IMG/VR virus record: IMGVR_UViG_3300045919_000302
Location: 85,292 to 149,291 of that record
DNA from: a virus
Length of the DNA: 64,000 nt
Reading direction: 5' to 3' (one strand)
The position numbers were made by a program, and so were the translations under genes. The notes below the pieces were generated by a model, which was not told the origin of the DNA, ran no database searches, and worked only from the letters and a program-made list of their open reading frames with translations. This document shows, piece after piece, positions 1 through 64,000 of the stretch. Every line of letters begins with the position of its first letter. Positions within the stretch are counted from its first letter, which is position 1.

Positions 1-820
1 CTGTGCCGTTCTCCCGCATCTGGTCGTACATCCGCCGGGTCTCGGTGCTGTCCGAATCGAGCCCCAAGTTATCGCAAAAGTCGTAGAAGCTTTCCTCGGC
101 GAGCCGGGCGTCTGTGCCCAGACCTCCGAGCACCCCGATGGCCGTGGGATTGCGCGGCTTGCCGGACTTATCGACATGAGCCTTACCCATGCTGAAGAAC
201 GCGCTCAGGGTCTTGCCCTTCATCGCCAGCCTTACGGACCAGTTGTTGGCCCAAGAGCTGTCTTCCATGTTCGGGTTCGAGTGGACCGGCAGACACTCAA
301 TCGAGATCCCGTTGCGCTCAGCGAGATTTTTCACTTGAGGAGCAGTGCTTTCCAGGGCCGAAACGATCGATCGAAGCTCCGCTAGAACCTCTCCTGGGAT
401 CTCCTCCATGAGCCACGCCTTGCCATATTTATAGGGCTGGCCTTCATGGATATACTCCTGGTCTGGGTTCAGGCCGGCATCGGCCAAAGCCTTAGATGCC
501 AAAGTGTAATAATCGGTGACACGTTTGGGCGTCTTGTCTGGATCGATACTCTTGAGGAAAGCCATCTGCCGAGGAGATCCAGCCCGCATGTCATTCAGGT
601 GGTAGAGATCCCAGATCTGGCAGAGCCGCACGATGTTCGGACTGTCCTTGAATCGGTCGCGGATCTCGTCCACAACCTGGCCACAGCTGATTGCGTCGGT
701 GCCTGACTTGTTCCAGACGGTACCCGAGATGCTCAACCGCGCATGGGTGAGTCGAATCTCGACAGACACGTCAGAGGAAAGATAGATCGGCTTAGCGGAC
801 AGAGGGGATGACTTATTCAT
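1..820 (-). CDS. conserved phage protein of unknown function, C-terminus cut by window edge
   Basis: The reading frame starts at ATG 820-818 and stays open for 273 codons to the left edge, so the C-terminus is missing. I do not know the function. The N-terminal half has CGQVVDEIRDRF and a helical stretch around WDLYHLNDMRAG; the middle has KAWLMEEIPGEVL; the later part has NPNMEDSSWANNW followed by LSAFFSMG. Motifs of this second type occur in unassigned proteins of many tailed phages (from memory of the family, not searched). The start codon overlaps the stop of the 30-codon gene upstream (ATGA), which supports the chosen start and suggests translational coupling. Confidence 0.8.
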   Translation of the reverse strand, partial: MNKSSPLSAKPIYLSSDVSVEIRLTHARLSISGTVWNKSGTDAISCGQVVDEIRDRFKDSPNIVRLCQIWDLYHLNDMRAGSPRQMAFLKSIDPDKTPKRVTDYYTLASKALADAGLNPDQEYIHEGQPYKYGKAWLMEEIPGEVLAELRSIVSALESTAPQVKNLAERNGISIECLPVHSNPNMEDSSWANNWSVRLAMKGKTLSAFFSMGKAHVDKSGKPRNPTAIGVLGGLGTDARLAEESFYDFCDNLGLDSDSTETRRMYDQMRENGT

Positions 821-909
821 GAGCGCTCCTTGATCAATTTGACGGTAGGCTTCTTCTGCTTCAGCTTTGTCCAAACTGAACGAGGAAGCCTGTACTGTTG
901 GGAGTCCAT
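817..909 (-). CDS. 30-residue basic peptide, translationally coupled to the next gene
   Basis: A very short gene reading MDSQQYRLPRSVWTK then a lysine-rich end. It has a strong Shine-Dalgarno (AAGGGAG, five bases before the ATG at 909-907) and its TGA overlaps the ATG of the downstream gene (ATGA at 820-817). The product has about one third basic residues and no recognisable domain. It may be a true small protein or mainly a leader that couples translation of the gene at 1-820. It is the first gene after the promoter-like motif at 943-960. Confidence 0.7.
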   Translation of the reverse strand: MDSQQYRLPRSVWTKLKQKKPTVKLIKERS

Positions 910-930
910 GAAAGTCTCCCTTGACGCAGA

Positions 931-960
931 GCATCTCACATAGCGTAATCAAAAGTCAAC
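931..960 (-). promoter_or_regulatory. promoter-like motif, copy 1 (degenerate)
   Basis: On the minus strand the sequence GTTGACTTTTGATTACGC (960-943) matches the 23-base motif found at 22682-22704 and 33397-33419 at most positions (GTT-AC-x-x-TTGATTAC). TTGACT could be a -35 box; 17 bases further is AGATGC, a poor -10. It lies 34 bases upstream of the start codon at 909. Promoter activity is inferred. Confidence 0.45.
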
Positions 961-1031
961 AATGACCAACGAACGATAAATATCTGTGTTTACAGCAGGA
1001 TAATCAAGCTGACGTAAAGCTATTTGTAAAG

Positions 1032-1487
1032 TCAGGCCGCCTGATCAAAGGCGTGATCATATACGCCATCCCAGCAATTCGGATCCGTTGGGCGATTGGC
1101 ATTCGGGACGGAAATTCGCTTGCCGCTCGCGGGAGGCGCGATGGCGAAATGAACCCATCCCTTGGTGTACCGGAAGTCCTCGAAGTAGAGGCCGAGCTTC
1201 TGCATCAGCGGGAGATTCGCGAGCACCCAGGCGCGGAGTTTTCCGTCCGGATCCGAGATGTCGCAGGCCAGGCCCTTCATGTGATTCGAGTGAGTAGCAG
1301 CCCCAGGAGTTGAGGAATTGATCGCGGCCGGACGCCAGCCTGAGTCCACGATCATGGGAAGACCGTAGGCCGCCCTTACGAGGTTCATTTGGATCAGGAG
1401 ACGATCCAGATTGGTGCTGATCTCAGCCGTATATTCCTGGGGGTATTGCTTATCCCGACCCTTGAGTAGCTCGTCTTTTAAAATCAC
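1032..1487 (-). CDS. peptidase M15-type endolysin / D,D-carboxypeptidase-like protein
   Basis: Zinc peptidase of the M15 family, expected to cut peptide cross-links of peptidoglycan and so a likely endolysin. In the 151-residue product the zinc ligands are visible as H69 and D76 (HMKGLACD) and H113 (WVHF), preceded by the family's SGWRP turn at residues 49-53. I chose the GTG at 1487-1485, because AAGGAGG lies five bases before it and the domain begins right there (VILKDELLKGRD); the in-frame ATG at 1634 would add 49 basic, low-complexity residues and overlap the upstream gene by 37 bases. Residues after about 130 are an extra tail. The nearest holin candidates are more than 39 kb away at 40763-45093. 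Confidence 0.85.
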   Translation of the reverse strand: MILKDELLKGRDKQYPQEYTAEISTNLDRLLIQMNLVRAAYGLPMIVDSGWRPAAINSSTPGAATHSNHMKGLACDISDPDGKLRAWVLANLPLMQKLGLYFEDFRYTKGWVHFAIAPPASGKRISVPNANRPTDPNCWDGVYDHAFDQAA

Positions 1488-1597
1488 CGTGGCCTCCTTG
1501 CATTTGCACCCAATTGAACTACGATCTAGGTATCGGCGTAAACGGATTTGCTTCGATAGCGGAGGCCGGTCACGGAAGATCTGGCCCCGCTCACTCG

Positions 1598-2467
1598 CTA
1601 GAACTTTCGCTCTCTTTCCATTCTCCTTAGGCATTCGAACCCGGTCTCTCCTGGGAGCATCTCATAGCCACAGCCGGTTGCGCCGCCTTTCCAGGATCCA
1701 GTTTCTTCTCCCACCTCTTGGTCGAATTCCACAGAGATCGAACGCTCAACCTTTTTCGGTCCAAATCGAAAGGGAAGCTTATGGAATATTTTCCACCGCC
1801 ACTCACGCTCCTCGATGTGGAACTTCACCTTCCTGTACTGGATCTCTCCGCTCTTCAGCGTATACGTGTAGTTCCCAAGAAAGATGGCCCGGTGGTCCGG
1901 AAAGTCTTCGTCTTTGAAGTCGAAGTACCCTACCTTGGGATTTTTCTTTCTCTCCTTACGAATGGCCTGGCACCGCTGCTCATAGGTGGACATGTTCCAT
2001 TTGCCGTCAGCGGTCAGTACGACGTGCCTGACGCTCGCGCCCCAGTCCCACGGGAAATGGAAGTGCTTGCTGTAGCCGTACTTCTTTTTGTCGCTTCCAC
2101 TTGCGGCGCAGGTGTGGCCCCAGTGCCAAACGAAGGTGTCCTTGTATGAGTAAAACCCCCAATCTCTGCCATGCGAGTCCTCAAACCATCTCGGGTTCTG
2201 GACCTCTCCGCGCTTGAACCATCCAATGGCCCACCTCTTCGGAAGGAGTCTGTGAAAGGTCAGGTAGAGAGAGCAGCCAAGAATGGCGACAGCCAACTGG
2301 ACCGCACGATCGTCCTGGCCACCCAGAGTGACCATGCACCTGACGAGCGGGTCCGCCCTCTTCCGGCTGATGTGATACTCCCATCGCCAACTGTTCGCCC
2401 AGCCGCGCCAGTGGCTGATGCTACTCTTGCGACTGTTTGGATGATCCAGCAGGTTCTGTGATCTCAT
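1598..2467 (-). CDS. conserved phage protein of unknown function
   Basis: A 289-residue protein, rich in Trp, Phe and basic residues, without a domain I can assign to a reaction. The C-terminal motif GYEMLPGETGFECLRRME is one I recognise from unassigned proteins in several phage groups, which supports it as a genuine gene. The ATG at 2467 overlaps the stop of the ParB-like gene (ATGA), so the two are probably co-translated. It ends in TAG, which shows that amber is used as a normal stop in this genome. The 110 bases between its end and the endolysin start hold no gene that I can see. Confidence 0.8.
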   Translation of the reverse strand: MRSQNLLDHPNSRKSSISHWRGWANSWRWEYHISRKRADPLVRCMVTLGGQDDRAVQLAVAILGCSLYLTFHRLLPKRWAIGWFKRGEVQNPRWFEDSHGRDWGFYSYKDTFVWHWGHTCAASGSDKKKYGYSKHFHFPWDWGASVRHVVLTADGKWNMSTYEQRCQAIRKERKKNPKVGYFDFKDEDFPDHRAIFLGNYTYTLKSGEIQYRKVKFHIEEREWRWKIFHKLPFRFGPKKVERSISVEFDQEVGEETGSWKGGATGCGYEMLPGETGFECLRRMERERKF

Positions 2468-3222
2468 TTGGTCATCTCCGCCAGAGTTTTGATCAGAGCG
2501 GGCTCCAGGTACTCGTTGATGTTTCTGTTCTGCTCTGAAGCGAGCCTCGACAGAGTTTTGATCGCTTCGAACACGTTGTCGTTCGCGTTGAGCAGGACGG
2601 TTTCACTCTTGCCGTTCATGAAGATCACGCAGCCGTGGGTCACCATCTCGGCATGGTTTTTCATGATGCGCTGAACGCTTTTGGCAAACTTATCGAAGCT
2701 GCCACCAGCTCTCTCCTCGGCTTTCTCGATCTGGCTTTCCACGTCGTGACCGAGACCCTTCATCTCCTTCTTGACGCTCTTGGTGAGCTTCTTCCATAGA
2801 CTCTTGTCCGTCACGGCGAAGATGTCCTGGAGCTTTTCGGTTCCGAACTTCTGCGAAAGACGCTCATAGTCCTTCATGAACTTCTCTGGGTTCTGAGATC
2901 CCCGGAGAACGTTCAGGCGGAAGGCCACGAGCCCAAAGAGATCCTGATCGGACCACTTCTCGTCGGTGTGAACGACGGCCGGCACGTAGGTCATCCCCGC
3001 GATCTTGGCGGCCTTATACCGGTGCTCACCCCCAAGGATGATGTACTTCCCGTCCTGGGTGGGAACCACGTTGATCGGATCCAAGAAGCCGACATCCCGG
3101 ATCTCCTCCACCAGGCGCTGAAGCGTGGTCTCGGACATTTCGTTGATGTTGTGCGGATTCAGCACCAGGGCATCGACGTGGATGTCCACCGTCTTGAGAG
3201 AGCTTTCCTTGGTCATCTCCAT
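2464..3222 (-). CDS. ParB/Srx-fold nuclease-like protein
   Basis: The N-terminal ~100 residues form a ParB N-terminal-like domain: NPHN at 22-25, the GEHRYKAAK signature at 65-73, and the strands around VDIHVDALVL and DPINVV. In ParB-type proteins this fold binds and hydrolyses CTP or acts as a nuclease. The C-terminal part is helical and has no ParB DNA-binding HTH that I can recognise. No ParA gene is present in the window, so a role in partition is doubtful; phage proteins with this fold often act in DNA modification or regulation. ATG 3222 overlaps the stop of the upstream gene by one base (TGATG). Confidence 0.85.
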   Translation of the reverse strand: MEMTKESSLKTVDIHVDALVLNPHNINEMSETTLQRLVEEIRDVGFLDPINVVPTQDGKYIILGGEHRYKAAKIAGMTYVPAVVHTDEKWSDQDLFGLVAFRLNVLRGSQNPEKFMKDYERLSQKFGTEKLQDIFAVTDKSLWKKLTKSVKKEMKGLGHDVESQIEKAEERAGGSFDKFAKSVQRIMKNHAEMVTHGCVIFMNGKSETVLLNANDNVFEAIKTLSRLASEQNRNINEYLEPALIKTLAEMTK

Positions 3223-4025
3223 CAGAGCACCTGATTGCCGTCGGCATCGTGGGCCGTGAGCTTCAGACTGAACACGCTCGCGTACCGACGGAGAGCCTGA
3301 AGGGCGAAGTCGATCCCCTCTGCCTCGAAGTCATTGGACCCGAGGAACTCCGCGCAGGCCAGGGCAATACACTCGGCGTTGCTCTGGATCTGGGGATTGA
3401 CCGATTTGATCTTGTCGATCGTCTGGCAGACCACCATGTAGGACTCGTGCTGAAACTGGTAGGTGATCGACTTGAGTTGATGTTCGACCGGCGTGCCTTT
3501 CACCGCGTCCTCGTTCGCCAGGGCCTGGTCCGGCTCGTTCGGCACCATCGAGGTCAGGTAACCCTTCACTTCTTTCTTGAGATCATCGGCCGTCAGGAGC
3601 TTGGCCTTCTCGACCCAGGTATCCACGTTCTCTTCGGTGACGACGCGGGTAAGGTCCTTGAGTTTGTCCCAGCCCACTTCCTTCACCTTACCGAGAAGCT
3701 GCTCGTTCTTCCCGAAGTGGAGCCAGATGTCGGCCAGGTACTTGGCCTTCGTATATTTGATGCCGAGTTCCCGGTTCGCGTACTCCTTGAAGGTCGCGTA
3801 ACCCCAACTCTCGTACCGATTCTGAACCCGTGCTGCGTGAAGGAGCATAGCCAACTCAAGGTAGTTCTCCTTGATATTGTTACAGAGAGACAGGATCCGA
3901 CGACGATGATCATCGCTGGAGATGTCCAGCTGCTTCTCCTTTTCCATTAGCACCACGGGCTGGGTGTCGGGAATAAAGTCTTCAACCAGTTCAACATCAA
4001 CCACTTCATTTTTTCTTTTCGTCAT
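3222..4025 (-). CDS. helical protein resembling DUF3102-type phage/mobile-element proteins
   Basis: A 267-residue acidic-start protein. Residues 40-150 are helical with a segment of the type GYATFKEYANRELGIKYTKAK, seen in proteins from phages and mobile elements in which a predicted HTH follows 'F-K-E-Y'. The function is unknown; DNA binding is an inference. I start it at ATG 4025, where it overlaps the nuclease stop (ATGA) and has GGGGAAGG before it; an in-frame ATG at 4097 would lie inside the nuclease gene. It sits directly before the ParB-like gene, suggesting that the two work together. Confidence 0.75.
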   Translation of the reverse strand: MTKRKNEVVDVELVEDFIPDTQPVVLMEKEKQLDISSDDHRRRILSLCNNIKENYLELAMLLHAARVQNRYESWGYATFKEYANRELGIKYTKAKYLADIWLHFGKNEQLLGKVKEVGWDKLKDLTRVVTEENVDTWVEKAKLLTADDLKKEVKGYLTSMVPNEPDQALANEDAVKGTPVEHQLKSITYQFQHESYMVVCQTIDKIKSVNPQIQSNAECIALACAEFLGSNDFEAEGIDFALQALRRYASVFSLKLTAHDADGNQVL

Positions 4026-4858
4026 ACCTTCCCCTTTTGGAAACACAGATTTCTTACCGGACAAGCCTTTGCTCGTGAGCAAGAGGCGGAATCGCAAACC
4101 TCTCTTGGCGGAACAATTTTGGTCCTCATTCCCTCGCGGGCCAGAGCCAGGGCTTCGAGCGCCTTTTCTATAACCGCAGGATCGTATTTCACCTCGAACA
4201 TCGCAAGCAGAGACTCATCCTTATCCATGTAAAGAATGATTCCCTCCTTAAGCCCGGTGAGCCACATGTAGAGCTGGGTTTGAAGGACGTGGGCTGGCTG
4301 CGGCCGACGCTTCATGTCCGCCACGAGCTTGAACTGCATGGCGTTGCAGGTCTTCAGCTCAAGGACTTTCTTTTTCTTCCCAATCCGGAGAATGCCGTCC
4401 ACGTGGGCAGTCACCCCGTGAAGTAGATCAGCGGGCTCGATCTCAATGTAAAAGAAGTCGGTTCCCTGGCACTGTCCAGTCGGGCACTCCAGCCCGCAAG
4501 TCTTTGGCCTGAGAGAATCCTTGTGAACTCGGTGACATCTCCGGCAGAGCCAGTGGCCCTCAAGCCAGCCCCACTGACCGAACCATTCGTTCTGAGCCAG
4601 GGTATGAAAGGCTTTGCCGATGTCGAAGATCCTGCGGAGTCGGGGCTCGATCTTCTCGACCTTACTGATCTGATGGATATGCCTGAGTACCTCCTCCCGT
4701 GGGCAAAGCTTGACGAGCCTTGAGACCCGGTAGGTCTGATCCGCCGTCGGGGGTGGTATGACCTCCTCCGAAGCAAGCTTCAGGTTCATCTCCTGGATGA
4801 GATCAAAAAATGGTTCGGGCTCTTCGAACGCCGCCCGTAGTGCATCTGCAAGAGCCAT
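4022..4858 (-). CDS. PD-(D/E)XK nuclease, RecB/Cas4-like
   Basis: A DNA exonuclease-like protein of the RecB/Cas4 superfamily, 278 residues. Visible motifs: GKAFH (H85), HVDG (D154), LELKT (E167, K169) and QTQLYMW (Q193). The C-terminus has four cysteines (C255, C260, C266, C272) in the spacing expected for a 4Fe-4S cluster as in Cas4 and AddB-type nucleases. A second cysteine group (C105, C108, C121, C125, C130) is inserted before the active site and may bind zinc. The context of recombination and replication genes suggests DNA end processing in phage recombination. No Cas1/Cas2 or CRISPR array accompanies it. Confidence 0.9.
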   Translation of the reverse strand: MALADALRAAFEEPEPFFDLIQEMNLKLASEEVIPPPTADQTYRVSRLVKLCPREEVLRHIHQISKVEKIEPRLRRIFDIGKAFHTLAQNEWFGQWGWLEGHWLCRRCHRVHKDSLRPKTCGLECPTGQCQGTDFFYIEIEPADLLHGVTAHVDGILRIGKKKKVLELKTCNAMQFKLVADMKRRPQPAHVLQTQLYMWLTGLKEGIILYMDKDESLLAMFEVKYDPAVIEKALEALALAREGMRTKIVPPREVCDSASCSRAKACPVRNLCFQKGKV

Positions 4859-4860
4859 AG

Positions 4861-5448
4861 TTATAGCAGCCGCAAGCGCTGCATCTCCTTACGCCATTTG
4901 TCTTTGTTTTCCATGAACAGCCCGGCCACCGTCACGTAGTAGTTGATCCGTTTGATGAGCCTGTCGGTTGGTGGCGCGGAATTGCCGCCAAGCTCCGTCC
5001 AAATTTTGATGAAGGCTTGCTTCACCTTCTTGGTCTTCAGTTCCTTGGCCGTCTCGACGATCTCCTCGTCCATCTTCTGGCAGTACTTCTTCATCTCGTC
5101 CAGACCTGGAACCGTAAGGCCGACGGCCTGGATCCTGCCGAACTCTCGATACGTCTTCAAGATCGCATCAATATGTGCCGGATCCGCGTGAATAAGGTCC
5201 AACAACTGGTCAATCCGGAGTGTAAGCTTTTCGTCATGTTTCCACTCCAGGCTGCCAGTCACGGCAATATCCAAACCATCCGGCCTCTTTATAATGAAGT
5301 ATTTGTCCATCAACTGAATTCGGATATCGTCACAGTCCCAATAGGTGAACCTCACCTCTGAGCACCGCTTCGAAAGAGCCCGATCACGCTGCCGCAACTT
5401 CTGGGCGGCATTGCGAATCAGCTGAGGAACATCTACCTCAACGGTCAC
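4861..5448 (-). CDS. uncharacterised protein in recombination cluster
   Basis: A 195-residue, highly charged protein; the second half (from about residue 110) is predicted by eye to be mostly helical and basic at the very end (KWRKEMQRLRLL). No known domain. The GTG at 5448 overlaps the upstream stop (GTGA). It lies between a small protein and the RecB/Cas4-like nuclease, two bases from the latter, so a part in recombination is possible but only inferred from place. Confidence 0.7.
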   Translation of the reverse strand: MTVEVDVPQLIRNAAQKLRQRDRALSKRCSEVRFTYWDCDDIRIQLMDKYFIIKRPDGLDIAVTGSLEWKHDEKLTLRIDQLLDLIHADPAHIDAILKTYREFGRIQAVGLTVPGLDEMKKYCQKMDEEIVETAKELKTKKVKQAFIKIWTELGGNSAPPTDRLIKRINYYVTVAGLFMENKDKWRKEMQRLRLL

Positions 5449-5852
5449 AGCGTTCCCTTCATCTTGAGGAGTTCGACAACCTCAATCTTCATCTTCGATT
5501 CGCAATAGCCCCGGGCAAATTCGTAAGACTCGTCAATCTCCTTCTGAACCTCGGGAGTGACCTTCTTGCCGACGGGGAGGTGAATGCTGACGCCAACCTT
5601 CCCCATGTTGTAGTTCCCGAGCGATATCGTCGCCCCCATGTCCATCGAGATGTGGATCAAACCCTCATCCTCGATGGCCACTCTGGCGACCTCAGTCTGC
5701 TCGGACTTTAAGACCTTCTGGGTCGGGACCTTCTCGCCATCTATGTACTCGGTCTTGTCAATGGTCACTTCGGTGGTTGCCTTAGCTCCGGCCGACTTGA
5801 TCTCCTTGGGCTTGTTCGCGAGCAAGACTGTCAGATCGGTACTCTTCGTCAT
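5445..5852 (-). CDS. small conserved phage protein in recombination cluster
   Basis: A 135-residue protein. Its second half has alternating strands (EVARVAIEDEGLIHISMDMG ... KVGVSIHLPVG) followed by a helix with YEFARGYCE, a layout I associate with unassigned phage proteins found close to recombination genes. It has one cysteine and no catalytic motif. ATG 5852 overlaps the Gp157-like stop (ATGA). Confidence 0.7.
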   Translation of the reverse strand: MTKSTDLTVLLANKPKEIKSAGAKATTEVTIDKTEYIDGEKVPTQKVLKSEQTEVARVAIEDEGLIHISMDMGATISLGNYNMGKVGVSIHLPVGKKVTPEVQKEIDESYEFARGYCESKMKIEVVELLKMKGTL

Positions 5853-6547
5853 TGGGCCTCCACGAGCTTGGGCTTCGCCTTGCCGGGGGTAACGCGAAGA
5901 TGGGTGCCCTTCTCCAGACGGGCTCCGGGGACCGCCTTCGGATCTACCTTCAGGGCGGTCTCGATTGCCGACTTGCTGTGCTCAAGGGAGAACAACTTCT
6001 CAGCAACGCCACGCTCTTCCTTCGTCAGCTCCAGGCGATAGAAGACGTTCGCGCCCTTCTCAGCCTCGGTCAGATCCTTCCGGAACTCGACGACGCGACC
6101 GAGCTTCGCACCAATCCAGAACTGGATCATCTCTTCGTCGTAGGCGAAGGACTCGGTGAAGCTGACCTTCATGAAGCCGGTCGGGACCAGAGCTGCGTCG
6201 TCGATGATCGTGCTCGCCCTGGAGTTGTTTTGAACGCGGATGTCCCAGGAGTCTCCGTGGAGCTTCCCGCCGGCAGCCACTGCGGCCTCCTTCATGAGAT
6301 CCTCGGTGCGCTCATACATCTCCTGAAGGTAAGCGGCCTGGGCCTTGGCGGCGACGATGCCGGCTTCTAGTCCCGCCCGGAACCGGGCCGCCTGGTCCAC
6401 CTTACCGCGCAGGAGGAGGTCCGCGACCTCGCCCAGCTCCTGGACTTCATCGGGGAGGGTGCTGCCGTCTTCGGCCGATTTCTTTTCGAGGTCCGCTTTG
6501 TACTGGACCAGATCCTTCAACGTGATTCCTTTTTTCAACTCAAGCAT
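5849..6547 (-). CDS. Siphovirus Gp157-like protein
   Basis: Matches the layout of the Gp157 family, a phage protein of unclear role linked to DNA metabolism: a long coiled-coil region (residues 65-95), then RVQNNSRASTIIDDAALVP, where family members have a strand and '(V/I)IDD..IP', and finally ALKVDPKAVPGARLEKG, the family's 'lk.G..VpGa.l' ending. It is 232 residues, longer than many members. The Shine-Dalgarno AAAGGGAAG precedes the ATG at 6547. Directly upstream lies hairpin repeat A (6562-6590). Confidence 0.8.
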   Translation of the reverse strand: MLELKKGITLKDLVQYKADLEKKSAEDGSTLPDEVQELGEVADLLLRGKVDQAARFRAGLEAGIVAAKAQAAYLQEMYERTEDLMKEAAVAAGGKLHGDSWDIRVQNNSRASTIIDDAALVPTGFMKVSFTESFAYDEEMIQFWIGAKLGRVVEFRKDLTEAEKGANVFYRLELTKEERGVAEKLFSLEHSKSAIETALKVDPKAVPGARLEKGTHLRVTPGKAKPKLVEAQ

Positions 6548-6561
6548 CTTCTTCCCTTTCG

Positions 6562-6590
6562 TTCGGGGGCCAAGAACCTGGCACCCGTAA
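6562..6590. repeat. dispersed 28-base interrupted palindrome, copy A
   Basis: TTCGGGGGCCAAGAACCTGGCACCCGTAA read on the plus strand would form a hairpin with arms CGGG-GCCA and TGGC-CCCG around a short loop. It resembles copies at 17388-17416, 30618-30645 and 39801-39828. It fills the gap between the helicase stop and the Gp157 leader. It lacks a following T-run, so it is not a typical terminator. Confidence 0.6.
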
Positions 6591-6593
6591 GTT

Positions 6594-8996
6594 TCACCAC
6601 CTGAACCCAGGAGGGCTCACAGTCTTCCAGTTTTTGGCCCCGTATTTTTTCTTACGCGACCGGGCATACACCATCGCCATGCGACACCCGCTGTCCACGA
6701 GATCCACGACCAGCGGTGGCTTTTTGTCCGGCCTGACGCGCAGGATCCGGCCTACCGCCTGGTAGAGCGTCCCTTGGATCGGCGAGGCCATAACCATGGT
6801 GTCCAAGCGATCGTTGTTGAATCCGACCGCCAAGAGCTGGGTCGTGGCTACGAGCACCTGGGCCTTCTCGGCGATTGCCCGTTCCTTCTTACCGATTTTC
6901 CCGTGCATCATCCCCACCACAATCCCATGGGGCTTGAGCTGCTTTGTCAGCTCCTTGAACAAGATCTCGACATGCATCACCCGCTCAGACATCACGAGGA
7001 CATGCCGGCCACTCAACGCGGCCTTCACCGCGTTGTTGATGATCACCACATTCCGGACCGGGTTGTTCGTCACCGACTTCAAGAACGGGTTCTTCTGACG
7101 ATCCAAATCTCCTTCGCCGGCCCAAATATACTTCGTATCCACGAAGTAGACGGTGGGCTCTAGGACCTTGATGTCACCCATGGCTTTCACGATCGTGCCG
7201 ATCCCATACTTGAAGACGTTTTCAGCTCTGTCCTTGCGCTCCAGCGTGCCGGAGAGGCCGAGAAAGTATTTCGGCCGGAACTTGAAGAGCACCTTCTGGA
7301 ACTCAGTCGCGCCGACGTAGTGGACCTCGTCGCAAGCGATCAGGCCGAACTCATCGTAAATGCTCTCAGGATAGTCATCCTTCATCGAGAGTGAGTGGAG
7401 CATACCGATGCAAATGTCGTTACCCTTCACATCGACCGTCGATCCCTGAATAATTCCCAGCGACCAGTTGGGGAAGAAGCGTTTGATCTCCTTGATCCAT
7501 TGCTCCATCAGCACCGTCGTGTGGACGACGATCAGGGTCTTCATCCCCATCCTGCGGGCGGTCTCAAGCGCGAGGACGGTTTTACCGCTGTTGTGGGTGA
7601 CCGTAAAATCGCCCATTACATACAGATGATCCCCATCAAGAGAGAAGCCGTAAAAATCGTCCTCAGGAAGACGCTCAACATCAAAAGCCGTCCTGAGCAC
7701 GCTCTTCTTCTGGACTCTCTTTCTCGCCCTTTTCCTGGCGAGCCTCACTGGAACGTCAGCTAATTCACCGGAGATGCACACCCGATAGTAGGTGCCTCCG
7801 TTCCCATGTTGATCTCTCTTCTGGCAAGCCTTCATGTAAGCAGCAAAGCCAAGCGATCTGGCCAAGAAAACCACGCCGGATGCAAGCCTTCTGTCTTTCG
7901 AGATGTAATCGAATGTGCCGTTTGACAAGCTGCCACCAGTGTCGACGATGCCAGCAAGAAGCCCCAGCCTGTCCTCTCGTGAGGAAGTCAGGTAAACACT
8001 GGGAATATGCTTGAATCTGGTGACATTCAAGCGCCGCAGCTTCGACAAGAAAGCGTTGCTCCCTTTCTTACACCCGACAGCCTTCACTGTGACGGCTCGA
8101 TTGTTCGGCAACTCCATCTCAACGGAACTCATACCAATCGAATAGATGTACCGATTCCAATCGAAGATCAGCTCCCTATCCATGGAAGTCAACTCTGCCC
8201 GAGCAGCGGTGCCATCGCCAAGCCAGAGGCCCAGAATGTATGGCGGGATCGGCAGCTCTTTCTTCTGAAACTCAACCGGGACACGGTAAAGTTTGTGAAC
8301 GCTTTTGAACGACTTCGAGCGCGACAAGTAGTCAGCGACTGAGATGTTCACGATCGGGTTGTCGCCCAGGTAGTCCTTTCTTGGAGATTTCGATCCGCGA
8401 GGGTAACTCCTCTTCTTCGTCCTCATGAGAGACAGAATGTGACTCTCGTTAACGACGAACGGATCCCCCTTGGTCGGGGCAATCCTGACCATGCGCTGCC
8501 TTCCGCGTTTGAGTTCGAGAACCGTCCTCGGCTTACTATCTGGACCCATGAGCTGGTCACCGACACGCACATCTTCAACACGCCTCACGGAGCCGTCGAA
8601 CATCAGGATTTCGGTTCCTTTGGCGTGACAGCCCATAGTTGCCTCGATGATCGCACCTCCGAACTCGTTCTCCTTCATGGCTGCGATGGCTCTGGAGATC
8701 ACATCCTCTTGGCCTTCGCGTGGAGCGATGGGATCCGCCGGCCTCGGCTGATTGGACCCGACGCTGTACTGGAGGACTGCTTTGGCGTCCGGAAATCTCT
8801 TCCTAACTATCTTGTTGTAGTATCCTCGCGGGACGCAGAGGTGCTGCTCATCTTCAGCCCAGAGCCGAATCGGATCCGGCATCGGATTGAAAGAGGACGT
8901 CGAGACGGGCACGACCGTCAGCTTCTCTTTAATCATCTCACGGGCGGCGTGCGGCAAATCACTTTTTGAGACACTGACAAGACCACGGTATTTCAT
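6594..8996 (-). CDS. XPB/UvsW-like superfamily 2 helicase interrupted by an intein in its P-loop
   Basis: ATP-dependent DNA helicase of superfamily 2. The 800-residue precursor contains a 347-residue intein (residues 123-469); the spliced enzyme would be 453 residues. Helicase motifs: motif I is assembled across the splice junction (EATMG + SGKT), motif II is DEVH, motif III SGT, motif VI QAVGRILR, with the XPB-type ending MVYARSRKKKYG. The N-terminal ~90 residues look like the small DNA-binding domain of UvsW/XPB-type proteins. It is expected to act in branch migration or repair. GAGAGG stands before the ATG at 8996. Without splicing the Walker A motif is split, so the enzyme should be inactive. 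Confidence 0.93.
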   Translation of the reverse strand: MKYRGLVSVSKSDLPHAAREMIKEKLTVVPVSTSSFNPMPDPIRLWAEDEQHLCVPRGYYNKIVRKRFPDAKAVLQYSVGSNQPRPADPIAPREGQEDVISRAIAAMKENEFGGAIIEATMGCHAKGTEILMFDGSVRRVEDVRVGDQLMGPDSKPRTVLELKRGRQRMVRIAPTKGDPFVVNESHILSLMRTKKRSYPRGSKSPRKDYLGDNPIVNISVADYLSRSKSFKSVHKLYRVPVEFQKKELPIPPYILGLWLGDGTAARAELTSMDRELIFDWNRYIYSIGMSSVEMELPNNRAVTVKAVGCKKGSNAFLSKLRRLNVTRFKHIPSVYLTSSREDRLGLLAGIVDTGGSLSNGTFDYISKDRRLASGVVFLARSLGFAAYMKACQKRDQHGNGGTYYRVCISGELADVPVRLARKRARKRVQKKSVLRTAFDVERLPEDDFYGFSLDGDHLYVMGDFTVTHNSGKTVLALETARRMGMKTLIVVHTTVLMEQWIKEIKRFFPNWSLGIIQGSTVDVKGNDICIGMLHSLSMKDDYPESIYDEFGLIACDEVHYVGATEFQKVLFKFRPKYFLGLSGTLERKDRAENVFKYGIGTIVKAMGDIKVLEPTVYFVDTKYIWAGEGDLDRQKNPFLKSVTNNPVRNVVIINNAVKAALSGRHVLVMSERVMHVEILFKELTKQLKPHGIVVGMMHGKIGKKERAIAEKAQVLVATTQLLAVGFNNDRLDTMVMASPIQGTLYQAVGRILRVRPDKKPPLVVDLVDSGCRMAMVYARSRKKKYGAKNWKTVSPPGFRW
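7590..8630 (-). mobile_element. intein with LAGLIDADG endonuclease domain, inserted at the Walker A motif
   Basis: 347 codons. Splicing signals: first residue Cys (CHAKGTEILMFDG), block B with NESH, block F DDFYGFSLDGDHLYVMG, and the end VTHN followed by extein Ser470. The endonuclease part shows a first LAGLIDADG motif (ILGLWLGDG, acidic residue present) and a second (LLAGIVDTGGS) in which the expected catalytic Asp is Gly. Splicing residues look intact, so protein splicing is likely, while DNA cleavage may be lost. Insertion at GSGKT is a common intein site in ATPases. Confidence 0.93.
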
Positions 8997-9071
8997 TTCT
9001 GCCTCTCAAGACAATAGAGAGCCCGACCCCCAGAGAGTGTGTGTGGTGGGGATATCTAGGAGCCGGGCGCT

Positions 9072-9497
9072 CTAACTTGTTACGCCAGTTTGGCCATGCT
9101 CATCTTCGCGGTGACATTTGAAACACAGCCACGTAACTTCCAGAGGCTTCGAGTAATCGTGGTGGTGAGCTTGAACCTTTTTCTCACCACACTTGCACGG
9201 CAACCGAATCAACCTGCCACCCCTGACTGCGTTATTCACTGCGGCTCTGGCTTTGTGCCTGTCTTCATGCAAGGACCTATGCTTACGCTGATATTCGAGC
9301 TTTCTTTGCTTCCTGTCTGGATCTCGCTCACGCTTGATTTCGTAAGCTTTATATTGATCTTTTCGTTCAGCGTAGTTCCCGCTTGCGTCAGCTTTTGCGC
9401 AGGTCTTGCACTTATTTAAGTGGCCATCCGCCATCCCTGAGTGACGATAAAAATCACTCAAGGATTTAGACGTCTGACACTTAAAACAAGTCTTCAT
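9072..9497 (-). CDS. HNH endonuclease-like protein with zinc fingers
   Basis: A 141-residue free-standing HNH-type protein. The N-terminus has a zinc-binding pattern (C4-x2-C7 and C30-x2-C33, MKTCFKCQTSKSL ... CKTCAK), the centre is a very basic helical region, and the C-terminus carries LPCKCGEKKVQAHHHDYSK followed by WLCFKCHRE, the HNH core with its zinc knuckle. Such genes are usually homing endonucleases. It lies between the SSB and the intein-bearing helicase; 75 bases without a gene separate it from the helicase. Confidence 0.85.
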   Translation of the reverse strand: MKTCFKCQTSKSLSDFYRHSGMADGHLNKCKTCAKADASGNYAERKDQYKAYEIKRERDPDRKQRKLEYQRKHRSLHEDRHKARAAVNNAVRGGRLIRLPCKCGEKKVQAHHHDYSKPLEVTWLCFKCHREDEHGQTGVTS

Positions 9498-9508
9498 GGC
9501 TCAGCGCA

Positions 9509-10177
9509 TCAAAAGGGGATGTCCGAGTCTTCTGTTTCGGTGGAAGCGCCGGCATCAGCCGGGGTCTTCGTCAGATCCGTCCGCTTCTGCGTATCCACCG
9601 GGGCTCCCGCGAAGCGCAGGCGGGCCTGAATTATCGAGGCCGGCTGAGGGGCTAGGATCTTCTCCCAGTCGAGCGGCTTGGCAATGTCTGCCGCAAGTTT
9701 GGTGAGATCCACCTTTTCCTTGAGAGTGATGTCGTTACCACAGCGAGGTGACTTCTCTCCGTCGCGGAAGACTTCAACCTTCCATCCGGTGAGATCGCCA
9801 CCCTTCTCGGCGCGGCGGCGAGCAAGGAGATCGATCGAGTTGCCGGTGGCAACGAAGCCTTTCTTACTGTACTTGTATTCTTTTCCGTCGCTCCCCTTGT
9901 AGGGGGTGAGATCGAGGAAGCTGCTCCAGATCGTGTCCGTGCCGCGAACACCAGTTCCGCAGCCGAAGCAGTTTTCGTCCTTCGAGCAAATGAAGGTGAG
10001 CCACTTACTCCCCATGGGGACGGTGTGCTCGGTGACTTGGATCTGTTCATCCGCGAGAAAGACGCCAATGCGCTTCTCCCCGTCTTTCAAGCCGAACTTA
10101 TACATCCACAGCTCACGGCCCCCAGTGCTCTGGGCTACTCCGTGGTTCGCGTCTCCGGGCTTCTTGTACCAAGACAT
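9509..10177 (-). CDS. ssb: phage single-stranded DNA-binding protein
   Basis: A 222-residue protein that ends in the acidic tail ETEDSDIPF, the signature by which SSBs recruit partner proteins. The core resembles phage ssDNA-binding proteins with a structural zinc site: cysteines C64, C70, C73 (FICSKDENCFGCG) and C146. I start it at ATG 10177 with AGGAG seven bases upstream; an ATG at 10231 would only add a basic leader. It is expected to coat single strands at the fork opened by the DnaB-like helicase and to contact the primase or recombination proteins. Confidence 0.85.
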   Translation of the reverse strand: MSWYKKPGDANHGVAQSTGGRELWMYKFGLKDGEKRIGVFLADEQIQVTEHTVPMGSKWLTFICSKDENCFGCGTGVRGTDTIWSSFLDLTPYKGSDGKEYKYSKKGFVATGNSIDLLARRRAEKGGDLTGWKVEVFRDGEKSPRCGNDITLKEKVDLTKLAADIAKPLDWEKILAPQPASIIQARLRFAGAPVDTQKRTDLTKTPADAGASTETEDSDIPF

Positions 10178-10287
10178 GGATTGCTCCTTGTGGTCACGTT
10201 TGTGACTATTTTTGGTCATCTTCGATGACACTGTTTTTCGTATGAGCCATCGTAATCACGACTCAGTACGAATTGTAAATCGATATT
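10178..10287 (-). promoter_or_regulatory. non-coding leader of ssb with a weak promoter candidate
   Basis: 110 bases without a gene. On the minus strand TTTACA (10279-10274) and ATTACG (10256-10251) are 17 bases apart, a weak promoter candidate. SSB is usually needed in large amounts, so a separate promoter would make sense, but the -10 match is poor. Confidence 0.3.
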
Positions 10288-10536
10288 TTATTTTTTCTCG
10301 TACAACGATCTCGCCTCGTCGGAAGAACCGGTAGGATCTTTAGTGACGCTGGTCACGATGCGTCGAAGAATCTCGGGAGTGACCGCCGCAAGAACCAGTC
10401 CTGCGTCCGGACGCTTGATGATCTGTTGGTCCTTCTCCAGCTTTACGAGATCCGGGTCTCGGGCGATCACATAGGTGGCAATGCCGTACCCGAGGATGAT
10501 GCCGAAAAATAAAACCACCACCATTGCGAGGATCAT
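10288..10536 (-). CDS. small membrane protein
   Basis: An 82-residue protein whose first ~28 residues form one hydrophobic segment (VVVLFFGIILGYGIATYVI), followed by a soluble charged tail; it should sit in the inner membrane as an N-terminal anchor. The ATG at 10536 overlaps the glycosyltransferase stop (ATGA) with GGGAG before it, so it is made together with the sugar-transfer proteins. Function unknown. Confidence 0.75.
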   Translation of the reverse strand: MILAMVVVLFFGIILGYGIATYVIARDPDLVKLEKDQQIIKRPDAGLVLAAVTPEILRRIVTSVTKDPTGSSDEARSLYEKK

Positions 10537-12260
10537 TTTGAATCTCCCTTGGAAGCGATAACGGTTGAAACCGACTCAACGACATCTCCGACCGAGATTC
10601 CGCTCAAGCAGTGATTCGTCCCGTACTCGCAGGACACGAACGTTACGGGGGGCCTTTGGTTGTGCAAACAGAATCGGCACTCTGTCTTGGGCACGAGCGC
10701 CAATGTTTTAGCCTCTCGGCTAATAACGCGGTAAGCCGGATCGGCCACTGTGAACAGACCGACGATCGGGACCTCTGTCGTCTGGGCGACGTGAAGGATG
10801 CCGCTGTCCATGCCGACAAAGACCACAGCTCTCTTGCACAGCTCCCGGATCTCGTGGATCGTCAACTCGTCCACGAGCGAGAGCCCTGGGAGAACGAAGT
10901 CCCCGCTCCTGCCGACGGTGACTACCTTCAGGCCCTGATTATTCAACTCATTGGCAACGGCCACCCAATTCCGCTCGGGCCACTTTCGATTGTCCCAGGT
11001 CCTTCCGGCCGCGTGAATCACGGCTACGCGGTCAATCCAAAGATCGACCGATCCAAGTTTATGCTTCAGAGTCTTAAGATCGGCATCGCCTGAGAACAGC
11101 TCCGGATCCAGACTCTCTCCAGCGACCGCCGCCTCCTGCGCGTAAGCCTCCCAGATTGGCACATTTGGCCGCTTCTCGTAAGCGAGGTCCAAATCGACAA
11201 ACCTGTCACGCTTGATACCAGCGGCAGACTTCACCGCAATCACCTGAGGATCATGCCGGAACACTTCGCCGCATTGAGTCTCTACGATCACCTTTCCCTT
11301 GGCCAATTGCTTCAGCTTCCGGATCACCCCGGTGGCCAAGATCACATCACCCAGGGCGCCTGTTCTCCGTACGACGATCGTCTCGGGAGGAGTCGGAGAC
11401 CTGAACGGGTGTTCGTGCGGGTTCTTTTGGAAGATCCACCGATCGGCGGTGTTGAAAATCTTTGGCATGTTCAATGAAGAAATTCCGTTAGAGAGCCCGA
11501 TAAAGTCATACCCCTTGAGGTCCTCTTGAAACTTCTTGAGACCCTCCATCTCCTTCATGTACCAGGCGCGATACTTGGATATCTTATCGGCTTCCGTTCT
11601 TCCGCGAGTAGCGCCCTCTGCGTGAATCGCTTTGATGGCAGGAGAATAAAAAACACGCCAACCGCTACTCCAGGCCCGAAGACAATACTCGGTGTCTTCG
11701 CATGCAACGAAGTAGCTCTCGTCCAGATTCCCGATCTGGTCGATCATCTCTTTACGGATGGCAAAGAGAGCGCCAGTTACGCCAAGAATGTACTCTGGTT
11801 TAAGAACCTTTGGATCGTAATCCGCGTGCCAGCCTCTATGAGAAAACATCCTTGCGGCTTCGTGAAAAAAAATCCCGCCGTGCTGAATCTTCCCATCCGG
11901 GTAGAAGAGGAGGCCACCGACGATCCCAATCTTTGGATCCTTTTGAAAGGCTTCAACGATCTGCTTGTCAACCCGCTCCGTGAATTCGATGTCGTTGTTG
12001 ACCAGGACAACAACGTCCCCGGTGGCTTTTGCGATCCCCTCATTCACCGCCTTGGCAAAGCCCCCGTTGGTCTCCCTCTGAATCAGAGTGACGCCCCATT
12101 CGCTGGCCAGGACCTTCATCTCCTCACGAATCTCAGTGCTGCTCCCGTCGTCCACGACGATGATCTCATGATTGCCACCATGGTGCCGAGAGAAGGATGC
12201 CAGGCACGCATTCGTGAGATCGGGCCTATTGATAGACGGGATGACGAAAGACAGTTTCAT
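10533..12260 (-). CDS. fused GT2-type and GT9-type glycosyltransferase
   Basis: A 575-residue fusion. The first ~260 residues are a GT-A family 2 transferase: FVIPSINRPDLT, VVDDGSS, NNDIEF at the metal/nucleotide site and CEDTEYCLRAWSSGW. From about residue 300 a GT9 (heptosyltransferase-like, GT-B) domain follows: RRTGALGDVILATGVI, VIHAAGRTWDNRKWPERNW and FVGMDSGILHVAQ. The fusion would transfer two sugars onto host envelope glycan, phage DNA or virion proteins; the acceptor cannot be seen. Start at ATG 12260 is supported by GGAGAG and an ATGA overlap with the upstream transferase. Confidence 0.9.
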   Translation of the reverse strand: MKLSFVIPSINRPDLTNACLASFSRHHGGNHEIIVVDDGSSTEIREEMKVLASEWGVTLIQRETNGGFAKAVNEGIAKATGDVVVLVNNDIEFTERVDKQIVEAFQKDPKIGIVGGLLFYPDGKIQHGGIFFHEAARMFSHRGWHADYDPKVLKPEYILGVTGALFAIRKEMIDQIGNLDESYFVACEDTEYCLRAWSSGWRVFYSPAIKAIHAEGATRGRTEADKISKYRAWYMKEMEGLKKFQEDLKGYDFIGLSNGISSLNMPKIFNTADRWIFQKNPHEHPFRSPTPPETIVVRRTGALGDVILATGVIRKLKQLAKGKVIVETQCGEVFRHDPQVIAVKSAAGIKRDRFVDLDLAYEKRPNVPIWEAYAQEAAVAGESLDPELFSGDADLKTLKHKLGSVDLWIDRVAVIHAAGRTWDNRKWPERNWVAVANELNNQGLKVVTVGRSGDFVLPGLSLVDELTIHEIRELCKRAVVFVGMDSGILHVAQTTEVPIVGLFTVADPAYRVISREAKTLALVPKTECRFCLHNQRPPVTFVSCEYGTNHCLSGISVGDVVESVSTVIASKGDSK

Positions 12261-13435
12261 TTTCTCTCCAGTGTTGTCTGATAAAAGCGCTCCCAAAGTG
12301 GTGCGTTTTCCTTGATGTCAAACTTCCTTACGAACGTCGTATTGGCCTTGACCCGCTCCGAGAGATCAGTCCGGCAGGCTTCACGCAAGGCTTCAAACCA
12401 GCTTCTCTCGTCATTGGGCGTAGCCATCCCACATCCGATCGAGTCTCCGTACGTCACTCCAGCTGAGGCGATCGGGAACGACCCGATGGCCATCGCCTCT
12501 GTCACCTTGAGGTTCGATTTTCCTCTGTTGAAGGGGATATCTACCACGGGCGCGAGGCTGATCTCAGGTTTGATCGCCTTGTAGGTCTGGTAGTAATTCA
12601 TGCACGGCACCGCGCTAAAAAGAAACAATCGATCCTGCGGGATGATCTCAAGCAGAGCGCGATGGGCGTACCCCATCAAGCCGAAGACCACATCCTCACT
12701 CCGGGAGATCCGGCGGACCGCACCCACGATCAGCTCCAGATCCTTCTCATGCGACGGTCCTCCGGACCAGAAGATCATCTTCCTTCCCTGGCGCTTCTCG
12801 TCAAGATGCGGCGGCGTGATCTTTTGATTGTTCGAAAAGATGATGGGCTCGACCGGCGGCATCGCGCTGATCAGATCCAGATCAAGGCAGTTCGGGATGA
12901 CCTCCACGTTCGGGAGATAATTCGAGTAGAGCTGCTTGAGGTAGGGCGTGGTCACGTCTACAGCGTCCGAGATCCGAAAGCTTTCTTCGATGATCTCCCG
13001 CCTGGACACATGGAACTGATGACCAGGGTTCCATTCTGGGATATTCAGATAATCGTCGTCGGCTGTTTGAACCACCACCTTGCCGGCGGACTTCGCGAGC
13101 CGCATCAGCCTCAGGTGGCTCATACCCACCGGCCGCTGGAACACGACGACGTCACTCTGGTTAATTTTGTCCAGGATGGATTTTTTCCACACCTGGATGT
13201 CGGCAGCCGACACCAAGAGCCTCTTGCAGGAGGCGCAATGGGACTCTTCCTGGTCCCACTGCACGTCGTAAGGCCCGCAGTAGAGCCCAGCGCTCATGCA
13301 CGGGTCGCAAAATACCTGCCGCTCGAACTCCTCGTCTTCGCACTGGTGTCCCCGCTCCGAAAGCTGGGACATGGGTGTAAGGACTCGAACCATCCAGCAG
13401 GCGTCACGACGTCTGGTCGCGTAAAAAATTTTCAC
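12257..13435 (-). CDS. GT4-like glycosyltransferase
   Basis: A 392-residue GT-B glycosyltransferase. The C-terminal half shows the family layout: VEVIPNCLDLD, IFWSGGPSHEKDLELI, then VVDIPFNRGKSNLKVTEAMA with the sugar-nucleotide contact region and a late Asn-Asp-Glu (ATPNDERSW). The N-terminal half contains a cysteine cluster (FCDPCMSAGLYCG ... CASC) that may bind zinc. I start it at GTG 13435 (GGAGG five bases upstream, GTGA overlap with the endonuclease stop) rather than TTG 13447. With the fused transferase downstream and the epimerase-like gene at 38436 it forms the phage's sugar-modification set. Confidence 0.85.
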   Translation of the reverse strand: MKIFYATRRRDACWMVRVLTPMSQLSERGHQCEDEEFERQVFCDPCMSAGLYCGPYDVQWDQEESHCASCKRLLVSAADIQVWKKSILDKINQSDVVVFQRPVGMSHLRLMRLAKSAGKVVVQTADDDYLNIPEWNPGHQFHVSRREIIEESFRISDAVDVTTPYLKQLYSNYLPNVEVIPNCLDLDLISAMPPVEPIIFSNNQKITPPHLDEKRQGRKMIFWSGGPSHEKDLELIVGAVRRISRSEDVVFGLMGYAHRALLEIIPQDRLFLFSAVPCMNYYQTYKAIKPEISLAPVVDIPFNRGKSNLKVTEAMAIGSFPIASAGVTYGDSIGCGMATPNDERSWFEALREACRTDLSERVKANTTFVRKFDIKENAPLWERFYQTTLERK

Positions 13436-14079
13436 TTTCGCCTCCAATTCAGTGGTCTCGTTGCAGTGTCTTGTTCTGTCCAGCCATACCGGAGACGGGT
13501 ATGAATGGTTGCAGGCTTAAGGCCGGTCCGCCTTGCCCACTGAGCGATGGTCATCCGCTCTCCGTTTGCGCTAACAAAACGATTCTTTCTTAGATTGTTT
13601 TGCTGCTCAGTCCGAGTGGCCCATCTGCAATTGCTTTTAGAGTAATTACCATTATTATCGATTCGATCCAGCGTTAGCCCATCGGGTCGCTCACCCATGT
13701 CGTTGAGGAAGCCCTCAAACTTATGCCACCGCTCGCAGACTCCGATCCCTCTGCCTCCATAGTTGTGGTAGGCTCGGTTTTTTTCGCTATAGCAACGCGA
13801 CATCATGCCTTCCCAAATGCCGTACATTCTGGTCTTGGACATCCCATGGGTCACGTTGGATGCGGAGACATTTCGACCAAGTTGAGCCGAATTTTCCCTA
13901 CGGAAACAGCCGCAGGAAGTCGTATGACCAGATCTCAGATTGCCGGCCCGGACAATCTTCTCGGCTCCACAATCACAGCGACAGACCCATAGCCTCGTCC
14001 AGCCGCGCGACTCAAGGAAGCTCACAGCTAAAAGTCGACCAAACCTGTCCCCTTCCTTGATGTTACCGACTCCACGCAC
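13432..14079 (-). CDS. free-standing HNH homing endonuclease with C-terminal HTH (copy 1)
   Basis: A 215-residue homing endonuclease-like protein. An N-terminal zinc domain (VCRCDCGAEK ... TTSCGC) is followed by the HNH-type core with YGGRGIGVCERW, LTLDRIDNNGNY and NCRWATRTEQQNN, then a C-terminal DNA-binding segment QWARRTGLKPATI. It is a relative of the gene at 24986. It is wedged between primase and glycosyltransferase genes: its GTG start (GGAGG nine bases upstream) lies inside the last codons of the primase and its stop overlaps the transferase start, so it uses existing expression signals. Such genes spread by cutting phages that lack them. Confidence 0.88.
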   Translation of the reverse strand: MRGVGNIKEGDRFGRLLAVSFLESRGWTRLWVCRCDCGAEKIVRAGNLRSGHTTSCGCFRRENSAQLGRNVSASNVTHGMSKTRMYGIWEGMMSRCYSEKNRAYHNYGGRGIGVCERWHKFEGFLNDMGERPDGLTLDRIDNNGNYSKSNCRWATRTEQQNNLRKNRFVSANGERMTIAQWARRTGLKPATIHTRLRYGWTEQDTATRPLNWRRK

Positions 14080-15148
14080 GGATTCCAACCTCCACCCCTC
14101 CTTTACCTATTACGAATTCGCCCACACTCGACAATGCGGCGTCAACATCTGCTGTCGTCCAAGAATCTGGATCTCTTCCTTCGAAACCATCAGCGAATAG
14201 AAACCTGTAGTCCGACTCCACCCATCGCGGCGACATCACGGACTTTGGTATGAACTCCGGATTGAACTTCACGCCTGCTATGCCGACTCTTTTGCTTAGG
14301 GTGATGAAAATCCTCTGCCCCTGCTCCTGGGCGAAACGAAGCCCAGGCTTGTCACCGTCTACAAAAAACAACACCTCATCGGCCCAATTTTTCAGTTTTT
14401 CGAAATGCTGCATGGATAGGCTGGTTCCCATCGTCCCGAGCACGTTTTTTAATCCCCGCCGCTCCAGCGCTAAAACATCAAAAAAGCCCTCAACCAGGAT
14501 CACTCTCCTGCAAGAGTGATCCAAGAATCGCTCTCCGTAAAACACCGAGTCGCGCGAGAGCCCGGGATAATGTTTGTATTTATTCTTAACAAGACCAGTC
14601 AGGTCCCGGCCGGACACGCCGATGAGCTGGCCTTTAATACTGCGAACCGGGAAGATCATCCGCTTCTCCAGCGGGTCATACCCGATCTCCCACCTGATGA
14701 CCTGCTCCTGGGTCAGGCCGCGCTCGAAGGCGTACTTCGGGATCTCTTCAAGAAACTTCTTGAGCGTGTCCTCGTCAATCACCATAGCCTTCTCGGCGAT
14801 CTTCCGACCGAACTTACGAGAATAGGCCCCGTAGGGTTTCTCGATTTTCTTCCAGGTCGTTCCGCCTTGATCCCCTTCGATCTGGGAAACGTAGTCATAG
14901 GCTCGATAATCCCCCGAGTGGTCGCCGTACGTCCTGGCGAGCTTGCGGACCGTGCCTTCATTTCGGCAACTCCAACACCTGTAGAGCGACGGCTGGCCGG
15001 CCCTGGCGGTCAGCGAAGGGCTCCGGTCGCGTCCCTTGGTGTGCGTCCATGGGGCCAATGGGCAGTGGGTGGACTTGTTCGTGCCGCTCCCGCTCCGGAG
15101 CTTCGACCCCATCAGATCGAAGACGAAGTCCAGCTCCTGGTCAGTCAT
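14063..15148 (-). CDS. DnaG-type DNA primase
   Basis: A 361-residue primase. The N-terminal zinc motif uses C29, H36, C58 and C61 (HCPLAPWTH ... RCWSC). The TOPRIM domain has VILVEGFFDV with E220 and FFVDGDKPG with D264/D266 for metal binding. It lacks the long C-terminal helicase-binding region of bacterial DnaG, as is common in phages. It should lay down RNA primers for the fork, working with the DnaB-like helicase whose stop overlaps its start (ATGA at 15148-15145). Its last 17 bases overlap the inserted homing endonuclease gene. Confidence 0.9.
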   Translation of the reverse strand: MTDQELDFVFDLMGSKLRSGSGTNKSTHCPLAPWTHTKGRDRSPSLTARAGQPSLYRCWSCRNEGTVRKLARTYGDHSGDYRAYDYVSQIEGDQGGTTWKKIEKPYGAYSRKFGRKIAEKAMVIDEDTLKKFLEEIPKYAFERGLTQEQVIRWEIGYDPLEKRMIFPVRSIKGQLIGVSGRDLTGLVKNKYKHYPGLSRDSVFYGERFLDHSCRRVILVEGFFDVLALERRGLKNVLGTMGTSLSMQHFEKLKNWADEVLFFVDGDKPGLRFAQEQGQRIFITLSKRVGIAGVKFNPEFIPKSVMSPRWVESDYRFLFADGFEGRDPDSWTTADVDAALSSVGEFVIGKGGVEVGIRAWSR

Positions 15149-16410
15149 CCCCAGTCCTCATCCTCGTCACGCTGACTGACGCGGCGGGGTCCGCTCGGGG
15201 CGATGCCCACTTCCGAGAAGTCCATCCGCGTGAAGTCCCAGCGAACCTTGAGCGCGTTCTTTGAATTCTCGCCTTCGCGAACCTTGAGAGGATAGATGCT
15301 CATCTGACCCGACTCGACGTCCTCATCGAGCTGGACCAGACCGAAGACGTTCGTGGCGTTCCATCCGAGCACGTCGGACATGGCCAGATCCTCCAGGCCC
15401 ATGTCGCCCTTCTTCTTTTTGGTGGAGTCGCGGTTCAGCTGGGTCGTCCCGATGATGCTCTTACTATAAACCATCGAATAGGTCTTGAGGTCGTCAGCGA
15501 CCAAGGCCATGTTTTCCATGCGGTCGCGAGTCTTCTGGCGGGCTTTCACACGGTAGCAGGCATCCACGATCACGAGCTTGGCCTTGGTGCGTTCGATCGC
15601 CCGCTCAATATCGATCGTGGAAAAGCCCTTCTCTGCGTCCATGATCTCGATGTCCACGGCCGGGTTGTACTGGTCCAACTCCTGGAGAAACCGTTGTTCC
15701 TCCATCGTGCTCAGCTTGCCCTTGCGGAAACCCCCGTAGTTGGCCTGAAACTCCATTGCGAAGAATCGCCCGGCCAGATCTTCCTTCGACATTTCTCCGG
15801 AGATGAACAGGACAGACTCACCTTCCTGTCTTGCTTTCTTGGCCATCGCCACAGCACAAAAGGTCTTCCCGATCCCGGTGCGGGCGGAGACGAAGCTCAC
15901 ATCCTTGGGCCACCAGCCCATCGTCCAGGCGTCCATCTGAGGCCATGGGGTCCGGATCCCCATCTTGCCGGCCTTGGCGTCAAGGTAGCGTTGCTTGACG
16001 ATCTCCTTGACTGCTCGAACTTCGACGACTGAGCCGCCGCCCTGAGATCTCTCCTGGGCTTTTACGAACTCCCGCAGCTCCGCGTAGGCCGCGAGCGAGT
16101 CGTCCTTGTTCATCGCGCTCTGAACTTTTACGAAGGTCTCGTTCAGCTCGTTGTAGAGCGTGCGCTTCTTAATCTCCGTGATCCAGAACCCGATGCCCTC
16201 CTGGGGCTCGGGGATGCTAACCTCAAATTTTGCCTCAACCAACTCGCGGGAGGGAATGGTCCGATGTTCGCTGAAGTACTCCTCCAGGAACTTCCAGATC
16301 GCGATCTCGCCTTCACTGGAAAAGTCGGCGACGGTAACGCCCTTCTCCGCCGCGAGCAGGAAGGCTTTCTCTTTGATGACTGAACCGACAAGCCCGAGAT
16401 CGAGGTTCAC
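15145..16410 (-). CDS. DnaB-like replicative helicase
   Basis: A 421-residue hexameric replicative helicase. It has a DnaB N-terminal-like helical domain (residues 1-110), then a RecA-fold core: Walker A ARTGIGKT, VLFISGEMSKEDL, Walker B KLVIVDACY and the GTTQLNRD sensor-like motif. The end is strongly acidic (DEDEDWG), which may be a protein-docking tail. It unwinds DNA ahead of the phage polymerase and binds the primase encoded next. The loader-like gene upstream overlaps it (ATGA). Confidence 0.92.
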   Translation of the reverse strand: MNLDLGLVGSVIKEKAFLLAAEKGVTVADFSSEGEIAIWKFLEEYFSEHRTIPSRELVEAKFEVSIPEPQEGIGFWITEIKKRTLYNELNETFVKVQSAMNKDDSLAAYAELREFVKAQERSQGGGSVVEVRAVKEIVKQRYLDAKAGKMGIRTPWPQMDAWTMGWWPKDVSFVSARTGIGKTFCAVAMAKKARQEGESVLFISGEMSKEDLAGRFFAMEFQANYGGFRKGKLSTMEEQRFLQELDQYNPAVDIEIMDAEKGFSTIDIERAIERTKAKLVIVDACYRVKARQKTRDRMENMALVADDLKTYSMVYSKSIIGTTQLNRDSTKKKKGDMGLEDLAMSDVLGWNATNVFGLVQLDEDVESGQMSIYPLKVREGENSKNALKVRWDFTRMDFSEVGIAPSGPRRVSQRDEDEDWG

Positions 16411-16949
16411 TTTTTCATCTCCACAATCTCTAGGGACTGAGTAATGGCGCTAATCAATCTGGGTGACTTGACTCCGATGGATCGATCCATTTCGTCCAAG
16501 CTCTCGAAGTCCGAGATGACGACCGTTCTCGTATTCGCGTGGTGCCGGGCAATGATCAACCTCTCAGTGGCGCTCAAGAGGATGTAGGGCGGGACCTTGT
16601 AGTTATACCCCGAGAGGACCAGGAACTCCTTGGTCGCCAGGGCGTCGAGATCGTAATCCTTGGGGCTCTCGTCCAGATCGAACGAGGATATGAAGTAAAC
16701 CGTCCGCCGACGCCGAAAGATGCTTCGGAGCATCTTGGCCGCAAGTCTTTCGGCCCAGTCCACGTTGCCGATGAACAGGAGGCCCTTCTCTGGAAGCTGG
16801 GTTCGGCTCAGGTCGAACGATTCGACATAGGCTCTGGCCTTCTCCTTGATCGGATCCGGAACTCCTTCCAGATCGCTCTCCCAGAAGCGCCGTGGAAGAT
16901 TGGCATGACCGAAGTCAAACTCGGTCATGGACTTCTTCTCCTCGGTCAC
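16407..16949 (-). CDS. DnaC/IstB-like helicase-loader homologue without Walker A lysine
   Basis: A 180-residue protein whose layout follows phage DnaC-like loaders: NLPRRFWESDLEGVPDPI at the N-terminus, then GLLFIGNVDWAERLAAKML exactly where loaders have the GxxGTGKT P-loop, and VVISDFESLDE in the place of Walker B. The P-loop lacks the GK(T/S), so it should not bind ATP in the normal way. Its place just before the DnaB-like helicase gene supports a loader role, perhaps as an ATP-independent one or as a partner subunit. Start: GTG 16949 (GTGA overlap, GAGGAG six bases upstream); ATG 16952 is a close alternative. Confidence 0.65.
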   Translation of the reverse strand: MTEEKKSMTEFDFGHANLPRRFWESDLEGVPDPIKEKARAYVESFDLSRTQLPEKGLLFIGNVDWAERLAAKMLRSIFRRRRTVYFISSFDLDESPKDYDLDALATKEFLVLSGYNYKVPPYILLSATERLIIARHHANTRTVVISDFESLDEMDRSIGVKSPRLISAITQSLEIVEMKK

Positions 16950-17335
16950 CATGTGCTCCTCTTGATGCCTTCGAGCTTCTCGGATTTCACTTCTTTGACT
17001 TCAAGACCCGTCTTAAACCAGGGATACCACTTCGCATATCGCCACTCGGCGATCATCTGGTGAAAGTTCGGAATCTCTTTCAGAACACGATCGTCGCGCT
17101 CACGGCCTCGTAACTCGGTCCAATTTTTTGCGGCCCAACTTACGAACTCTCGGGCCTCACCTTCGCCCATGCGCTCAATCATGAGCTTCACGTGCGCCGG
17201 CCACCGCCACGAATCGAAAATCTCGATCGGCTCGATGCCGACCTCCGCGAGCTGGGTTTTAAACCAGTCGAAAAGGTCCTCGGCCTTTCGCTCCCACTTC
17301 TTGCCCAGTTTCCCGGGCCTCCCCATGTTGTCCAT
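16946..17335 (-). CDS. initiator-related small protein, C-terminal paralogue of the gene at 17417
   Basis: A 129-residue basic protein. Its C-terminal ~60 residues resemble the end of the HTH protein encoded just upstream: EIPNFHQMIAEWRYAKW here against EIPTFNQMIVPWRYKCW there, and both end in G-I-K-x-S-x-W. It lacks the winged-helix part. This suggests a duplicated domain, perhaps the one that contacts the loader or helicase. It begins at ATG 17335 (an in-frame ATG at 17326 is possible) and overlaps the loader-like gene. Confidence 0.75.
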   Translation of the reverse strand: MDNMGRPGKLGKKWERKAEDLFDWFKTQLAEVGIEPIEIFDSWRWPAHVKLMIERMGEGEAREFVSWAAKNWTELRGRERDDRVLKEIPNFHQMIAEWRYAKWYPWFKTGLEVKEVKSEKLEGIKRSTW

Positions 17336-17387
17336 TTGCCTTAGTCGTAGCTCGTGACAAAACGTTCAGCAAGAAATTTTCTTTTCC

Positions 17388-17416
17388 TACGCCCGCCAGG
17401 ATCCGGGCCCCCGTAA
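17388..17416. repeat. dispersed 28-base interrupted palindrome, copy B (degenerate)
   Basis: TACGCCCGCCAGGATCCGGGCCCCCGTAA, directly after the TAG of the initiator-like gene. It keeps the TACG...CGTA ends and the GCCAGG/GGGC core of copies A, C and D but with more mismatches. It could fold into a GC-rich hairpin between the two initiator-related genes. Confidence 0.5.
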
Positions 17417-18436
17417 CTAACCCCAAGAGGAAGTTTTAATCCCGGCCATGACGCTGACCTTCGGCCGACGTGAATCGCCCACTCGCGCACGCTTCGGACG
17501 TTTGACTCCGAGCATCCGGGCGCTCCAGCACTTGTAGCGCCACGGTACGATCATCTGGTTGAACGTCGGGATCTCGTAAAGCTTGCGACCGTCAGATCCG
17601 GTAGTCTGGGCCAGGGTCTCCCAGTGGGCCACGCTGTACTCGATCACCCGCTTGGCCATGTCCACACTCTTGAAGTTTCTCAGCATGGCCACGATCTGTG
17701 GAAGCTCCCAGGATCTGAGAGCCTGCTTGTGGTGAAGTCCTCGCGCCTGCATCGCGCTCGTAAAACTTCCCCAGACCTCCTCCGCTGCCGCTTGGCGCTT
17801 CTCGGACCACCGGAACTCGTCCATGGGTCTCTGGAGCTTCTGCCAGCGCAGCTCAGGCGATTCCTCACCTTCAACGACGGCCCGCGTCAGCGGGGTATTT
17901 TCCACAGAGGGGTCCGCAAAGCTTTCTTTGAGCGGAACCAAAACCAACTCTTGGGTATCAGTCTCTCCACGGGGAGTTCCCCCAGGTACCAGACTTTTTC
18001 TCTCCGCGTCAGCGGAGTGTAATATAATATTACTCTCAATCTCTTTTTGTCCTAGAATTTGACACCCACCCGCGTCAAGAAGCTCGCGAAGTGTTTCGTC
18101 CGGAGTTGAGAGTTTTGGCTGATAGCTCATGAGTTTCTTGGTGAACTTATAGACATTCGATGTGCCGCAACGGGCCGCCCAGTCCACATAGCCCTTCTCA
18201 CGAAGCTGCCTTAGCGCCGTACAAACAGTTTGCCGCGTAGCACGAATCTCCCTGGCGATGGTCTTCTGGGAGGGAAAGCAACCAGTCCACCCGGGTAAGT
18301 TTCGGAAGTAGCCATAGAGGGAGCAGAGCACGGCACGTTCCAAGCGGCTCAGATCCGGGCACCGATCGAAGGCAAGAGGTACGACACGCTGAGCACCAGC
18401 CAGGCCGGCGACCACATCAAAATCATTTACAAGCAC
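17417..18436 (-). CDS. winged-helix protein, putative replication initiator
   Basis: A 339-residue protein with an N-terminal HTH_36-type winged helix (residues 28-95: LSRLERAVLCSLYGYF, then FPSQKTIAREIRATRQTV and LREKGYV), an extended linker, and a helical C-terminal domain shared with the next gene. It is the first gene of the cluster initiator - small paralogue - loader - helicase - primase, the standard arrangement for a replication initiator that recruits the loader. The start is GTG 18436. Nested inverted repeats lie immediately upstream (18451-18526) and could be its binding sites. It could also be a transcription regulator. Confidence 0.75.
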   Translation of the reverse strand: MLVNDFDVVAGLAGAQRVVPLAFDRCPDLSRLERAVLCSLYGYFRNLPGWTGCFPSQKTIAREIRATRQTVCTALRQLREKGYVDWAARCGTSNVYKFTKKLMSYQPKLSTPDETLRELLDAGGCQILGQKEIESNIILHSADAERKSLVPGGTPRGETDTQELVLVPLKESFADPSVENTPLTRAVVEGEESPELRWQKLQRPMDEFRWSEKRQAAAEEVWGSFTSAMQARGLHHKQALRSWELPQIVAMLRNFKSVDMAKRVIEYSVAHWETLAQTTGSDGRKLYEIPTFNQMIVPWRYKCWSARMLGVKRPKRARVGDSRRPKVSVMAGIKTSSWG

Positions 18437-18450
18437 AGATCCCCCACAAT

Positions 18451-18526
18451 TTTGTAGTGACCCGTGTAGCAGAAATGTTACTACAGAACTTGCTACGGCT
18501 CTGTAGTTGTTTTTTCTGCTACACGG
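18451..18526. promoter_or_regulatory. nested inverted repeats with five TGTAG/CTACA elements upstream of the initiator-like gene
   Basis: Outer arms CCGTGTAGCAGAAA (18462-18475) and TTTCTGCTACACGG (18513-18526) are exact 14-base inverted repeats. Between them are exact 8-base arms ACTACAGA (18480-18487) and TCTGTAGT (18500-18507). A further TTTGTAGTG lies at 18451-18459. The pentamer TGTAG or its complement appears five times. It starts 15 bases before the GTG of the winged-helix gene. It could be an autoregulatory operator, iteron-like origin, or a structured RNA leader. Confidence 0.65.
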
Positions 18527-18530
18527 AAAA

Positions 18531-18557
18531 GGGGTACCTTCGCGGGTGCCCCTTTTT
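18531..18557 (-). terminator. rho-independent terminator, probably bidirectional
   Basis: GGGGTACC (18531-18538), six-base loop, GGTGCCCC (18545-18552): an 8-base-pair stem with one wobble pair. On the plus strand it is followed by TTTTT; on the minus strand by TTTT (bases 18530-18527). It should stop transcripts of the helicase/metallophosphoesterase operon before the replication operon. Confidence 0.75.
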
Positions 18558-18657
18558 GTTTTACATGGGGCTCAGCATGCAGCGAGAGACTGCGCCTTCG
18601 CAAGCGCAAAAAATTTGATTGAGTCGAGAAGAAAAAATTCTCCGACCTTCTCAGGTC

Positions 18658-18948
18658 TTAACGCTTTTGCTCACAGAGTGGGCACGCGCCCATCTTCACG
18701 TTGAGCGCAGCCAGAATGTATGCGCTCATGTTTTGCAGCTTGGAAAGCTTGCTTGCGACCTTGGGATCAATTCGTACTGCGACGTTCTCCTTGGTCTCTT
18801 CGGACTTCTTCGGCCACGCCTTCTTGCAGACTGGACAGTTGTATTCCAGTGCCTCGACGCTCTCCTGGATGGTGGCCCCCTTTTTTTCGCTCTTATCCAA
18901 GAGACCTGAGATTAATCGAGTGACTCGTGCGCTGATGACTTCTTTCAT
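18658..18948 (-). CDS. small zinc-binding protein with possible ribbon-helix-helix core
   Basis: A 96-residue protein with two CxxC pairs far apart (CPVC at about 38-41, CPLC at about 89-92) and between them VAVRIDPKVASKLSKL followed by MSAYILAAL, which looks like a strand-helix-helix (RHH or similar) unit. The two knuckles may close a single zinc site around that unit. A DNA-binding or regulatory role is possible but not shown. ATG 18948 overlaps the metallophosphoesterase stop (ATGA), with AGAGGTGG upstream. About 100 bases after its stop hold nothing I recognise until the terminator. Confidence 0.7.
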   Translation of the reverse strand: MKEVISARVTRLISGLLDKSEKKGATIQESVEALEYNCPVCKKAWPKKSEETKENVAVRIDPKVASKLSKLQNMSAYILAALNVKMGACPLCEQKR

Positions 18949-19427
18949 TTTCCACCTCTGATGATTTCGATGATTTGCGATTCGTGAACCGGTGCGAAGT
19001 CCCAGACATCCACTCCGACGTTAATCCACTTATCTTTTGTCTTCCACTTCTCGTGGACGTGGCCGTGCAGAATCCAGCCTTCATCCTGAGGTCTAAACTC
19101 CTTGTATCTGACGTCGTAACCCTCAACTTCCACGAACGGCGGCATGTGATGCAAGAGGATAGGAACTCCGTCGATCTCGATCCGGGCTTCGAGCTGCACG
19201 GTCTTGAACACGGACAGATACAACTCCATCGCTTGGGCCATCTTGTTGGGCTTCGTTCGACAAGGATGGACCCAGTCGTGGTTGCCGGCGACCAGATGGA
19301 TCTCGCCATTCAGTCGCGGTCCAACCTCTGTGACCCAGTTCTTCCCGAGCGAGAAGTCGCCCAAGTACCAGACGAAGTCGCCTGGCTTCACCCGAGTGTT
19401 CCAGCGGTCAACCAGAATCGCATTCAT
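18945..19427 (-). CDS. metallophosphoesterase, 5' part cut off by an in-frame amber codon
   Basis: A calcineurin-like phosphoesterase (YfcE-like group) of 160 residues as read from ATG 19427. Visible metal-site motifs: YLGDFSLG, GNHDW, LLHHMP and GHVHEKW. The first motif (DxH) is missing from this reading frame product; it lies upstream in the same frame at 19491-19499, beyond a TAG at 19490-19488. The ATG at 19427 has GAGGAG touching it with no spacer, a poor ribosome site. So either the gene is broken, or the TAG is read through, or the short form is made and inactive. It is co-directional with the SNF2 helicase and the zinc protein. Confidence 0.7.
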   Translation of the reverse strand: MNAILVDRWNTRVKPGDFVWYLGDFSLGKNWVTEVGPRLNGEIHLVAGNHDWVHPCRTKPNKMAQAMELYLSVFKTVQLEARIEIDGVPILLHHMPPFVEVEGYDVRYKEFRPQDEGWILHGHVHEKWKTKDKWINVGVDVWDFAPVHESQIIEIIRGGK

Positions 19428-19523
19428 CTCCTCTTTATCCAGAAATGGGCGATTGCAATACTTGATGACATTTTCGTGACCGAAAAGCTAATGATGGTCA
19501 GACGTGTAAAATCTGTTAACCAT
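19428..19523 (-). other. upstream part of the metallophosphoesterase frame with amber codon at 19488-19490
   Basis: From ATG 19523 the frame reads MVNRFYTSDHH, then TAG, then LFGHENVIKYCNRPF and on into the downstream frame without a further stop. SDHH...FGHENVIKYCNRPF is the conserved beginning of this enzyme family, so the six bases TAGCTT look like an insertion or a recent mutation inside the metal-binding motif. The ATG overlaps the helicase stop by eight bases and has GGCGAGG upstream. The rest of the gene shows no decay. Confidence 0.75.
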
Positions 19524-22500
19524 CGAGCACCTCGCCTTCTACATGTCCGACATGCTTTTTGAGTTGGTCGTTGGTTTTCTCGGTTCCCCAGTCCTTCTGG
19601 AGATCATCAAGGCCGATGCCCTTCTCCATCCACGCCTGCTCTTCGGCGGTGAGCTTCTTGCCTTCAAGCACCTTACGGGCCAACTCAGCCTTCTTTTTAA
19701 GGATCCCGATGACTTTGGAGTCCCAACGATTGCCAGCAGCCTTGATCCAGTAGACGTTCACCATGTTCTTCTGACCGATACGGTGTGCTCGTGCAGTGGC
19801 CTGGGCTTCATCGGCAGTATTCCACGGCAGGTCGTTGAAGATCACCTTGTCCGCCCGGGTCAGGGTTGCTCCGACCGCGAGGGATTGACGGGTGGTGCAG
19901 AACACCCGCTTGTCGGTTCCTTCGCGCTGGAACTCGGCCTTGGCCGCTTCGCGGACTTCGTCAGAAAGCTGGCCGTGATGGAGCAGGGAAAGGTCGCCCA
20001 TGGCTTCGTGGATCTGTTTGGCAACTTCGACCGAGTCCGAGAATACGAGCATGCTTGAGTCGGAGGATTCGAGCATCTCCTTGATGAACTCGATCGTCGC
20101 TCCGGCCTTGTCGATGGCGATGTCGCTCTTCATCCGGGCGATGTCTTCGAAGTCGATCTTGCCGTCTTCCGGGATGTCGCGGCAGCCTTCGACTTCGAGT
20201 TCGATGATCGAAGTGAGCTTCTCCGGGAGATCCTTCAGGACTTGGGCCTTGGAGGCGGTCTTGTAGAACTCCTGGATCTTGTGCCAGGTGCCGCCGATGG
20301 TCGCCATCTTGAGCGCGGTCTTGGACTCGAAGAAGCCGGGGCGGATCAGCTCCACCTGGGTGAAGAGTTCGTCCTTCTTGTTCTTGATCGCGGTGCCCGA
20401 GAGGAGGATCTTGTGGGCGAAGAGTGAGGAGACCGAGTGGACGGATTTGGTGATCTTGGCCTTCGGGTTCTTGATCGAGTGACTATTGTGAACCAGTGCT
20501 CCGTTTACAGAGAACGAAGGGTGGCCAGACACTTTGAGATCGTAGTAAAAACCCTGCTCGTTTCCTGGGTAACCTCCAGATTCGTGAACCGTAACACCGT
20601 CCACCCTAATTCCTTTAACTTCAGATCTTTTTTCTTGTCCTGCTCTCTCCGAGACAAGTGCGACAAGCCGTCCACTTCTACGCACAGCCGGTCCGAGACC
20701 AGCGCAAGATCCACTTTGTAGTTCGTTGGATATCCCGGAAATCTCCCACCCAAAGACACCGCGTGATTCCATTTCCACGAACGACCGAGGCGTGACAACA
20801 ACAATCTCTCCGGTTTCGTCGGCCCGTGGCCGTTCCCGCCCCGAACTGTTGGCTTCCATCCTATTCGTTTCAGAGTCGCCGAGACTTTGGATCGCGTGGC
20901 TGCTGAATGCATGGGATTCTTCAGTCTCATGCGAATAGCCGAATCCGGCCTCGCCTTCCCGGTTAGCGAGTTGCTTATTTTTAAAGCTGTCTTCTTCGTG
21001 TAAACCTTTGCTCGAATAGCAGGTTGCCTCATTCTCCATTTCGCAGAGCAGGAGGTTCCGCAAAAACGCTGCTTTCTGTACTGGTTTGGCAGGAAACTCT
21101 TCGCGCAATAACTGCACGGCTTCTTCTTGGCTGACAAGGGTGTCTCCTTCTTTTAGGTTTTCAGCAAACACCCACCCACGACTTGTAAGGAAAGGATGAT
21201 GCGATGAACATGTGACCGTTTGTCCACCGTATCTTAATTCAGTGCGGCTGTCCAATATCTGCGTCCTCTTGGTTCCGAGAACAGTAGATGTACCGGCAGC
21301 CGAATAGACCTCATCACCGACTTTTATTTGATCAATCCGCACCGGCCCACTTGGGGTATCAATAAGGGTCTCAGGTCCAAAGCACTCGTCGATCACCATC
21401 ACGTCGAAACCGGCGGCCTGGATCGCGGGGAGGAACTTCTCGAAGCTCGCGAAGTTGACGCTGGCGATTTGAACCTGGGAGAGATCCGGCATCCCGTTCT
21501 TCTTGAGCGACTTCGGGGTCAGCTCAATGCAGCGGGTGAAGTAGCCCGGGAAGAACTTCTTGGCTTCCTGGATCCAGGTCCGGCGAACCACCTTGGGGCA
21601 GACCACCAGGATCCGCTTGTTGTTCATCGCGGCGTAGCAGAGGGAGATGAGGGTCTTACCGAGGCCCATCTCAGCGCCGATCAGGGCGTTGCCGTTGGCG
21701 ACATTCAGGAAGCGGACGAAGTCGTTCTGGAAGGGGAACGGGACGATCTCGGGATTGATCATCGCCATCAGCTCCGGGATCGGGGCTTCGGCGGCGGCCT
21801 TCTTCATGTCGCGCTCGACCTGGGCTTCTTCGATACCCTGGAAGAAAAACTTCCAGCTCGGGAGCAACTCGCGGGCCTTGGTGATCGCTTCGAGGGCGAG
21901 ATCGAGGTTGTTGGTCAGACGGGCCCAGTCGGAGACCCGGCACTCGACGATCCCGGAGAGCTGGCTCGTTTTGTTTGAGAAGAGGCCATTCAGAACGGTG
22001 GAGAACGAGAACCGGAACTCGAACATGTCGCCCACCTTGCGGCAGATGAAGGCGTTGTTGATCCGCTTCTGGTCGAGGAGGGAGAGAGCCTTCTCCAGAG
22101 TGAGTTCGGCCTCCGGGGTCTTCTCAAACACCGGCACCGGGTTCACGGTGAAGCCCAGGGCCTCTAACTCGGCCTTGTAGCCGGCGAAGTCGAATGAGTC
22201 GATGTTCCTGCCCGGAACGTAGTTACGATCGAGGCCCCGGTCCCACCAAAGGCCGAACTTCTGGTTGACCCGGATGTACCGACGGCGCACCAGGGTGGGG
22301 ATCGAGCCTTCGTGAGACATGAGAAGGGCCGCACCCCAGCGGGCGTCAAGCACCTGGAGGACTGGGGTGATCGTCGGGAGCTTGATCTCAACCTTGACTT
22401 CAACCCGGAAGCTCTGGGGGTAGTTCTGCTCGACCGCTTCGCGGCCTTCTTCGCCGAACTGGCCGAGCTGGGTCTTGAGGTACTTCTTGAGGACGTGGGC

Positions 22501-22650
22501 CATCTCGGTGGCATCGCCCCGGACACCCGGCCAGCTGATCCAGTCAGGTTGATTGAAGCCGACCTCGTTCCGCTCCTTGACTTCGTCGATTCCAAACAGG
22601 AAGTCGCCCATGTGGCAGAGAAGCTGAGCTTGAATCAAGAATTTTTCCAT
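19516..22650 (-). CDS. SNF2-family helicase interrupted by an intein in its DEAH box
   Basis: A 1044-residue precursor; removal of the intein (residues 423-722) leaves 744 residues. SNF2/SF2 motifs: motif I GAEMGLGKT (325-333), motif Ia LVVCPKVV, motif II formed at the junction as VMVIDE + SHSIKN, motif III LLSGTAIKN, and motif VI TARAHRIGQ. Residues 1-290 are a long N-terminal domain of unknown role in which a HARP-like module may be present. Such enzymes (SMARCAL1/HARP-like) remodel forks or DNA-protein complexes. GAGG precedes the ATG at 22650 and a promoter-like motif lies at 22669-22704. Confidence 0.92.
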   Translation of the reverse strand: MEKFLIQAQLLCHMGDFLFGIDEVKERNEVGFNQPDWISWPGVRGDATEMAHVLKKYLKTQLGQFGEEGREAVEQNYPQSFRVEVKVEIKLPTITPVLQVLDARWGAALLMSHEGSIPTLVRRRYIRVNQKFGLWWDRGLDRNYVPGRNIDSFDFAGYKAELEALGFTVNPVPVFEKTPEAELTLEKALSLLDQKRINNAFICRKVGDMFEFRFSFSTVLNGLFSNKTSQLSGIVECRVSDWARLTNNLDLALEAITKARELLPSWKFFFQGIEEAQVERDMKKAAAEAPIPELMAMINPEIVPFPFQNDFVRFLNVANGNALIGAEMGLGKTLISLCYAAMNNKRILVVCPKVVRRTWIQEAKKFFPGYFTRCIELTPKSLKKNGMPDLSQVQIASVNFASFEKFLPAIQAAGFDVMVIDECFGPETLIDTPSGPVRIDQIKVGDEVYSAAGTSTVLGTKRTQILDSRTELRYGGQTVTCSSHHPFLTSRGWVFAENLKEGDTLVSQEEAVQLLREEFPAKPVQKAAFLRNLLLCEMENEATCYSSKGLHEEDSFKNKQLANREGEAGFGYSHETEESHAFSSHAIQSLGDSETNRMEANSSGRERPRADETGEIVVVTPRSFVEMESRGVFGWEISGISNELQSGSCAGLGPAVRRSGRLVALVSERAGQEKRSEVKGIRVDGVTVHESGGYPGNEQGFYYDLKVSGHPSFSVNGALVHNSHSIKNPKAKITKSVHSVSSLFAHKILLSGTAIKNKKDELFTQVELIRPGFFESKTALKMATIGGTWHKIQEFYKTASKAQVLKDLPEKLTSIIELEVEGCRDIPEDGKIDFEDIARMKSDIAIDKAGATIEFIKEMLESSDSSMLVFSDSVEVAKQIHEAMGDLSLLHHGQLSDEVREAAKAEFQREGTDKRVFCTTRQSLAVGATLTRADKVIFNDLPWNTADEAQATARAHRIGQKNMVNVYWIKAAGNRWDSKVIGILKKKAELARKVLEGKKLTAEEQAWMEKGIGLDDLQKDWGTEKTNDQLKKHVGHVEGEVLDG
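20485..21384 (-). mobile_element. intein inserted at the DEAH box of the SNF2 helicase, hosting an out-of-frame endonuclease gene
   Basis: 300 codons. Splicing features: Cys423 start (CFGPETLIDTPSGPVRI), VGDEVYS, block B TVTCSSHHPFLT, a block F-like FYYDLKVSGHPSFSVNG, and ALVHN with extein Ser723. These Hint parts add up to about 130 residues; the remaining ~170 residues (roughly codons 515-685) have a composition with no known fold and overlap the endonuclease gene at 20505-21137, which is read in another minus-strand frame. The intein frame has no stop, so full-length splicing-competent protein can be made. Confidence 0.93.
20505..21137 (-). CDS. Vsr/DUF559-like homing endonuclease nested out of frame inside the intein gene
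   Basis: A 210-residue protein in a different frame from the surrounding intein. N-terminal zinc knuckle (C8, C11, C26, C30: PCSYC ... FCGTSC), a NUMOD3-type DNA-binding repeat (residues 51-94: KISNSLTGK, RMRLKNPM, KVSATLKRIGW), then a Vsr/DUF559-like nuclease: PTKPERLLL (E110), NYKVDLAL (D143), CVEVDGLSH (E154, D156, H160) and GWTVLRFTN. It starts at TTG 21137 with AAGGAG six bases upstream, a ribosome site that lies in the codons for the conserved K-E-G-D motif of the intein. It would be the mobility enzyme of this intein. Confidence 0.88.
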   Translation of the reverse strand: MSAKKKPCSYCAKSFLPNQYRKQRFCGTSCSAKWRMRQPAIRAKVYTKKTALKISNSLTGKARPDSAIRMRLKNPMHSAATRSKVSATLKRIGWKPTVRGGNGHGPTKPERLLLSRLGRSWKWNHAVSLGGRFPGYPTNYKVDLALVSDRLCVEVDGLSHLSRREQDKKKDLKLKELGWTVLRFTNLEVTQETSRVFTTISKCLATLRSL

Positions 22651-22668
22651 TTCGAACCTCTTGAATAC

Positions 22669-22704
22669 AGCTTATCTGTTTTGTAATCAATCGTAAACTG
22701 TGTC
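22669..22704 (-). promoter_or_regulatory. promoter-like motif, copy 2
   Basis: The minus-strand sequence GACACAGTTTACGATTGATTACA (22704-22682) is repeated at 33419-33397 with one difference in 23. TTTACG as -35 and TAAGCT (22674-22669) 17 bases further as -10 would place a start point about 12 bases before the SNF2 helicase ATG, which has its own Shine-Dalgarno GAGG. Confidence 0.6.
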
Positions 22705-22966
22705 ACCCTTGACCCTTGCTATTGATTTTCTTCAGATCCTTGACCAGGCGTTTCATCTCACGAATTGTTTCCTTGGCATGCAGAAGGAGGTTTTCAAGCT
22801 GCTTGGCTGAGTAGGTGCGACCCCTCCAGGTGCCCTTGGCCCCGACGACCTTCTTCCGCCAGCGGTAATAAGTTGCCCTGGAGATCCCGACACGCCGAAG
22901 GGCCGCTCGCTCTGGTATCCCTCGACTGACCAAGTTGCCCACCATCAGGACTTCCGTTTTCCTCAC
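22703..22966 (-). CDS. small helix-turn-helix protein
   Basis: An 87-residue basic protein with an HTH of the transposase/resolvase type at residues 12-40 (NLVSRGIPERAALRRVGIS then RATYYRWRKK), followed by a second helical, lysine-rich part. It is a likely DNA-binding regulator. No recombinase domain is attached. GTG 22966 overlaps the upstream stop (GTGA). It ends just before the promoter-like motif that precedes the SNF2 helicase, so it could control that gene; this is an inference from position. Confidence 0.75.
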   Translation of the reverse strand: MRKTEVLMVGNLVSRGIPERAALRRVGISRATYYRWRKKVVGAKGTWRGRTYSAKQLENLLLHAKETIREMKRLVKDLKKINSKGQG

Positions 22967-23304
22967 GGGATCTTCACCTTGACGCCGATAGACTTCAGGG
23001 CTTTGATGCGGTCAAGGACATGCTTTTTTGTACATTGGATAGACTCGTTGACGCTCTCCTTGGCCTCCCTGACGACCGCACCCTTTGTCGAGAGTCCGAA
23101 GGTGTTTCCGGATGCAACCGGACCCTCAAAGACGGCGCGGTAATAGACCCGCTTCACTTTTTTTGAGAACTTAATCTCCTCAACGGTGTCGCGATAAACC
23201 GCTATCTTGTGCCCCCGATGGGATACAAAGATAAGGCATCGCTTCTCTCTAATTCCGATAACGTGATCATCCGAAATTACGTCTTTCATTTTTCTCATGG
23301 TCAT
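22963..23304 (-). CDS. uncharacterised small protein
   Basis: A 113-residue protein, alternating short strands in the first 70 residues (RCLIFVSHRGHKIAVYRD, RVYYRAVFEG) and a helical C-terminus, rich in Lys and Val. No recognisable domain. Its ATG 23304 overlaps the stop of the 65-residue gene upstream and its stop overlaps the HTH gene, placing it in the same translationally coupled string. Confidence 0.65.
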   Translation of the reverse strand: MTMRKMKDVISDDHVIGIREKRCLIFVSHRGHKIAVYRDTVEEIKFSKKVKRVYYRAVFEGPVASGNTFGLSTKGAVVREAKESVNESIQCTKKHVLDRIKALKSIGVKVKIP

Positions 23305-23498
23305 TCCTTTCTATATTTCTTCAGCTCTGCGCTCAGTTCGCAAAGCTTCTCGTAGGTTCTGGAGATCTCAAGCACAAGCTCGTCTGGAACCTCGATACCG
23401 TCTTCTTCAAGAACGTCCTCTCCAAACCACTCCTTCGCCTCCTCCGGAAGGCGTGCCAGTGTCAGCAGGGGGTCGTGAGTGTAGATAAGAACCCTCAT
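23301..23498 (-). CDS. 65-residue acidic protein
   Basis: Starts at ATG 23498, which overlaps the stop of the gene at 23495 (ATGA). The product is acidic with helices (TLARLPEEAKEWFGEDVLE, LVLEISRTYEKL). The frame is open for another 140 codons upstream, but that part overlaps the neighbour and has the composition of a shadow frame, so I exclude it. Function unknown. Confidence 0.65.
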   Translation of the reverse strand: MRVLIYTHDPLLTLARLPEEAKEWFGEDVLEEDGIEVPDELVLEISRTYEKLCELSAELKKYRKE

Positions 23499-24415
23499 TT
23501 CCTCTCTCCCTTTTCGATCCCAACATCTTTGATCCCGAAAATGTTGGCTGCACAATCGCAACCAAGCCACATAGAGATCAGCTTCCCACTCTTCTTGTCC
23601 TTGGCTTCGATCGGAACGAACCGGCCAGAAGGAATGTGCTTGCCGCAAGCCTGGCACCCAGAGACGAACCGGCTCTGGTTGTGGACGATCCCTTTGGACC
23701 ACGCGACGATATAGTAGGTCTCCATGAGGCGCTTGCCGTCCGCACCGAAGGCCGGAACGAGCTTGTCGTTGATCTCCTGGGTCAGAACCAACCCGGTCCA
23801 GGGGTCTTTTCGCTCCGGGACCACCGGCACTTTCTTCTTCGTCCACTTGAAGGCTGGGCGCTGGCGGGGCTCGATCTTCGCCATCTTGATACTCGGGAGA
23901 TCCAGGTCCAGGTTGCACTCAGTCAGGGTCTTTGTGACCTTCGGGCTGAGCCCGATCGGAGTAATCCTGGGGAGCGGGCGGGCGTCGTTCAGAAGCTCAA
24001 CGGCCGCGTCCTTCTCCGCGCAGAGAGCGAGCCAGGCTTTGATCTGCTCGTCAGTCGGCTTGTACTCGATGGACTGGCCCTTTCTCCCGATCACACGCTC
24101 GCGCATCACGGGGATGACCTTGTCGAGGTTGGAGGCTTTCCCGTAGCGGGCGCTGCCGTAGCTCAAAGCCATGGTCAGGGCGTTCATGTCATCGCGGTGC
24201 TTGTCCTTGGCGGTAAAATGGGCCTCCTTCAGTCGAAGGTACCCGGCCAGGCCCTGGTAGAAGCCGGAGCTTGCCTTAACGGATCCTCGGGGCGTCCAAG
24301 CGCCCTGAGCCAGGGACTCGTTGAGGATGGCCACGCTCGCGTTGAACTTCGCGAGCCTTGCGCCGCTCATCGCGGACTGAACGATCGACACTAATTTTGG
24401 ATTCAAGTTCTTCAC
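23495..24415 (-). CDS. uncharacterised phage protein with C-terminal zinc knuckle
   Basis: A 306-residue basic protein. The last 60 residues have SGCQACGKHIPSG and, further on, MWLGCDCAANIFGI, a four-cysteine pattern that probably binds zinc. The N-terminal 200 residues are helical and lysine-rich, with a conserved-looking KWTKKKVPVVPERKDPWTG. I do not recognise a catalytic motif. It is the second gene after the promoter at 24918-24946. Confidence 0.7.
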   Translation of the reverse strand: MKNLNPKLVSIVQSAMSGARLAKFNASVAILNESLAQGAWTPRGSVKASSGFYQGLAGYLRLKEAHFTAKDKHRDDMNALTMALSYGSARYGKASNLDKVIPVMRERVIGRKGQSIEYKPTDEQIKAWLALCAEKDAAVELLNDARPLPRITPIGLSPKVTKTLTECNLDLDLPSIKMAKIEPRQRPAFKWTKKKVPVVPERKDPWTGLVLTQEINDKLVPAFGADGKRLMETYYIVAWSKGIVHNQSRFVSGCQACGKHIPSGRFVPIEAKDKKSGKLISMWLGCDCAANIFGIKDVGIEKGERK

Positions 24416-24424
24416 AAGGTCTCC

Positions 24425-24898
24425 TCAGTCGATTTTTTTAGCGCTATAGTATCCGTAGGCGTCTTTCGCGAGCTTGAAGTTGCCCATCTCAGTGCGGACG
24501 ATCATGTCATCGTCAACCAGGGCCACGGCTTTCGGTGCTTCGTAGTGGTCGGTAAGACATGAGCCATGTTTACTGACACAGGCCGAATGCCCACGACCAT
24601 CCAGGTCGTCGCCAGACGGGGAGAAGAGCAGCGAGAGATCTTCGTAGCAGTCGAGCGAGCCTGACCGCGCCCGGATCGTTTGGCGGACTTTGATCTGGAA
24701 GCAGCAGAACGGGTTCGTATTCCCATACTGGACCTTCTCGCCATTCAAGGGCGTAGAGCTGAGACGAACCGTCTCTTGAACGAAGGAGACGACATCCGCC
24801 TCCCGCCCAGACCCCACAACATGTCCCTTCTCGTCGTAGACGGCATGGGTGATGTTTTTCGAGTTCTTCTCGGCCAAGGGTTTGATGGTCAGTTTCAT
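24425..24898 (-). CDS. uncharacterised protein, first gene after a promoter
   Basis: A 157-residue protein with five cysteines spread over the sequence (NPFCCFQ, LDCYED, ACVSKHGSCL) and no known domain. I prefer ATG 24898 because GGAG lies six bases upstream; the in-frame ATG 24910 has no such site. The TTGACA promoter at 24918-24946 stands directly in front, so this gene heads the run 24898-22703. Confidence 0.65.
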   Translation of the reverse strand: MKLTIKPLAEKNSKNITHAVYDEKGHVVGSGREADVVSFVQETVRLSSTPLNGEKVQYGNTNPFCCFQIKVRQTIRARSGSLDCYEDLSLLFSPSGDDLDGRGHSACVSKHGSCLTDHYEAPKAVALVDDDMIVRTEMGNFKLAKDAYGYYSAKKID

Positions 24899-24917
24899 AA
24901 AGGTCTCCATGACTCAA

Positions 24918-24946
24918 AGCGTAACAACCCTGTAAGCGTTTGTCAA
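24918..24946 (-). promoter_or_regulatory. sigma70-like promoter
   Basis: TTGACA (24946-24941), a 17-base spacer, then TACGCT (24923-24918) on the minus strand, about 20 bases before ATG 24898. The -35 is perfect; the -10 matches in part. The sequence GTTGAC-N5-CTTACAGG also resembles the repeated promoter-like motif at 22682 and 33397. Confidence 0.65.
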
Positions 24947-24985
24947 CAGTCAGGGCAAAAAAATGGGCCACCCCTGTGTCAGAAC

Positions 24986-25735
24986 TTACCGTTCGCAGGT
25001 TAGGCAGTAGCGACTGCCTCTATAAATCCTAGTATTTTTTGGACTATACCTATGCCCGCGAGAGCAGTGGGTTTTCGCCTTATTGGAGAACAGTTTGGGC
25101 GAAAGAGCCCTGGATAAGGGCCAGCCTTTCGCTAGACGAGCCTCTATGGTCGCAGGCTTTAGCCCCAGCTTCCTGGCCCACTGAGAAACCGTGAGACGCT
25201 CACCATTGAATTCAATAAACACACTGGAGCGGCGATTATTTGCCTGCTCGATTGCGTCTGCCCATCGACAATTTCCAGGCTCATAGTTCCCGTTGTTTTC
25301 AATTCGCTCAATCGAATTTTTCCCAGCTGGCGGTTGGCCCATGTCCTCAAGAAACCGATCAAACTCCTGCCATCGCGAGCAGACAGCGATGCCTCTCGCT
25401 CCATGGCTTTGGTACCTATTGCTACCGGGGTTGAAGCAGCGCTGTAACATTGCCCTCCATGAGCGATAGGCCGGCGAGCGAGAAAGCATCTTCCTGGATC
25501 TATAAAGACAGCCGCAAGCAACGCGCTTGCCTCTCCTGGCATTCATCAGATTCGGGCGACCTTTAACCGTTTCAGATCCGCAGTCACAGCGGCACCGCCA
25601 ATAGGAGTTTGAATTTCTCGTTTCGACAAACTCAATGACTACGAGCTTGTCGAAACGAGAGCCAACAAGAGACCTATCTAAAGAGGGCGGTGAGCGCTCC
25701 GAGGAATGGTTTGTTTGATCCGACAGCTTGCTCAT
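24986..25735 (-). CDS. free-standing HNH homing endonuclease (copy 2)
   Basis: Related along most of its length to the gene at 13432: zinc domain ([12 protein letters not shown] ... VACGC), HNH-type core ([36 protein letters not shown]), and [13 protein letters not shown]. It has an extra C-terminal zinc unit (HCSRGHRYS ... YCLTCER). In the core, the copy-1 motif DRIDNNGNY reads ERIENNGNY, so activity is uncertain. The start is unsure: ATG 25735 lacks a clear Shine-Dalgarno and lies 60 bases inside the end of the upstream lipoprotein gene, read in another frame. Confidence 0.8.
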
Positions 25736-26576
25736 TGAAGTACCAATAAAAGAACCCACCAAAATAACGGGGGTTATTTACCTGAAGTGTAACATATTGA
25801 CGAGCGTAATCTGAGAGCTGCTGGGTTGTGCCGCTCTTCAGGCCAATTTCTCCAAAGCCAACCTTTGCATTGGGAAAGATTGAAGCCAGGCGATCAAAGG
25901 TCTGCTGCCATTCCGGCAGTGCCGGCTCTCGGCCGTTGCAATCTTGCGAATAGTAAGAAATCGTGGCCAGATCCGTACCCTGCTTGACTCGGTCTGCGAC
26001 ATAGGTCTGGATCCAGTCGAACATTGGGCCATGCGCGTCTTCGCATGTGTTGTTGTAATAAACAGTGGTCATGACAGGGATTCCACGAGCCTTGACCGCA
26101 TCGTAGCCAGCGGAGATCTTTGCGGCAACGTCGCTTGACGCACCAAGCCAATCGCCATTGATCTCGTTCCCAGACTCTAGCGCAATGACCTTCCCTTTGA
26201 AGGCATCGGCGTAGGCAGCCATCCGTGCTGCATACTGGGACGCCGAGAGCTTCTTGACCCCTTCCGAGTCCACCGGTTGACCAACAACGTCGGCCACGGC
26301 GGAAATTTGAACTACCGCATCCATGTAATCCGAAGGATTCATTCCCGGATCGAAGACAACTCGGACCATCGGCCGAACCGAAAAAGATCTCAATGCCGCA
26401 ACAACGCCGGCCAGATTCGTCGTATTGTCAACCGTGACGCCGTACCGTAATCCCGCCACCGGATTCGGCAGGGGACTGACGGAGACCTGAGGCTCGGGGG
26501 TCGGAAGTGGATCCGGTTTGTTCTGCGGACAGCCGGAAAAAACCAAGAGCGTGGCAATAAGTAGAAGTGTTTTCAT
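25674..26576 (-). CDS. lipoprotein with TIM-barrel glycoside-hydrolase-like domain
   Basis: A 300-residue exported protein. Residues 1-16 are a lipoprotein signal ending in LVFSGC (Cys16 lipidated), followed by a Pro-rich linker and a domain with features of clan GH-A glycosidases: [12 protein letters not shown] with the Asn-Glu pair (N137-E138) at the acid/base position, [11 protein letters not shown] with E243 at the nucleophile position, and [12 protein letters not shown] near the end. It may cleave a host envelope or extracellular glycan, either from an infected cell's outer membrane or as a decoy/modifier. Substrate unknown. Confidence 0.75.
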
Positions 26577-26591
26577 GTCCCCGACTCTATG

Positions 26592-26939
26592 TCACTCGAT
26601 CACGATCTTCCACTTGTTCTTGCGGAGGGTCTCGTAAAGGGCCTCCTCAAGCTTCAAGACCATGCTCTCCGGAAGTTTAATCTTGTACTCATGCGCCATG
26701 GCATGGAGCACCTCGTGAATCACTGTGCTCTCGGTGTTCTCGATGCCCTCGTCGAGCGAAACCTCGATCCTGGGGATGTCGTAGTAAGTGCAGCCGTACT
26801 CATCGGGCATTGTGGTCAGATAGGTGATGGGATAACTTTGCTCTTTCACCAGAACAGCGCTCGGGAGCTTCTTGAAGACCATAGCGTTTGCGTCCTCTCT
26901 CTGGAAAAGAATCAGGACAATGAGCCAAAGCATCTTCAC
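26592..26939 (-). CDS. exported HExxH metalloprotein
   Basis: A 115-residue protein with an N-terminal hydrophobic segment ending in DANA (signal peptide-like) and a zinc-peptidase motif VIHEVLHAMAHE (HEVLH). Small HExxH proteins of this size occur in many phages with unknown role. I use GTG 26939 (GTGA overlap with the phosphoesterase stop); ATG 26930 is another choice. It lies 15 bases from the lipoprotein hydrolase, and both should act outside the cytoplasm. Confidence 0.7.
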   Translation of the reverse strand: MKMLWLIVLILFQREDANAMVFKKLPSAVLVKEQSYPITYLTTMPDEYGCTYYDIPRIEVSLDEGIENTESTVIHEVLHAMAHEYKIKLPESMVLKLEEALYETLRKNKWKIVIE

Positions 26940-28204
26940 CAAATGAGCTTGATCGCCTGTTCCGGTGTAGATGCTTCCATCTCAAATCCGTCGCAGAAGA
27001 TGGGCATCTGATGAGTGATCTCCCCGGCCTGGTTTACGATGAACAGGGCCTGCTTTGGGCGCTCGAACATGAAGTTCGAAATGAAGGCGTACTCGTCATA
27101 CCCCTTCATTGATCCGTTGATGATCAGCGACTCCGTCATAATGAGCTGGTGAAAGTGACCAACCATCATCAGATCGAATGGCCGTCGGACCGAGGCGTTT
27201 CGCTTCTGCTTTCGACTCATCCCGAGCATGAGCGGGCTGAAGATCCCGGAGATTCCATTCCCACCCCTGAACTGGTCGCCATGGGTCAAGAGGATAGTCT
27301 TCGAGTAGATTTGGAACTGGGCGTCGGCCCCGTCAGGAATCATGAACGCGACATTCTGATTGTCTCGGTAATGCCTGGCCAGAAACTGGTAGAGAACCCA
27401 CTCGTAGTTGTCGTAGACCTTATTTTTGGCCCGAGGCTTCTTGTGATGCCGACCGTGATTTCCGACGACCGCCGGAATGAAGACCTTTTTGAATCTCGAC
27501 AGAAGACGATCAATCACACCGATGAAGTGCCCGATCCAGAAGACAATCGACCGATTGATCGAGTCTTCATTCGTCTCGGCAAGTTCCTCGTGGATGTTTC
27601 CTGAAAAGATGTCGCCGCCCAGAGCTAGAACAATCCCAGGGTATCTCGGATTCTTCACGTGCTCAGTGAGGAGTGTAATCGCGGTATTGACCGTGTGGTG
27701 CAATCTCTCAACAGCGATCTGACGATTGTACTTATTCAGGTTCTGGATCTGCTCAGCGCATACCACCTCGTCCAAGTGCAGGTCCGAGAGAAAAAGGACT
27801 GGAACGCCGCTGGTCTCTGCATCCAAAATTTTAGGCTTGAGCCATTCCACCTTTCGATTCAGGTGCGCCTGACTGACGCCGTGAACCGTGTCACGGAGGG
27901 TCTTTGACGATACAGCTTCATCCTCGATGTCAGAGATGTGTTTATTGAGTCGTTTGATCTCATCCTTGTGTTCACTCAACCTCACGCGGAGATCGGCGAG
28001 GCTCTTGACCTCGGGGTCGTCGTACTTAAGAGCGCCAGAGGCGGAGAGCGATGCCGCCCATCCGCCAAATACTTTCCTTAGCTCCCACTCTTTGAATTTT
28101 CCAGAGGTGAGGTACTCATGCTTTTCGGGGACTCTTTTCAACTTGTCTGCGAGATCTTTGATGTCCTTCTTGATCAGGTCGGCCTTCGACATCTGCTTAG
28201 ACAT
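26936..28204 (-). CDS. calcineurin-like metallophosphoesterase with N-terminal DNA-binding-like domain
   Basis: A 422-residue enzyme. Residues ~1-60 have the phage-type helical domain with SGKFKEWELRKVFGGW; a coiled coil follows; the catalytic domain has all metal-site motifs: FLSDLHLDE, ALGGDIFSG, VGNHGR, LTHGDQ and VGHFHQ. It may act on nucleic acids (as Mre11/SbcD do) or other phosphoesters. Start at ATG 28204; no strong ribosome site is seen. Unlike the phosphoesterase at 18945 this one is intact. Confidence 0.88.
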   Translation of the reverse strand: MSKQMSKADLIKKDIKDLADKLKRVPEKHEYLTSGKFKEWELRKVFGGWAASLSASGALKYDDPEVKSLADLRVRLSEHKDEIKRLNKHISDIEDEAVSSKTLRDTVHGVSQAHLNRKVEWLKPKILDAETSGVPVLFLSDLHLDEVVCAEQIQNLNKYNRQIAVERLHHTVNTAITLLTEHVKNPRYPGIVLALGGDIFSGNIHEELAETNEDSINRSIVFWIGHFIGVIDRLLSRFKKVFIPAVVGNHGRHHKKPRAKNKVYDNYEWVLYQFLARHYRDNQNVAFMIPDGADAQFQIYSKTILLTHGDQFRGGNGISGIFSPLMLGMSRKQKRNASVRRPFDLMMVGHFHQLIMTESLIINGSMKGYDEYAFISNFMFERPKQALFIVNQAGEITHQMPIFCDGFEMEASTPEQAIKLIW

Positions 28205-28291
28205 GAACAAACCGTCGCACCCCTGTTATCAACCAAACACAACAGGTGCCCCTTTGATTCAATTGTTCGCGTGTAAGAAAGAACTGTCGAG

Positions 28292-28325
28292 AAAAAAATG
28301 CCCCGGAGGACTATCCCCCAGGGCA
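28292..28325 (-). terminator. strong rho-independent terminator
   Basis: On the minus strand TGCCCTGGGGGA (28325-28314), loop of three, TCCTCCGGGGCA (28310-28299), then seven T (28298-28292). All 12 pairs form, two of them G-U wobbles. It ends the transcript of the methyltransferase and genes to its right, in a 198-base gap before the phosphoesterase start. Confidence 0.92.
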
Positions 28326-28402
28326 CCCTACCTGTTGCAGATCCAAGCCGTTTGCGAGAGCTTGAACATAAATAGTTTATATATAAAAACTAAAACTGCA
28401 AG

Positions 28403-28978
28403 TCACTCTGGCTTGAAAGCCTCGGCCTGTATCTCTCCAGGAGAAAACACTGGCTGAATGCTGAGTCTGCGGACATTGATAAAACCACATTTTGTAAAGA
28501 GTCTGGTGAGCATGTCCATATCGAGTGCAAAATAGTGAAAATTTCCCGGGTAATTTTGACCGGCAAACAATTTAATATTCGCCCACTCTGAGTGCCCACA
28601 GTCTCCAAATATCCGGAACATATTAATCTCGTCGGTTGGGTGTTCGTCTGTTCTCCGGCCCGACAGGTAGGTTTTGCAGATGAATTCGAGATCCGGGGTA
28701 CGGAGAAAGACCCGGCCACCCGGCTTAAGGACTCGCAACCAGTCGCGCACCACGCTATCGACCTTGAGCCAGGAAACGTGCTCAACGGAGTGATTTGAGA
28801 GGATCTCGGAGGCGCACCCATCTGGAAACGGCAAGGGCTCATCCCCCATCCGGCAAACAGCCGTGAGGCCGGGCATCCCGGGATCTACGTCCACATGGAG
28901 ATATCCTGGCTGAGGATTGCCCCCACTTCCTACTTCGATCTTCACTGGTTTTGAAAAATCAACCTGGCGCAGCAGCAT
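28403..28978 (-). CDS. SAM-dependent methyltransferase
   Basis: A 191-residue class I methyltransferase. Motif I is VKIEVGSGGNPQPGY with the acidic VDVDPG after the second strand; SNHSVEHVSW and LRVLKPGGRVFLRTP are the typical later motifs of small-molecule or sugar/lipid methyltransferases of the type often found in glycan clusters. There is no DPPY/NPPY motif, so it is not an obvious DNA amino-methyltransferase. The start at ATG 28978 overlaps the RusA gene end by 20 bases. It is the last gene before the strong terminator. Confidence 0.88.
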   Translation of the reverse strand: MLLRQVDFSKPVKIEVGSGGNPQPGYLHVDVDPGMPGLTAVCRMGDEPLPFPDGCASEILSNHSVEHVSWLKVDSVVRDWLRVLKPGGRVFLRTPDLEFICKTYLSGRRTDEHPTDEINMFRIFGDCGHSEWANIKLFAGQNYPGNFHYFALDMDMLTRLFTKCGFINVRRLSIQPVFSPGEIQAEAFKPE

Positions 28979-29396
28979 TATTTAACTCCATGATCTCTAT
29001 CTCAATGGTGATCCGATCAATGAGACCGGTGTTCTCTCGAATCTCGAAGCTACCTTTTTTGATTTGCTTGTCGTTCTGTATGATCCCGACCTTGAACTTG
29101 TCCTTAGGCCCGGGAGCCTGGAGGACGTCTGTGATTCCTGTAATTGCGTTATCGAAATCGACTTTGGCCTCACCCTTGAACTCGAACAGGTAATCCACCC
29201 TGAGCGGCCCCTCCAATGGCTTACGGATGCCCAGCTTGTTTTTCTGGATATTCAGCAGAATCGCACAGGTCTGTTCGTAGTCCGTAAGATTGTCGGACTT
29301 TCCCAGGAACGGTCTGCCGGTCTTTTTGTTGGTGTAGATGGGCCGGGAGTTTTTCTTCGATCGGGCCAGGACCGGGATTGAGAAAACGAATTTCAT
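28959..29396 (-). CDS. rusA: RusA-like Holliday-junction resolvase
   Basis: A 145-residue endonuclease that cuts four-way junctions during phage recombination and before packaging. The active-site layout KVDFDNAITGITDVL gives D80, D82 and D90, followed by the QNDKQI region (D109) as in RusA. The basic N-terminal part (ARSKKNSRPIY) fits DNA binding. AAAGGG precedes the ATG at 29396. A plus-strand gene begins only 14 bases away in the opposite direction. Confidence 0.9.
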   Translation of the reverse strand: MKFVFSIPVLARSKKNSRPIYTNKKTGRPFLGKSDNLTDYEQTCAILLNIQKNKLGIRKPLEGPLRVDYLFEFKGEAKVDFDNAITGITDVLQAPGPKDKFKVGIIQNDKQIKKGSFEIRENTGLIDRITIEIEIMELNNAAAPG

Positions 29397-29410
29397 GCTA
29401 CCCTTTCTCT

Positions 29411-29638
29411 ATGAAGTCCCTCGAAGAACGAATTCGGGATCGGATCTGCCAGGGATGCCACGCGGCGACTTACGAGCCACACCCTGAGCAGCCCCTGGAC
29501 TATCTCAAATGCCCCACCTGCGGACACTGTCGGTTGAATAACCGAAACACAAGAGCTACCATCTGTCCAGGTGGACAGAAAGCAACTCATCGAGAACCTG
29601 GCGAAAGTGATCTATCTCGCGGCCGGCGAAAGCTATGA
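29411..29638 (+). CDS. small zinc-ribbon protein on the plus strand
   Basis: A 75-residue protein with CQGCHAA and, 23 residues on, CPTCGHC, a four-cysteine zinc-ribbon pattern. It is one of only two convincing plus-strand genes. I see no good Shine-Dalgarno before ATG 29411, and the last 68 bases overlap the next gene in another frame, so the C-terminal part may be unreliable. Confidence 0.5.
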   Translation: MKSLEERIRDRICQGCHAATYEPHPEQPLDYLKCPTCGHCRLNNRNTRATICPGGQKATHREPGESDLSRGRRKL

Positions 29639-29768
29639 CCCGTATGGAAACGTCACGAGAGCGATGAAGGACTGGTCTTTCCTGGATGAGGAAGACCGAG
29701 AGAAGTACCGCAAGTACGCCAAGGAGGTCGTGACGTACCTCGACTACGTGGGTGGGCTTAGAGTTTAG
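29571..29768 (+). CDS. small protein on the plus strand
   Basis: A 65-residue protein starting at GTG 29571 with helices typical of small phage proteins (QLIENLAKVIYLAAGE, then EEDREKYRKYAKEVVTYL); the 'R-E-K-Y-R-K-Y-A' unit recurs in unassigned phage proteins. The opposite-strand frames here have a composition unlike the neighbours. It ends with an 11-base tail-to-tail overlap with the minus-strand gene at 29758. Confidence 0.6.
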   Translation: MDRKQLIENLAKVIYLAAGESYDPYGNVTRAMKDWSFLDEEDREKYRKYAKEVVTYLDYVGGLRV

Positions 29769-30600
29769 CCAGCAGGACCTGGGCCCCACTCTGGATCGCG
29801 GCCTGGACCTTCTTGTCGTCGGCGAAGAACCCGTCAATCCGGTCCGCCATGGCGCACAGCCCGATCATGACCTCGTAGAAGAACTTGGCCGCCTCATCGC
29901 TGAATGGCATCTCCTTGAGGTTCTCTTTGGTTCTTTCGTAGAGCCTGATCCGGTCATCGCCCTCACCGTGGTACGTGGCGTCGCCATGGAGAAGTTCCGT
30001 GCCGGTGAAACTGTTGAGCTTGGCGTGCCAGGAGGTATCGGATCCATGATGGTTCTCCAGGCCGGAAGTGTAAGACCACGCGGTAACGCTTCCGCTCTTC
30101 CTGATGAAGGTAACCTTAAGAACAGCCCTGGCGACGAAGCCCACGCTGTAGTGGGTGGACTGCTTCATGAGGCCGTTCAGCTTACCGTGCCACTCCCCGC
30201 TATTCTCTCCCCTCAATGAATTAGTTTTCTTGGCGTAGACCCCGCTCGGGAGAAGCGTCCCATCCTTTTCTTTCCAATAGGCCACGTCGATGTTCGTGCC
30301 GTAGAGGATCACGACCTCTTTCTTGACCTCGCAGGCCACGTAGTCAGTGGCGACGGCTTCGGAGAACTTACTCAGCTGATCGAGTCGCTTTGAGACGATC
30401 CTAGCTCTTCCCCGGTAGCGGTCGATCCCAATGTTGTCCCATTTTGAGTCAGCCTTCTTGAGACTCCGGACGGTGTCTTCGAGTTCCTCGGGGATATTCG
30501 CGCTGAATGTGCCCGAGGAGTCCACGTTGACGTCCACCTTGTGGAAGACCTTGGATCCAGGGGACTCGGCACTGAAGTAAATGCTGAACACTTTCGGCAC
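29758..30600 (-). CDS. uncharacterised 280-residue protein
   Basis: Starts at GTG 30600 with GAGGG six bases upstream. The first 100 residues look like mixed strands with a helical pair around VRSLKKADSKWDNIGIDRYRG, the centre has several strands (EVVILYGTNIDVAYW, HYSVGFVARAVLKVTFI), and the C-terminus is helical. Many Ser, Lys and Asp; no catalytic motif recognised. Its end meets the plus-strand pair tail to tail. Confidence 0.7.
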   Translation of the reverse strand: MPKVFSIYFSAESPGSKVFHKVDVNVDSSGTFSANIPEELEDTVRSLKKADSKWDNIGIDRYRGRARIVSKRLDQLSKFSEAVATDYVACEVKKEVVILYGTNIDVAYWKEKDGTLLPSGVYAKKTNSLRGENSGEWHGKLNGLMKQSTHYSVGFVARAVLKVTFIRKSGSVTAWSYTSGLENHHGSDTSWHAKLNSFTGTELLHGDATYHGEGDDRIRLYERTKENLKEMPFSDEAAKFFYEVMIGLCAMADRIDGFFADDKKVQAAIQSGAQVLLAKL

Positions 30601-30612
30601 AGATATCCCTCG

Positions 30613-30837
30613 TTACTTACGGCTGCCAGGTTTCTGGCCCCCGTAGCCCTTGGACCGCCTCTTCCGTGGCTTGGGTGCGGCATTTTTCCGCTCCTGATCA
30701 ATGCCGTTCTGCCACGCCTGAACGACGACATCTCTGACCGCGCTCCTGAGGCCACCCCGAAGCAGCCCCAGGTGGATGTGCATCTCGGCGCTTTCGGCGA
30801 GTTCGTTAATATCCATTTCATTCCACATCTTTGACAT
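30613..30837 (-). CDS. small basic protein ending in a hairpin repeat
   Basis: A 74-residue protein: an acidic helix (DINELAESAEMHIHLG) then a strongly basic tail (KPRKRRSKGYGGQKPGSRK) which may bind nucleic acid. The codons for GYGGQKPGSRK are themselves repeat copy C (30618-30645), so part of the tail derives from that DNA element. Function unknown. Confidence 0.65.
   Translation of the reverse strand: MSKMWNEMDINELAESAEMHIHLGLLRGGLRSAVRDVVVQAWQNGIDQERKNAAPKPRKRRSKGYGGQKPGSRK
30618..30645. repeat. dispersed 28-base interrupted palindrome, copy C
   Basis: Minus strand TACGGGGGCCAGAAACCTGGCAGCCGTA: arms TACGG..GCCAG and CTGGC..CCGTA around AAAC. It differs at one base from copy D (39801-39828) read on the other strand. 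It overlaps the last codons of the gene at 30613. Confidence 0.75.
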
Positions 30838-30853
30838 ACAGATTCGTCTCCTT

Positions 30854-31201
30854 TCACGTTAACAAGGGGCGTTGTGCCTTGGCGATGGTAGTTCGTGCGG
30901 TTACTAGGGCGTGGTTGTTTTCTCCACCAAGGCTATTGATGCGTTGGTACTCCTCAACGTAAGCAACCAATCCTTTCAACGCTGCCAGCATCTCCGGCGC
31001 GGCGGCGATCAACCGGGCGTTGGACGAAGCCGCTCCAGTGAACCGATGAACCGTGGCCACCTTGAAATTGCCGTTTATATCGGAGTCCGGGCAATCAACC
31101 CGGATGCTGTACTCGTTCGGCTTTCCCTTTCCGCCGCCGAGCATAGACGCCTTCCACGGGCCAGGGGTAAACGATTTCAGGGACCGATCATCTTGACTCA
31201 T
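30854..31201 (-). CDS. phage protein of the 'PGPW ... NARLIAAAPEML' family (paralogue 1)
   Basis: A 115-residue protein of a family widespread in phages and prophages but without known function. Diagnostic parts are FTPGPWKA near the start and SSNARLIAAAPEMLAALKGL at residues 60-80. The next gene upstream (31198) is a divergent relative, showing tandem duplication. ATG 31201 overlaps its stop. Confidence 0.85.
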   Translation of the reverse strand: MSQDDRSLKSFTPGPWKASMLGGGKGKPNEYSIRVDCPDSDINGNFKVATVHRFTGAASSNARLIAAAPEMLAALKGLVAYVEEYQRINSLGGENNHALVTARTTIAKAQRPLLT

Positions 31202-31524
31202 TTATTGATCTCCTTTTCGGACTCGCCTTGTGCTGCCTGAATTCCATCTTTCGCCCATATGCGAATCCAAGCCAAAAGCTCTTTAGAGTCTCTCTTTTTC
31301 CGACCATCTGCCTCAGCGACGATACGCTCAAGAATGTCGAGCATTTTTGGCGATGCCGCGACTAATTGAGCATCTGCGAGCTTCTTTGGGTACTTTTCAT
31401 CGCTCAATATTTCGCGTTTATATTTTCCGGCGATGGTCGATCCGCACGCTTCATCCCCTTCAACGAAGCAATCGCCGTTAAGCTCACGAACCACCCACGG
31501 GGCATTAGTATGTTTTCTATTCAC
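31198..31524 (-). CDS. phage protein of the 'PW ... AQLVAASPKML' family (paralogue 2)
   Basis: A 108-residue relative of the gene at 30854: NAPWVVRELNG at the start and ADAQLVAASPKMLDILERIV in the place of the family core. I start it at GTG 31524 (GGGGGAG seven bases upstream, overlapping the upstream stop) instead of ATG 31560. The junction sequence GACGACTCGTG also appears at the start of the next gene (31744), hinting at a copied intergenic segment. Confidence 0.75.
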   Translation of the reverse strand: MNRKHTNAPWVVRELNGDCFVEGDEACGSTIAGKYKREILSDEKYPKKLADAQLVAASPKMLDILERIVAEADGRKKRDSKELLAWIRIWAKDGIQAAQGESEKEINK

Positions 31525-31744
31525 GAGTCGTCTCCCCCTCGGACAATGCGACCTTCTCAAGCTCTTCCGCCAAATCGGTAATGAAGGGAGCCGAGCACTC
31601 CAACCTGTGTCCGCCCAGGCGCTCCTTCACTGAACAGGCGCACCCGCTATTGAGATGGTCGATACACTCCTTGAGGATGCCGACCAGGCTTTCGAGTTTT
31701 TCAACGCGCTTCTCAAGCGTTTCTGGTTTTCTTTTCTTAGCCAC
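31517..31744 (-). CDS. small coiled-coil protein
   Basis: A 75-residue charged protein with a heptad-like N-terminal helix (ETLEKRVEKLESLVGILKE) and three cysteines (GCACS, LECS). Starts at GTG 31744, overlapping the upstream stop by eight bases. Function unknown. Confidence 0.65.
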   Translation of the reverse strand: MAKKRKPETLEKRVEKLESLVGILKECIDHLNSGCACSVKERLGGHRLECSAPFITDLAEELEKVALSEGETTRE

Positions 31745-32147
31745 GAGTCGTCGCCTCTCCAGTCAATGCTTTTCCCATGGCTTTTTTGATCTGAGAGCAT
31801 CGCTTAGAGGCTTCCTCTGCCCGCTCTCTGAAGTCCGCAAGCATGTCCTCAAGAGCCCTCTTTGCGGTTGTCCCATGACCACGGCAGTCGCTGTTGTAGG
31901 CCGCCGTATAGTCATCTCTTGTTGAACTCGGGAGGTAAACCTGGATCTGACCCAAGACCGCACTTCCGTGCCAGCCGAAGTTCTCCCACACGCGGGGTTC
32001 GAACCCATTGCCCAGCTGTTTACAGAGCTTCTCCGCCCGGGTCTTCGCCCGCTGGTAGTCCTTCCACTTGCACCCCCACCCGCAGGCCGGGGCACAGTAA
32101 ATATTGCCAGACCGCTCCGGTTTCCATGACAGTTTTTCGTCTTTCAT
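31737..32147 (-). CDS. conserved phage protein with cysteine-rich N-terminus
   Basis: A 136-residue protein. NIYCAPACGWGCKWKDYQRA and RVWENFGWHGSAV are motifs I recognise from unassigned proteins in several phages; the first contains three cysteines that may bind zinc. A helical C-terminus follows. Overlaps the XRE regulator (ATGA at 32147-32144). Function unknown. Confidence 0.75.
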   Translation of the reverse strand: MKDEKLSWKPERSGNIYCAPACGWGCKWKDYQRAKTRAEKLCKQLGNGFEPRVWENFGWHGSAVLGQIQVYLPSSTRDDYTAAYNSDCRGHGTTAKRALEDMLADFRERAEEASKRCSQIKKAMGKALTGEATTRG

Positions 32148-32521
32148 CCAGCCCCCAGGCTCTTTCTGGTTTCTTTATCTTCTCGGACGGCAGCTCTCTG
32201 TAGGCTTTCCGCCTCTTTCTCCGCGTCAACGGCAGCCTGAAGATCTTGGTCAAAGATGTCTTCGTCACCGGTCAAGAGGTAACGCCACTCAGCTCGGAGT
32301 CTGAGATTTGCCCTCTCCATTGCGAGCCGGTAGAGCAGGATGAGTTGTTCCGGAGTCAAAAACTGGGAACCACTTTCTACCCGGCTGACGCCGGCCTGGT
32401 GAAGATCCAAAATCTTCCCCCATTCGGTTTGGCTGACCCCCAGGTCTTTTCTCAGACGTTTAACCAAAGGACCGATATCGTCTTGCACGGAATACTTTTT
32501 ACTCTTCTTTTTCTTCGCCAT
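32144..32521 (-). CDS. XRE-family transcriptional regulator
   Basis: A 125-residue protein with a basic start (AKKKKSKKYS) and a Cro/CI-type HTH at residues 18-70: GPLVKRLRKDLGVSQTEWG, ILDLHQAGVSRVESG, TPEQLILLYRLA. The C-terminus is a charged helix. It may control the small-gene belt or host genes. The ATG 32521 is fused to the upstream stop (TGATG) with GGGAGG before it. Confidence 0.88.
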   Translation of the reverse strand: MAKKKKSKKYSVQDDIGPLVKRLRKDLGVSQTEWGKILDLHQAGVSRVESGSQFLTPEQLILLYRLAMERANLRLRAEWRYLLTGDEDIFDQDLQAAVDAEKEAESLQRAAVREDKETRKSLGAG

Positions 32522-32757
32522 CAAGCCTCCCAGGGTTGAACATTATCCGGTGGCTGCACCGGTTCAATTTCTAGTCGATCTAAAACTCGCCTCCAGCGAA
32601 AACGCCCGCTCTCGCACGCATCCTCCAGGGCTCGCTCCATAGACAGCCGGATCTCCTCCGGCACATGGACCGATGCCTCACACAAGAGGCCCAAGACTCT
32701 CAGGTAACGCATTTTTAGATCTGTTTCTGGGTCTGGTTTACTCTGCGGTGCGCTCAT
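32521..32757 (-). CDS. uncharacterised small protein
   Basis: A 78-residue acidic protein; mostly helical (KMRYLRVLGLLCEASVHV, EEIRLSMERALEDACES) with a Pro-rich end. No domain recognised. It overlaps the end of the upstream lipoprotein gene by 20 bases. Confidence 0.6.
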   Translation of the reverse strand: MSAPQSKPDPETDLKMRYLRVLGLLCEASVHVPEEIRLSMERALEDACESGRFRWRRVLDRLEIEPVQPPDNVQPWEA

Positions 32758-33376
32758 AAGAGATCTCCTGTTCTTCTTCGACGAAGTCGTGCTTCACCGT
32801 CTTTTGCTCTGAGGCATGGACTTTTGCCAACTCGCGAAAGGCTTTCATTTCACTGGTCGGGTTCAGGGCTGGCATGTACTTCGGCAAGCTCTGGTTGAAC
32901 CGCTCGACGGTCTCGCTCCACTCGCTAGGCTCGCCTTCATGAACCCAGCGAGTAGCCGCGATTACCTGTCCAGTGGTCGCATCGGTCAGGGAAATCGTCT
33001 GACTGCACCGAAGGTAAACGCTGAAAACCCCGGCCTGGCGGTCGCATCGCTCATGGGCGGTGATAACCCCTCCCACGCCGTAAAGTTTTTTGAAAAGGGC
33101 ATATTTCTCCGTGTCGTCAAACCGATCCGTCTTACCCCGGTGGAGCCTGTCCTGCTCCTTGAGAGCGGCCCGGTAGCCGGCCGAACGGTCCACAACGAAC
33201 CACTTCCCGCTCTCGACCAGCAGGGCCTGGATTGCGTTGTAATCGTCACCCTGGATCGAGTCTGGGTCCAGCATCACGCGCATCACGGGGGCGCTGTCGC
33301 GGGTCAACGCGAGCTTGCCGCTGGAACATCCGGTCAGGAGAAAGAGGACCGCCAGAATTAAAGATTCAGTTTTCAT
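32738..33376 (-). CDS. LpoB/CsgG-like lipoprotein
   Basis: A 212-residue lipoprotein (signal LAVLFLLTGC, Cys17). The body follows the fold pattern of LpoB/CsgG/FlgO proteins: ESGKWFVVDRSAGYRAALKE, then GVGGVITAHERC, strands and ISLTDATTGQVIAATRWVH. Host LpoB activates the peptidoglycan synthase PBP1B from the outer membrane. A phage copy could alter wall synthesis before lysis or build an outer-membrane assembly; this is inference. The C-terminal 45 residues are charged and outside the fold. A promoter-like motif lies directly upstream (33384-33419). Confidence 0.65.
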   Translation of the reverse strand: MKTESLILAVLFLLTGCSSGKLALTRDSAPVMRVMLDPDSIQGDDYNAIQALLVESGKWFVVDRSAGYRAALKEQDRLHRGKTDRFDDTEKYALFKKLYGVGGVITAHERCDRQAGVFSVYLRCSQTISLTDATTGQVIAATRWVHEGEPSEWSETVERFNQSLPKYMPALNPTSEMKAFRELAKVHASEQKTVKHDFVEEEQEISYERTAE

Positions 33377-33383
33377 AGAATCA

Positions 33384-33419
33384 GCTTCTCATACCTGTAA
33401 TCAAACGTAAACTGTGTCC
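33384..33419 (-). promoter_or_regulatory. promoter-like motif, copy 3
   Basis: GACACAGTTTACGTTTGATTACA on the minus strand (33419-33397), identical to copy 2 at 22 of 23 bases. With TTTACG as -35, the -10 place holds GAAGCT (33389-33384), which would put the start point at the ATG itself; so either the transcript is nearly leaderless or the motif works in another way. Confidence 0.55.
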
Positions 33420-33456
33420 CAGTAGACCTGCCAGAATCTTGTTGATTTCATTGGCA

Positions 33457-33636
33457 TCACTTCTGTTTTCTAGAAATGTGCTTGATCGCCCGTGTCAAGC
33501 GGTCGTGGACCTTCTTCGCTCGACCGAGCGGAACCCTCACCCAGTTCCCGGACTTGGTACCCTGGAACCAGATCTTGCCCTCGGACACTTCAACTCGCGG
33601 GAAAACAGGACGGGACATCTCTCTAGGCTTTCTCAT
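33457..33636 (-). CDS. 59-residue basic protein
   Basis: A short gene with a good ribosome site (AAGGAG, seven bases before ATG 33636). The product starts MRKPREMSRPVFPR, has EGKIWFQGTKSGNWVRV in the middle, likely a small strand-turn unit, and ends in a basic helix. Length and composition fit a nucleic-acid-binding protein, but no family is recognised. Confidence 0.7.
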   Translation of the reverse strand: MRKPREMSRPVFPRVEVSEGKIWFQGTKSGNWVRVPLGRAKKVHDRLTRAIKHISRKQK

Positions 33637-33655
33637 TTTTGTCTCCTTGTTTTAT

Positions 33656-33850
33656 TCACAGTTCTTCTCCTCTTTCGACATGAATCCCCATGTCGTCAAG
33701 ACAGTGGGTAAGCATCTGCCTGATCAATTCTTGTTTGGTGAGTCCCGACTTCTTAACCGCTTCATCCAGGGCATGGGCGATGGATTCAGACAGGTTGAGC
33801 GAAACCACTTCCCTCCGTTTGGGCTTGGGTTTCGTCGGGACAAAAGTCAC
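33656..33850 (-). CDS. ribbon-helix-helix regulator
   Basis: A 64-residue protein with the RHH layout: strand EVVSLNLSE, helix SIAHALDEAVKKSG, then TKQELIRQMLTHCL. Such dimers bind operators. The GTG at 33850 overlaps the upstream stop (GTGA); a longer in-frame start would run into the neighbour. Confidence 0.75.
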   Translation of the reverse strand: MTFVPTKPKPKRREVVSLNLSESIAHALDEAVKKSGLTKQELIRQMLTHCLDDMGIHVERGEEL

Positions 33851-34224
33851 CGATTCCCGCCCCGGTAAAACAGGGAGTGAAGAACTTCGACCAGTTCGAA
33901 GGCGAAAACTCTTTCCACTCTGCACTTTTCAAGCTCCTTTCTGACGGGCTTTCCGGTCCTGAGTTCGATCACCCCTGGATCCTCTGGGGTCGCGAAGGTC
34001 ACGATCACTGTGTAGAGATCCGAGGCTTCCAGGACGATCTCAAGCTCGGTGATCTTCGAGCTGAACGCAGTCGGTTCCGAACGGTACCGGATTCCGCCAT
34101 AGGCCCCGTGGGGTTCGAAGGCTACCGCCGACTCCATGTCCACTCCAGACTCCAGGAAGAAGGCGTTGTCCCCGTCGAAGATCTGCTCGGTGATCCGCTG
34201 GGCGTAGCGCTCGAAGTCCTTCAC
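33847..34224 (-). CDS. uncharacterised protein
   Basis: A 125-residue acidic protein with an N-terminal helix (FERYAQRITEQIFDG), strands in the middle (TELEIVLEA, YTVIVTFAT) and a hydrophobic helix near the end (FAFELVEVLHSLFY). No recognised family. ATG 34224 overlaps the upstream stop. Confidence 0.65.
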   Translation of the reverse strand: MKDFERYAQRITEQIFDGDNAFFLESGVDMESAVAFEPHGAYGGIRYRSEPTAFSSKITELEIVLEASDLYTVIVTFATPEDPGVIELRTGKPVRKELEKCRVERVFAFELVEVLHSLFYRGGNR

Positions 34225-34406
34225 TTGCGCACCTTCTTGAGAGGTGTGGCGCTGCCGATAACGCGAAGCATACCGTTGAGGCGCTTCAGCTCGTTCCGAT
34301 AGCTCTGGTCTGTCGCGCCGAAGCTATGAATGTTTTCGATGCGGTTCTCTACCTGTTGGCGAATGTTATTGAGCATGCGCCTGCTCGTCACGAGTTTGAC
34401 CTTCAT
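34221..34406 (-). CDS. small basic helical protein
   Basis: A 61-residue lysine/arginine-rich protein (RRMLNNIRQQVENRIENI). ATG 34406 overlaps the upstream stop (ATGA), so I reject the longer in-frame ATG 34502. Function unknown. Confidence 0.6.
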   Translation of the reverse strand: MKVKLVTSRRMLNNIRQQVENRIENIHSFGATDQSYRNELKRLNGMLRVIGSATPLKKVRK

Positions 34407-34714
34407 CCGAAAAGCTTCTTTCTCTGACCACGAGTAAGATAGCGCTTGTTCTCTCTCGTGAAATGGAAGGCACGGAATGTTGCTGCGCCTGCCTTTCTGC
34501 AAAACTCTATCTTCATGGCGGAAAGCTCTTCGAACGCCTGATCCCTCGTTGCGAGTTGCCTCCGTCCACGTGTTGGCATTTCTTGAATCTGACTCATTAT
34601 TTCTGACAGCTCGCGAGACATTCTCTCCATGTCAATTCCTTGGGCCTTCATGCACTCAAAGAAGTACCCTCTGGCTCGAATTCCCCTCTCCAACCATTTC
34701 TCTCGCTTACTCAT
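34403..34714 (-). CDS. small basic helical protein
   Basis: A 103-residue protein starting at ATG 34714, which overlaps the upstream stop (ATGA). It is helical and basic (MSKREKWLERGIRARGYF ... KRYLTRGQRKKLFG). The open frame continues upstream to 34948 but that part is a shadow of the neighbouring gene. Function unknown. Confidence 0.65.
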   Translation of the reverse strand: MSKREKWLERGIRARGYFFECMKAQGIDMERMSRELSEIMSQIQEMPTRGRRQLATRDQAFEELSAMKIEFCRKAGAATFRAFHFTRENKRYLTRGQRKKLFG

Positions 34715-34935
34715 GACCGCCTCTTCCAGAGAGTAAACTTGGCATGAACGGTCCCGCACTCGTCGATCTTGGGATCTTCGCCGGCAAAGACACCCAGGAT
34801 CTGACTGCTCCTGCACCGACAGAACTTGAGCGCTTGCGCCACCGTGTGCCCTCTGCCCCAGACGTTTGGGCCGATGACCAGAAACATCTTCGCTCCTGGC
34901 GGGAGCTTCAGTTTCAACAGCTCGGATTTCCTCAT
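34711..34935 (-). CDS. uncharacterised small protein
   Basis: A 74-residue protein with strands around KMFLVIGPNVWGRG and QILGVFAGEDPKID, and a basic end. Two cysteines form CRC. No family recognised. ATG 34935 overlaps the lipoprotein stop. Confidence 0.65.
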   Translation of the reverse strand: MRKSELLKLKLPPGAKMFLVIGPNVWGRGHTVAQALKFCRCRSSQILGVFAGEDPKIDECGTVHAKFTLWKRRS

Positions 34936-35492
34936 TGGTACACCACATGGATCGGAGCGAGCGCCGTGAAGTCGTAGGGCTGCGTCGTGGAAACTAGGAC
35001 GCCAAGAGAAGTGGCGCTTGTCCCAAGGGGCCCGGAACCGAAGTTAGATAGGACCGACCCGCTACAATAGCTCTGACTGATGACGCCCCCGCCAGCCAGG
35101 GCAGAAGCAACCATGAAGTACCCGTTGCCATCGAAAACGATGCTTTTACCGGCCTCCCCGACCCAGTTAAATGAATAGCCAGTCCCAGTGCAATTCATGC
35201 CAGAATAATACACATAGGAGACGACATAGGTCCCAGTCTTCAGATTGACCTTTGCGTAGACGTCTGCGGACGGGATGTAAACATCCGCTCTCCCTTGATC
35301 TTCAAATCCAACCACGTAAGCCGCGATCGATCCGTCGGCCGCCGTGATAACCGCCGTTTTAAACGTGGCCTGTGGAGCCTGGACCGGAGCCGTTGCCTGC
35401 GGGGCCGTGGTCTCGACCGAGACACTGTCTGGAGCCGGCTGGCCGTTGCATCCTGAGAAAACGAGACAAAGAACGAGTAAAAGCTTCTTCAT
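34932..35492 (-). CDS. lipoprotein of unknown function
   Basis: A 186-residue exported protein with lipobox LCLVFSGC (Cys15), an Ala/Pro/Thr-rich linker (PQATAPVQAPQAT) and a beta-rich domain with four later cysteines that could form disulphides (GMNCTGTGY, SQSYCSG). It is one of five exported proteins in the window. It could act in superinfection exclusion, as many phage lipoproteins do, but nothing in the sequence proves this. Confidence 0.75.
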   Translation of the reverse strand: MKKLLLVLCLVFSGCNGQPAPDSVSVETTAPQATAPVQAPQATFKTAVITAADGSIAAYVVGFEDQGRADVYIPSADVYAKVNLKTGTYVVSYVYYSGMNCTGTGYSFNWVGEAGKSIVFDGNGYFMVASALAGGGVISQSYCSGSVLSNFGSGPLGTSATSLGVLVSTTQPYDFTALAPIHVVYQ

Positions 35493-35501
35493 ATGTACTC
35501 C

Positions 35502-35690
35502 TTATTTTTTCTTAAGCGTTCTGGCCTTAGCGGGAACTCTCAACTCGACTCCGCAGCAATCGCACTTCAATATCTCGGGCAGCGGATCCGAGAGTGGAAA
35601 CATGTGTGACCCAGACGCGGCCGAAATATGCTCTCCGCACTCGGGGCAGGTGAATTCGATAACGGCGATATGCATGACAGCGGCCTTCAT
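35502..35690 (-). CDS. small zinc-ribbon protein
   Basis: A 62-residue protein with FTCPECGEHI and LKCDCCGVEL, a two-knuckle zinc ribbon, and a lysine-rich end. ATG 35690 overlaps the upstream stop. The likely role is nucleic-acid or protein contact; not known. Confidence 0.7.
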   Translation of the reverse strand: MKAAVMHIAVIEFTCPECGEHISAASGSHMFPLSDPLPEILKCDCCGVELRVPAKARTLKKK

Positions 35691-35941
35691 TTGGGCTCCG
35701 TATCGATGATTTCCTGGATCTCTTCAAGGGTGAGCTTGTCCCAGATCAACTCCAGTCGGTTCGAGTAGCTATCCGGTTCCGGGCCTTCCCGATGGTTCGG
35801 GTTGGCAGCGAGAGCGGCATTGTGGGCTTTGCTCGTGAGCACCCAGAGCCGCCGACAAAGGGCAGCGCTGACCTCCCAGCACTCGGCAATCACGTCGGCG
35901 CGGACGTAGAGTAGACCCTGCGGGCAGCGACCGGTCTTCAT
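35687..35941 (-). CDS. uncharacterised small protein
   Basis: An 84-residue protein starting at ATG 35941 (ATGA overlap). It has a helical core with LCRRLWVLTSKAHNAALAANP and an acidic end (TLEEIQEIIDTEPK). No family recognised. Confidence 0.65.
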   Translation of the reverse strand: MKTGRCPQGLLYVRADVIAECWEVSAALCRRLWVLTSKAHNAALAANPNHREGPEPDSYSNRLELIWDKLTLEEIQEIIDTEPK

Positions 35942-36300
35942 GCGGCCTCCTGAACCCAAGGACCATAGCGTCTGTAGACGTCCATCATGTTGCGGCACTG
36001 GACTTTGGTGAATTTCGAAACCTTGCGAGCGCGGTGGGTCTTGTAGTACTCGGCGATCGGCATGCGGTAGCCGAACCAGTGGTCGAGCACGATCCCGCCG
36101 TACTCCAGCCAGGAGTGGTGCTCGGGGCCGTTCTCGGTGGTGATCCAGCCCTGGCAGACGAGCCAGGCCGGGTTACGAAGCTGGAAGTGAACCGGATCGC
36201 GGTAGCGTGGGTTCGCGACGAATCCGCCCGGGACGAAGCGCTTAGCCTTCGGGAAGAGGGCTCGGAACTGCTTGACGGTCATGATTCGTTTTGTAGCCAT
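35938..36300 (-). CDS. uncharacterised protein rich in aromatic residues
   Basis: A 120-residue protein with many His, Trp and Tyr residues. Its centre, GGFVANPRYRDPVHFQL and AWLVCQGWITTENGPEHHSW, looks like a compact beta domain found in other phage proteins, but I cannot name it. The upstream 75 bases contain TTTTGTAGTAGATACTGTAGTG (minus strand), which has the TGTAG element seen in the repeats at 18451-18526. Confidence 0.65.
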   Translation of the reverse strand: MATKRIMTVKQFRALFPKAKRFVPGGFVANPRYRDPVHFQLRNPAWLVCQGWITTENGPEHHSWLEYGGIVLDHWFGYRMPIAEYYKTHRARKVSKFTKVQCRNMMDVYRRYGPWVQEAA

Positions 36301-36375
36301 ACCTAAACACTACAGTATCTACTACAAAACGTACAGAGAAATAACGCTGCGGGCAATGCTAATAATTACGATGTA

Positions 36376-37134
36376 TTACAGCTTATCTTCCAGGCCCGGA
36401 ACGGCAGAAAGTCGGCTCATAATGCCCAAATCAGCAGCCCAAGTCTTCACAAAAGCCCAGTCCACAGGCTTCTCCGCCAGCTCGGAAATGTGCGAAATGT
36501 CCTTCGGGCGTCCCGAGGCAAGCTTGGTCAGGATGAAACCCTCGATCGAGGGTAGCAAGATCTTGCGCCCCAGAATCTGGGTTGGCTTCGCAAATTCGAA
36601 AAGAGCCTCGGCGAACTCACGATCCAGGTATTCGATCACATCCAGCTCGCGGCCGTTGAGCCCGTACTTGTGCAGAAGCCTCTTGGGCTTCGAGTAGTCG
36701 ATCACCTGCTTGAATTCAAAGCCCGCTGCCCGAAGTTTTTTGTCGATCTTGACGATGTCCTGGGTGTGAACGAAGACATCGAAGTCCTCGGTCGCTGAAG
36801 CCTGGCCCTGAAGGATTGACTTCGCAAATCCACCCCCGAGCAAGAATCCACCACCCATCACCTCGATGCACCTCTTCACGAAGTCAAGAAGAGACATCCT
36901 CGCAGGAGCGCCGGTCATCTCGGCCAGGACCGATTCGATCTCCGAAATCTCGCTGACGACATCGCGCTTGAGCAGGGCTCTAACGTCCCGCTCAAGAAGA
37001 TCCACTCGCTCGTGGATTGTTGTTTTGCCGCGCCTGGGGCGACCGCCGATCTGGCCGTTGCGCCGCGCCGCTGCGGCCTTGGCTTCCGATTTAACTTTTC
37101 CAAGACGAACAGCTGCGGAGTTTTTGCGGTACAT
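36376..37134 (-). CDS. AbiEii/minimal nucleotidyltransferase-like protein
   Basis: A 252-residue protein. The nucleotidyltransferase signature is clear: LLGGGFAKSILQG followed by TEDFDVFV (Asp pair for metal binding), and later NGRELDVIEYLD with a third Asp. AbiEii-type proteins are toxins of type IV toxin-antitoxin systems that modify tRNA. The N-terminus carries AAAARRNGQIGGRPRRGK, a basic DNA-binding-like stretch, then a coiled coil. I see no AbiEi-like antitoxin gene beside it. The start at ATG 37134 avoids overlap with the HNH gene. It could protect against rival phages or be an RNA-modifying enzyme. Confidence 0.7.
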   Translation of the reverse strand: MYRKNSAAVRLGKVKSEAKAAAARRNGQIGGRPRRGKTTIHERVDLLERDVRALLKRDVVSEISEIESVLAEMTGAPARMSLLDFVKRCIEVMGGGFLLGGGFAKSILQGQASATEDFDVFVHTQDIVKIDKKLRAAGFEFKQVIDYSKPKRLLHKYGLNGRELDVIEYLDREFAEALFEFAKPTQILGRKILLPSIEGFILTKLASGRPKDISHISELAEKPVDWAFVKTWAADLGIMSRLSAVPGLEDKL

Positions 37135-37162
37135 GGAGGCACTATAACCCAACGGTGGCCGT

Positions 37163-37543
37163 TCAGGAAGCCCCGAGCTTACTTCCTTGAAACGACGGGA
37201 GAAGGTGATGATGGGGGCCCTTTTCTTCGGCATCAAAGGCGTCATTGTACTGCTTCACGAGCGAATGAAAAGAAACCCCGAACTTCTTCTGGAAATAAAT
37301 ATTACCCAAAAGATGGACTCCCCCATTGCCTACATGATGATTGTGGCAAAGAGGAATGCAGGTACGATCGGATCCTCCGGCACCACGAGATTTTACATGG
37401 TGTGCATGGACTGGCCACGGAGTTCCGCATCCTGAGATGGCGCAATCCCAGGCATGAATCCAAAAAACGAAATACCCGTCGATCTCTCGGGTTGGCTTTC
37501 TCGCGCTTTTTTTTGGCTTTGGAAATTTAAAGTCTTCAGTCAT
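37163..37543 (-). CDS. HNH nuclease-like protein (DUF968/Ref-like)
   Basis: A 126-residue protein with a single HNH domain: CAISGCGTPWPVHAHHVKSR, GGSD, then PLCHNHHVGNGGVHLLG. This type is found in recombination-associated phage nucleases rather than homing enzymes; it has no NUMOD domain. GAGG precedes ATG 37543. It may take part in recombination or repair. Confidence 0.8.
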   Translation of the reverse strand: MTEDFKFPKPKKSARKPTREIDGYFVFWIHAWDCAISGCGTPWPVHAHHVKSRGAGGSDRTCIPLCHNHHVGNGGVHLLGNIYFQKKFGVSFHSLVKQYNDAFDAEEKGPHHHLLPSFQGSKLGAS

Positions 37544-37549
37544 GTGACC

Positions 37550-37885
37550 TCAGTTGACCATGTGCTTGGGAGCAACTATCCAGTCGAACAGCGAATGATC
37601 ATTTGGATCAAACGACATCACTGCACACGAAACGCCGTTCTTGTAATCCTCTTCGTCATCATGAGTCAGAGGATAAACGGAGTAGAAGTCATCCATCTCA
37701 AGGATAGATTCGCAAATCTCACGAATCATCACAATGTTCTCTTGCTCTTGGCTCCCCAGGGGCAAGAGCAGAACGAAATCCCAGCAAGTGCGAAAGCAAG
37801 AGGAAGGGGAAACAACGATCTTGTAGCCAACGGCCCCTTCCACGCTTTTTCTCTTTTCTATTGAGTCACCGCTAAGAATTCCCAC
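37550..37885 (-). CDS. uncharacterised protein
   Basis: A 111-residue acidic protein. DFVLLLPLGSQEQEN and YPLTHDDEEDYKNGV suggest a mixed fold; no motif recognised. Its stop forms part of the ribosome site of the HNH gene (CTGAGG). Confidence 0.6.
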   Translation of the reverse strand: MGILSGDSIEKRKSVEGAVGYKIVVSPSSCFRTCWDFVLLLPLGSQEQENIVMIREICESILEMDDFYSVYPLTHDDEEDYKNGVSCAVMSFDPNDHSLFDWIVAPKHMVN

Positions 37886-37906
37886 AGTGACAGTGTAACG
37901 ACAGGA

Positions 37907-38092
37907 TCAGGCAGCGTCCACGCCGTTTTCGAAAGCCCAGTTCAAGATTCTACGAATTGTTTGGGACCGATTCTTGAATCCTTTCTTGGTTTTGAGCGTG
38001 TCGATTTTTGAAAGCAGCTCGTTTTCGATCCGCGTGTAGATGAAATCGTCTTTCGTAGATTCACCCTTCAGCGGTGTTTTTTCCTTGTCCAT
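37907..38092 (-). CDS. ribbon-helix-helix-like regulator
   Basis: A 61-residue protein whose end looks like an RHH unit: DFIYTRIENELLSKIDTL as strand-helix, then NRSQTIRRILNWAFENG. Likely an operator-binding dimer. The ATG at 38092 shares one base with the upstream stop (TGATG). Confidence 0.65.
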   Translation of the reverse strand: MDKEKTPLKGESTKDDFIYTRIENELLSKIDTLKTKKGFKNRSQTIRRILNWAFENGVDAA

Positions 38093-38439
38093 CAGACCTC
38101 CAGGTTTTTCCTGCTTTGAGCAGGGTTTAGGTTACCGGCCACGAGACCGGAGTTTTGCATCCTCATGTGCGTGAGAAATTTTTGGTATTCGAGAACCACC
38201 TTGGACTCCGCATCCGTTTCGATGCGTTGGGGAGAATAGTCATCCGGGACCACGTAGCTCTCGGAGCTTCCGGAGAAGTACGGATCCGGGTGGAACTGGT
38301 ATGAGATCTGCTGCTGCCCGTTCGGAATCTCAAAAACACGAACGACGTGTCTGAGTTTCATCCTGACACTTCCCTCTTCGAGGCACTCCCCCAAGATGAA
38401 CATGTTGGTGCCTTTGGCCATTCCGATGAAAAGTCTCAT
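38092..38439 (-). CDS. uncharacterised protein
   Basis: A 115-residue protein. The first half is beta-rich (NMFILGECLEEGSVRMKL, VVRVFEIPNGQQQISYQF), then a hydrophilic loop and a short helix. No family recognised. ATG 38439 overlaps the SDR stop. Confidence 0.65.
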   Translation of the reverse strand: MRLFIGMAKGTNMFILGECLEEGSVRMKLRHVVRVFEIPNGQQQISYQFHPDPYFSGSSESYVVPDDYSPQRIETDAESKVVLEYQKFLTHMRMQNSGLVAGNLNPAQSRKNLEV

Positions 38440-39305
38440 GCCTGCTCCTTGTAATGGTTGATGGTTTTTTTAAGGTCAGAGAAGAATTCGTTCTTGTCGT
38501 AAGACGGAAGGAGCCAGCGCTCTGTATCCTCAGTGCGATCAAGAGCGGAGCTGCGTGATGGCTCCGGCCGAGTGACAACAAGCCCGGGGTTGGCACCCAC
38601 CATTCCATAAACCGCGTGCGCCAGGAGTCCATCTTGAATGGGGTCCGTTCCGGTCAGGTGGACGAGCGTGCCAGGAGGGACGAACGGAGCCACGCAAAGG
38701 ACATTAAGGAAGTCGCAGACGTGATCGATGTAGACCCACTGTCTGCTTGCGACTCCGCGCAGATTGACGCCCACACCGCGCTTTGCGCATTCGATCAAAC
38801 GTGGCAGGTAGCCGTTAGTCTGCCCAGGGCCGAAAATGTTGACACTTCTCACGGTAATGACTGGAAGATCGAGCGACGTCACATAAACCGAAGCGAGGAG
38901 TTCCTGGGCAGCTTTGGTCGCGCCGAAAAGTGTCGCTGGACTGTGGGAGCGGGATTCGCTTCGGTCAATTCCATCTGACCTGACCTCGGCCGAAGACAGA
39001 ATGATGATCCGCTGAACACTCTTGATACCGCGCAAGGTATCAAACAACTCAGTCGTACCGAGTACGTTGTCCTGGCAAATATCCCTTGGGAATGGGGAGT
39101 AGCTGCCCGCGAGATGGACTACAGCCTCAACCCCGTCAGCGTGGCTGTTCAGACTGCTGGCCAGATCTTCGAACTCGCCAAGACGGTAGCAAATATCCGC
39201 GCCGGGAGTGCAATCGAGCGTGATGACCTCAACATGTCGCTCTCGGAGAAAGCGAACGAGATTTTTTCCAACAAACCCTTCAGATCCAGTGATCAAAACT
39301 TTCAT
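38436..39305 (-). CDS. NAD-dependent epimerase/dehydratase-like SDR with altered catalytic Tyr
   Basis: A 289-residue extended short-chain dehydrogenase. The nucleotide-binding start KVLITGSEGFVGKNL is perfect, followed by VVHLAG and IILSSAEV (the serine of the triad). The usual YxxxK appears as LFGATKAAQE, with Phe in place of the catalytic Tyr. The later part (VRSVNIFGPGQ, QWVYIDHVCDFLN) is typical of UDP-sugar epimerases and dTDP-glucose dehydratase relatives. It could use a different residue or be a sugar-binding non-enzyme. Upstream lie the 12-base repeats (39354-39413); AAGGGG precedes the start. Confidence 0.85.
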   Translation of the reverse strand: MKVLITGSEGFVGKNLVRFLRERHVEVITLDCTPGADICYRLGEFEDLASSLNSHADGVEAVVHLAGSYSPFPRDICQDNVLGTTELFDTLRGIKSVQRIIILSSAEVRSDGIDRSESRSHSPATLFGATKAAQELLASVYVTSLDLPVITVRSVNIFGPGQTNGYLPRLIECAKRGVGVNLRGVASRQWVYIDHVCDFLNVLCVAPFVPPGTLVHLTGTDPIQDGLLAHAVYGMVGANPGLVVTRPEPSRSSALDRTEDTERWLLPSYDKNEFFSDLKKTINHYKEQA

Positions 39306-39353
39306 GCAACCCCTTACGATTTGTGAGGTGATTACATCACAAAAAGTAAATCA

Positions 39354-39413
39354 GTCGCAAGTCTTGTCTTACGAAAAGTCTCGTAAATCGTCTCGTAAGT
39401 CTCTTTACGAAAC
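39354..39413. repeat. five 12-base units in tandem, operator-like
   Basis: Units: GTCGCAAGTCTT, GTCTTACGAAAA, GTCTCGTAAATC, GTCTCGTAAGTC, TCTTTACGAAAC, each 12 bases, at 39354, 39366, 39378, 39390 and 39402. Units 3 and 4 differ at one base; TCGTAA or its complement TTACGA occurs in four. The array fills the gap between the genes at 39416 and 38436. A dyad GTGAT-TAC-ATCAC lies next to it at 39328-39340. It could bind an RHH protein such as the one at 39831. Confidence 0.65.
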
Positions 39414-39415
39414 GT

Positions 39416-39790
39416 TTAGATGCCGAAGACGTAACACTTAGTCGAAGACCCCGTGGTCAGCGAGAACACCTTTACGCCGCGCTTGTTGGCCCTGCGGAAG
39501 ACGACTTTGTCGCCAGGAAGGACAATGCCAGACGTCCTGCGTGCGGGTTGCGGTGGGCTTGTGGCGTTCAGGTAGAACTCGGGGAACTGGAAGGCCAGGG
39601 GGTTACTCCCGGTGTTCTGGATCACCAGCTCCGAGAGACCGACACCGAAGCTAAGGATGTTGTCCTCAGGGCTGTCAGTAGTGGTTAGCTCAGCCGAGCA
39701 GAAACTGTAAGTGCCGAACGAGGTCTGGGTCTGGGCCCCACCCTGTCCGTCGAATACATAAGGCCCAGAGGCCACGAGATTGGTTGCCAT
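39416..39790 (-). CDS. putative small virion protein
   Basis: A 124-residue, beta-rich, Gly/Ser/Thr-rich protein (NLVASGPYVFDGQGG, ELVIQNTGSNPLAFQFPE) with the look of a small capsid or fibre-associated protein. AAGGAG lies seven bases before ATG 39790; this ribosome site is at the end of repeat copy D. It is the last of the virion-type genes in the direction of transcription. Function inferred only from composition and place. Confidence 0.65.
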   Translation of the reverse strand: MATNLVASGPYVFDGQGGAQTQTSFGTYSFCSAELTTTDSPEDNILSFGVGLSELVIQNTGSNPLAFQFPEFYLNATSPPQPARRTSGIVLPGDKVVFRRANKRGVKVFSLTTGSSTKCYVFGI

Positions 39791-39800
39791 GCTTTCTCCT

Positions 39801-39828
39801 TACGGGGGCCAGAAACCTGGCGGCCGTA
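39801..39828. repeat. dispersed 28-base interrupted palindrome, copy D
   Basis: Plus strand TACGGGGGCCAGAAACCTGGCGGCCGTA, one mismatch to copy C in inverted orientation. Arms TACGG..GCCAG / CTGGC..CCGTA. It lies between two genes, and on the minus strand is followed directly by AAGGAG. Confidence 0.75.
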
Positions 39829-39830
39829 GC

Positions 39831-40013
39831 TTATCCGTTCAAGACCTTCTTCTGGGCAGACTCCGAAACCTGCTTGGAGGAGTGGATGGCCTTGCGGAGT
39901 GCGTCAGAAGTCACGTCATTGACCGACTTCCCTTCACGCTTGGCGATCTCGTACAGCTCCTCGTAGGTCTGCTGATCCACTCCCATAACGTACAACTGAT
40001 CTTTCTTTTCCAT
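39831..40013 (-). CDS. ribbon-helix-helix-like small protein
   Basis: A 60-residue protein: strand QLYVMGVDQ, helix QTYEELYEIAKREG, then SVNDVTSDALRKAIH, matching RHH repressors of the Arc/MetJ kind. It could bind the 12-base repeats at 39354-39413, about 450 bases away. ATG 40013 directly follows the upstream stop. Confidence 0.65.
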   Translation of the reverse strand: MEKKDQLYVMGVDQQTYEELYEIAKREGKSVNDVTSDALRKAIHSSKQVSESAQKKVLNG

Positions 40014-40766
40014 TTACTGTTTTCTCCCTTGAACAAATTTTTTACCGGTCGAGTTCAGATATCCGGATCCCCAGTAACCATCGAGATCCGAACGATTTGC
40101 ATATCCCCAGCTTTTCCCGACCTGGATGATCTCGGCAAATGCGAGACTCACAACGGCGATCCTGGGCCGGCCATTCCGAAAGAACGCCTCGTAGTGAACG
40201 TTGCACTCAGTCATTACTACCGGGATGATATCGAGGTGAAATCCACCCGTAAAGGACGTCAGGCCACTGTTCTCAAGCCAAAGAAGGAGCTTTGGCGGGG
40301 CCTGAACGCGACCCGCCTGATAGAGAGGGTAGGTCTTCGCCCTGAGCCAGGCTATGGCTGCGGCGACATCCATGCCCTTCTGCCCGTTCGGGCTAATGGC
40401 TGAGGCCGCTCCGATCACCGGATTTTTTGCAATACTACTGACTGAATCAGCCGCTTTCTGAAAACTGTCCAATCCGGATTGCCCGCCAGAGAGCGTATTG
40501 CCGTTGAAGTCCGACGTGAAGATCGCTTCAAACGAAATTGTCCGACCGCTTCCGTGAACCCATTGATACAGAGGGTGACTGGACCCGATGACGTTCTTCT
40601 CTTGGTAGGCTGTGGATCGGCTGTCCTGGATCGAGTCAGGATAATGCTGAAAGGCCCGAAACGCATTCGGCTTCTGTTTATCGTTCTGATCCAGCTCAGC
40701 GAGGTACGCCCCAGCATGAAGTCGGTCAGAAGTGCTAATGGATGCGATCGAGCTTGCGATACTCAT
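40014..40766 (-). CDS. contractile-tail tube/baseplate-like protein
   Basis: A 250-residue protein. The pattern HGSGRTISFEAIFTSD in the first third, then DVAAAIAWLRAKTYPLY with APPKLLLWLEN, and IAVVSLAFAEI near the end, resembles the contractile-injection-system tube-initiator/LysM-type baseplate proteins in which a beta barrel binds the tube. Its place, far from the main baseplate cluster, is unusual. I am moderately sure of the family and not of the exact role. Confidence 0.55.
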   Translation of the reverse strand: MSIASSIASISTSDRLHAGAYLAELDQNDKQKPNAFRAFQHYPDSIQDSRSTAYQEKNVIGSSHPLYQWVHGSGRTISFEAIFTSDFNGNTLSGGQSGLDSFQKAADSVSSIAKNPVIGAASAISPNGQKGMDVAAAIAWLRAKTYPLYQAGRVQAPPKLLLWLENSGLTSFTGGFHLDIIPVVMTECNVHYEAFFRNGRPRIAVVSLAFAEIIQVGKSWGYANRSDLDGYWGSGYLNSTGKKFVQGRKQ

Positions 40767-41074
40767 CGAGGTTTCTTTCCTACATCCGGATTATCTTTCC
40801 GGATGTCCTCAATTTTACCATGGGCTTGATTCCACTGGTCAGAAACATTTTGATTATCCTGCTTGCCGCTCTGCTGATCCTGGTTGGTCTTCTCCTCAGA
40901 GGCTTGCTTAGCGAGCTGATCGGCCCTGCTTCTTACCCACCAATAAAATGCGGCTGCGGCCACAACGAATGCGGCCATAAGGATATAACCAGGAACCCCT
41001 AAAGCCGTTAAAGATGAAAGTGAGGTCAGGATCGTACTGAGCTGAGCCAGTGTCTTGTCCGGATCAATCATCAT
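40763..41074 (-). CDS. single-pass membrane protein, holin or spanin candidate
   Basis: A 103-residue protein with one membrane segment at about residues 27-47 (PGYILMAAFVVAAAAFYWWV) and a long charged, Gln/Asn/Lys-rich cytoplasmic or periplasmic tail. Start at ATG 41074 (ATGA overlap, GGAGGG seven bases upstream). Topology fits a class III holin or an inner-membrane spanin; nothing is decisive. Confidence 0.65.
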   Translation of the reverse strand: MMIDPDKTLAQLSTILTSLSSLTALGVPGYILMAAFVVAAAAFYWWVRSRADQLAKQASEEKTNQDQQSGKQDNQNVSDQWNQAHGKIEDIRKDNPDVGKKPR

Positions 41075-42015
41075 TGAAGAACCCTCCATTCCTTCGTGTC
41101 CCAGATGCTGATGACGGACCGGCCCTTCACCGTAAGCATCCGGACCACGTGGTGAGCGGTGGGATCAAACTTAAATTTCCCGTGGTCGTTCATTTTCAGC
41201 TTTTGATCGAGCGCAATCACGGAGACGGAAGGGTCTCCAGTTACCAGGACATCTCCGTTCTGGATCTGAACCATCGGGGCGGACAGAGGGATGAATTTTG
41301 GATCGTAATTCGACACCAAGATGTTCACAAGGAGGTCCTGGTAATCGGGGCTGATCACCACACCCTCCAGTACGCAATGCCCCTGCTGCTTGACGAGCTG
41401 GTTCAGTTCTACGGTCAACTTACCATCAGAGAGGGGTAGCGACTTATCGAACGAAGTCCCGCACCCAGAGAAGACGGCGCGGACAGGGCCGGACCCGCCG
41501 ACGTCGAGCGTGACGGGACTGGAGAAGTCTCCAGAGACCTTCTTCTCAAGGCCAACCCAGGACTCCCCGTGTTTGAGTACGCGAATGGCGAGGTACGCCC
41601 GGAAGGAGAACACCTGGATCGCCTGGCTGCCCTGATGAGGGTATTCGGGACTAACTGTCGCGGTGATCAGGCAGTTGTGTGACGCCGGTCCAGAGATGGG
41701 GATCACAACAGCCTCGCTGCCGGAGTAGCGCTGGGGGCTTACAGTGATGCCACAATCACGCGATTCCATCGAGATAGTTCCAGCGTAAAAGGTCTGGATC
41801 TCAGCGCCGAGTTTGGACAGATCTTGCCCCTCCTCGATCGAAATCATCGCAAGGCCATTAAAGATTTTCCCGCCTACATGGATCTCGGCAGAATCGTAAC
41901 CCGCATCGATAGCAGGCATCGAAGGATCCGGACGAAGATGCCCACATCCAGAGACCAGCGTACTGATAAAAAGAAGGGACAGGACACGGAGGCCCTGTCC
42001 CCAGAGAGTTTTCAT
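41071..42015 (-). CDS. large lipoprotein of unknown function
   Basis: A 314-residue exported protein with lipobox TLVSGC and a beta-rich body containing repeated Ig-like stretches (KIFNGLAMISIEEGQDL, FSFRAYLAIRVLKHGE, VVISPDYQDLLVNILV) and cysteines that may pair. Start at ATG 42015 with GAGGG nearby. It lies beside membrane-protein genes, so a role in lysis or surface exclusion is possible. Confidence 0.7.
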   Translation of the reverse strand: MKTLWGQGLRVLSLLFISTLVSGCGHLRPDPSMPAIDAGYDSAEIHVGGKIFNGLAMISIEEGQDLSKLGAEIQTFYAGTISMESRDCGITVSPQRYSGSEAVVIPISGPASHNCLITATVSPEYPHQGSQAIQVFSFRAYLAIRVLKHGESWVGLEKKVSGDFSSPVTLDVGGSGPVRAVFSGCGTSFDKSLPLSDGKLTVELNQLVKQQGHCVLEGVVISPDYQDLLVNILVSNYDPKFIPLSAPMVQIQNGDVLVTGDPSVSVIALDQKLKMNDHGKFKFDPTAHHVVRMLTVKGRSVISIWDTKEWRVLQ

Positions 42016-42026
42016 TCCCTCGCTCC

Positions 42027-42320
42027 TCAAGGCTTTTGCGGAACCTTGATCAAGCTGAGCCGATCGAGAATCGGCAGGACATACTTATTCAGTACGCCTT
42101 CAGCCTCGTCGTCATAAGCCTGAAGCTTGGCCGCGAGAGCGACCATTCCGAGCGCTTGCACAACCTTGATTACGGAGTGCCAAACGCCGATCAACGCGGT
42201 GACCACAGCCGACACGATGAGTGCGATGGCTGCGATCTTGGCGAGGACAGGGCCGGCGACCGGGATGGTAGCAACCATCGCGAGAAGAGAATTCAAAAGA
42301 TCCAACGGATTCAAGTTCAT
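42027..42320 (-). CDS. small membrane protein, holin candidate
   Basis: A 97-residue protein with two hydrophobic segments (residues ~9-30 and ~30-52: LLAMVATIPVAGPVLAKIAA, IALIVSAVVTALIGVW) and a charged tail. This is the form of a class II holin. An 84-base gap upstream holds no gene. Confidence 0.65.
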   Translation of the reverse strand: MNLNPLDLLNSLLAMVATIPVAGPVLAKIAAIALIVSAVVTALIGVWHSVIKVVQALGMVALAAKLQAYDDEAEGVLNKYVLPILDRLSLIKVPQKP

Positions 42321-42404
42321 AATAACCTCATGGTTTAAGTACAGAGATTACAAAAGTAACACGTGCGCCTCAAACGTCAAACACGCTGCACGATTTGTAA
42401 TGGG

Positions 42405-42671
42405 CTAATGCTTGTGAATGCCTAGGCTGCCTTCGATGCGAGACAGTCTCTCGTCGATTGACACAAGAGTCTTGTCTGAATCCTGAGAGGAAGAATCTCT
42501 TTTCTCGATTCTAGTTTCCGCAGCTTGGAGGCGGGTCTCTATTTTGGCGGACCAGATCCCAACGGCCATAGCCAGAATGAGTCCGGAACCGCTCGCGGAG
42601 AGAAGAATAAATGCCCACCGAATTGGGATGGTAGCGTGATTGAGCTGAACTGACGGATGACGCTTCTCCAT
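42405..42671 (-). CDS. membrane-anchored coiled-coil protein, holin-like
   Basis: An 88-residue protein with a membrane segment at residues ~17-40 (WAFILLSASGSGLILAMAVG) followed by a coiled coil (RLQAAETRIEKRD ... ERLSRIEGSLG). It is comparable in layout to XhlA/holin-associated proteins. Start ATG 42671 with AGGA upstream. Confidence 0.65.
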   Translation of the reverse strand: MEKRHPSVQLNHATIPIRWAFILLSASGSGLILAMAVGIWSAKIETRLQAAETRIEKRDSSSQDSDKTLVSIDERLSRIEGSLGIHKH

Positions 42672-42679
42672 GCTCATTC

Positions 42680-43039
42680 CTACGGGAAGAGGTCGTCAAT
42701 GACATTGAGAGATTCAAGGAACTGAACGATTGACGTCACCGAGGCAATAACTATTTTCAGTTCGAAAGAAAGTCCTTCTCCCGTCTTGAGACTCGCCGTA
42801 TCAGCAGTGCTTAGCCACACCTTGAGCTTTCCAGTATTGGCATTCAGGATTGTGACCGCGCCGCCTGTCAGAGTTTTCGTAAGAACGGCACCGTCACTCT
42901 TTGGGAAAGAGATAGAGATCTCACTAGATCCGGTGAGCGGAAAAGGCTCTCCAACTTCTGAAGAATTGTCTGGTTCGGAATATGCGACCCTAACAATAAA
43001 GCTTCTGTCAGAACCACGAATGATGTTCAGCGCAGCCAT
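42680..43039 (-). CDS. BppU-like virion protein
   Basis: A 119-residue protein resembling the N-terminal domain of baseplate upper proteins/fibres: GAVLTKTLTGGAVTILNANTG then KVWLSTADTASLKTG. These domains dock receptor-binding proteins. It is the first of a run of fibre-associated genes. Ends in TAG. Confidence 0.6.
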   Translation of the reverse strand: MAALNIIRGSDRSFIVRVAYSEPDNSSEVGEPFPLTGSSEISISFPKSDGAVLTKTLTGGAVTILNANTGKLKVWLSTADTASLKTGEGLSFELKIVIASVTSIVQFLESLNVIDDLFP

Positions 43040-43455
43040 TAGCAGCCCACCTCTCCAGCGATGAGGTCGTCCTCAATCTTTCCAGTCAGATTAGATTCTA
43101 TCTCAACAATACCAACAAGGCTTTCATCTTTTTCGATCAGACCCAAAACAGCGCCGGTCACATTTACGACCCCAGATGCGGCCTGCTGATTCTCAAAACG
43201 AACTGTAAATGCGTCTTGAATCCCTTCGTTTGGAGAGATGATCTTCCCGATGTAATCTCCGGCAGGATCCGAAATCTGCGTTACGAGATCGAAATAATAA
43301 AGCCCACCCATTCCCGCCTGAGTCATGGGAACAAGATTAAAGGTGCCGTGGATGCCGCCATCCGGTCTGATAACCCGCGCTTGGATTCCGGTAACGCCAA
43401 GAGAAAAATTCTTTGCCGCGTAGACTTGACGTTTTGTATCCCCCAAATATGCCAC
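43039..43455 (-). CDS. putative virion/fibre-associated protein
   Basis: A 138-residue beta-rich protein (NFSLGVTGIQARVIRPDGG, GLYYFDLVTQISDPAGDY) similar in style to the neighbouring fibre proteins; its last 35 residues are an acidic helix. It shares one base with the next gene (TAATG). Exact role unknown. Confidence 0.6.
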   Translation of the reverse strand: MAYLGDTKRQVYAAKNFSLGVTGIQARVIRPDGGIHGTFNLVPMTQAGMGGLYYFDLVTQISDPAGDYIGKIISPNEGIQDAFTVRFENQQAASGVVNVTGAVLGLIEKDESLVGIVEIESNLTGKIEDDLIAGEVGC

Positions 43456-43476
43456 GCGGAGTTCGACCTTTCAGAC

Positions 43477-44550
43477 TTAGATTGCCTTTCCGCCCGTGTA
43501 AATGCGAGCAGAAATCGCAGTCAGGGAGTCGGTTAGGGTAGCAAAGCCAGAGCCCTCAATCGCATCCAGCATGCTCTTCAGAGCTGCAAGACCAATGGTT
43601 CCATCTCCGATCTTGTCCGTTTGAGTCTTAATTAAGCCTTGGAGCGTGTTTGCCGCAGCAAGGCCATATGTCCCATCGTTCACCTTAGCTTGAATGTCTT
43701 GGACGCGAGTATTGGTGTCGTTAACAGTAGTCTGGGTGGAGAGAAGGGTCGATTGCAGCGCGAATCCATCGGATGTGACGTCAGTGATAACCTCGGTGGT
43801 GGATTTCCGAGCCGTAGCGGCTCCGCCGACGGCGTAAGAAAACGTAAAGATCAGCTCTTCGATGGTCGCACTTGATGTCAAGGTCAGGTCAATATGGTAC
43901 TGACCAAGTGAATTTCGAACCATCGGAGCGGATCCAGCAGAATATCCGGTCAAGTACGTGCCACGATCTGCGCCAGCAGAATTAGCCAGAGTGACTACGA
44001 TGCTATTTGAGTCCGGATCGATGAGAGAGTTACTCGAATTGTAGATCGTGACCGGAATTTGATAAACATTGGATCCAGAACCAGGACGGGTGATTTCAGC
44101 CGGAACAGGGACCGCAAATCCGGCGTTATTCTGGATCGCCTGAACGGCAGCCAAGATGTTGGCTAGCGAGCTAACTCCAGATTCCAGGTCGGTCTTGATC
44201 GCAGCCGTATCCGACTTCACTGCGGCGATATCGAGGGAATTGTCGTCCGCGTTGGCGACAGTTACCTCTTCCCTAAAAGGGGCCGACGCTGGCTTCGTTG
44301 CGCTATCGATCAAACCAGAAATGGTATTTGTCTGACCAGTCGCAACTCCCCACGCGGTGAGTGTCGCAGCAGAAATCAGTAATTCGTACAAGCCGGGCGC
44401 GTTCGTTGCGCTGACCTCAGTCAGCGTGATCGCGGATCCACCGACGGCTTTAGCGACGCCGTTCAGGTAGACTTGCGCCTTAACGTCCGTCAGTCCGGTC
44501 GTGTTGTTTTTTGCTTGGTATTCGAATCTCAAGTTTTTTTGAACTGCCAT
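43477..44550 (-). CDS. putative fibre protein with coiled-coil repeats
   Basis: A 357-residue protein made of two Ig-like beta domains (residues ~1-95 and ~150-250) and two helical segments (IAAVKSDTAAIKTDLES; TLLSTQTTVNDTNTRVQDI) that suggest a trimeric coiled coil. It ends with SARIYTGGKAI. The N-terminus LRFEYQAKNNTTGLTDVKA is repeated in style in the genes at 43039 and 44581, indicating a shared fold. GAGG precedes the ATG. Confidence 0.65.
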   Translation of the reverse strand: MAVQKNLRFEYQAKNNTTGLTDVKAQVYLNGVAKAVGGSAITLTEVSATNAPGLYELLISAATLTAWGVATGQTNTISGLIDSATKPASAPFREEVTVANADDNSLDIAAVKSDTAAIKTDLESGVSSLANILAAVQAIQNNAGFAVPVPAEITRPGSGSNVYQIPVTIYNSSNSLIDPDSNSIVVTLANSAGADRGTYLTGYSAGSAPMVRNSLGQYHIDLTLTSSATIEELIFTFSYAVGGAATARKSTTEVITDVTSDGFALQSTLLSTQTTVNDTNTRVQDIQAKVNDGTYGLAAANTLQGLIKTQTDKIGDGTIGLAALKSMLDAIEGSGFATLTDSLTAISARIYTGGKAI

Positions 44551-44580
44551 ATTATCCTCTATTTATTATCTATTTATTAT

Positions 44581-44895
44581 CTATACAGCCCTGGAACTCA
44601 ATAAATCCATGCCCGCATGAAAACTAGCACTCCCAGACGAGTAGGTCTGATCCAGATTATTCCATATTCCTGGGTCCGTGTAAAACGCTGTGCTGGCAAT
44701 ATAAGACCTCCCATCAGAAGGTGTAAATGATGCCCAGTACGTCCCGTTAACGATATGAACCATCGCTGTGGTAGAAACAAGGGACGGAGTCCCAGTCGTC
44801 ACGTCGTATATTTTAAGTGCCGGCGTTGCCCCTAAATTTCCGTCCGGGGCGGTAATTTCGAACGGGAGAGAAACCCCCGGTGTAACAACTTGCAT
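44581..44895 (-). CDS. small Ig-like virion protein
   Basis: A 104-residue beta-rich protein (VSLPFEITAPDGNLG, ALKIYDVTTGTP, NGTYWASFTPSDG). It looks like a single fibre-head domain. Two copies of TATTTATTATC (44560-44581) follow its TAG stop, probably slippage repeats with no role. Confidence 0.6.
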   Translation of the reverse strand: MQVVTPGVSLPFEITAPDGNLGATPALKIYDVTTGTPSLVSTTAMVHIVNGTYWASFTPSDGRSYIASTAFYTDPGIWNNLDQTYSSGSASFHAGMDLLSSRAV

Positions 44896-44898
44896 CCC

Positions 44899-45093
44899 TC
44901 ACCCCGTCCAGAACCAGTGGCCGATGAGCACGCCCAGGGCGAATGGGATCATCGGATGCCCATAACCCACCGACCGGATCACCTCAGAGATCGTGCTTCC
45001 AGGCTTGCCCTTCCATACGGCGAAAATGTCGTAGGCGATCAGGAGCGCCACGACGATGAGCACAAGTACCGTGGTAACAGGTAACAAGTTCAT
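44899..45093 (-). CDS. small phage membrane protein, holin-like
   Basis: A 64-residue protein with two membrane segments (residues ~3-25, VTTVLVLIVVALLIAYDIF, and ~46-63, MIPFALGVLIGHWFW). The ending 'PFALGVLIGHWFW' is common to a family of small phage membrane proteins thought to be holins. Start at ATG 45093 (ATGA overlap). Confidence 0.75.
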   Translation of the reverse strand: MNLLPVTTVLVLIVVALLIAYDIFAVWKGKPGSTISEVIRSVGYGHPMIPFALGVLIGHWFWTG

Positions 45094-45536
45094 TTCAGGT
45101 CGCCCCACTTGCCGGTGATTCTGAGAGTGTCCTGACGCCCGTCGCCCGTTTGGGCACCGAACACGACATAGAGGCCACTTGCAATCGCATCATTGCCGAC
45201 GGGGGGCTCAATCGTAGTGCCTTCGTACGCGGACAGCCAGATGCCTTTGTTTTCTGCGGGCATGTCAGGATCATCCCACGTACCTAAGATTGGGTAGGCC
45301 GGAAACATTCCACGGATGCCCACAGGGACAATCCCGTCCGTGTCTTGCACCGACAACCCGGTGATCGCGTCCGCCGGGTGAGTGCTATCAAACTTAATCA
45401 ACGCGCTCACGACTCTCCGGCCATTGTAGCCGGGCAGCGATCTGTCCAGTCCGGTGAACACGCCCGGAATTTTAATGCTGTAGGATAGAGCCCCTTGGGC
45501 GTTGGTCTGCGCACTAAACTTGATGAATTTGTCCAC
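45090..45536 (-). CDS. putative virion protein
   Basis: A 148-residue beta-rich protein starting at GTG 45536 (GGGG upstream). No motif beyond a Pro/Gly-rich loop (FPAYPILGTWDDPD). Its place between fibre genes suggests a structural role. Confidence 0.6.
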   Translation of the reverse strand: MDKFIKFSAQTNAQGALSYSIKIPGVFTGLDRSLPGYNGRRVVSALIKFDSTHPADAITGLSVQDTDGIVPVGIRGMFPAYPILGTWDDPDMPAENKGIWLSAYEGTTIEPPVGNDAIASGLYVVFGAQTGDGRQDTLRITGKWGDLK

Positions 45537-45547
45537 GTTCCATCCCC

Positions 45548-48286
45548 TTATTTATATGTAACCGTCATCACAAGCGACGAGCTTCCATTGACCACAGTCA
45601 ACCCGGTAGTGAAGTTAACTCCGCCGTAGTCCATGCAGGAGCCCACGAAACCTGCCGTGCTGGTGCCCGTGGTGAGGTCAACGATCTTATTCCCCGATCC
45701 AGCGGTATTATCGTAGAACGCTGCGCTCAACCCAGCCGCAGCCTTAGTCACGCAGATCCTATAAAGCAGTCCGGGGCCGCTTTTAATCGTTGTGGTCGCG
45801 GCAGAATTGATCAGAGCGTGCAGCGTATTATCCGCGTTGCTTGTAAGGATGAAAGACGGCGTCACCGACGCATTACTTGCAACCGTCGTCGTCCCTGAAG
45901 CGTATGTAGAGACACGGATGCGGACTTGGCTATAACCAAAAACCGGGACCACATAGAGCCCGTTTAAGGTGATGGCGCTTGTGCTTATACCGTCAGCCGT
46001 ATAGGCCGTGACCGCCTTCCAGTTCAGGTCACCGTTTTGTGCTTCGACCGTGAGTTGGTTAGTCCCGATGCTCTGCACGTTGAAAGACACGGACGCTTTG
46101 CCGTTCGTGTTAGTAGTTAATGCCGCATTGAGCGCGGCAAGCGTCCCTAAGTAGCTCAGGTCTTGTCCGTAGTTTCCAGTCACCCCAGCGTCCCAGCTTG
46201 AAGTGGAAATCTGGAGGTTAGTCGCGTCCGAGTTGGACTTCACCACTTCAGCCGTGATTGGGAGCGCGGTGCTATAGGTGTGCGGGTTGACCGACGTATT
46301 GGGGTAGCGGATTGAGTGGAACGTGATCCACCGACCATCGGGTGAGAGGATTTCAAACTTGATCGGGGCAACGCCCAGCCAACCGTAGCGGATGCGGTAG
46401 ATGTTTTTCTTCGTCTTGTCGAGCGCCTCAGCAACGCCCCCGCGCTGAAACATACTTGTGGCGGTTCCGGTCAGGGTATCGCCATTGAAAGAGGTCTGAG
46501 CGGTGAACGTATCCACGCCGTTCTGCCGCTGGGTGACGCCGAAAGTGGTTCCGACAAAGCCCACGAAAAAACCGTTGCTGGTATCGTAGATCCCGATGGT
46601 TTGAGCGCTATTGGCGTTCGTCGGAGTGGTGAACGCAGCGGTGAACAGGGCATAGAGTTCGTGGCCCGGAGTGTATGACAGGACTGAGTTACTTTGAAGC
46701 TTTGCCGATCCAGTGACGGCAGTAGACCCTGCGAGGGTGGCCGACGCGCTTGCTTGCGTGACGGTAGCGGTGCCTGTCACCGTTGAGGTTACGTCGTTAT
46801 TCACAAGCGCCTGTGAGAAGTCGGCTTGGATTTGTGTGATCCGCTCAGTCCGCACGCCAGCGCCAAAGGTTTCCACATCCACCGGGCTTTCCTCGATGGG
46901 CCTCACTACCAGGGCTTGTTCAGTGCCGCTGGGTGCCGTGGTCAGTGACGCGAGTGGGTTGGCCGACCCATCATAGAGCAACGAACGCGCAACCAAGCCA
47001 TAGTCACTCGATGCCGGTGCTGCGTTCTTCAGTACGAGAGCGCGTCCGTTCGTCCCGTCTGTCCCGCCAACCGTGACGCCATACTGGGAGGCAGTAGAGC
47101 CCGCTTTGAAATTAAATGGGCCGGGCAGCATGGTTTCTGCGGCGGTGGCGATAAGCTGAACCACGGCAGTCCCGCTGGAAATCGTGGTCGGGGTCACGCA
47201 CACGGCCTCGACTCCTACCAGGGGGGAGAAGTTGACCGTCGTGTTGGCCGCAGTGGTCGAGAAAAATTGGTTGAGCGCGGGTGTATAGGTGGACTGGTTT
47301 GAGCACGTCGTGCCGTCATAGGACACGCCCCAGGTGAGCGACCCGGCCCATGTTCCGGTGACAACCCCGATTGCGCCTTTGCGTCCACTTAATGCGAGAA
47401 GACTAGGAGTTGCACTGCTCGCGCTGAAGCTCAAGATCGATGATGCATTGGTCTGGTAAACTGGAAGATCGGTCTGATCCGACGCGATCGTCACTGGCTG
47501 TGACCCTGACATCGTGTTTTTACCGAGTGCCGGTGTTTTAGTGTCAATCGAGCTGAGTGAGCTGTTGCCTGTGGTTTGGAGTGCAGAGGTCGCAGCTCCA
47601 GTTGGCAGCGAGATCGTTCCCGAGATGTTATTCAGGTTCCAGGTCCCCGACTGAACGGATGCCACTGAGTCAGTTCCGCTTGCAAGGCTCCAAGTACGTC
47701 CGAACGTCCAGGTTCCACCCTGGTTGGCCGTCACTGTTCCGGAGACGCTCCAAGGTCCGCCCGTCTGTCCGACGTATCCACTGATCGCCTGGACGGAAGG
47801 GAAATTAGTCACGGATACGGGGCCTGATACCGCTACCGCACCGCTGACGTTCTGCGTGGATGGAAAGTTGGATACAGAGACAGATCCGCTGATTGTGGAC
47901 GCTCCAGTGATCGCAACGGTACCCGTGACCGCTACCGAGTCAGTAATGCTAGATAGTGTCCATGTCCGGCCCACCGAGTTCGTACCCGTGAGGCCGACGT
48001 ATCCGCTCACTCCCTGGATCGTTGGGAATGTGACGCTCACCGGCCCAGAAACAGCGACCGCGCCTGACACGTTTTGAGTCGCGGGGAAGTTCGACACGGA
48101 CAACGATCCGGCAACCGTGGTGGTGCCGGTGGGTGAAAGGTAGCCGGTGACGGCCCATGGAGCACCCGACTGACCCACATAGCCCTGCACGGTGACTGGT
48201 CCACTAATCGCAATCACTCTCGCAGGAACTGTGTCGGCACTGGCAAACGTGGATAGCAAGAATAAGAATAAAATCCATTTCATCAT
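45548..48286 (-). CDS. very large fibre-like protein with an N-terminal signal peptide
   Basis: A 912-residue protein. Residues 1-17 (KWILFLFLLSTFASA) are a signal peptide, odd for a virion fibre. Residues 18-230 are a beta-helical repeat region in which VSNFPATQNVSGAVAVSGPV-like units recur several times. The C-terminal 680 residues hold several beta domains rich in Thr, Ser and Ala. It could be displayed on the cell surface, or be a fibre exported for a special assembly route. ATG 48286 shares one base with the upstream stop. Confidence 0.7.
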   Translation of the reverse strand: MMKWILFLFLLSTFASADTVPARVIAISGPVTVQGYVGQSGAPWAVTGYLSPTGTTTVAGSLSVSNFPATQNVSGAVAVSGPVSVTFPTIQGVSGYVGLTGTNSVGRTWTLSSITDSVAVTGTVAITGASTISGSVSVSNFPSTQNVSGAVAVSGPVSVTNFPSVQAISGYVGQTGGPWSVSGTVTANQGGTWTFGRTWSLASGTDSVASVQSGTWNLNNISGTISLPTGAATSALQTTGNSSLSSIDTKTPALGKNTMSGSQPVTIASDQTDLPVYQTNASSILSFSASSATPSLLALSGRKGAIGVVTGTWAGSLTWGVSYDGTTCSNQSTYTPALNQFFSTTAANTTVNFSPLVGVEAVCVTPTTISSGTAVVQLIATAAETMLPGPFNFKAGSTASQYGVTVGGTDGTNGRALVLKNAAPASSDYGLVARSLLYDGSANPLASLTTAPSGTEQALVVRPIEESPVDVETFGAGVRTERITQIQADFSQALVNNDVTSTVTGTATVTQASASATLAGSTAVTGSAKLQSNSVLSYTPGHELYALFTAAFTTPTNANSAQTIGIYDTSNGFFVGFVGTTFGVTQRQNGVDTFTAQTSFNGDTLTGTATSMFQRGGVAEALDKTKKNIYRIRYGWLGVAPIKFEILSPDGRWITFHSIRYPNTSVNPHTYSTALPITAEVVKSNSDATNLQISTSSWDAGVTGNYGQDLSYLGTLAALNAALTTNTNGKASVSFNVQSIGTNQLTVEAQNGDLNWKAVTAYTADGISTSAITLNGLYVVPVFGYSQVRIRVSTYASGTTTVASNASVTPSFILTSNADNTLHALINSAATTTIKSGPGLLYRICVTKAAAGLSAAFYDNTAGSGNKIVDLTTGTSTAGFVGSCMDYGGVNFTTGLTVVNGSSSLVMTVTYK

Positions 48287-48957
48287 CAGTACCTGATCAT
48301 CTTCGTGACGACGAGAGAGGGCTGCATGTTGAAGTGGGCAGATCCGGAGGCCCCACTCAAACCACCGTTCACCGAGCCAACGGTAAGAAGATGGTCATGA
48401 CCGCCCTCTGCCAGGCCAGCGGGCATGTTGGCACTGGGTCCGGTTGGCACATCCCCGGTTGCAGTGACACGAAATCCATTATCGCCATGGCCATAACTCC
48501 CGTCAGATGTTGCGCCAGTAACCTTTCCGCTTACCGTATGAACATGTGACCCATCACTGGCCTGACTAATGCTGTGGCCGTGATCCCGCACTCCGGACTC
48601 GCCTGCGGTTAATGCATGCGTCTGTTCACCTACTGTTTTTCCACGGGTGAGAGGTGTGGTACCAGGAGAAGGTCCGAAGGTTGAGTCATTATTCGACCCG
48701 GGAGCCCCATCGCCAACGGTTGTGCGACCACGACAGTTCGGAACCTTAAAATCGGTGATCCCGGTTCCACCATAGGTGGTTCCTATCGTGTCCCAAAGCT
48801 TTTTGAACTTCGGTAAAGCGGTCGCATTGAGAGAGCCGGTGCCGGCTCCGCTTCCATCGCCCCCATCGCAAACGAGGAACGAATCAGGAATGGTTCCTCC
48901 GCCGTAATCTTTCATGGTGCCAGGAGGGCAGTCTGAACTGTAAACTTTAAACGCCAT
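48286..48957 (-). CDS. tail-collar-domain fibre protein
   Basis: A 223-residue protein with the phage tail collar domain: IPDSFLVCDGGDGSGAG at residues 23-39, DFKVPNCRGRTTVGDGAPG, and the end FNMQPSLVVTKMIRY. Between them are His-rich turns (RDHGHS, GSHVHTV, GGHDHLLTV) like the metal-binding tip of T4 short tail fibres. It is a probable receptor-binding tip. Confidence 0.88.
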   Translation of the reverse strand: MAFKVYSSDCPPGTMKDYGGGTIPDSFLVCDGGDGSGAGTGSLNATALPKFKKLWDTIGTTYGGTGITDFKVPNCRGRTTVGDGAPGSNNDSTFGPSPGTTPLTRGKTVGEQTHALTAGESGVRDHGHSISQASDGSHVHTVSGKVTGATSDGSYGHGDNGFRVTATGDVPTGPSANMPAGLAEGGHDHLLTVGSVNGGLSGASGSAHFNMQPSLVVTKMIRY

Positions 48958-48958
48958 A

Positions 48959-49990
48959 TCAAACCTCCTCGATCACTTCGAATCGATTTCCGATTCCGAA
49001 TGGAGTGAACGTCCCTTGGACCCAGACTCGAAAGAATCCACCGTTTCCAGTCCCTGTCAGATTCCCCAGAATCTTCATGCTGGATACGTCGAAACCATCT
49101 GCATTCGCGGCAATGTTCCCGGTCAGTACGGCGTTTCTGCCCTTTCCGGTAACCTTCACGTCCTGCTTTGAAACCGTCAGGTTTCCGGTCACCGCTCCAA
49201 GGAAAAGAATGGATCCACCACCAGAGGGTAGTGCGTCGTGCGCGGCCTGGAGAGAGGAGTGGGTGGCTTGCCCGGCTGTCACCTGGGTTGCGGTTCCAAC
49301 TACGAAGTCGTAACCACTCTTGATCACGTTCGCGGTCACAGTGGAGGTGAGAGATGCGACAGAGGCGTAGAGGGCGACGATGTCCTGCATGCTTTGCGCG
49401 GACATGAAGCCTGACTTTTGGATCGTCGCCAAAGGCGTAGAGCGTGGATACGAGGGGTCTGCGTATCCGAAGTTCCCACCGCTGAGTGCGGTCAGGGAGC
49501 TGACCGGAACGTCGATGTACCCCACCACGAGCAGGTGTGGGTTGAGATCCAGCTCGGCCGCATTTACGAGCTTGAGAGTCGCAGTCGTCACCTGGCTAAT
49601 CGTGTACTGTGTGTCGATCGCGACGTACACTCTCTGGCCTTCCCGCCCGGTCGCGTCCAGGTGAAATCCAGGAGCAGTAGGGGGAATTGCGACGGTAGTG
49701 GAAACTCCGTTCACATCTTGATGGATGGCGACAGAGTGGCCGCGAGCCTCGTCGAAATTTCCAGATACGAAGCCACCCGTAACTCCCGTTCCAAATCCTC
49801 CAGACACAAAGGATCCAGAGACAAGAACGTCTCGGGTGCTAAGTCCGCCTGGCCCGATCGAAAATCCGGAGTAGATCCCTTTTGGGATCGCGCCGAACAA
49901 CTTCTTGTTCAAGCCATTCGAAACGTAGGGCTCTTCCCACCGGACCTTCACATACTCAAAATTGATGTCGGCTGAGCTGAAAACGGCCAC
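48959..49990 (-). CDS. putative tail fibre/baseplate fibre protein
   Basis: A 343-residue beta-rich protein. The N-terminal ~90 residues may attach to the baseplate; residues 90-180 contain VYVAIDTQYTISQV and a domain seen in fibre shafts; the end (NLTVSKQDVKVTGKGRNAVL) looks like a beta-helix/pectate-lyase-type fold. No enzyme motif. It lies next to the collar fibre and probably forms part of the same fibre. Confidence 0.65.
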   Translation of the reverse strand: MAVFSSADINFEYVKVRWEEPYVSNGLNKKLFGAIPKGIYSGFSIGPGGLSTRDVLVSGSFVSGGFGTGVTGGFVSGNFDEARGHSVAIHQDVNGVSTTVAIPPTAPGFHLDATGREGQRVYVAIDTQYTISQVTTATLKLVNAAELDLNPHLLVVGYIDVPVSSLTALSGGNFGYADPSYPRSTPLATIQKSGFMSAQSMQDIVALYASVASLTSTVTANVIKSGYDFVVGTATQVTAGQATHSSLQAAHDALPSGGGSILFLGAVTGNLTVSKQDVKVTGKGRNAVLTGNIAANADGFDVSSMKILGNLTGTGNGGFFRVWVQGTFTPFGIGNRFEVIEEV

Positions 49991-49999
49991 GATTCACCC

Positions 50000-50509
50000 T
50001 TAGAAGTTGACGTTCACCAAAGAGTTGAGAGCCTTGGCATTGAGCTTCGTTTCCGCAGGAAACGTGCCGTAAGCGATCATGACGTCGTTGGCGTCGAACA
50101 CCCCAATCTCAAAAAAGATCGGGGGAGAGACGAACGTCGGAGAAGACAGTTTAGGCCCATCCACATTGACGGCGGTATTTGGCTCAATGAACGAGTCCCC
50201 GTTTGCATCCGGGAGGTCTAAAAAACATCGGAACTGAATGGTCCCTGGATTGATGAAGAAAATATCCGGAGACTGGAAGGTCTTGCGGTACCAAAAAACA
50301 CCACTCGTTCCAGACACCGACTGAATATCGGTGAAGGCCGCATTCGGAGGAATCGGCTGATCCTGCCCACTGACGGACTGGTGCATCGCTGTGCCGATTT
50401 TGAAGTACTTCCCGTAAGACCATTGAAACGGACCGCTCGGCCCGCCAAAGGACTTCGCCAGAGCGGCTCTGCCACCGTTAGTCAAGACTGCCTGAATCAC
50501 ATTGGCCAA
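50000..50509 (-). CDS. tail fibre N-terminal-type protein
   Basis: A 169-residue protein with the layout of phage tail-fibre N-terminal domains (DUF3751-like): VLTNGGRAALAKSF at the start, and FFEIGVFDANDVMIAYGTFP then KLNAKALNSLVNVNF at the end. It probably connects the fibre to the gpI-like baseplate protein encoded upstream. TTG 50509 has AAGGAG seven bases before it. Confidence 0.75.
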   Translation of the reverse strand: MANVIQAVLTNGGRAALAKSFGGPSGPFQWSYGKYFKIGTAMHQSVSGQDQPIPPNAAFTDIQSVSGTSGVFWYRKTFQSPDIFFINPGTIQFRCFLDLPDANGDSFIEPNTAVNVDGPKLSSPTFVSPPIFFEIGVFDANDVMIAYGTFPAETKLNAKALNSLVNVNF

Positions 50510-50613
50510 ACGAACTCTCCTTCAACTGTTTGTGCTCAGTTTAAGCGTACCTCTTGCACAGTTCAAGATCCAACTCTGTTCTGATCTCAGTACGTTTCGT
50601 ATTCTATCTCGTA

Positions 50614-52371
50614 TCACTGAGGAGCGATATCGGTGGATCCGGTGGATCCAGAAGATCCAGAAGATCCGGCAGTGGCCGTACCAAACGTGTTCTGACCGGC
50701 CGTCCCGCCGACGCCACCAGTGCCAGCGGCAACGGCGAACACAATGGAATCAGTCCTGCTGACGTACCGAAGTACAACCTTGCCGCCGCTACCTCCCGCC
50801 GCTCCGCCGCCCCCGCCGCTAGAGCTTCCGCCGATCAGACCGCTGGGCCCATTGCCCCCGCCGCCGCCCGCGCCGCCCGAGACGTCAACCAGGCCGGATC
50901 CAGAAAGATTCCCCAGAACACTGAGGTAGATCCCCTGGCCGTGGCGACCGCGACTCCCACCGCCTCCGCCGTAATAATGGGGGCCGCCGCCACCCGCGCC
51001 ACCAGTGCCTGCATAAACGTTTGCGCCAATCCCAACAACGAGACCGGTCCCCGGTCCGCCGTTTCCACCTTTGCTCGTGATCGCGGCAACGCCCGCTCCG
51101 AATGCGCCAGCTCCACCGCCGCCGTTACCAAAGGCAGAGGCCCCGCCCACCTGAGGAGAGAGACCAGTTCCGCCATTGCCGCCAACACCGCCGGCAGCCT
51201 GAGCAATCAGATAAGAAAGAGAGCGCCCATCCGGGGCGGTTGCGGTAAAAGTTCCGCCCGTATGTTCTCCGTTCTTGGCGAGAATAGACCCATCAATCAC
51301 GCAATTCCCAAGACATCCGATGATCGTCCAGGGAGAACCGCTACCGGAGTTGTCGATGATCAGAGATGCCCCAGCTGCGATGTTGATCGATGAGTAATTC
51401 TTTACCGACCCGGCAGGAAGCGTTACAGATCCGCTTGGAACATTCAGGGGACCATCCGTCCCGGTCGGCCATGCATAAGTCACCAACTGAGAAATTCCAA
51501 CACTGATTCCACCACTATCAACAGGGATAGTATCCGCAGGCGTAAGATCGAACAGTGTGGACTCGTTCGCATTAAATCCAGACTGCTCGTACTGAGTCAT
51601 CGATACCGACTCACCTACGTGAACATTCATCTCAATCAAAAATTGAGGCGGAAGCAGCTCATGATGGATTGCAGCCACGTCAAAGATTTTTGCGATCACC
51701 AGATCAAGAAGCTTGTTGTAATCGACGAAGTCGCGTCTCGGCTCGGCCACCGTGAATACCACGGTGATGTACGACGCCTTGGCGTAGGTTGGGTCCTCAG
51801 TAAGCGGAGTTCCAAGATAAGTTCCAGGGGGTACGTCCGTATGAAGAACCCTGATCGCAGAAGCGTCCGCGCTCTTAGGCTTGAGCATGAAGGTGTGCCG
51901 GGCGGGGATGAACGACAAATAAGATGGATCTATCCGCCAGTAGTTTGTAATAGCGACATCAAAACCAGAAGCCAGGCCGCGAACGCGATATCCCTGACGG
52001 CTCGACTTAATCTGAAGCCATTGACTTGCATTACCCAGCAATGACCGCTGAAGGAATTCGGGATCGTTTTTGTCGATATCCAGACCAAGCATCTCACCGA
52101 GAAGCCTGACGACATCGAGAGATGCCGACTCGTAGTCGATGATCAACGGAAGACGCTCGATCTCCATCTTTCGCTGGAGCACAGAATTGGCGTAGACGTC
52201 TAGAAACTTGAGTAACGGATCCTTGTTATTGTTCTTGATCGTCTCCCCAGATTCTAAAACCAGAGAGTCGTCAAAATACTCTTCAGGAAAAGGCTCGATG
52301 ATCAGATCGCGACCAATGTCGGCTCTGCCGAACGGACCGAGACCAAATCTGGATCTGCCAAAACCGGACAT
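50614..52371 (-). CDS. gpI-like baseplate wedge protein fused to a glycine-rich adhesin-like domain
   Basis: A 585-residue fusion. Residues ~30-260 match the tail protein I type (PLLKFLDVYANSVLQRKM, LGEMLGLDID, RQGYRVRGLASG, HTFML), which joins fibres to the baseplate. From about 385 to the end it is dominated by Gly runs (GGNGGTG, NGGGGAGAFG, GAGGGGPHYYGGGGGSRG), similar in type to the polyglycine helices of gp38 adhesins of T-even-like phages. A single gene carrying both is unusual. The 104-base gap after the stop holds no gene. Confidence 0.75.
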   Translation of the reverse strand: MSGFGRSRFGLGPFGRADIGRDLIIEPFPEEYFDDSLVLESGETIKNNNKDPLLKFLDVYANSVLQRKMEIERLPLIIDYESASLDVVRLLGEMLGLDIDKNDPEFLQRSLLGNASQWLQIKSSRQGYRVRGLASGFDVAITNYWRIDPSYLSFIPARHTFMLKPKSADASAIRVLHTDVPPGTYLGTPLTEDPTYAKASYITVVFTVAEPRRDFVDYNKLLDLVIAKIFDVAAIHHELLPPQFLIEMNVHVGESVSMTQYEQSGFNANESTLFDLTPADTIPVDSGGISVGISQLVTYAWPTGTDGPLNVPSGSVTLPAGSVKNYSSINIAAGASLIIDNSGSGSPWTIIGCLGNCVIDGSILAKNGEHTGGTFTATAPDGRSLSYLIAQAAGGVGGNGGTGLSPQVGGASAFGNGGGGAGAFGAGVAAITSKGGNGGPGTGLVVGIGANVYAGTGGAGGGGPHYYGGGGGSRGRHGQGIYLSVLGNLSGSGLVDVSGGAGGGGGNGPSGLIGGSSSGGGGGAAGGSGGKVVLRYVSRTDSIVFAVAAGTGGVGGTAGQNTFGTATAGSSGSSGSTGSTDIAPQ

Positions 52372-52452
52372 TACGTGTTCCCATCCATGAGGTGATGATC
52401 AACTAATGTCTTCATCATTATCCGCATCATATTCTAAGACCGCCCTATAGGG

Positions 52453-55400
52453 TCAGGGTTGATAATAACGCATGCATGCCTTCGCGCCGGTCGGCGCAGA
52501 GTAAAGTGCGACTCCCAATTTAACATCATTCGCCGGGTCGCGCTTCTTCAGTTGTCCGCCCGTATCGCCAGTCATGGCGTCGCCTTTCACGACGCTTGTC
52601 GTAGTGAAAGAACACGCGCCACCCGACAAGCTGACCAAGGCATTTCCACCCACCACATCCATCAGAATACCTAGCGCGGTATTGGAAGAAAAAGCCGGAA
52701 TGGCGTTAGAGCCAGTTGAAACCGTAGTAACGCTCGACCCGCCAGCTGGCACGTTGTTGAATACCAACGTTGCGGAAGGGTTTGCGCCAACAGTGTTGTG
52801 GGACAGATTGACGACGTTAGCGGAAGATGACGCAGTCCACCCGGTAAACGCGGACGACATAGCACCAGCTAGAGCCGCAGCATCAAGCGATGTACTTGCT
52901 CCGGGCGTCCAGCTCGGTCCAACGGTAACTGTAAAAGGACTTCCAGCATCAATAGGTGAGGTTAACGTGTACGCCGTCGCCGGAGTCGAAATGACAACCG
53001 TGGCGGAGGTGAGTGATATCCCGGTTTCGTAACTCGCTGCGATCGGATGTAGGTTCAGACCGGCTGGGCTTTGTGACGATGTGTAAACCGTCGCACCATT
53101 GACGGAATAGACGACATTAGTGCCATCGCTAGCCACTGATACAACATCACCCGGTGCGACAGGCACGCCCGGTGAGGTGATAAACGTGCCTTGTTCGTAG
53201 ATTCGGTAAGACGTGGGAGCGCCGTCAGTAGAAATCGCAAAGTGGATGGCGGTATAGGACGCTGGCGTCAGGACTTCGCTAAGCCCCAGCATCGTTGAAA
53301 AACCTGTTGGGACGACTCCGCTTACAGAAATCACGCCCGTTGTGGACGCATTTGAATACGCGAGCGAGTCCCATCCTCCTGGTGAGGTTTTGGTCAACTC
53401 AGAGCCGGAAGCTGTAAAGTTTGTTAAATTATCCCATGACACAGGTCCGGACGACGACCCCCCTAGCGTACTGACCTGATTTACCGTTATTGAAAAACTG
53501 GCCGCAGTGCCGGTTACGGCTGGCGTGGGCGCGTATACATCCGCGAACCCGCCTTGTTCCATCATCAGCTTTCCGATATCGGCTGTGGTGACACCAGTGG
53601 CTGCTGGCACCGCATAGGTTGCAGATGCGGTCACCGATTGTTTGTTGGCAGCGTCATTGGGATTTACTGGGTCGGCAACCCCGGTGATAGGTATAGGGCT
53701 TCCGTCTCCGTTACCACCCAAGTCCAGACGATTAGTGTGCAAAGTCATTGAACTAAGCGTGACAAGGCTGTTGTTAGCTGCCCTGATAACTACAGAACTC
53801 CCAGTTCCCTTTGATGTCAGATTTAAGCTACTTGCGTGAATAATCTCTGAAGCCCAAATGTCTAAATAGGGTTTTCCACTATTTCCCAGTGACCACGTAT
53901 TGGCTGAGTCCGGAAAAACGTCTTGTGTTTGAAGCGATGAGCCTAAAATGATTGGATCAGAGAAAGTCGTCGCACCGGCACAAGTCCCCCCAAAGCAGCT
54001 AGGCCCTGTAGGTCCAGTGGCACCGCTTTCACCGGTTTGGCCCGTCGCGCCGCTCGCGCCGGTCTGGCCCGTTTGACCGCTTGCACCGGCCCCAGTAGGG
54101 CCAGTCTCTCCGGTGGCCCCGGTTTGTCCGGTCTGACCAGAAGCGCCGGTCTGGCCGGTTGCACCAGCTCCGGTGGGCCCGATGTTTCCGGGGGCACCCT
54201 GATCTCCGGCCGAAGCAATCGCAGCGCCAGATGTGACTGTGGTGCCTGGCGCGACGTTACTCGGAGTCCCGAGATTCTTCACGCTGATGTGTGTGCCGTC
54301 CGTAATGGAATTCAGAAGGTAGTATCCACCTCCTTGAATGAAAATGGTTTGCCCAGCGCTCATCCAGGCGGATCCGCCATTCAAGCCGGTCAGAACGATC
54401 CCGATGTTGGAGTTCACCGCAGGCTGGGTGAAGCTAATGCCAAGGGCCGACCACGCCGATTGCCCGGCGGCACCCGCAGCACCAGGGAGACCGTCATTTC
54501 CAGATGCCCCGGTGGCACCGGTTTGGCCGGTGGATCCAGCGCCGCTTGCGCCAGTAGCTCCGGTCGCTCCTGTAGTCCCGCTCGCGCCAGTCTGCCCTGT
54601 AGATCCGGCACCAGAGGCCCCAGTCGCCCCGGAAGCGCCAGAAGCTCCGGTTTGTCCGGTTTGTCCTGTCGCGCCTGCGCCTGTTGCACCCGTTGCGCCA
54701 GTTTCTCCGGATGCTCCGGTAGCTCCAGACCCAGTTGGCCCAGTCTGACCAGAGGCCCCAGTTTGTCCGGAAGCTCCAGTTTGACCAGAAGCCCCAGAAG
54801 CGCCGATTGCTCCGTCAGCTCCAGAGGCACCAGTTTGGCCAGAAGCTCCGGTTTGACCAGAGGCTCCAGTTTGGCCAGAAGCTCCGGTAGGCCCAGTGAT
54901 CGCGGCTCTCGTGTCCACGTAGTTTTTAGTTGCGGCATCTTGCGGCCCTGTCGGATCAGTAATTCCGTGAATTGTTCCTGATCCTCCAAAATCAATGGAT
55001 CCCCCGTAAGGTTGATTCGCCCCCGTGCTGTTGAGCTTTGAGGAAAGAGCAGAGTCTACATAGGTCTTACGAACAGCGTCTCCAGTGCCAATTGGAGCTG
55101 GAAGATTTCTGATTTTAAATCCAGAATTCATATCGATGTCGCCAGACATCGTTCCGCCACTCAGAGGTAGGTAATCTTGCGCGAGACCCAGGGAAGATCC
55201 ATTGAAAGATAACCCGGTGCCAGCGGCCACAACCGTTCCGTCAGCGCCAGAAGCGCCCGTAGCGCCGGTAGATCCAGAGCCGCCAGTAGCGCCCGTCTGT
55301 CCAGTATTGCCGGTGGACCCAGCCCCAGTAGGACCGGTAGCGCCGGAATTACCCGTGCCGCCCGTAACCCCAGTATTCCCGGTAGACCCAGTGCTGCCGG

Positions 55401-55707
55401 GGCTTCCATTCAGTCCATTCGAGCCTCCGGCCCCAGTAGAGCCAGTGGCTCCAGAGGCTCCGGTAGAGCCAGTCGCACCAGTGCCCCCTCCACCGCCAGC
55501 TCCGAGATCCGCAGGTCCGCTGACACCCTGAACTCGTGGGCGCTGGGTCGTCGTATTGTACCAGATCCGTCCAGTGGCCGGACTCACGGGATCTGAAGCG
55601 AGATTCTCTAGTTGAGCTTTTTCAAGTTCACCGTAAATCTTCACCGCCCAGGCGTGAGTTGGTTGCAGGAAGGCAAGAAGGGCGATGTAAAATGCAGCGC
55701 GTTTCAT
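52453..55707 (-). CDS. exported collagen-like fibre protein
   Basis: A 1084-residue protein. Residues 1-21 ([18 protein letters not shown]) look like a signal peptide. Residues ~70-160 and ~260-430 are collagen-like Gly-x-y repeats of the GATG/GQTGAS kind, and another block sits near 500-560; they are separated by globular parts. [20 protein letters not shown] is the fibre motif of many phage tail fibres, followed by [16 protein letters not shown]. The C-terminal ~400 residues are beta-rich. Collagen triple helices give long stiff fibres; the signal peptide is unexplained. Confidence 0.75.
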
Positions 55708-55714
55708 AAATACC

Positions 55715-56398
55715 TCACTGAATTCCGATAAGACGGTAAGACCCAGCCGGAAGGACTGGTGCGATCACCACGGTGTTCGCATTCGGAGTCGTAATGGTTG
55801 CAATGATCTGCTCAAAGTTATTTGACGGATCTTTAATGGCCCAGACAGCTTTCGTTGCATCCGAAACACCCTGGCCGGACACATTAACAATCTGGGAAGG
55901 AAGTCCGGCAAAACTTAGATCGTTCTCATAGCGGCCCTGTCCCTGGGCGATGCCAGAGACAAAGACTTGCGGGAAGTTCCCATAAAAACGATTCCCCCGG
56001 CGAAATCCAACCGTGAAGAGGCCCTGCTGAATTGCCACAGCTCCGCTAACTACGGCAAAATTAGCGTTTACGGTTCCGCCAGATTCGTTCGGAGCCACTA
56101 CCACCAGTCTGTCGCCATCATTCATCACCGCCTGACGATTTATTGCGTCTGGTCCAAATTTGACGAACAGACTAAACCCTGACTTCATAAGTGGAACCTC
56201 GAAATCAGAATTCCAAGTCAGCGTTCCAGTGTTTTGATCCCAAGATACAATCGAGGGTGGAATCACGATATTCGCAGCCGTGTTCAAGAGAGAAAAAACG
56301 GCTGCGTCCTGCTGGGCGTAAAAAGCAGAGATCAAATCAAAGAAGGGGTCCTGATTCTCATCTGGGAAGTTCCATTTTAAAAACCGAGTCTCAAGCAC
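55715..56398 (-). CDS. putative baseplate/fibre-adaptor protein
   Basis: A 227-residue protein starting at GTG 56398. [19 protein letters not shown] at the start and strands throughout; the C-terminal ~100 residues end in [13 protein letters not shown]. It lies between the J protein and the collagen-like fibre, a place that suggests an adaptor. Family not recognised. Confidence 0.6.
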
Positions 56399-56410
56399 AA
56401 GTCACCGCCT

Positions 56411-58372
56411 TCATGCGTTCACCACTTCCCCGCTGGTCAAGAAGCGCTTCTTTACGGTTACGCTTACAATTCCATTCTGGATAATCTGCTGCTTTCCGAC
56501 GATCAGATTCCCATCGGCATCAATATATTGAGATGGGGCGGTAATCTTCACGTTGATGTACCTGATATCGCCGGCAGCGTTTGCACCTCTGATCGCGTCC
56601 TCGATGTCAGAAACATAGAGGCTCTTCCCTGCCTGTCTCTTCACCAGGAGACCAAAAGGTGTGGTCGCCCTGACGAGTGAGTCCATGCTGATCTGCTCGA
56701 CGTCGGCCTTCACGGCGTTTTGATTGATTCCCATATCTACCTGGATATTGACTGGGACCACTTTGGAAATCCCGTCCACTGCCGTGACTGTAATCGCTGC
56801 ATCCGCAATGCTCTGGATCGAAGATTGAACCGCCTGAAGAGTCAGCGTACTTGGGGAGATGTACTTGTTGTTCGGGTCCACAGAAAGCACAACCACTTGG
56901 ACATTGTTTGCCTTGGATGTGTCGCTCATGGTTTGCGACAGGTAAGTGGAAAGACCGGAAACTGAACTTTGGATCAGACTGAAACCAGATGCCGACTGGG
57001 CAATAATTGGAGCCACACTAGAAATGCCCAAGAAAGAAAGACCGCTCACTCCGAGCGATCCCAATCCTCCGATAAAGAGTCCGGCAATCCCGCTCACCCC
57101 GAGTGACGGTTGACCCGTGAGTCCAAGAAACCCGATCCCAGTAACAGAGCTTCCATTCCATCCGAGAAGCTCGGTCCCGCTAATCCCAAGAGTGCCGATA
57201 CCACTAACTCCAAGTCCAGAGACCCCGCCGACAAGCAGGGAGGGAATCCCCGAGACCCCAAGAGAAGCCTGGCCAGTGACCGAGGTGGCCGCAATCCCGG
57301 TAACCGACTGGTTGACGAGCGCAATTCCAGAATTGATACCGGTGAAAGCAGACTGGATCGTGATATCATTATCGATACCGCGCATAATCTGAGCGTCGGC
57401 AAGGGACACGCCGGTCTGAAGAGCGATAGTATCGTAGTCCGATTTGATGACCGCAGCGTTCTGAGTTCGAAAGAAAGAGGACGAGAATGCACGGACGTGT
57501 CGGATGTCTTCCGCATCCTGGCCAGCATCCGATACAGGATTCGTCAGGGTCATCTGGATCGTCTGATTGTTGATCACCAAGGGGGTGGTTGGACTTAGAA
57601 TCTGATTCTTGCCAACCGATCCCTTTATTCCTTTCCCTGAGCGGTAGCTGATTACGATATGAGAGTTGACAGGAGGAATGCTTCCAGCAATCCCATCTCC
57701 GAATCTAAGTTTCGGAGGGTCCTCTGTGAATAGAATTTCGAAGATCGTGGCCGTTTGAAACTTGATGAGGTCCTGCCTGGTCCAGGAAGATCCGTCAACG
57801 GTCAGAATCATATCTTCTGCGTAAAGACTCTCTCCTGATGCAACGCCAAGGATCAAAAACTGCTGATTCGCAGATCCGTCGGATATGAAGGTCGTTCTGC
57901 GCGTTTGCCCCTCTTTAACCGGGATCGTGAATGTCGTTGTTCCAGGCGAAACGACGAAATCGATCGCGCCCTGGTATTCGTAAATCACACCGCCCGTGGC
58001 GTTGAACTGGAACCCCACGGGGATGGTAACTGGGAACGTGAATGGAGCGCCAGGCATGACTACCGAAATATTAACCGTCGCAGGTGCGGCTGGCTTGATC
58101 GGATAGCCCAACATTCGGGCAAGCTTTGTGATGGACTTATTGAGCCGCGCAGTCGCTAGAAACATCTCGCTTGCCCGGCGATTCACCAGAAAGCTCAGCG
58201 ACTGCATGGCAAATGCGAGCTGGTCGAGCATCGCGTTTCCAAGATTGGTGGCGATGGCGTTTTTGAAGTCTTCTGGGTAATTCGCCGCGAAATAAGCATC
58301 GGCTTCGTCACGATAGGTGCCGAAATCTTCCGCGATGAACTTTACTCTATTGATCTCATCGTTGACAGCCAT
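56411..58372 (-). CDS. baseplate J-like protein with a Gly-rich repeat insertion
   Basis: A 653-residue baseplate wedge protein of the J family: NLGNAMLDQLAFAMQSL near the start, the central DPPKLRFGDGIAGSIPP motif and VRAFSSSFFRTQNAAVIKSDYDTIA. Between about residues 370 and 460 there is an insertion of a hydrophobic repeat (SLGVSGIPSLLVGG, GLGVSGIGTLGISG, SLGVSGIAGLFIGG, SLGVSGLSFLG), about 18 to 25 residues per unit. The C-terminal part has an additional NLIVGKQQII. ATG 58372 shares one base with the gp25 stop. Confidence 0.88.
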   Translation of the reverse strand: MAVNDEINRVKFIAEDFGTYRDEADAYFAANYPEDFKNAIATNLGNAMLDQLAFAMQSLSFLVNRRASEMFLATARLNKSITKLARMLGYPIKPAAPATVNISVVMPGAPFTFPVTIPVGFQFNATGGVIYEYQGAIDFVVSPGTTTFTIPVKEGQTRRTTFISDGSANQQFLILGVASGESLYAEDMILTVDGSSWTRQDLIKFQTATIFEILFTEDPPKLRFGDGIAGSIPPVNSHIVISYRSGKGIKGSVGKNQILSPTTPLVINNQTIQMTLTNPVSDAGQDAEDIRHVRAFSSSFFRTQNAAVIKSDYDTIALQTGVSLADAQIMRGIDNDITIQSAFTGINSGIALVNQSVTGIAATSVTGQASLGVSGIPSLLVGGVSGLGVSGIGTLGISGTELLGWNGSSVTGIGFLGLTGQPSLGVSGIAGLFIGGLGSLGVSGLSFLGISSVAPIIAQSASGFSLIQSSVSGLSTYLSQTMSDTSKANNVQVVVLSVDPNNKYISPSTLTLQAVQSSIQSIADAAITVTAVDGISKVVPVNIQVDMGINQNAVKADVEQISMDSLVRATTPFGLLVKRQAGKSLYVSDIEDAIRGANAAGDIRYINVKITAPSQYIDADGNLIVGKQQIIQNGIVSVTVKKRFLTSGEVVNA

Positions 58373-58743
58373 CAGCCCCTCGTTGCGATCGTAACAAGAC
58401 CCGTTTCGTCTCTCACGCCTTGAACCATGTATCGGATGTTGACGGACACGGTGTGGTTGTCGTCTTTAACATCGATGTCGACGATCTTGACCATAGGGAA
58501 CTCGTCCGCGACACCAGTAAGAATCTCTCTGCGAATCAAAGAGGCAAGCACCGGGCCGGTTGTTTCGAAGATCAACTTCTGTAGATCCGTCCCCAACGTC
58601 GGGCGCATCACGCGAGATCTGCGCGGGGTCCTTAGGAATACAATCAGATCTGACTGGACGACCTGAACTCCAGTGGCAGAGGCCGGCAAGCCCGCGCCTC
58701 CAATCCTAAACGGAAATGAGATCCCTGCAATCACGTTCGCCAT
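58372..58743 (-). CDS. gp25/GpW-like baseplate wedge protein
   Basis: A 123-residue protein of the gp25 family (lysozyme-like but inactive wedge subunit, also in T6SS TssE): FLRTPRRSRVMRPTLGTDL, LASLIRREILTG, and the ending with strands VKIVDIDVKDD and VSVNIRYMV. It joins the J protein to the tail tube end. The 70 bases upstream hold TATAAAG and AGAGGA, a weak promoter and ribosome site. Confidence 0.9.
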   Translation of the reverse strand: MANVIAGISFPFRIGGAGLPASATGVQVVQSDLIVFLRTPRRSRVMRPTLGTDLQKLIFETTGPVLASLIRREILTGVADEFPMVKIVDIDVKDDNHTVSVNIRYMVQGVRDETGLVTIATRG

Positions 58744-58813
58744 CGTTCCTCTTTATACGTCAAGGTTGAGTGTAAATTACTCACCGCCCTAGTTCCACCA
58801 TCATGACCGAACG

Positions 58814-59281
58814 TCATGAGACAGTGATCTCGATCGTGGGTGTCTCTCCGGCTATGTCCGGGAGCGAGAAGTCAGGAAGCGCAGGGACCGCCGGCAAAGA
58901 CGGAAGCGATGGGAGCGACGGCAAGGACAATCCCGGCAGAGATGGGGATGGGAAGCTGATCGAAATGGACGGGGCGACCAGATCCAGGCCGACAGGAGCA
59001 TCGAAACTCGGAACTTCTGGCACCGACGGGAGTGCGGGCAGCGATGGCGCGGCGGGAAGTGACGGCAGCGGCAAGGCCGGAGTCGGGAAGCTGATCGAGA
59101 TCGACGGGGGAGATAATCCCTCCGGAGCCTCAAAGGTCGGGATCTCCGGGAGGGCGGGAAGCGACGGAAGCGAGGGCAGAGCTGGAAGCGACGGTAAGGG
59201 CAGAGCGGGAAGCGGAAGAAACAGCTTCGTCTGGAAAACGATTATCTGACCCACTCTGCCTGTCACGGTTATGGTGGGCAT
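58814..59281 (-). CDS. Leu-Pro repeat protein in the baseplate cluster
   Basis: A 155-residue protein. After a short strand (PTITVTGRVGQIIVF) most of it is an LP(S/A) repeat, e.g. LPLPALPLPSLPALPSLPSL, in three blocks separated by E-I-P-T-F-E-A-P-like and P-S-I-S-I-S-F-P units; each block is about 40-45 residues. It should form an extended polyproline rod. The start at ATG 59281 shares a base with the upstream stop. The function is unknown; length regulation or a flexible linker near the spike is possible. Confidence 0.7.
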   Translation of the reverse strand: MPTITVTGRVGQIIVFQTKLFLPLPALPLPSLPALPSLPSLPALPEIPTFEAPEGLSPPSISISFPTPALPLPSLPAAPSLPALPSVPEVPSFDAPVGLDLVAPSISISFPSPSLPGLSLPSLPSLPSLPAVPALPDFSLPDIAGETPTIEITVS

Positions 59282-59814
59282 CACTGCACCGCGCAAACGC
59301 CGATCAGCGGCGTCGGTGTGGGTGCGATCGAGTTGATTCCAGTCACGATGTAAAAAAGAGAGGAGAAGGCTGAGTGGAACAGATCCGGGATTTGAGACGG
59401 TCCTGGGGTCGGTATGAGTGCAAGAAGTCCAGATAGAAGCGCCGCATACGAGGCCACGAGCGTTGGGCTCGGAATGATCGGAGGCGTGATGACAGAAAAA
59501 GTGGTCGCAGGACTGGGGACTCCAATCGACCCAGCGCTCGCCGACATGGTGGACGCTAGGATCGCGGTTTGCCAAGCGCTCGCCATGGCCAGCTTCCCGG
59601 ATATCGGGTCCACCGTCGGGACGAGCGACGACAGGGGAGCCAGGAATACGGCCTTATTAAAGGTGAACGAGCTGCTGCCAATGAATGGAGTCCCGAGCTG
59701 CATCTTCCCAGTTACCCTGGCATCGATGTAGTTGGCGAGGTTTTCCATCGAAGAGTTTTTGTTCTTCGGGATCTTCTCGAACTCAGACTTCCAAGTGGGA
59801 AGAGAATCGATCAT
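59281..59814 (-). CDS. baseplate-cluster protein of unknown function
   Basis: A 177-residue protein: an N-terminal helical start (SLPTWKSEFEKIPKNKNSS), then a long hydrophobic Ala/Ser/Leu/Pro-rich region (ILASTMSASAGSIGVPSP, VASYAALLSGLLALIPTP) and IVTGINSIAPTPTPLIGVC at the end. It was probably next to the spike gene before the homing endonuclease came between. Its TGA forms the TGATG start of the Leu-Pro protein. Confidence 0.65.
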   Translation of the reverse strand: MIDSLPTWKSEFEKIPKNKNSSMENLANYIDARVTGKMQLGTPFIGSSSFTFNKAVFLAPLSSLVPTVDPISGKLAMASAWQTAILASTMSASAGSIGVPSPATTFSVITPPIIPSPTLVASYAALLSGLLALIPTPGPSQIPDLFHSAFSSLFYIVTGINSIAPTPTPLIGVCAVQ

Positions 59815-60368
59815 GCTCTAGTCCAAGCGTATCCGCCGTGAGTGGTCCTTTTACCCTTAAGGCAGGAGCAGATGGCAGACGGATGAAAACCGTCTGCCCT
59901 GGCGTGGTAGTAACTTTCGTACCTCTTGACCGCTCTCCCGTCTAGGCTCGTCGCAATTACCGGGCATCTACTGCTCTCCCATCTTTGACGAGAACCCCTT
60001 TTTGCATTTTCCAGGTACTCAATCACCCTAATGTTTTCGACTTCATATCCACGATCATTATCTATGCGATCGACTGATGGGCGCTTGCAGGCAGCTATCT
60101 GGTCAGCGACCGAGTCACACCAATAAAAAAATTCTTCCTTTGTCATTTTTAACGGGCGATCGACGCCATTGGCGAGCCAGTCTTTAGATCTAAGTAAAAT
60201 ACTTTGCCAGCGGTGGGTTTTAAAGTGCTGCAAGGTACCTTTAATCGAGGACTGAAACTTGGAACATGCGATGCATCTGGACATAACCCCGTGCTTATAC
60301 TTCTCGCTCTTCCAGAAGAGCGCTAGGGGCTTCTCGTTTTTGCAATGACAGCACTTCTTCTTAATCAT
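59811..60368 (-). CDS. free-standing HNH homing endonuclease with C-terminal NUMOD1 domain
   Basis: A 185-residue protein. Zinc finger at the start (CCHCKNEK ... RCIACSK), HNH-type core with PSVDRIDNDRGYEVENI, and a C-terminal DNA-binding module of the NUMOD1/IENR1 kind (VIATSLDGRAVKRYES, HPSAICSCLKG, THGGYAW). It is inserted between the spike and its neighbour with an ATGA overlap on each side, so it disturbs neither gene. Confidence 0.9.
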   Translation of the reverse strand: MIKKKCCHCKNEKPLALFWKSEKYKHGVMSRCIACSKFQSSIKGTLQHFKTHRWQSILLRSKDWLANGVDRPLKMTKEEFFYWCDSVADQIAACKRPSVDRIDNDRGYEVENIRVIEYLENAKRGSRQRWESSRCPVIATSLDGRAVKRYESYYHARADGFHPSAICSCLKGKRTTHGGYAWTRA

Positions 60369-61306
60369 GGGACATTTAACGGGACTCGGACGTGAGTTGA
60401 TTTCCAGCTTGTGACCGGACTCGCATTATAGACCGCAGGCTGAATGATCGGGGGACCGGAGGGGCCGAGCACGGTCGGCACGGTAAGTGTGGAGAGGTAC
60501 AATTCCAGGTTGTCCGCAATGCAGACGCCCAGGTTTGCGTGATTACCCAGGACGATCGTGCTCGCGGTTAAAACAACCTGGGAACTCGCAGTGATCTCAA
60601 TCGCCTTGTCAGTGATGCTCAGGATCTGCTTGCCTGAAGAATCAGCCAAAGAAATCTTATCGTCGAGCTTGATGAAGGATCCGTCCGGGGACTTTACGGT
60701 CACCTCTTTCTTCTTGTTGTTCATGAATAGGAGTGCTCCGTCAGGGGTCGCGGCCGTGATGTTCCCGTCCTTGTTGATCTGGATCGCGGCGTTGCTTGCG
60801 TGTTGGATGTAAAAACCCTCCTTCCCGGCGGTGTCGTCGATCACCATATAGCTCTTGCCGTTCAGAAAGGAGATCTTGAGTTTCCCATCTGTTTCGTCGA
60901 CCAATATTTTCTGACCGCTCTTGAAAACCCACCCACGCACATTCGGACCGTCAGATCCGTAGCCCCGCCGAAAAGCTGAGGGCAACTCCCCTTGAGCCCA
61001 GAATCCGCCCATATATCTCGGGAAATTGATACTCCCGTTTTCAAAAACGACGTCAACGATCTCGCCTTTGTACGGCGGAAAGAAGCCACCAGTGTCCTTT
61101 CCTGCTAAGTCAGATCCGGCAGGATACGCCCACTGCGCCAACGGCTCGTTCTCACCGAATATGGATGGCAGAGATACTTTGATCCGACCGCGCTGCTCAG
61201 GGTCGTTCGTGTCTTCAACCACGCCAGGGTAAACTGAGTAGTACTTATCATAATACTCCAGGCCGATCTTTCTAATCTTGTCTAAGAACTCAAGGAAGAG
61301 GTTCAT
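60365..61306 (-). CDS. baseplate spike protein, gpV/gp5/VgrG-like OB-fold
   Basis: A 313-residue central spike protein. The N-terminal OB-fold has VYPGVVEDTNDPEQRGRIKV, SLPSIFGE and GGFFPPYKGEIVDVVFENG, then FPRYMGGFW; a triple-stranded beta-helix of short repeats follows (KILVDETDGKLKI, KSYMVIDDTAGKEGFYIQH, GSFIKLDDKISLADSSGK). No lysozyme domain is inserted. It forms the puncturing tip on the gpD-like hub. Confidence 0.92.
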   Translation of the reverse strand: MNLFLEFLDKIRKIGLEYYDKYYSVYPGVVEDTNDPEQRGRIKVSLPSIFGENEPLAQWAYPAGSDLAGKDTGGFFPPYKGEIVDVVFENGSINFPRYMGGFWAQGELPSAFRRGYGSDGPNVRGWVFKSGQKILVDETDGKLKISFLNGKSYMVIDDTAGKEGFYIQHASNAAIQINKDGNITAATPDGALLFMNNKKKEVTVKSPDGSFIKLDDKISLADSSGKQILSITDKAIEITASSQVVLTASTIVLGNHANLGVCIADNLELYLSTLTVPTVLGPSGPPIIQPAVYNASPVTSWKSTHVRVPLNVP

Positions 61307-62673
61307 GAAATCCCACTCGTCTCCGGCCTTACATCGACGCCAAGACCACTCGATACACTTTCAGCTCCGCTCTGAAGCTTCTGTAGTCCCGAGTCGATCA
61401 ATGTAGAAAAGCCCCCGGTCATAGCCAGGTTGACATGAGTTTCAATGCCACTATCACTCATCTCATGGGTGACCTCGTAGAGGTCGTAGGCCCCAGACAG
61501 AAACGGTACCCCGGCGACAGTCACCTTCACCGGCCTGCCAGGAAGAAGATCGACAATGCCAACCGTTGTAATCTCATACCGAAGGGCACTCTCTAGCGCC
61601 GCATGGACCGCAGCCACCACCGTTCCGGCGAGCGAATGCCCCTCTCCGCTGTTGGGTACGTGGATAGTTTTTACTTTTTTCCCAGCTCCGGATCCGGAAA
61701 TGGAACCGTCCCGGGATGCGTGGGTGTCAGTAAACCTCTTGGCAGACTCAGCTCCGGCCTTTTCGGTTCGCCTTGCCTTGGTGGAAGAATCTATGCCAGT
61801 GGCATTGAGTCCAAAACTTTGGCCGGCGAGGTAGTTGTTAATATCGGTCTGCATGTTTATAATCGGATAAACCCCCTTATTTGGGTTGATCTGACTCCAC
61901 AGAACAAAAGTTGCCCCAGATTTTCTCTTCCTCATGAAGTCTTTGCTGATCAATTCATAAACAGGCTTGCTGTTCTTGCTTTTCATGCCGCTCTGATAGA
62001 GCGAGCAGTTAGCATCATGCAGGATGTCATTTGCGATGCTAAAATTGGACTGGTTCATGTTGATCTTGTGAATCTTACTGAGGGCTTTGGCGGCCTGGGA
62101 GTCATTCGGGTCGATCGATATTTCAATCTCTGGCCCAAGAAGAGATTGAATCAATTGGAGCCCGGTCTTGCTGTCAGAGGGCTTTCCACTGGAAACCTTG
62201 GTCTGTTCGAAGTACATCCCGGTCGCTTTGATGGTGATCGAGATACCATCAACTCCGATCTTTACTTCCGGAACGAGGAGCAGGCCCTTGAAGTAGGGCG
62301 ACTGCTTACCACCGTGGTGAAACTTGATGACGACGGTATTGAAGTTGATGCTCGATTTTGAGGCACTCGCAAAGTCTTTGTCGTTTCCGAGAGGTTCGCC
62401 CGTAGCCGATTTGATGGAGAAGCCGATCCCGAGCACGCCGCTCTGAATCAGCTTTATCGCCTGATCGAATGGTGGATTGAAAGTCACCTCGATGTTAGTG
62501 AAACGGAGAAGACTGACGTGGACCTTGGCGTGCGACACGAAGTTGGCGAACTGATCCGAGTTCCCATCCCCACCTTCACCGAAGACGATGTTTCGCAGAG
62601 AACGCGCCACCCCGTCCTTTGATTTAAAATAAATCTCAACGCTCCCGCCGTAGAGGTCGATTATGTCGGCCAT
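61303..62673 (-). CDS. baseplate hub protein, gpD/gp27-like
   Basis: A 456-residue hub. The strand patterns of a late-control-D protein are visible (VEIYFKSKDG; NFNTVVIKFHHGG; VPEVKIGVDGISITIKATG), followed by a LQLIQSLLG segment and the typical end DLYEVTHEMSDSGIETHVNL. It connects the tube with the spike encoded next. The last 30 residues are Ser/Gly-rich. Confidence 0.85.
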   Translation of the reverse strand: MADIIDLYGGSVEIYFKSKDGVARSLRNIVFGEGGDGNSDQFANFVSHAKVHVSLLRFTNIEVTFNPPFDQAIKLIQSGVLGIGFSIKSATGEPLGNDKDFASASKSSINFNTVVIKFHHGGKQSPYFKGLLLVPEVKIGVDGISITIKATGMYFEQTKVSSGKPSDSKTGLQLIQSLLGPEIEISIDPNDSQAAKALSKIHKINMNQSNFSIANDILHDANCSLYQSGMKSKNSKPVYELISKDFMRKRKSGATFVLWSQINPNKGVYPIINMQTDINNYLAGQSFGLNATGIDSSTKARRTEKAGAESAKRFTDTHASRDGSISGSGAGKKVKTIHVPNSGEGHSLAGTVVAAVHAALESALRYEITTVGIVDLLPGRPVKVTVAGVPFLSGAYDLYEVTHEMSDSGIETHVNLAMTGGFSTLIDSGLQKLQSGAESVSSGLGVDVRPETSGIS

Positions 62674-64000
62674 TACATGCCATTCCAGAGAGCTTCGAGG
62701 TAACTCAATCCGGAGTCAGAGGTCTTCAGCTTCCCAGTGATAACCATCGGCTTGTCCTTCTGAAGTTCTGCCACCACTTTCCCAAAGCCCTCCTTCATCG
62801 TATTATTGAGGGCGTCATTGTTCGCATCCTGGGCCGGCGTTGCCGCCTTATCGAGAAGAGCCCTACGGTCGCTATCGATGGACGCCTGTTGGGCCGCGAG
62901 ATTTTCAGTGGTCTTCTGATTCGGATCCAAGAAGTTCGGAGAGTCCTTCAGAAAGTCGGCAAAAGCCATTGTCACGGGCTTGGTCTTAAGGCTTTCATTG
63001 TGGCTATCATTGAGCCAATCGCCAGCGCGGCCAGCAATAGCGCCAATTGTGCGAGCCTTCATCTCTAACATTCTTGGAATATTGAACGCATCCAAAAATG
63101 GGTTACCAAGCGACGGCGTTGCCGGAGTCATAAGCTTCTTTTCATCGATGTCTCTTTGTTCCTTGGTTCTGGTCGCATGAGCTGGGACGTCGTCTTTCTG
63201 GCCGGTTAAATCCTTCCAAGCATGCTTTAGTCCATCGTAGACGGACTCGACCTCTTTCGGGGCCAACTTCCATACCGCATAGAGTGCGGCAGCGGCTGCC
63301 CCCAGTCCGATAAGTATCGGAATAAGAGGTGCCAATAGAACGGCTGCGCTGCCGAGCATGCTCAGTACCGGACCTATGTACTTAATCCCCGTCAAGGAGT
63401 TCCAGAGCTGTGAGAAGACGCCCGATTTATCGCCAGCCTTATCTCCGGAATCACCACTACCCTTCTGTCTATCGGCAATCAGAGCACCGATCACAGTATG
63501 TGGATCGGATGGATTCTCGCCGATGAGCCTCGCCACCTTAGACAGGGCAGCTATCTGGGCCTCGTTGTTTTTCTTCGCCTCAGAATTCTTACGAAGGCTC
63601 TGCCAAACAGACGATGCCACCTTGATCGGACCCATGAGTGCAGAACTCAGGAGGCCGAACAACGCCTTGAATTGATCCGGAATCATGCTCTTCAGATCCA
63701 CTCCGACAGATTGTAAAAAGTTATGGGCCGAGCCGGCCACCTTCCCCATCCATGAGCTAACGGAACCAAGAACGTCCTTCATTGTCTTGAATTTTTTCTT
63801 CCATTTTTCGACTGCTTTCAGATTTTCTGCCATGCCCTTGGCTAGATACCCGATAGCGGTTCTCGACTCTAAAGTGACGTTTCCTGCTCCATCCATATCG
63901 ATTTTGAATTTTTCGAGCTGAGCCCTGAACTGCTTACCCGCATCCCCTCCCAGTGCGTCCTGGATTTGTTTGACGAACTCCTTAGACCCGGCAGAAAGAT
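62673..64000 (-). CDS. tail tape-measure protein, C-terminal part (cut by window edge)
   Basis: The frame is open to the right edge (442 codons), so the N-terminus is missing. It is helical and alanine-rich, with a hydrophobic segment (VLLAPLIPILIGLGAAAAAL) typical of tape-measure proteins that enter the host membrane, and charged amphipathic helices around it. Its place directly before the hub gene also fits. It ends with SGLSYLEALWNGM; stop TAA shares a base with the hub's ATG (TAATG). Confidence 0.75.
   Translation of the reverse strand, partial: LSAGSKEFVKQIQDALGGDAGKQFRAQLEKFKIDMDGAGNVTLESRTAIGYLAKGMAENLKAVEKWKKKFKTMKDVLGSVSSWMGKVAGSAHNFLQSVGVDLKSMIPDQFKALFGLLSSALMGPIKVASSVWQSLRKNSEAKKNNEAQIAALSKVARLIGENPSDPHTVIGALIADRQKGSGDSGDKAGDKSGVFSQLWNSLTGIKYIGPVLSMLGSAAVLLAPLIPILIGLGAAAAALYAVWKLAPKEVESVYDGLKHAWKDLTGQKDDVPAHATRTKEQRDIDEKKLMTPATPSLGNPFLDAFNIPRMLEMKARTIGAIAGRAGDWLNDSHNESLKTKPVTMAFADFLKDSPNFLDPNQKTTENLAAQQASIDSDRRALLDKAATPAQDANNDALNNTMKEGFGKVVAELQKDKPMVITGKLKTSDSGLSYLEALWNGM

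Follow-up and report, generated by a model that had tools for sequence, protein, structure and literature searches.

The amber-interrupted phosphoesterase frame

The window analysed here, 64,000 nucleotides long, is a portion of a 149,291-base phage contig from IMG/VR. On its minus strand lies a metallophosphoesterase reading frame of the phrog_547 type (18945..19523), which runs from ATG 19523 to TGA 18945 over 192 codons and contains a single TAG, at codon 12 (19490-19488). The sequence-only reading had located an amber codon in the first metal motif of the frame starting at ATG 19523, and our analysis confirms it: the frame reads MVNRFYTSDHH-TAG-LFGHENVIKYC, with the stop between SDHH and L-FGHENV. 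Under the standard code the gene does not form one open frame. The part downstream of the TAG had been described as intact, which is correct, but its length is 180 sense codons, all open, and not 160. The latter figure belongs to the residual frame that begins at the next in-frame ATG (18945..19427, minus strand). Its 160-aa product would be devoid of three metal-site residues (D9, H11 and H16), and the AGGAG of ATG 19427 immediately abuts that codon. ATG 19523 is preceded by a well-placed GAGG and overlaps the stop of the upstream gene, which encodes a SNF2-type helicase with an intein (19516..22650, minus strand).

If the TAG is read through, the predicted product is a 192-residue calcineurin-like phosphoesterase. 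This translation matches the phrog_547 profile over its whole length (residues 1-190, E 4.4e-42), and its match to PF12850 exceeds the family cut-off. The remaining motifs (GD, GNHD, H-x-P, GHVH and NVGVD) are all there, and each residue invariant in phrog_547 is kept. Conservation reaches at least 80% in 44 columns, of which 40 match the family; the four deviations, against a family median of one, involve no invariant column, and even the nearest homologue is only 54% identical. The frame is thus no product of chance. The closest solved structure is Aquifex AQ665 (PDB 1xm7). The phage gene shares sequence family (E 4e-42), fold and all invariant residues with AQ665 and with the phrog_547 phosphoesterases, such as gp235 of Streptomyces phage TunaTartare, but differs from them by an in-frame TAG and a further codon, both within the DxHxxH loop.

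A six-base insertion in the first metal motif

The stop codon is part of an extra TAGCTT (19485..19490, minus strand) that is absent from homologues and sits between SDHH and FGHENV. It breaks the spacing of the first metal motif, D-x-H-x-x-H, by two codons, one of which is the TAG. This spacing was constant in the first 11 relatives and then in 50 aligned homologues, none of which has a residue in either of the two inserted columns (TAG and CTT), and H16 is invariant across 51 sequences. In a larger set of more than 150 viral and bacterial homologues, exactly two residues separate D-x-H from the next His in 159 of the 163 scored, the four exceptions being mostly wrong picks by the script. The suggestion that TAGCTT is a six-base insertion is thus borne out. 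Because the homologues keep the motif spacing fixed, TAGCTT is a lineage-specific two-codon insertion, and the gene is otherwise intact. In the structure model of the read-through protein, mean pLDDT is 93 but falls to 80 over residues 11-20, whereas an intact homologue reaches 97 in the same loop.

Two rival explanations concern the six bases. The first is that they are an assembly or sequencing artefact, absent from the DNA itself, and that the gene is an ordinary phosphoesterase. The sequence comes from a single metagenomic contig, for which no DNA-level relative, second copy or near-identical contig was found. However, short-read errors do not usually take the form of a clean six-base in-frame insertion, and the frame around it shows no other error, so that we regard an artefact as unlikely. 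The second is that ribosomes bypass TAGCTT or shift frame over it, restoring the family sequence without any suppressor tRNA. A six-base skip would indeed yield the family spacing, but the take-off codon CAT and the landing codon CTT do not match, and frameshifting would abandon the conserved frame, which runs on in frame 0. This explanation is hardly credible.

TAG as a stop codon in this phage

The six positions at which the sequence-only reading had seen TAG used as an ordinary stop are all real TAG codons, and its view that recoding of the whole genome is unlikely is upheld by the alignment of the terminase stop and by coding density. At the C-terminus where the terminase gene stops with TAG, its aligned counterparts in three related phages stop with TGA, TAG and TAA, and other TAG-ended genes stop where their families end. 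Of five pieces of the contig, four gained no coding density when TAG was read as sense. In the fifth (40-60 kb) density rose from 0.82 to 0.90, but the chosen frames switched strand and treating TGA as sense raised density by a similar amount.

Scans for other amber-split genes, based on the coding score of the flanks, yielded none that was convincing. These scans are coarse: even the phosphoesterase escapes their strict versions, owing to its short upstream part and a long antisense frame. One candidate (L015 17007) was rejected since it is antisense to an endonuclease-like gene. A search for a phage release-factor gene was likewise negative.

In this phage, TAG thus serves as a true stop and is not generally recoded. 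Reassignment throughout the genome or in late genes (code 15), in which the phosphoesterase would be just one among many affected genes, has the CUA tRNA described below in its favour. It is very improbable, as the terminase, which belongs to the late genes, stops at a TAG aligned with the stops of its relatives, and neither a convincing density gain, nor other split genes, nor a release factor accompanies it; as a general rule, genome-wide reassignment is ruled out by the terminase alignment and coding density.

We noticed that the portal gene lies in frame, three codons after the TAG of the terminase gene (L015:9398-12517 and 7607-9388, minus strand). Amber suppression would therefore fuse both proteins. 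In-frame neighbouring genes are also seen across TAA and TGA, so that the terminase-portal pair is not special by count.

A CUA tRNA gene and possible amber suppression

The suggested search of the genome for a suppressor tRNA was successful: the contig's sole tRNA gene (contig positions 53387-53463, minus strand, outside the window) has the anticodon CUA and would read UAG. Its score of 41.6 bits (E 1e-8) exceeds the gathering score, 29, and it encodes its CCA. In the Infernal alignment the anticodon stem is bulged by an additional U in its 5' strand, and the gene ranks low beside those of other phages (39-72 bits above the cut-off). In a comparison with 64 tRNAs, its body comes closest to a tRNA-Ser of the Bdellovibrio type, although the long variable arm is missing. 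Seryl-tRNA synthetase uses the long variable arm of tRNA-Ser. No match to this tRNA was found in phage records by DNA or in viral contigs by pattern.

Since the contig carries this gene, production of the full-length phosphoesterase by partial amber suppression is possible. The enzyme, extended by two residues (X-Leu), would then appear only once the tRNA accumulates, and the amber codon would throttle or time a single enzyme. Several observations are consistent with such a scenario. The sole tRNA gene in 149 kb has exactly the required anticodon and co-occurs with an amber-split gene; the frame is open and conserved on either side of the TAG, with near-complete agreement at the well-conserved columns and a full set of invariant residues; and the start and ribosome-binding site are kept. 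On the other hand, invariant histidines would be separated in the product by two additional residues that none of the 50 aligned homologues has, precisely where model confidence drops. The bulged anticodon stem of the tRNA, its low rank and its tRNA-Ser-like body without the long arm, which points to no clear amino acid, also speak against this scenario. Suppression, if efficient, would also fuse terminase to portal, and a convincing second target gene is lacking. Overall, we consider partial suppression by the phage's own tRNA a serious but rather unlikely explanation. Somewhat more doubtful still is the stronger proposal that a phage with the standard code makes one enzyme by means of its own amber suppressor tRNA, translation being switched at the single UAG of the metal site.

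Regulated readthrough, which the sequence-only reading had considered conceivable, is not established; its product would be two residues longer at a motif of invariant spacing. The argument from a leaky UAG-C context cuts both ways: a 3' C weakens termination at UAG, yet suppressor tRNAs also work less well before a C than before a purine.

Suppressor-type tRNAs are not confined to phages with a modified code. Stenotrophomonas phage Summit has a predicted amber suppressor tRNA and a standard code; no target was found and the purpose of the tRNA is still unknown according to its authors (PMC9022506). The phage studied here resembles Summit in its standard code, its several TAG-ended genes and its predicted CUA-type tRNA, the tRNA gene and TAG as a retained stop being both found here. 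It differs in having a candidate target, an in-frame amber inside a conserved domain, and a terminase TAG followed by an in-frame portal gene, whereas Summit's authors found neither; moreover, Summit has five tRNA genes and the contig here a single one. A second case comes from our own comparison: among 13 other phage contigs searched for tRNAs, one (G008) encodes a CUA tRNA (L025:1500-1573). It carries an intact phosphoesterase and also appears to use the standard code in the 40 kb checked. CUA tRNAs thus occur in standard-code phages without known targets.

Of the phages predicted to use code 15, 52% carry a CUA suppressor tRNA (PMC11210395). Like the phage described here, code-15 phages (crAss-like, Lak, phAss-1) combine such a tRNA with in-frame TAG inside conserved genes. 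They have, however, many TAG-interrupted genes and a coding density that increases under code 15, whereas here a single gene is affected and the terminase ends at a genuine TAG stop.

Disrupted homologues and genomic relatives

In-frame stops in otherwise intact prokaryotic genes are reportedly widespread, many of them under purifying selection (PMC7918605). Among about 160 homologues of the phosphoesterase we found four clear cases of disruption, all in bacterial assemblies and none among the viral homologues checked. One has a TGA within the first metal motif (SDHHF-TGA-H; L137, 610-640) and another a one-base (+1) frameshift in the same SDHHFGH motif (L131, 250-300). In the two others (L144:1048-1050 and L166:1066-1068), TAG replaces the near-invariant Trp after GHVH in an otherwise intact frame. 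These cases show that alleles with a single lesion exist in this family.

We found no relatives with the same flanks as the phosphoesterase gene. In the phage that harbours the nearest homologue, no relative of this helicase or of this portal could be detected. The helicase had no relative among viral contigs and only weak, scattered matches in two of 21 phages carrying a phosphoesterase, and the phosphoesterase gene was absent from the short contigs of the portal relatives.

A young loss-of-function allele?

The phosphoesterase is most likely a recent loss-of-function allele, a conclusion that we hold at about even confidence. In this view, six bases that include TAG were inserted into the DxH metal loop of a metallophosphoesterase that is accessory to the phage. 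Translation from 19523 would halt after 11 residues, with no good in-frame restart downstream, as the product from ATG 19427 would not contain the first metal motif. The remainder of the gene would still be intact because the event is young. The CUA tRNA would be a separate, orphan suppressor-type tRNA, similar to those of other standard-code phages, and would at most allow a low level of full-length protein, longer by two residues at the metal site. The insertion, the stop, the intact remainder, the use of TAG as a true stop elsewhere and the CUA tRNA gene are direct observations; we infer the age of the allele, its loss of function and the lack of a link with the tRNA. The fixed spacing of D-x-H-x-x-H, the invariance of H16 and the local fall in pLDDT all argue for a null allele, as do the status of TAG as a genuine stop and the failure to find a convincing second amber-split gene or coding-density gain. 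The single-lesion bacterial alleles, for which no suppression is known, and the lone CUA tRNAs of G008 and Summit point in the same direction. Conversely, random decay does not usually leave the frame preserved and free of a second lesion, the start and ribosome-binding site are retained, the viral homologues are undisrupted and UAG is precisely the codon read by the contig's sole tRNA gene. A very young pseudogene, one of the options put forward from the sequence, is the most economical reading of an otherwise intact gene, with suppression by the phage's own tRNA and, less probably, assembly error as its rivals.

The use of suppressor tRNAs by phages with an unchanged code is unexplained. One amber-interrupted but otherwise intact gene together with one CUA tRNA provides a testable candidate target for such an orphan tRNA and, if the switch were real, it would be the first concrete target in standard-code phages. 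If suppression does not occur, the same locus would be a caution that an in-frame stop and a suppressor tRNA do not prove recoding.

Neighbouring genes

The intein of the helicase is marked by matches to Hint and intein-splicing domains at about residues 423-722. Within it, in another frame, lies an ORF (20505-21137, minus strand) related to DUF559/Vsr-like endonucleases (PF04480, E 4e-14). This nested, out-of-frame ORF is possibly a homing endonuclease gene. Three similar free-standing genes (window 13432-14088 and 24986-25762, both minus strand; contig 36240-37100, plus strand) have no Pfam match and resemble AP2/HNH endonucleases by eye. Finally, a gene at window positions 26936-28210 (minus strand) appears by eye to encode a second, intact metallophosphoesterase, with an N-terminal homing-endonuclease-associated repeat (PF18780).

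Follow-up and report, generated by a model that had tools for sequence, protein, structure and literature searches.

The 64,000-nucleotide stretch of viral DNA analyzed here (the window; IMG/VR record IMGVR_UViG_3300045919_000302, positions 85,292 to 149,291) contains a helicase gene interrupted by an intein, and part of that intein is also open in a second frame of the same strand, which resembles a nuclease gene. The question raised by this locus is whether an intein may carry its homing endonuclease overprinted in another frame, as a protein of its own, instead of fused into the intein polypeptide. All window features described below lie on the minus strand. Elsewhere in the window we observed an 800-aa ORF (6594-8996) that resembles terminase large subunit families over residues 132-470 and a phage DNA helicase family over residues 470-781, an ORF (10533-12296) with an N-terminal GtrB-like O-antigen conversion (glycosyltransferase) match, and a tail-fibre-like protein of 1084 aa (52453-55707) matching minor tail families of the collagen-like type.

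An Uninterrupted Intein in the Helicase Gene

The host ORF (19516-22650) has no internal stop and encodes, in the order extein-intein-extein, 1044 residues of an SF2/SNF2-type phage helicase (SNF2-rel_dom, 1.3e-13; Helicase_C, 3.5e-13; phrog_62). The N-extein (21385-22650) ends within the Walker-B motif as ...VMVIDE, the C-extein (19516-20484) begins with Ser+1 as SHSIKN..., and the 300-aa intein between them (20485-21384) runs from Cys1 to His299-Asn300 (VIDE^CFGP...LVHN^SHSIK). It matches the Pfam families PT-HINT, Hint_2 and Intein_splicing, and a profile comparison paired it with inteins and Hint domains of solved structure, gp41-1 and NrdJ-1 among them. The residues by which inteins are recognized (Cys or Ser at position 1, T/S-x-x-H in block B, block F, and (His)-Asn followed by Cys, Ser or Thr) are all found in the window, as Cys1, a Cys-Ser-Ser-His-His block B (CSSHHP), block F, and a terminal His-Asn followed by Ser+1; C1, H63 and V298-H299-N300 are invariant across 38 inteins. 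The initial annotation had proposed an intein at this place, open from end to end and complete in its splicing residues, and both its coordinates and its residues were confirmed.

The AlphaFold model of the intein is confident for residues 1-90 and 259-300 (mostly pLDDT 90-98), which correspond to the N-terminal Hint part (21115-21384; mean pLDDT 90-98 per ten-residue block) and to the C-terminal Hint part with blocks F and G (20485-20610), and this two-part, beta-rich predicted structure has the form expected of a Hint fold. The intervening residues 91-258 (20611-21114), here called the filler, are open and poorly conserved, with predicted disorder over residues ~120-250 (pLDDT roughly 41-55). 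A group I intron was also considered and rejected, as no Rfam match to a structured catalytic RNA (group I or group II intron) was found in the window.

A Vsr-like Nuclease Gene in the +1 Frame

The nested gene (20505-21137) is displaced by +1 relative to the intein frame and encodes 210 residues, from a TTG start to a TAA stop that is written in the GTA AAC codons of intein block G. Its product matches DUF559 (Pfam, 4.2e-14) and PDB entry 3hrl (6.9e-9), which agrees with the Vsr/DUF559-like nuclease first proposed for this frame, and DUF559 was recognized in 60 of 60 members of the nuclease family. The catalytic core spans nuclease residues 137-204 (20526-20729); among the 60 members D143, D156, H160 and D167 never vary and E154 hardly does, fitting an active site of the EDxHD type. 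As homology reaches residue 204 (20526), it overlaps blocks F and G of the intein. Close to the N-terminus lies a zinc-knuckle-like segment (21048-21116), whose four cysteines (C8, C11, C26 and C30) are invariant in a 6-sequence nuclease alignment, in line with the knuckle that had been claimed; the NUMOD3 repeats claimed alongside it are weakly supported, being recognized by Pfam in only one of the 60 members.

The nuclease was modeled with high confidence (AlphaFold, mean pLDDT 93), and the closest solved folds were 3hrl, the homing endonuclease I-Bth0305I (3R3P) and Vsr (1cw0), with best Foldseek E-values of only 0.008-0.04. The structural match to 3R3P has a Foldseek probability of 1.00 and a TMt of 0.77, and the sequence match to it is weak (E 0.035). 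The family thus shares with the EDxHD/Vsr-like enzyme I-Bth0305I the fold of the catalytic domain and the E, D, H and D residues; it differs in that I-Bth0305I is labelled in the PDB as a mobile-intron protein, whereas the window family is overprinted in inteins and carries an N-terminal Cys knuckle.

A Shine-Dalgarno sequence, AAGGAG (21144-21149), stands six bases before the TTG at 21137 and is written in the E-G-D codons of ...LKEGDTL..., where the N-terminal Hint part ends; its position before the start and within Hint codons agrees with the initial annotation. Among 102 nested loci, 34 have a Shine-Dalgarno match of at least 5 bases before an in-frame start, compared with 4 and 9 in two control frames. 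When any match of at least 4 bases is counted, it precedes a candidate nuclease start in only about two thirds of the 102 loci, and in 55 of the 66 starts supported in this way the codon is ATG. From the supported start back to the nearest in-frame stop, the median distance is 10.5 codons. The window's own start is a TTG, which we counted against internal initiation; nevertheless, independent translation of the nuclease by internal initiation is the best reading of these sequences.

Both Frames Are Maintained

Not one stop interrupts the intein frame over 18,355 codons in 102 distinct nested loci, while synonymous shuffling of the nuclease codons (101 loci) predicts 1,148 intein-frame stops and the third frame of the same 102 loci holds 1,388. 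This openness is not a product of sampling, since the loci were chosen by nuclease similarity only. In the window itself about nine intein-frame stops are expected from the shuffled nuclease and none is observed, with 0 of 300 shuffles being stop-free; the open intein frame is far beyond chance.

Pairwise comparisons of substitutions point in the same direction. Outside the overlap, changes favour codon position 3; within it, the most variable position in seven pairs is intein position 1, i.e., the wobble position of the nuclease; and in the last 7-15 intein codons, past the nuclease stop, changes, where there are any, fall mainly at position 3 again. The frame-specific codon constraint suggested by the initial annotation was computed and gave, pooled over four pairs only, an omega of ~0.16 for the nuclease and, given a nuclease-changing substitution, of 0.99 (about neutral) for the intein filler; the "stop" substitutions counted in these pairwise tests are multiply changed codons and not real stops. 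Taken with the position-1 rates, these values indicate that the nuclease is a selected product and that the filler is nearly free apart from having to stay open. Where the nuclease overlaps blocks F and G, substitutions at position 1 drop from 0.25 to 0.07 per codon, so this final stretch, comprising the C-terminal Hint part and the C-terminus of the nuclease, is constrained in both frames. The earlier proposal that the filler only needs to remain open is thereby supported, the filler being neutral given the nuclease and missing from nuclease-free mini-inteins (see below); the opposite pattern, a relative with conserved filler and a broken nuclease frame, was looked for and no such relative was found.

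The Same Nesting in Other Phages and Bacteria

Used alone as the query, the window nuclease gave no matches among viral contigs, and the family was recovered by tblastn on phages followed by nuclease-alignment searches of IMG/VR and of bacterial genomes. The tblastn search against annotated phages hit 40 records, in all of which the match lies under an annotated gene. In the eight phage loci that were fetched (Vibrio CP-T1, 1.194.O, 1.088.O, K391, 159E43-1b and 104E43.1; Pseudomonas MR14; Corynebacterium phi673), the annotated host gene is a helicase with an unbroken CDS, the nuclease lies in the +1 frame within an intein at DE^C...HN^CH, and the nested gene is annotated in none of the eight.

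After removal of duplicates, the census comprised 147 distinct loci (115 in a first pass), from phages, viral contigs and bacterial MAGs, in which the nuclease lies inside an uninterrupted intein, in all cases at +1 and in none of the 147 in frame. Beyond these there were four split forms, four loci with one Hint half seen and four with a full nuclease and no detected Hint; 46 weak DUF559 matches were set aside, housekeeping DUF559 proteins having been considered and rejected as family members. Homologues of the nuclease frame, whose absence everywhere had been named as grounds for abandoning the initial annotation, are therefore abundant, and, with 147 distinct sequences showing double coding, the arrangement represents a widespread and so far unannotated mobile-intein design. 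As relatives were sampled mainly via the nuclease, nuclease-free inteins are under-sampled in this set.

At least 105 of the 116 insertion sites of the first pass lie directly after DE or EE, and most of the remaining ones a few residues further along the same DExH-like motif. The host proteins include SF2/SNF2 helicases, a terminase large subunit and clamp-loader AAA proteins and, taken together with the sites, they indicate that insertion targets the Walker-B regions of different P-loop NTPases. In one locus (L037, 3836-4540) the nested nuclease ORF extends about 37 bases beyond the intein end into C-extein codons. Two full nuclease relatives with no detected Hint (L224, 2935-3618; L257, 2908-3471) have stops in the other frames and are probably free-standing or intronic nucleases.

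Empty Alleles, Mini-Inteins and Split Forms

Closely related helicases have no intein at precisely this position: those of Vibrio phages 1.251.O (L174; C-extein 96% identical) and 141O35-1 (L178) both read uninterrupted QDECHHVLRDNKWG, and a 67% relative of the window helicase (L180) reads uninterrupted LIIDESHTIKSEK. Such alleles are consistent with mobility or with loss of the element, and are not proof that the nuclease is the driver. A free-standing close relative of the nuclease (L111, 3962-4576) lies directly upstream of an intein-free helicase (...IIVDESHH...), placed as if guarding its own target.

In four related Vibrio phages the same site is occupied by a mini-intein of 143-150 aa with neither nuclease nor filler. 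Annotated endonuclease or HNH endonuclease genes adjoin, or lie near, mini-intein helicases (L179, 3787-5085; L175, 4574-4843), and these might act on the same target. Vibrio phage PS65A.1 (L176, 659-3790) has, beside the Walker-B mini-intein, a second helicase intein at Walker A (GGGK^C...HN^T); the LGVWLGDG within this long intein suggests an in-frame LAGLIDADG enzyme of the canonical kind; a short version of this second intein was observed in L177 (1334-3835).

In the four split (fractured) forms, L113, L186, L187 and L188, both intein and host gene are divided. In L113 (3301-4500) and L186 (2400-4300) the N-half stops just after block B and is followed by the nuclease and then by the C-half, with the nuclease still at +1 and overlapping the C-half. 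A Hint tree placed the mini-inteins within the nested group (98/89 for an enclosing fork), and likewise the split forms L113, L186 and L188 (97/87 and 94/84). With no root, few columns and a sample drawn mostly via the nuclease, this tree leaves a nested ancestor as the simplest reading and not proof. Distances between N-Hint parts correlate with those between nucleases (Mantel r 0.50, reached in 0 of 500 permutations). Judged from the split loci and the tree, some split inteins appear to have arisen from overprinted ones.

Proposed Mechanism and Alternative Explanations

Overall, we assign a probability of roughly 0.87 to the reading that the locus is a mobile intein that encodes its homing endonuclease by overprinting, in the +1 frame and not fused in frame, with translation by internal initiation. 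A single mRNA would be translated along two routes. Ribosomes that follow the helicase frame would produce an extein-intein-extein precursor, in which the Hint parts (residues about 1-90 and 259-300) would fold around the disordered filler and splice, restoring the Walker-B DE-SH junction; other ribosomes would start at the Shine-Dalgarno sequence that ends the N-terminal Hint part and make the 210-aa Vsr-like nuclease as a protein of its own. This nuclease, by analogy with known homing enzymes, would cut intein-free Walker-B alleles, and repair would copy intein and nuclease together into the cut allele, so that the nuclease probably spreads the intein. What the sequences show directly is two open frames, purifying selection on the nuclease, splicing motifs, conserved nesting, and alleles at this site that lack the intein or the nuclease; splicing, translation of the nuclease, cleavage and homing are inferred. 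The core of the initial annotation is supported: an intact intein whose filler need only stay open, together with an independently started Vsr/DUF559-like homing nuclease in another frame.

The nuclease could instead be reached by programmed +1 ribosomal frameshifting from the intein frame, giving an N-Hint-nuclease fusion and requiring no internal initiation. The offset is indeed always +1, and in the window the Shine-Dalgarno sequence precedes a CTT codon in GGA GAC ACC CTT GTC, a context loosely resembling the +1 site of prfB. However, an ATG follows the Shine-Dalgarno sequence in most relatives with a supported start, the upstream in-frame stop leaves a narrow window for a shift, and the sequence at the putative shift point varies between loci, which together make frameshifting unlikely. 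As to an assembly or sequencing artefact, by which two compensating frameshifts would have displaced an ordinary in-frame intein endonuclease, no support was found; complete phage genomes (e.g., CP-T1, MR14 and phi673) show an identical offset, as do all 147 loci, and two indels cannot explain the nesting, as the DUF559 homology shares its DNA with intein blocks F and G, which are read in a different frame. We have rejected this explanation, its probability being negligible.

Homing enzymes commonly decay after fixation, as described by the homing-cycle model, and the nested frame might accordingly be a decaying, unexpressed remnant of a free-standing nuclease inserted into a mini-intein, open by chance or for the sake of splicing; the free-standing relative upstream of an intein-free helicase would suit such an origin. 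Against this stand the low omega of the nuclease, its invariant or nearly invariant catalytic residues and the strong matches of the census, among which no decayed nuclease copy was found, and we regard a remnant as very improbable. An equally slim chance is given to the nested protein serving the phage otherwise, in DNA repair, recombination or defence: cutting by the nuclease is here a prediction, and neither Vsr nor every DUF559 protein is a homing enzyme, but the nuclease nearly always accompanies an intein at Walker-B sites, inside it or next to it. It also tracks the N-Hint part, is missing from intein-free and mini-intein alleles, and matches a homing endonuclease in its catalytic fold. 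The overprinted, internally initiated homing endonuclease is accordingly the explanation carried forward here.

Comparison with Known Systems and Implications

Canonical LAGLIDADG and HNH inteins likewise combine a Hint domain with a homing endonuclease at a conserved NTP-binding motif; they differ from the present family in that here the nuclease is outside the intein polypeptide. Fractured genes, reportedly described by Dassa et al. in 2009, are said to be split inteins with a free-standing Vsr-like endonuclease. These have in common with the window family the kind of nuclease, its separate encoding between Hint halves, and its occurrence in helicases and other phage genes; but in fractured genes intein and host gene are broken in two, whereas here a single unbroken frame is overprinted by the nuclease, and the two ORFs around a nuclease that define a fractured gene are replaced in the window by one. 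Judged by sequence and predicted structure, the element is an intein with a Vsr-like homing-type nuclease, yet neither canonical nor fractured. Group I introns with internal endonuclease ORFs also release the nuclease as its own protein from within a splicing element; here, unlike in those introns, splicing is at the protein level, and the element must therefore stay open in the host frame.

The closest published case found is the ShiLan domain/Pacc40 gp60 insertion, an out-of-frame HNH in phage methylases without splicing and with no detectable ribosome-binding site (PMC11855218). Both systems hide a homing-type nuclease out of frame, keep the host frame open and are patchily distributed. In contrast to ShiLan, with its HNH nuclease and no splicing domain, the window family is Vsr-like, with a complete Hint that surrounds and overlaps the nuclease, and part of the family, the window included, has internal starts preceded by a Shine-Dalgarno sequence. 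A 2025 preprint on "non-canonical architecture" in actinobacteriophage inteins (doi 10.1101/2025.01.02.630785) may bear on priority.

The initial annotation had left two options, an overprinted intermediate or a separate strategy. The latter fits better, as the arrangement is stable, always +1 and present in 147 distinct loci, even though some split inteins appear to derive from the nested form. Were the nuclease translated on its own, the filler would be free, so that a stop in the filler and a start for the C-half would yield a fractured gene, and, on the same view, loss of the nuclease would collapse the overprinted element to a mini-intein. That overprinted inteins are an old, widespread class and the evolutionary source of phage split inteins is a proposal we make tentatively and hold to be somewhat less likely than not; if true, the fast split inteins gp41-1 and NrdJ-1 could have overprinted ancestors.

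Overprinting would uncouple the dose of nuclease from splicing and let one stretch of DNA serve two proteins. The family also supplies many natural examples of long overlaps between genes on one strand, in which one frame is constrained and the other nearly free, a set useful for studying gene overlap, and it may offer a testable route from cis-splicing to split inteins, themselves widely used tools.
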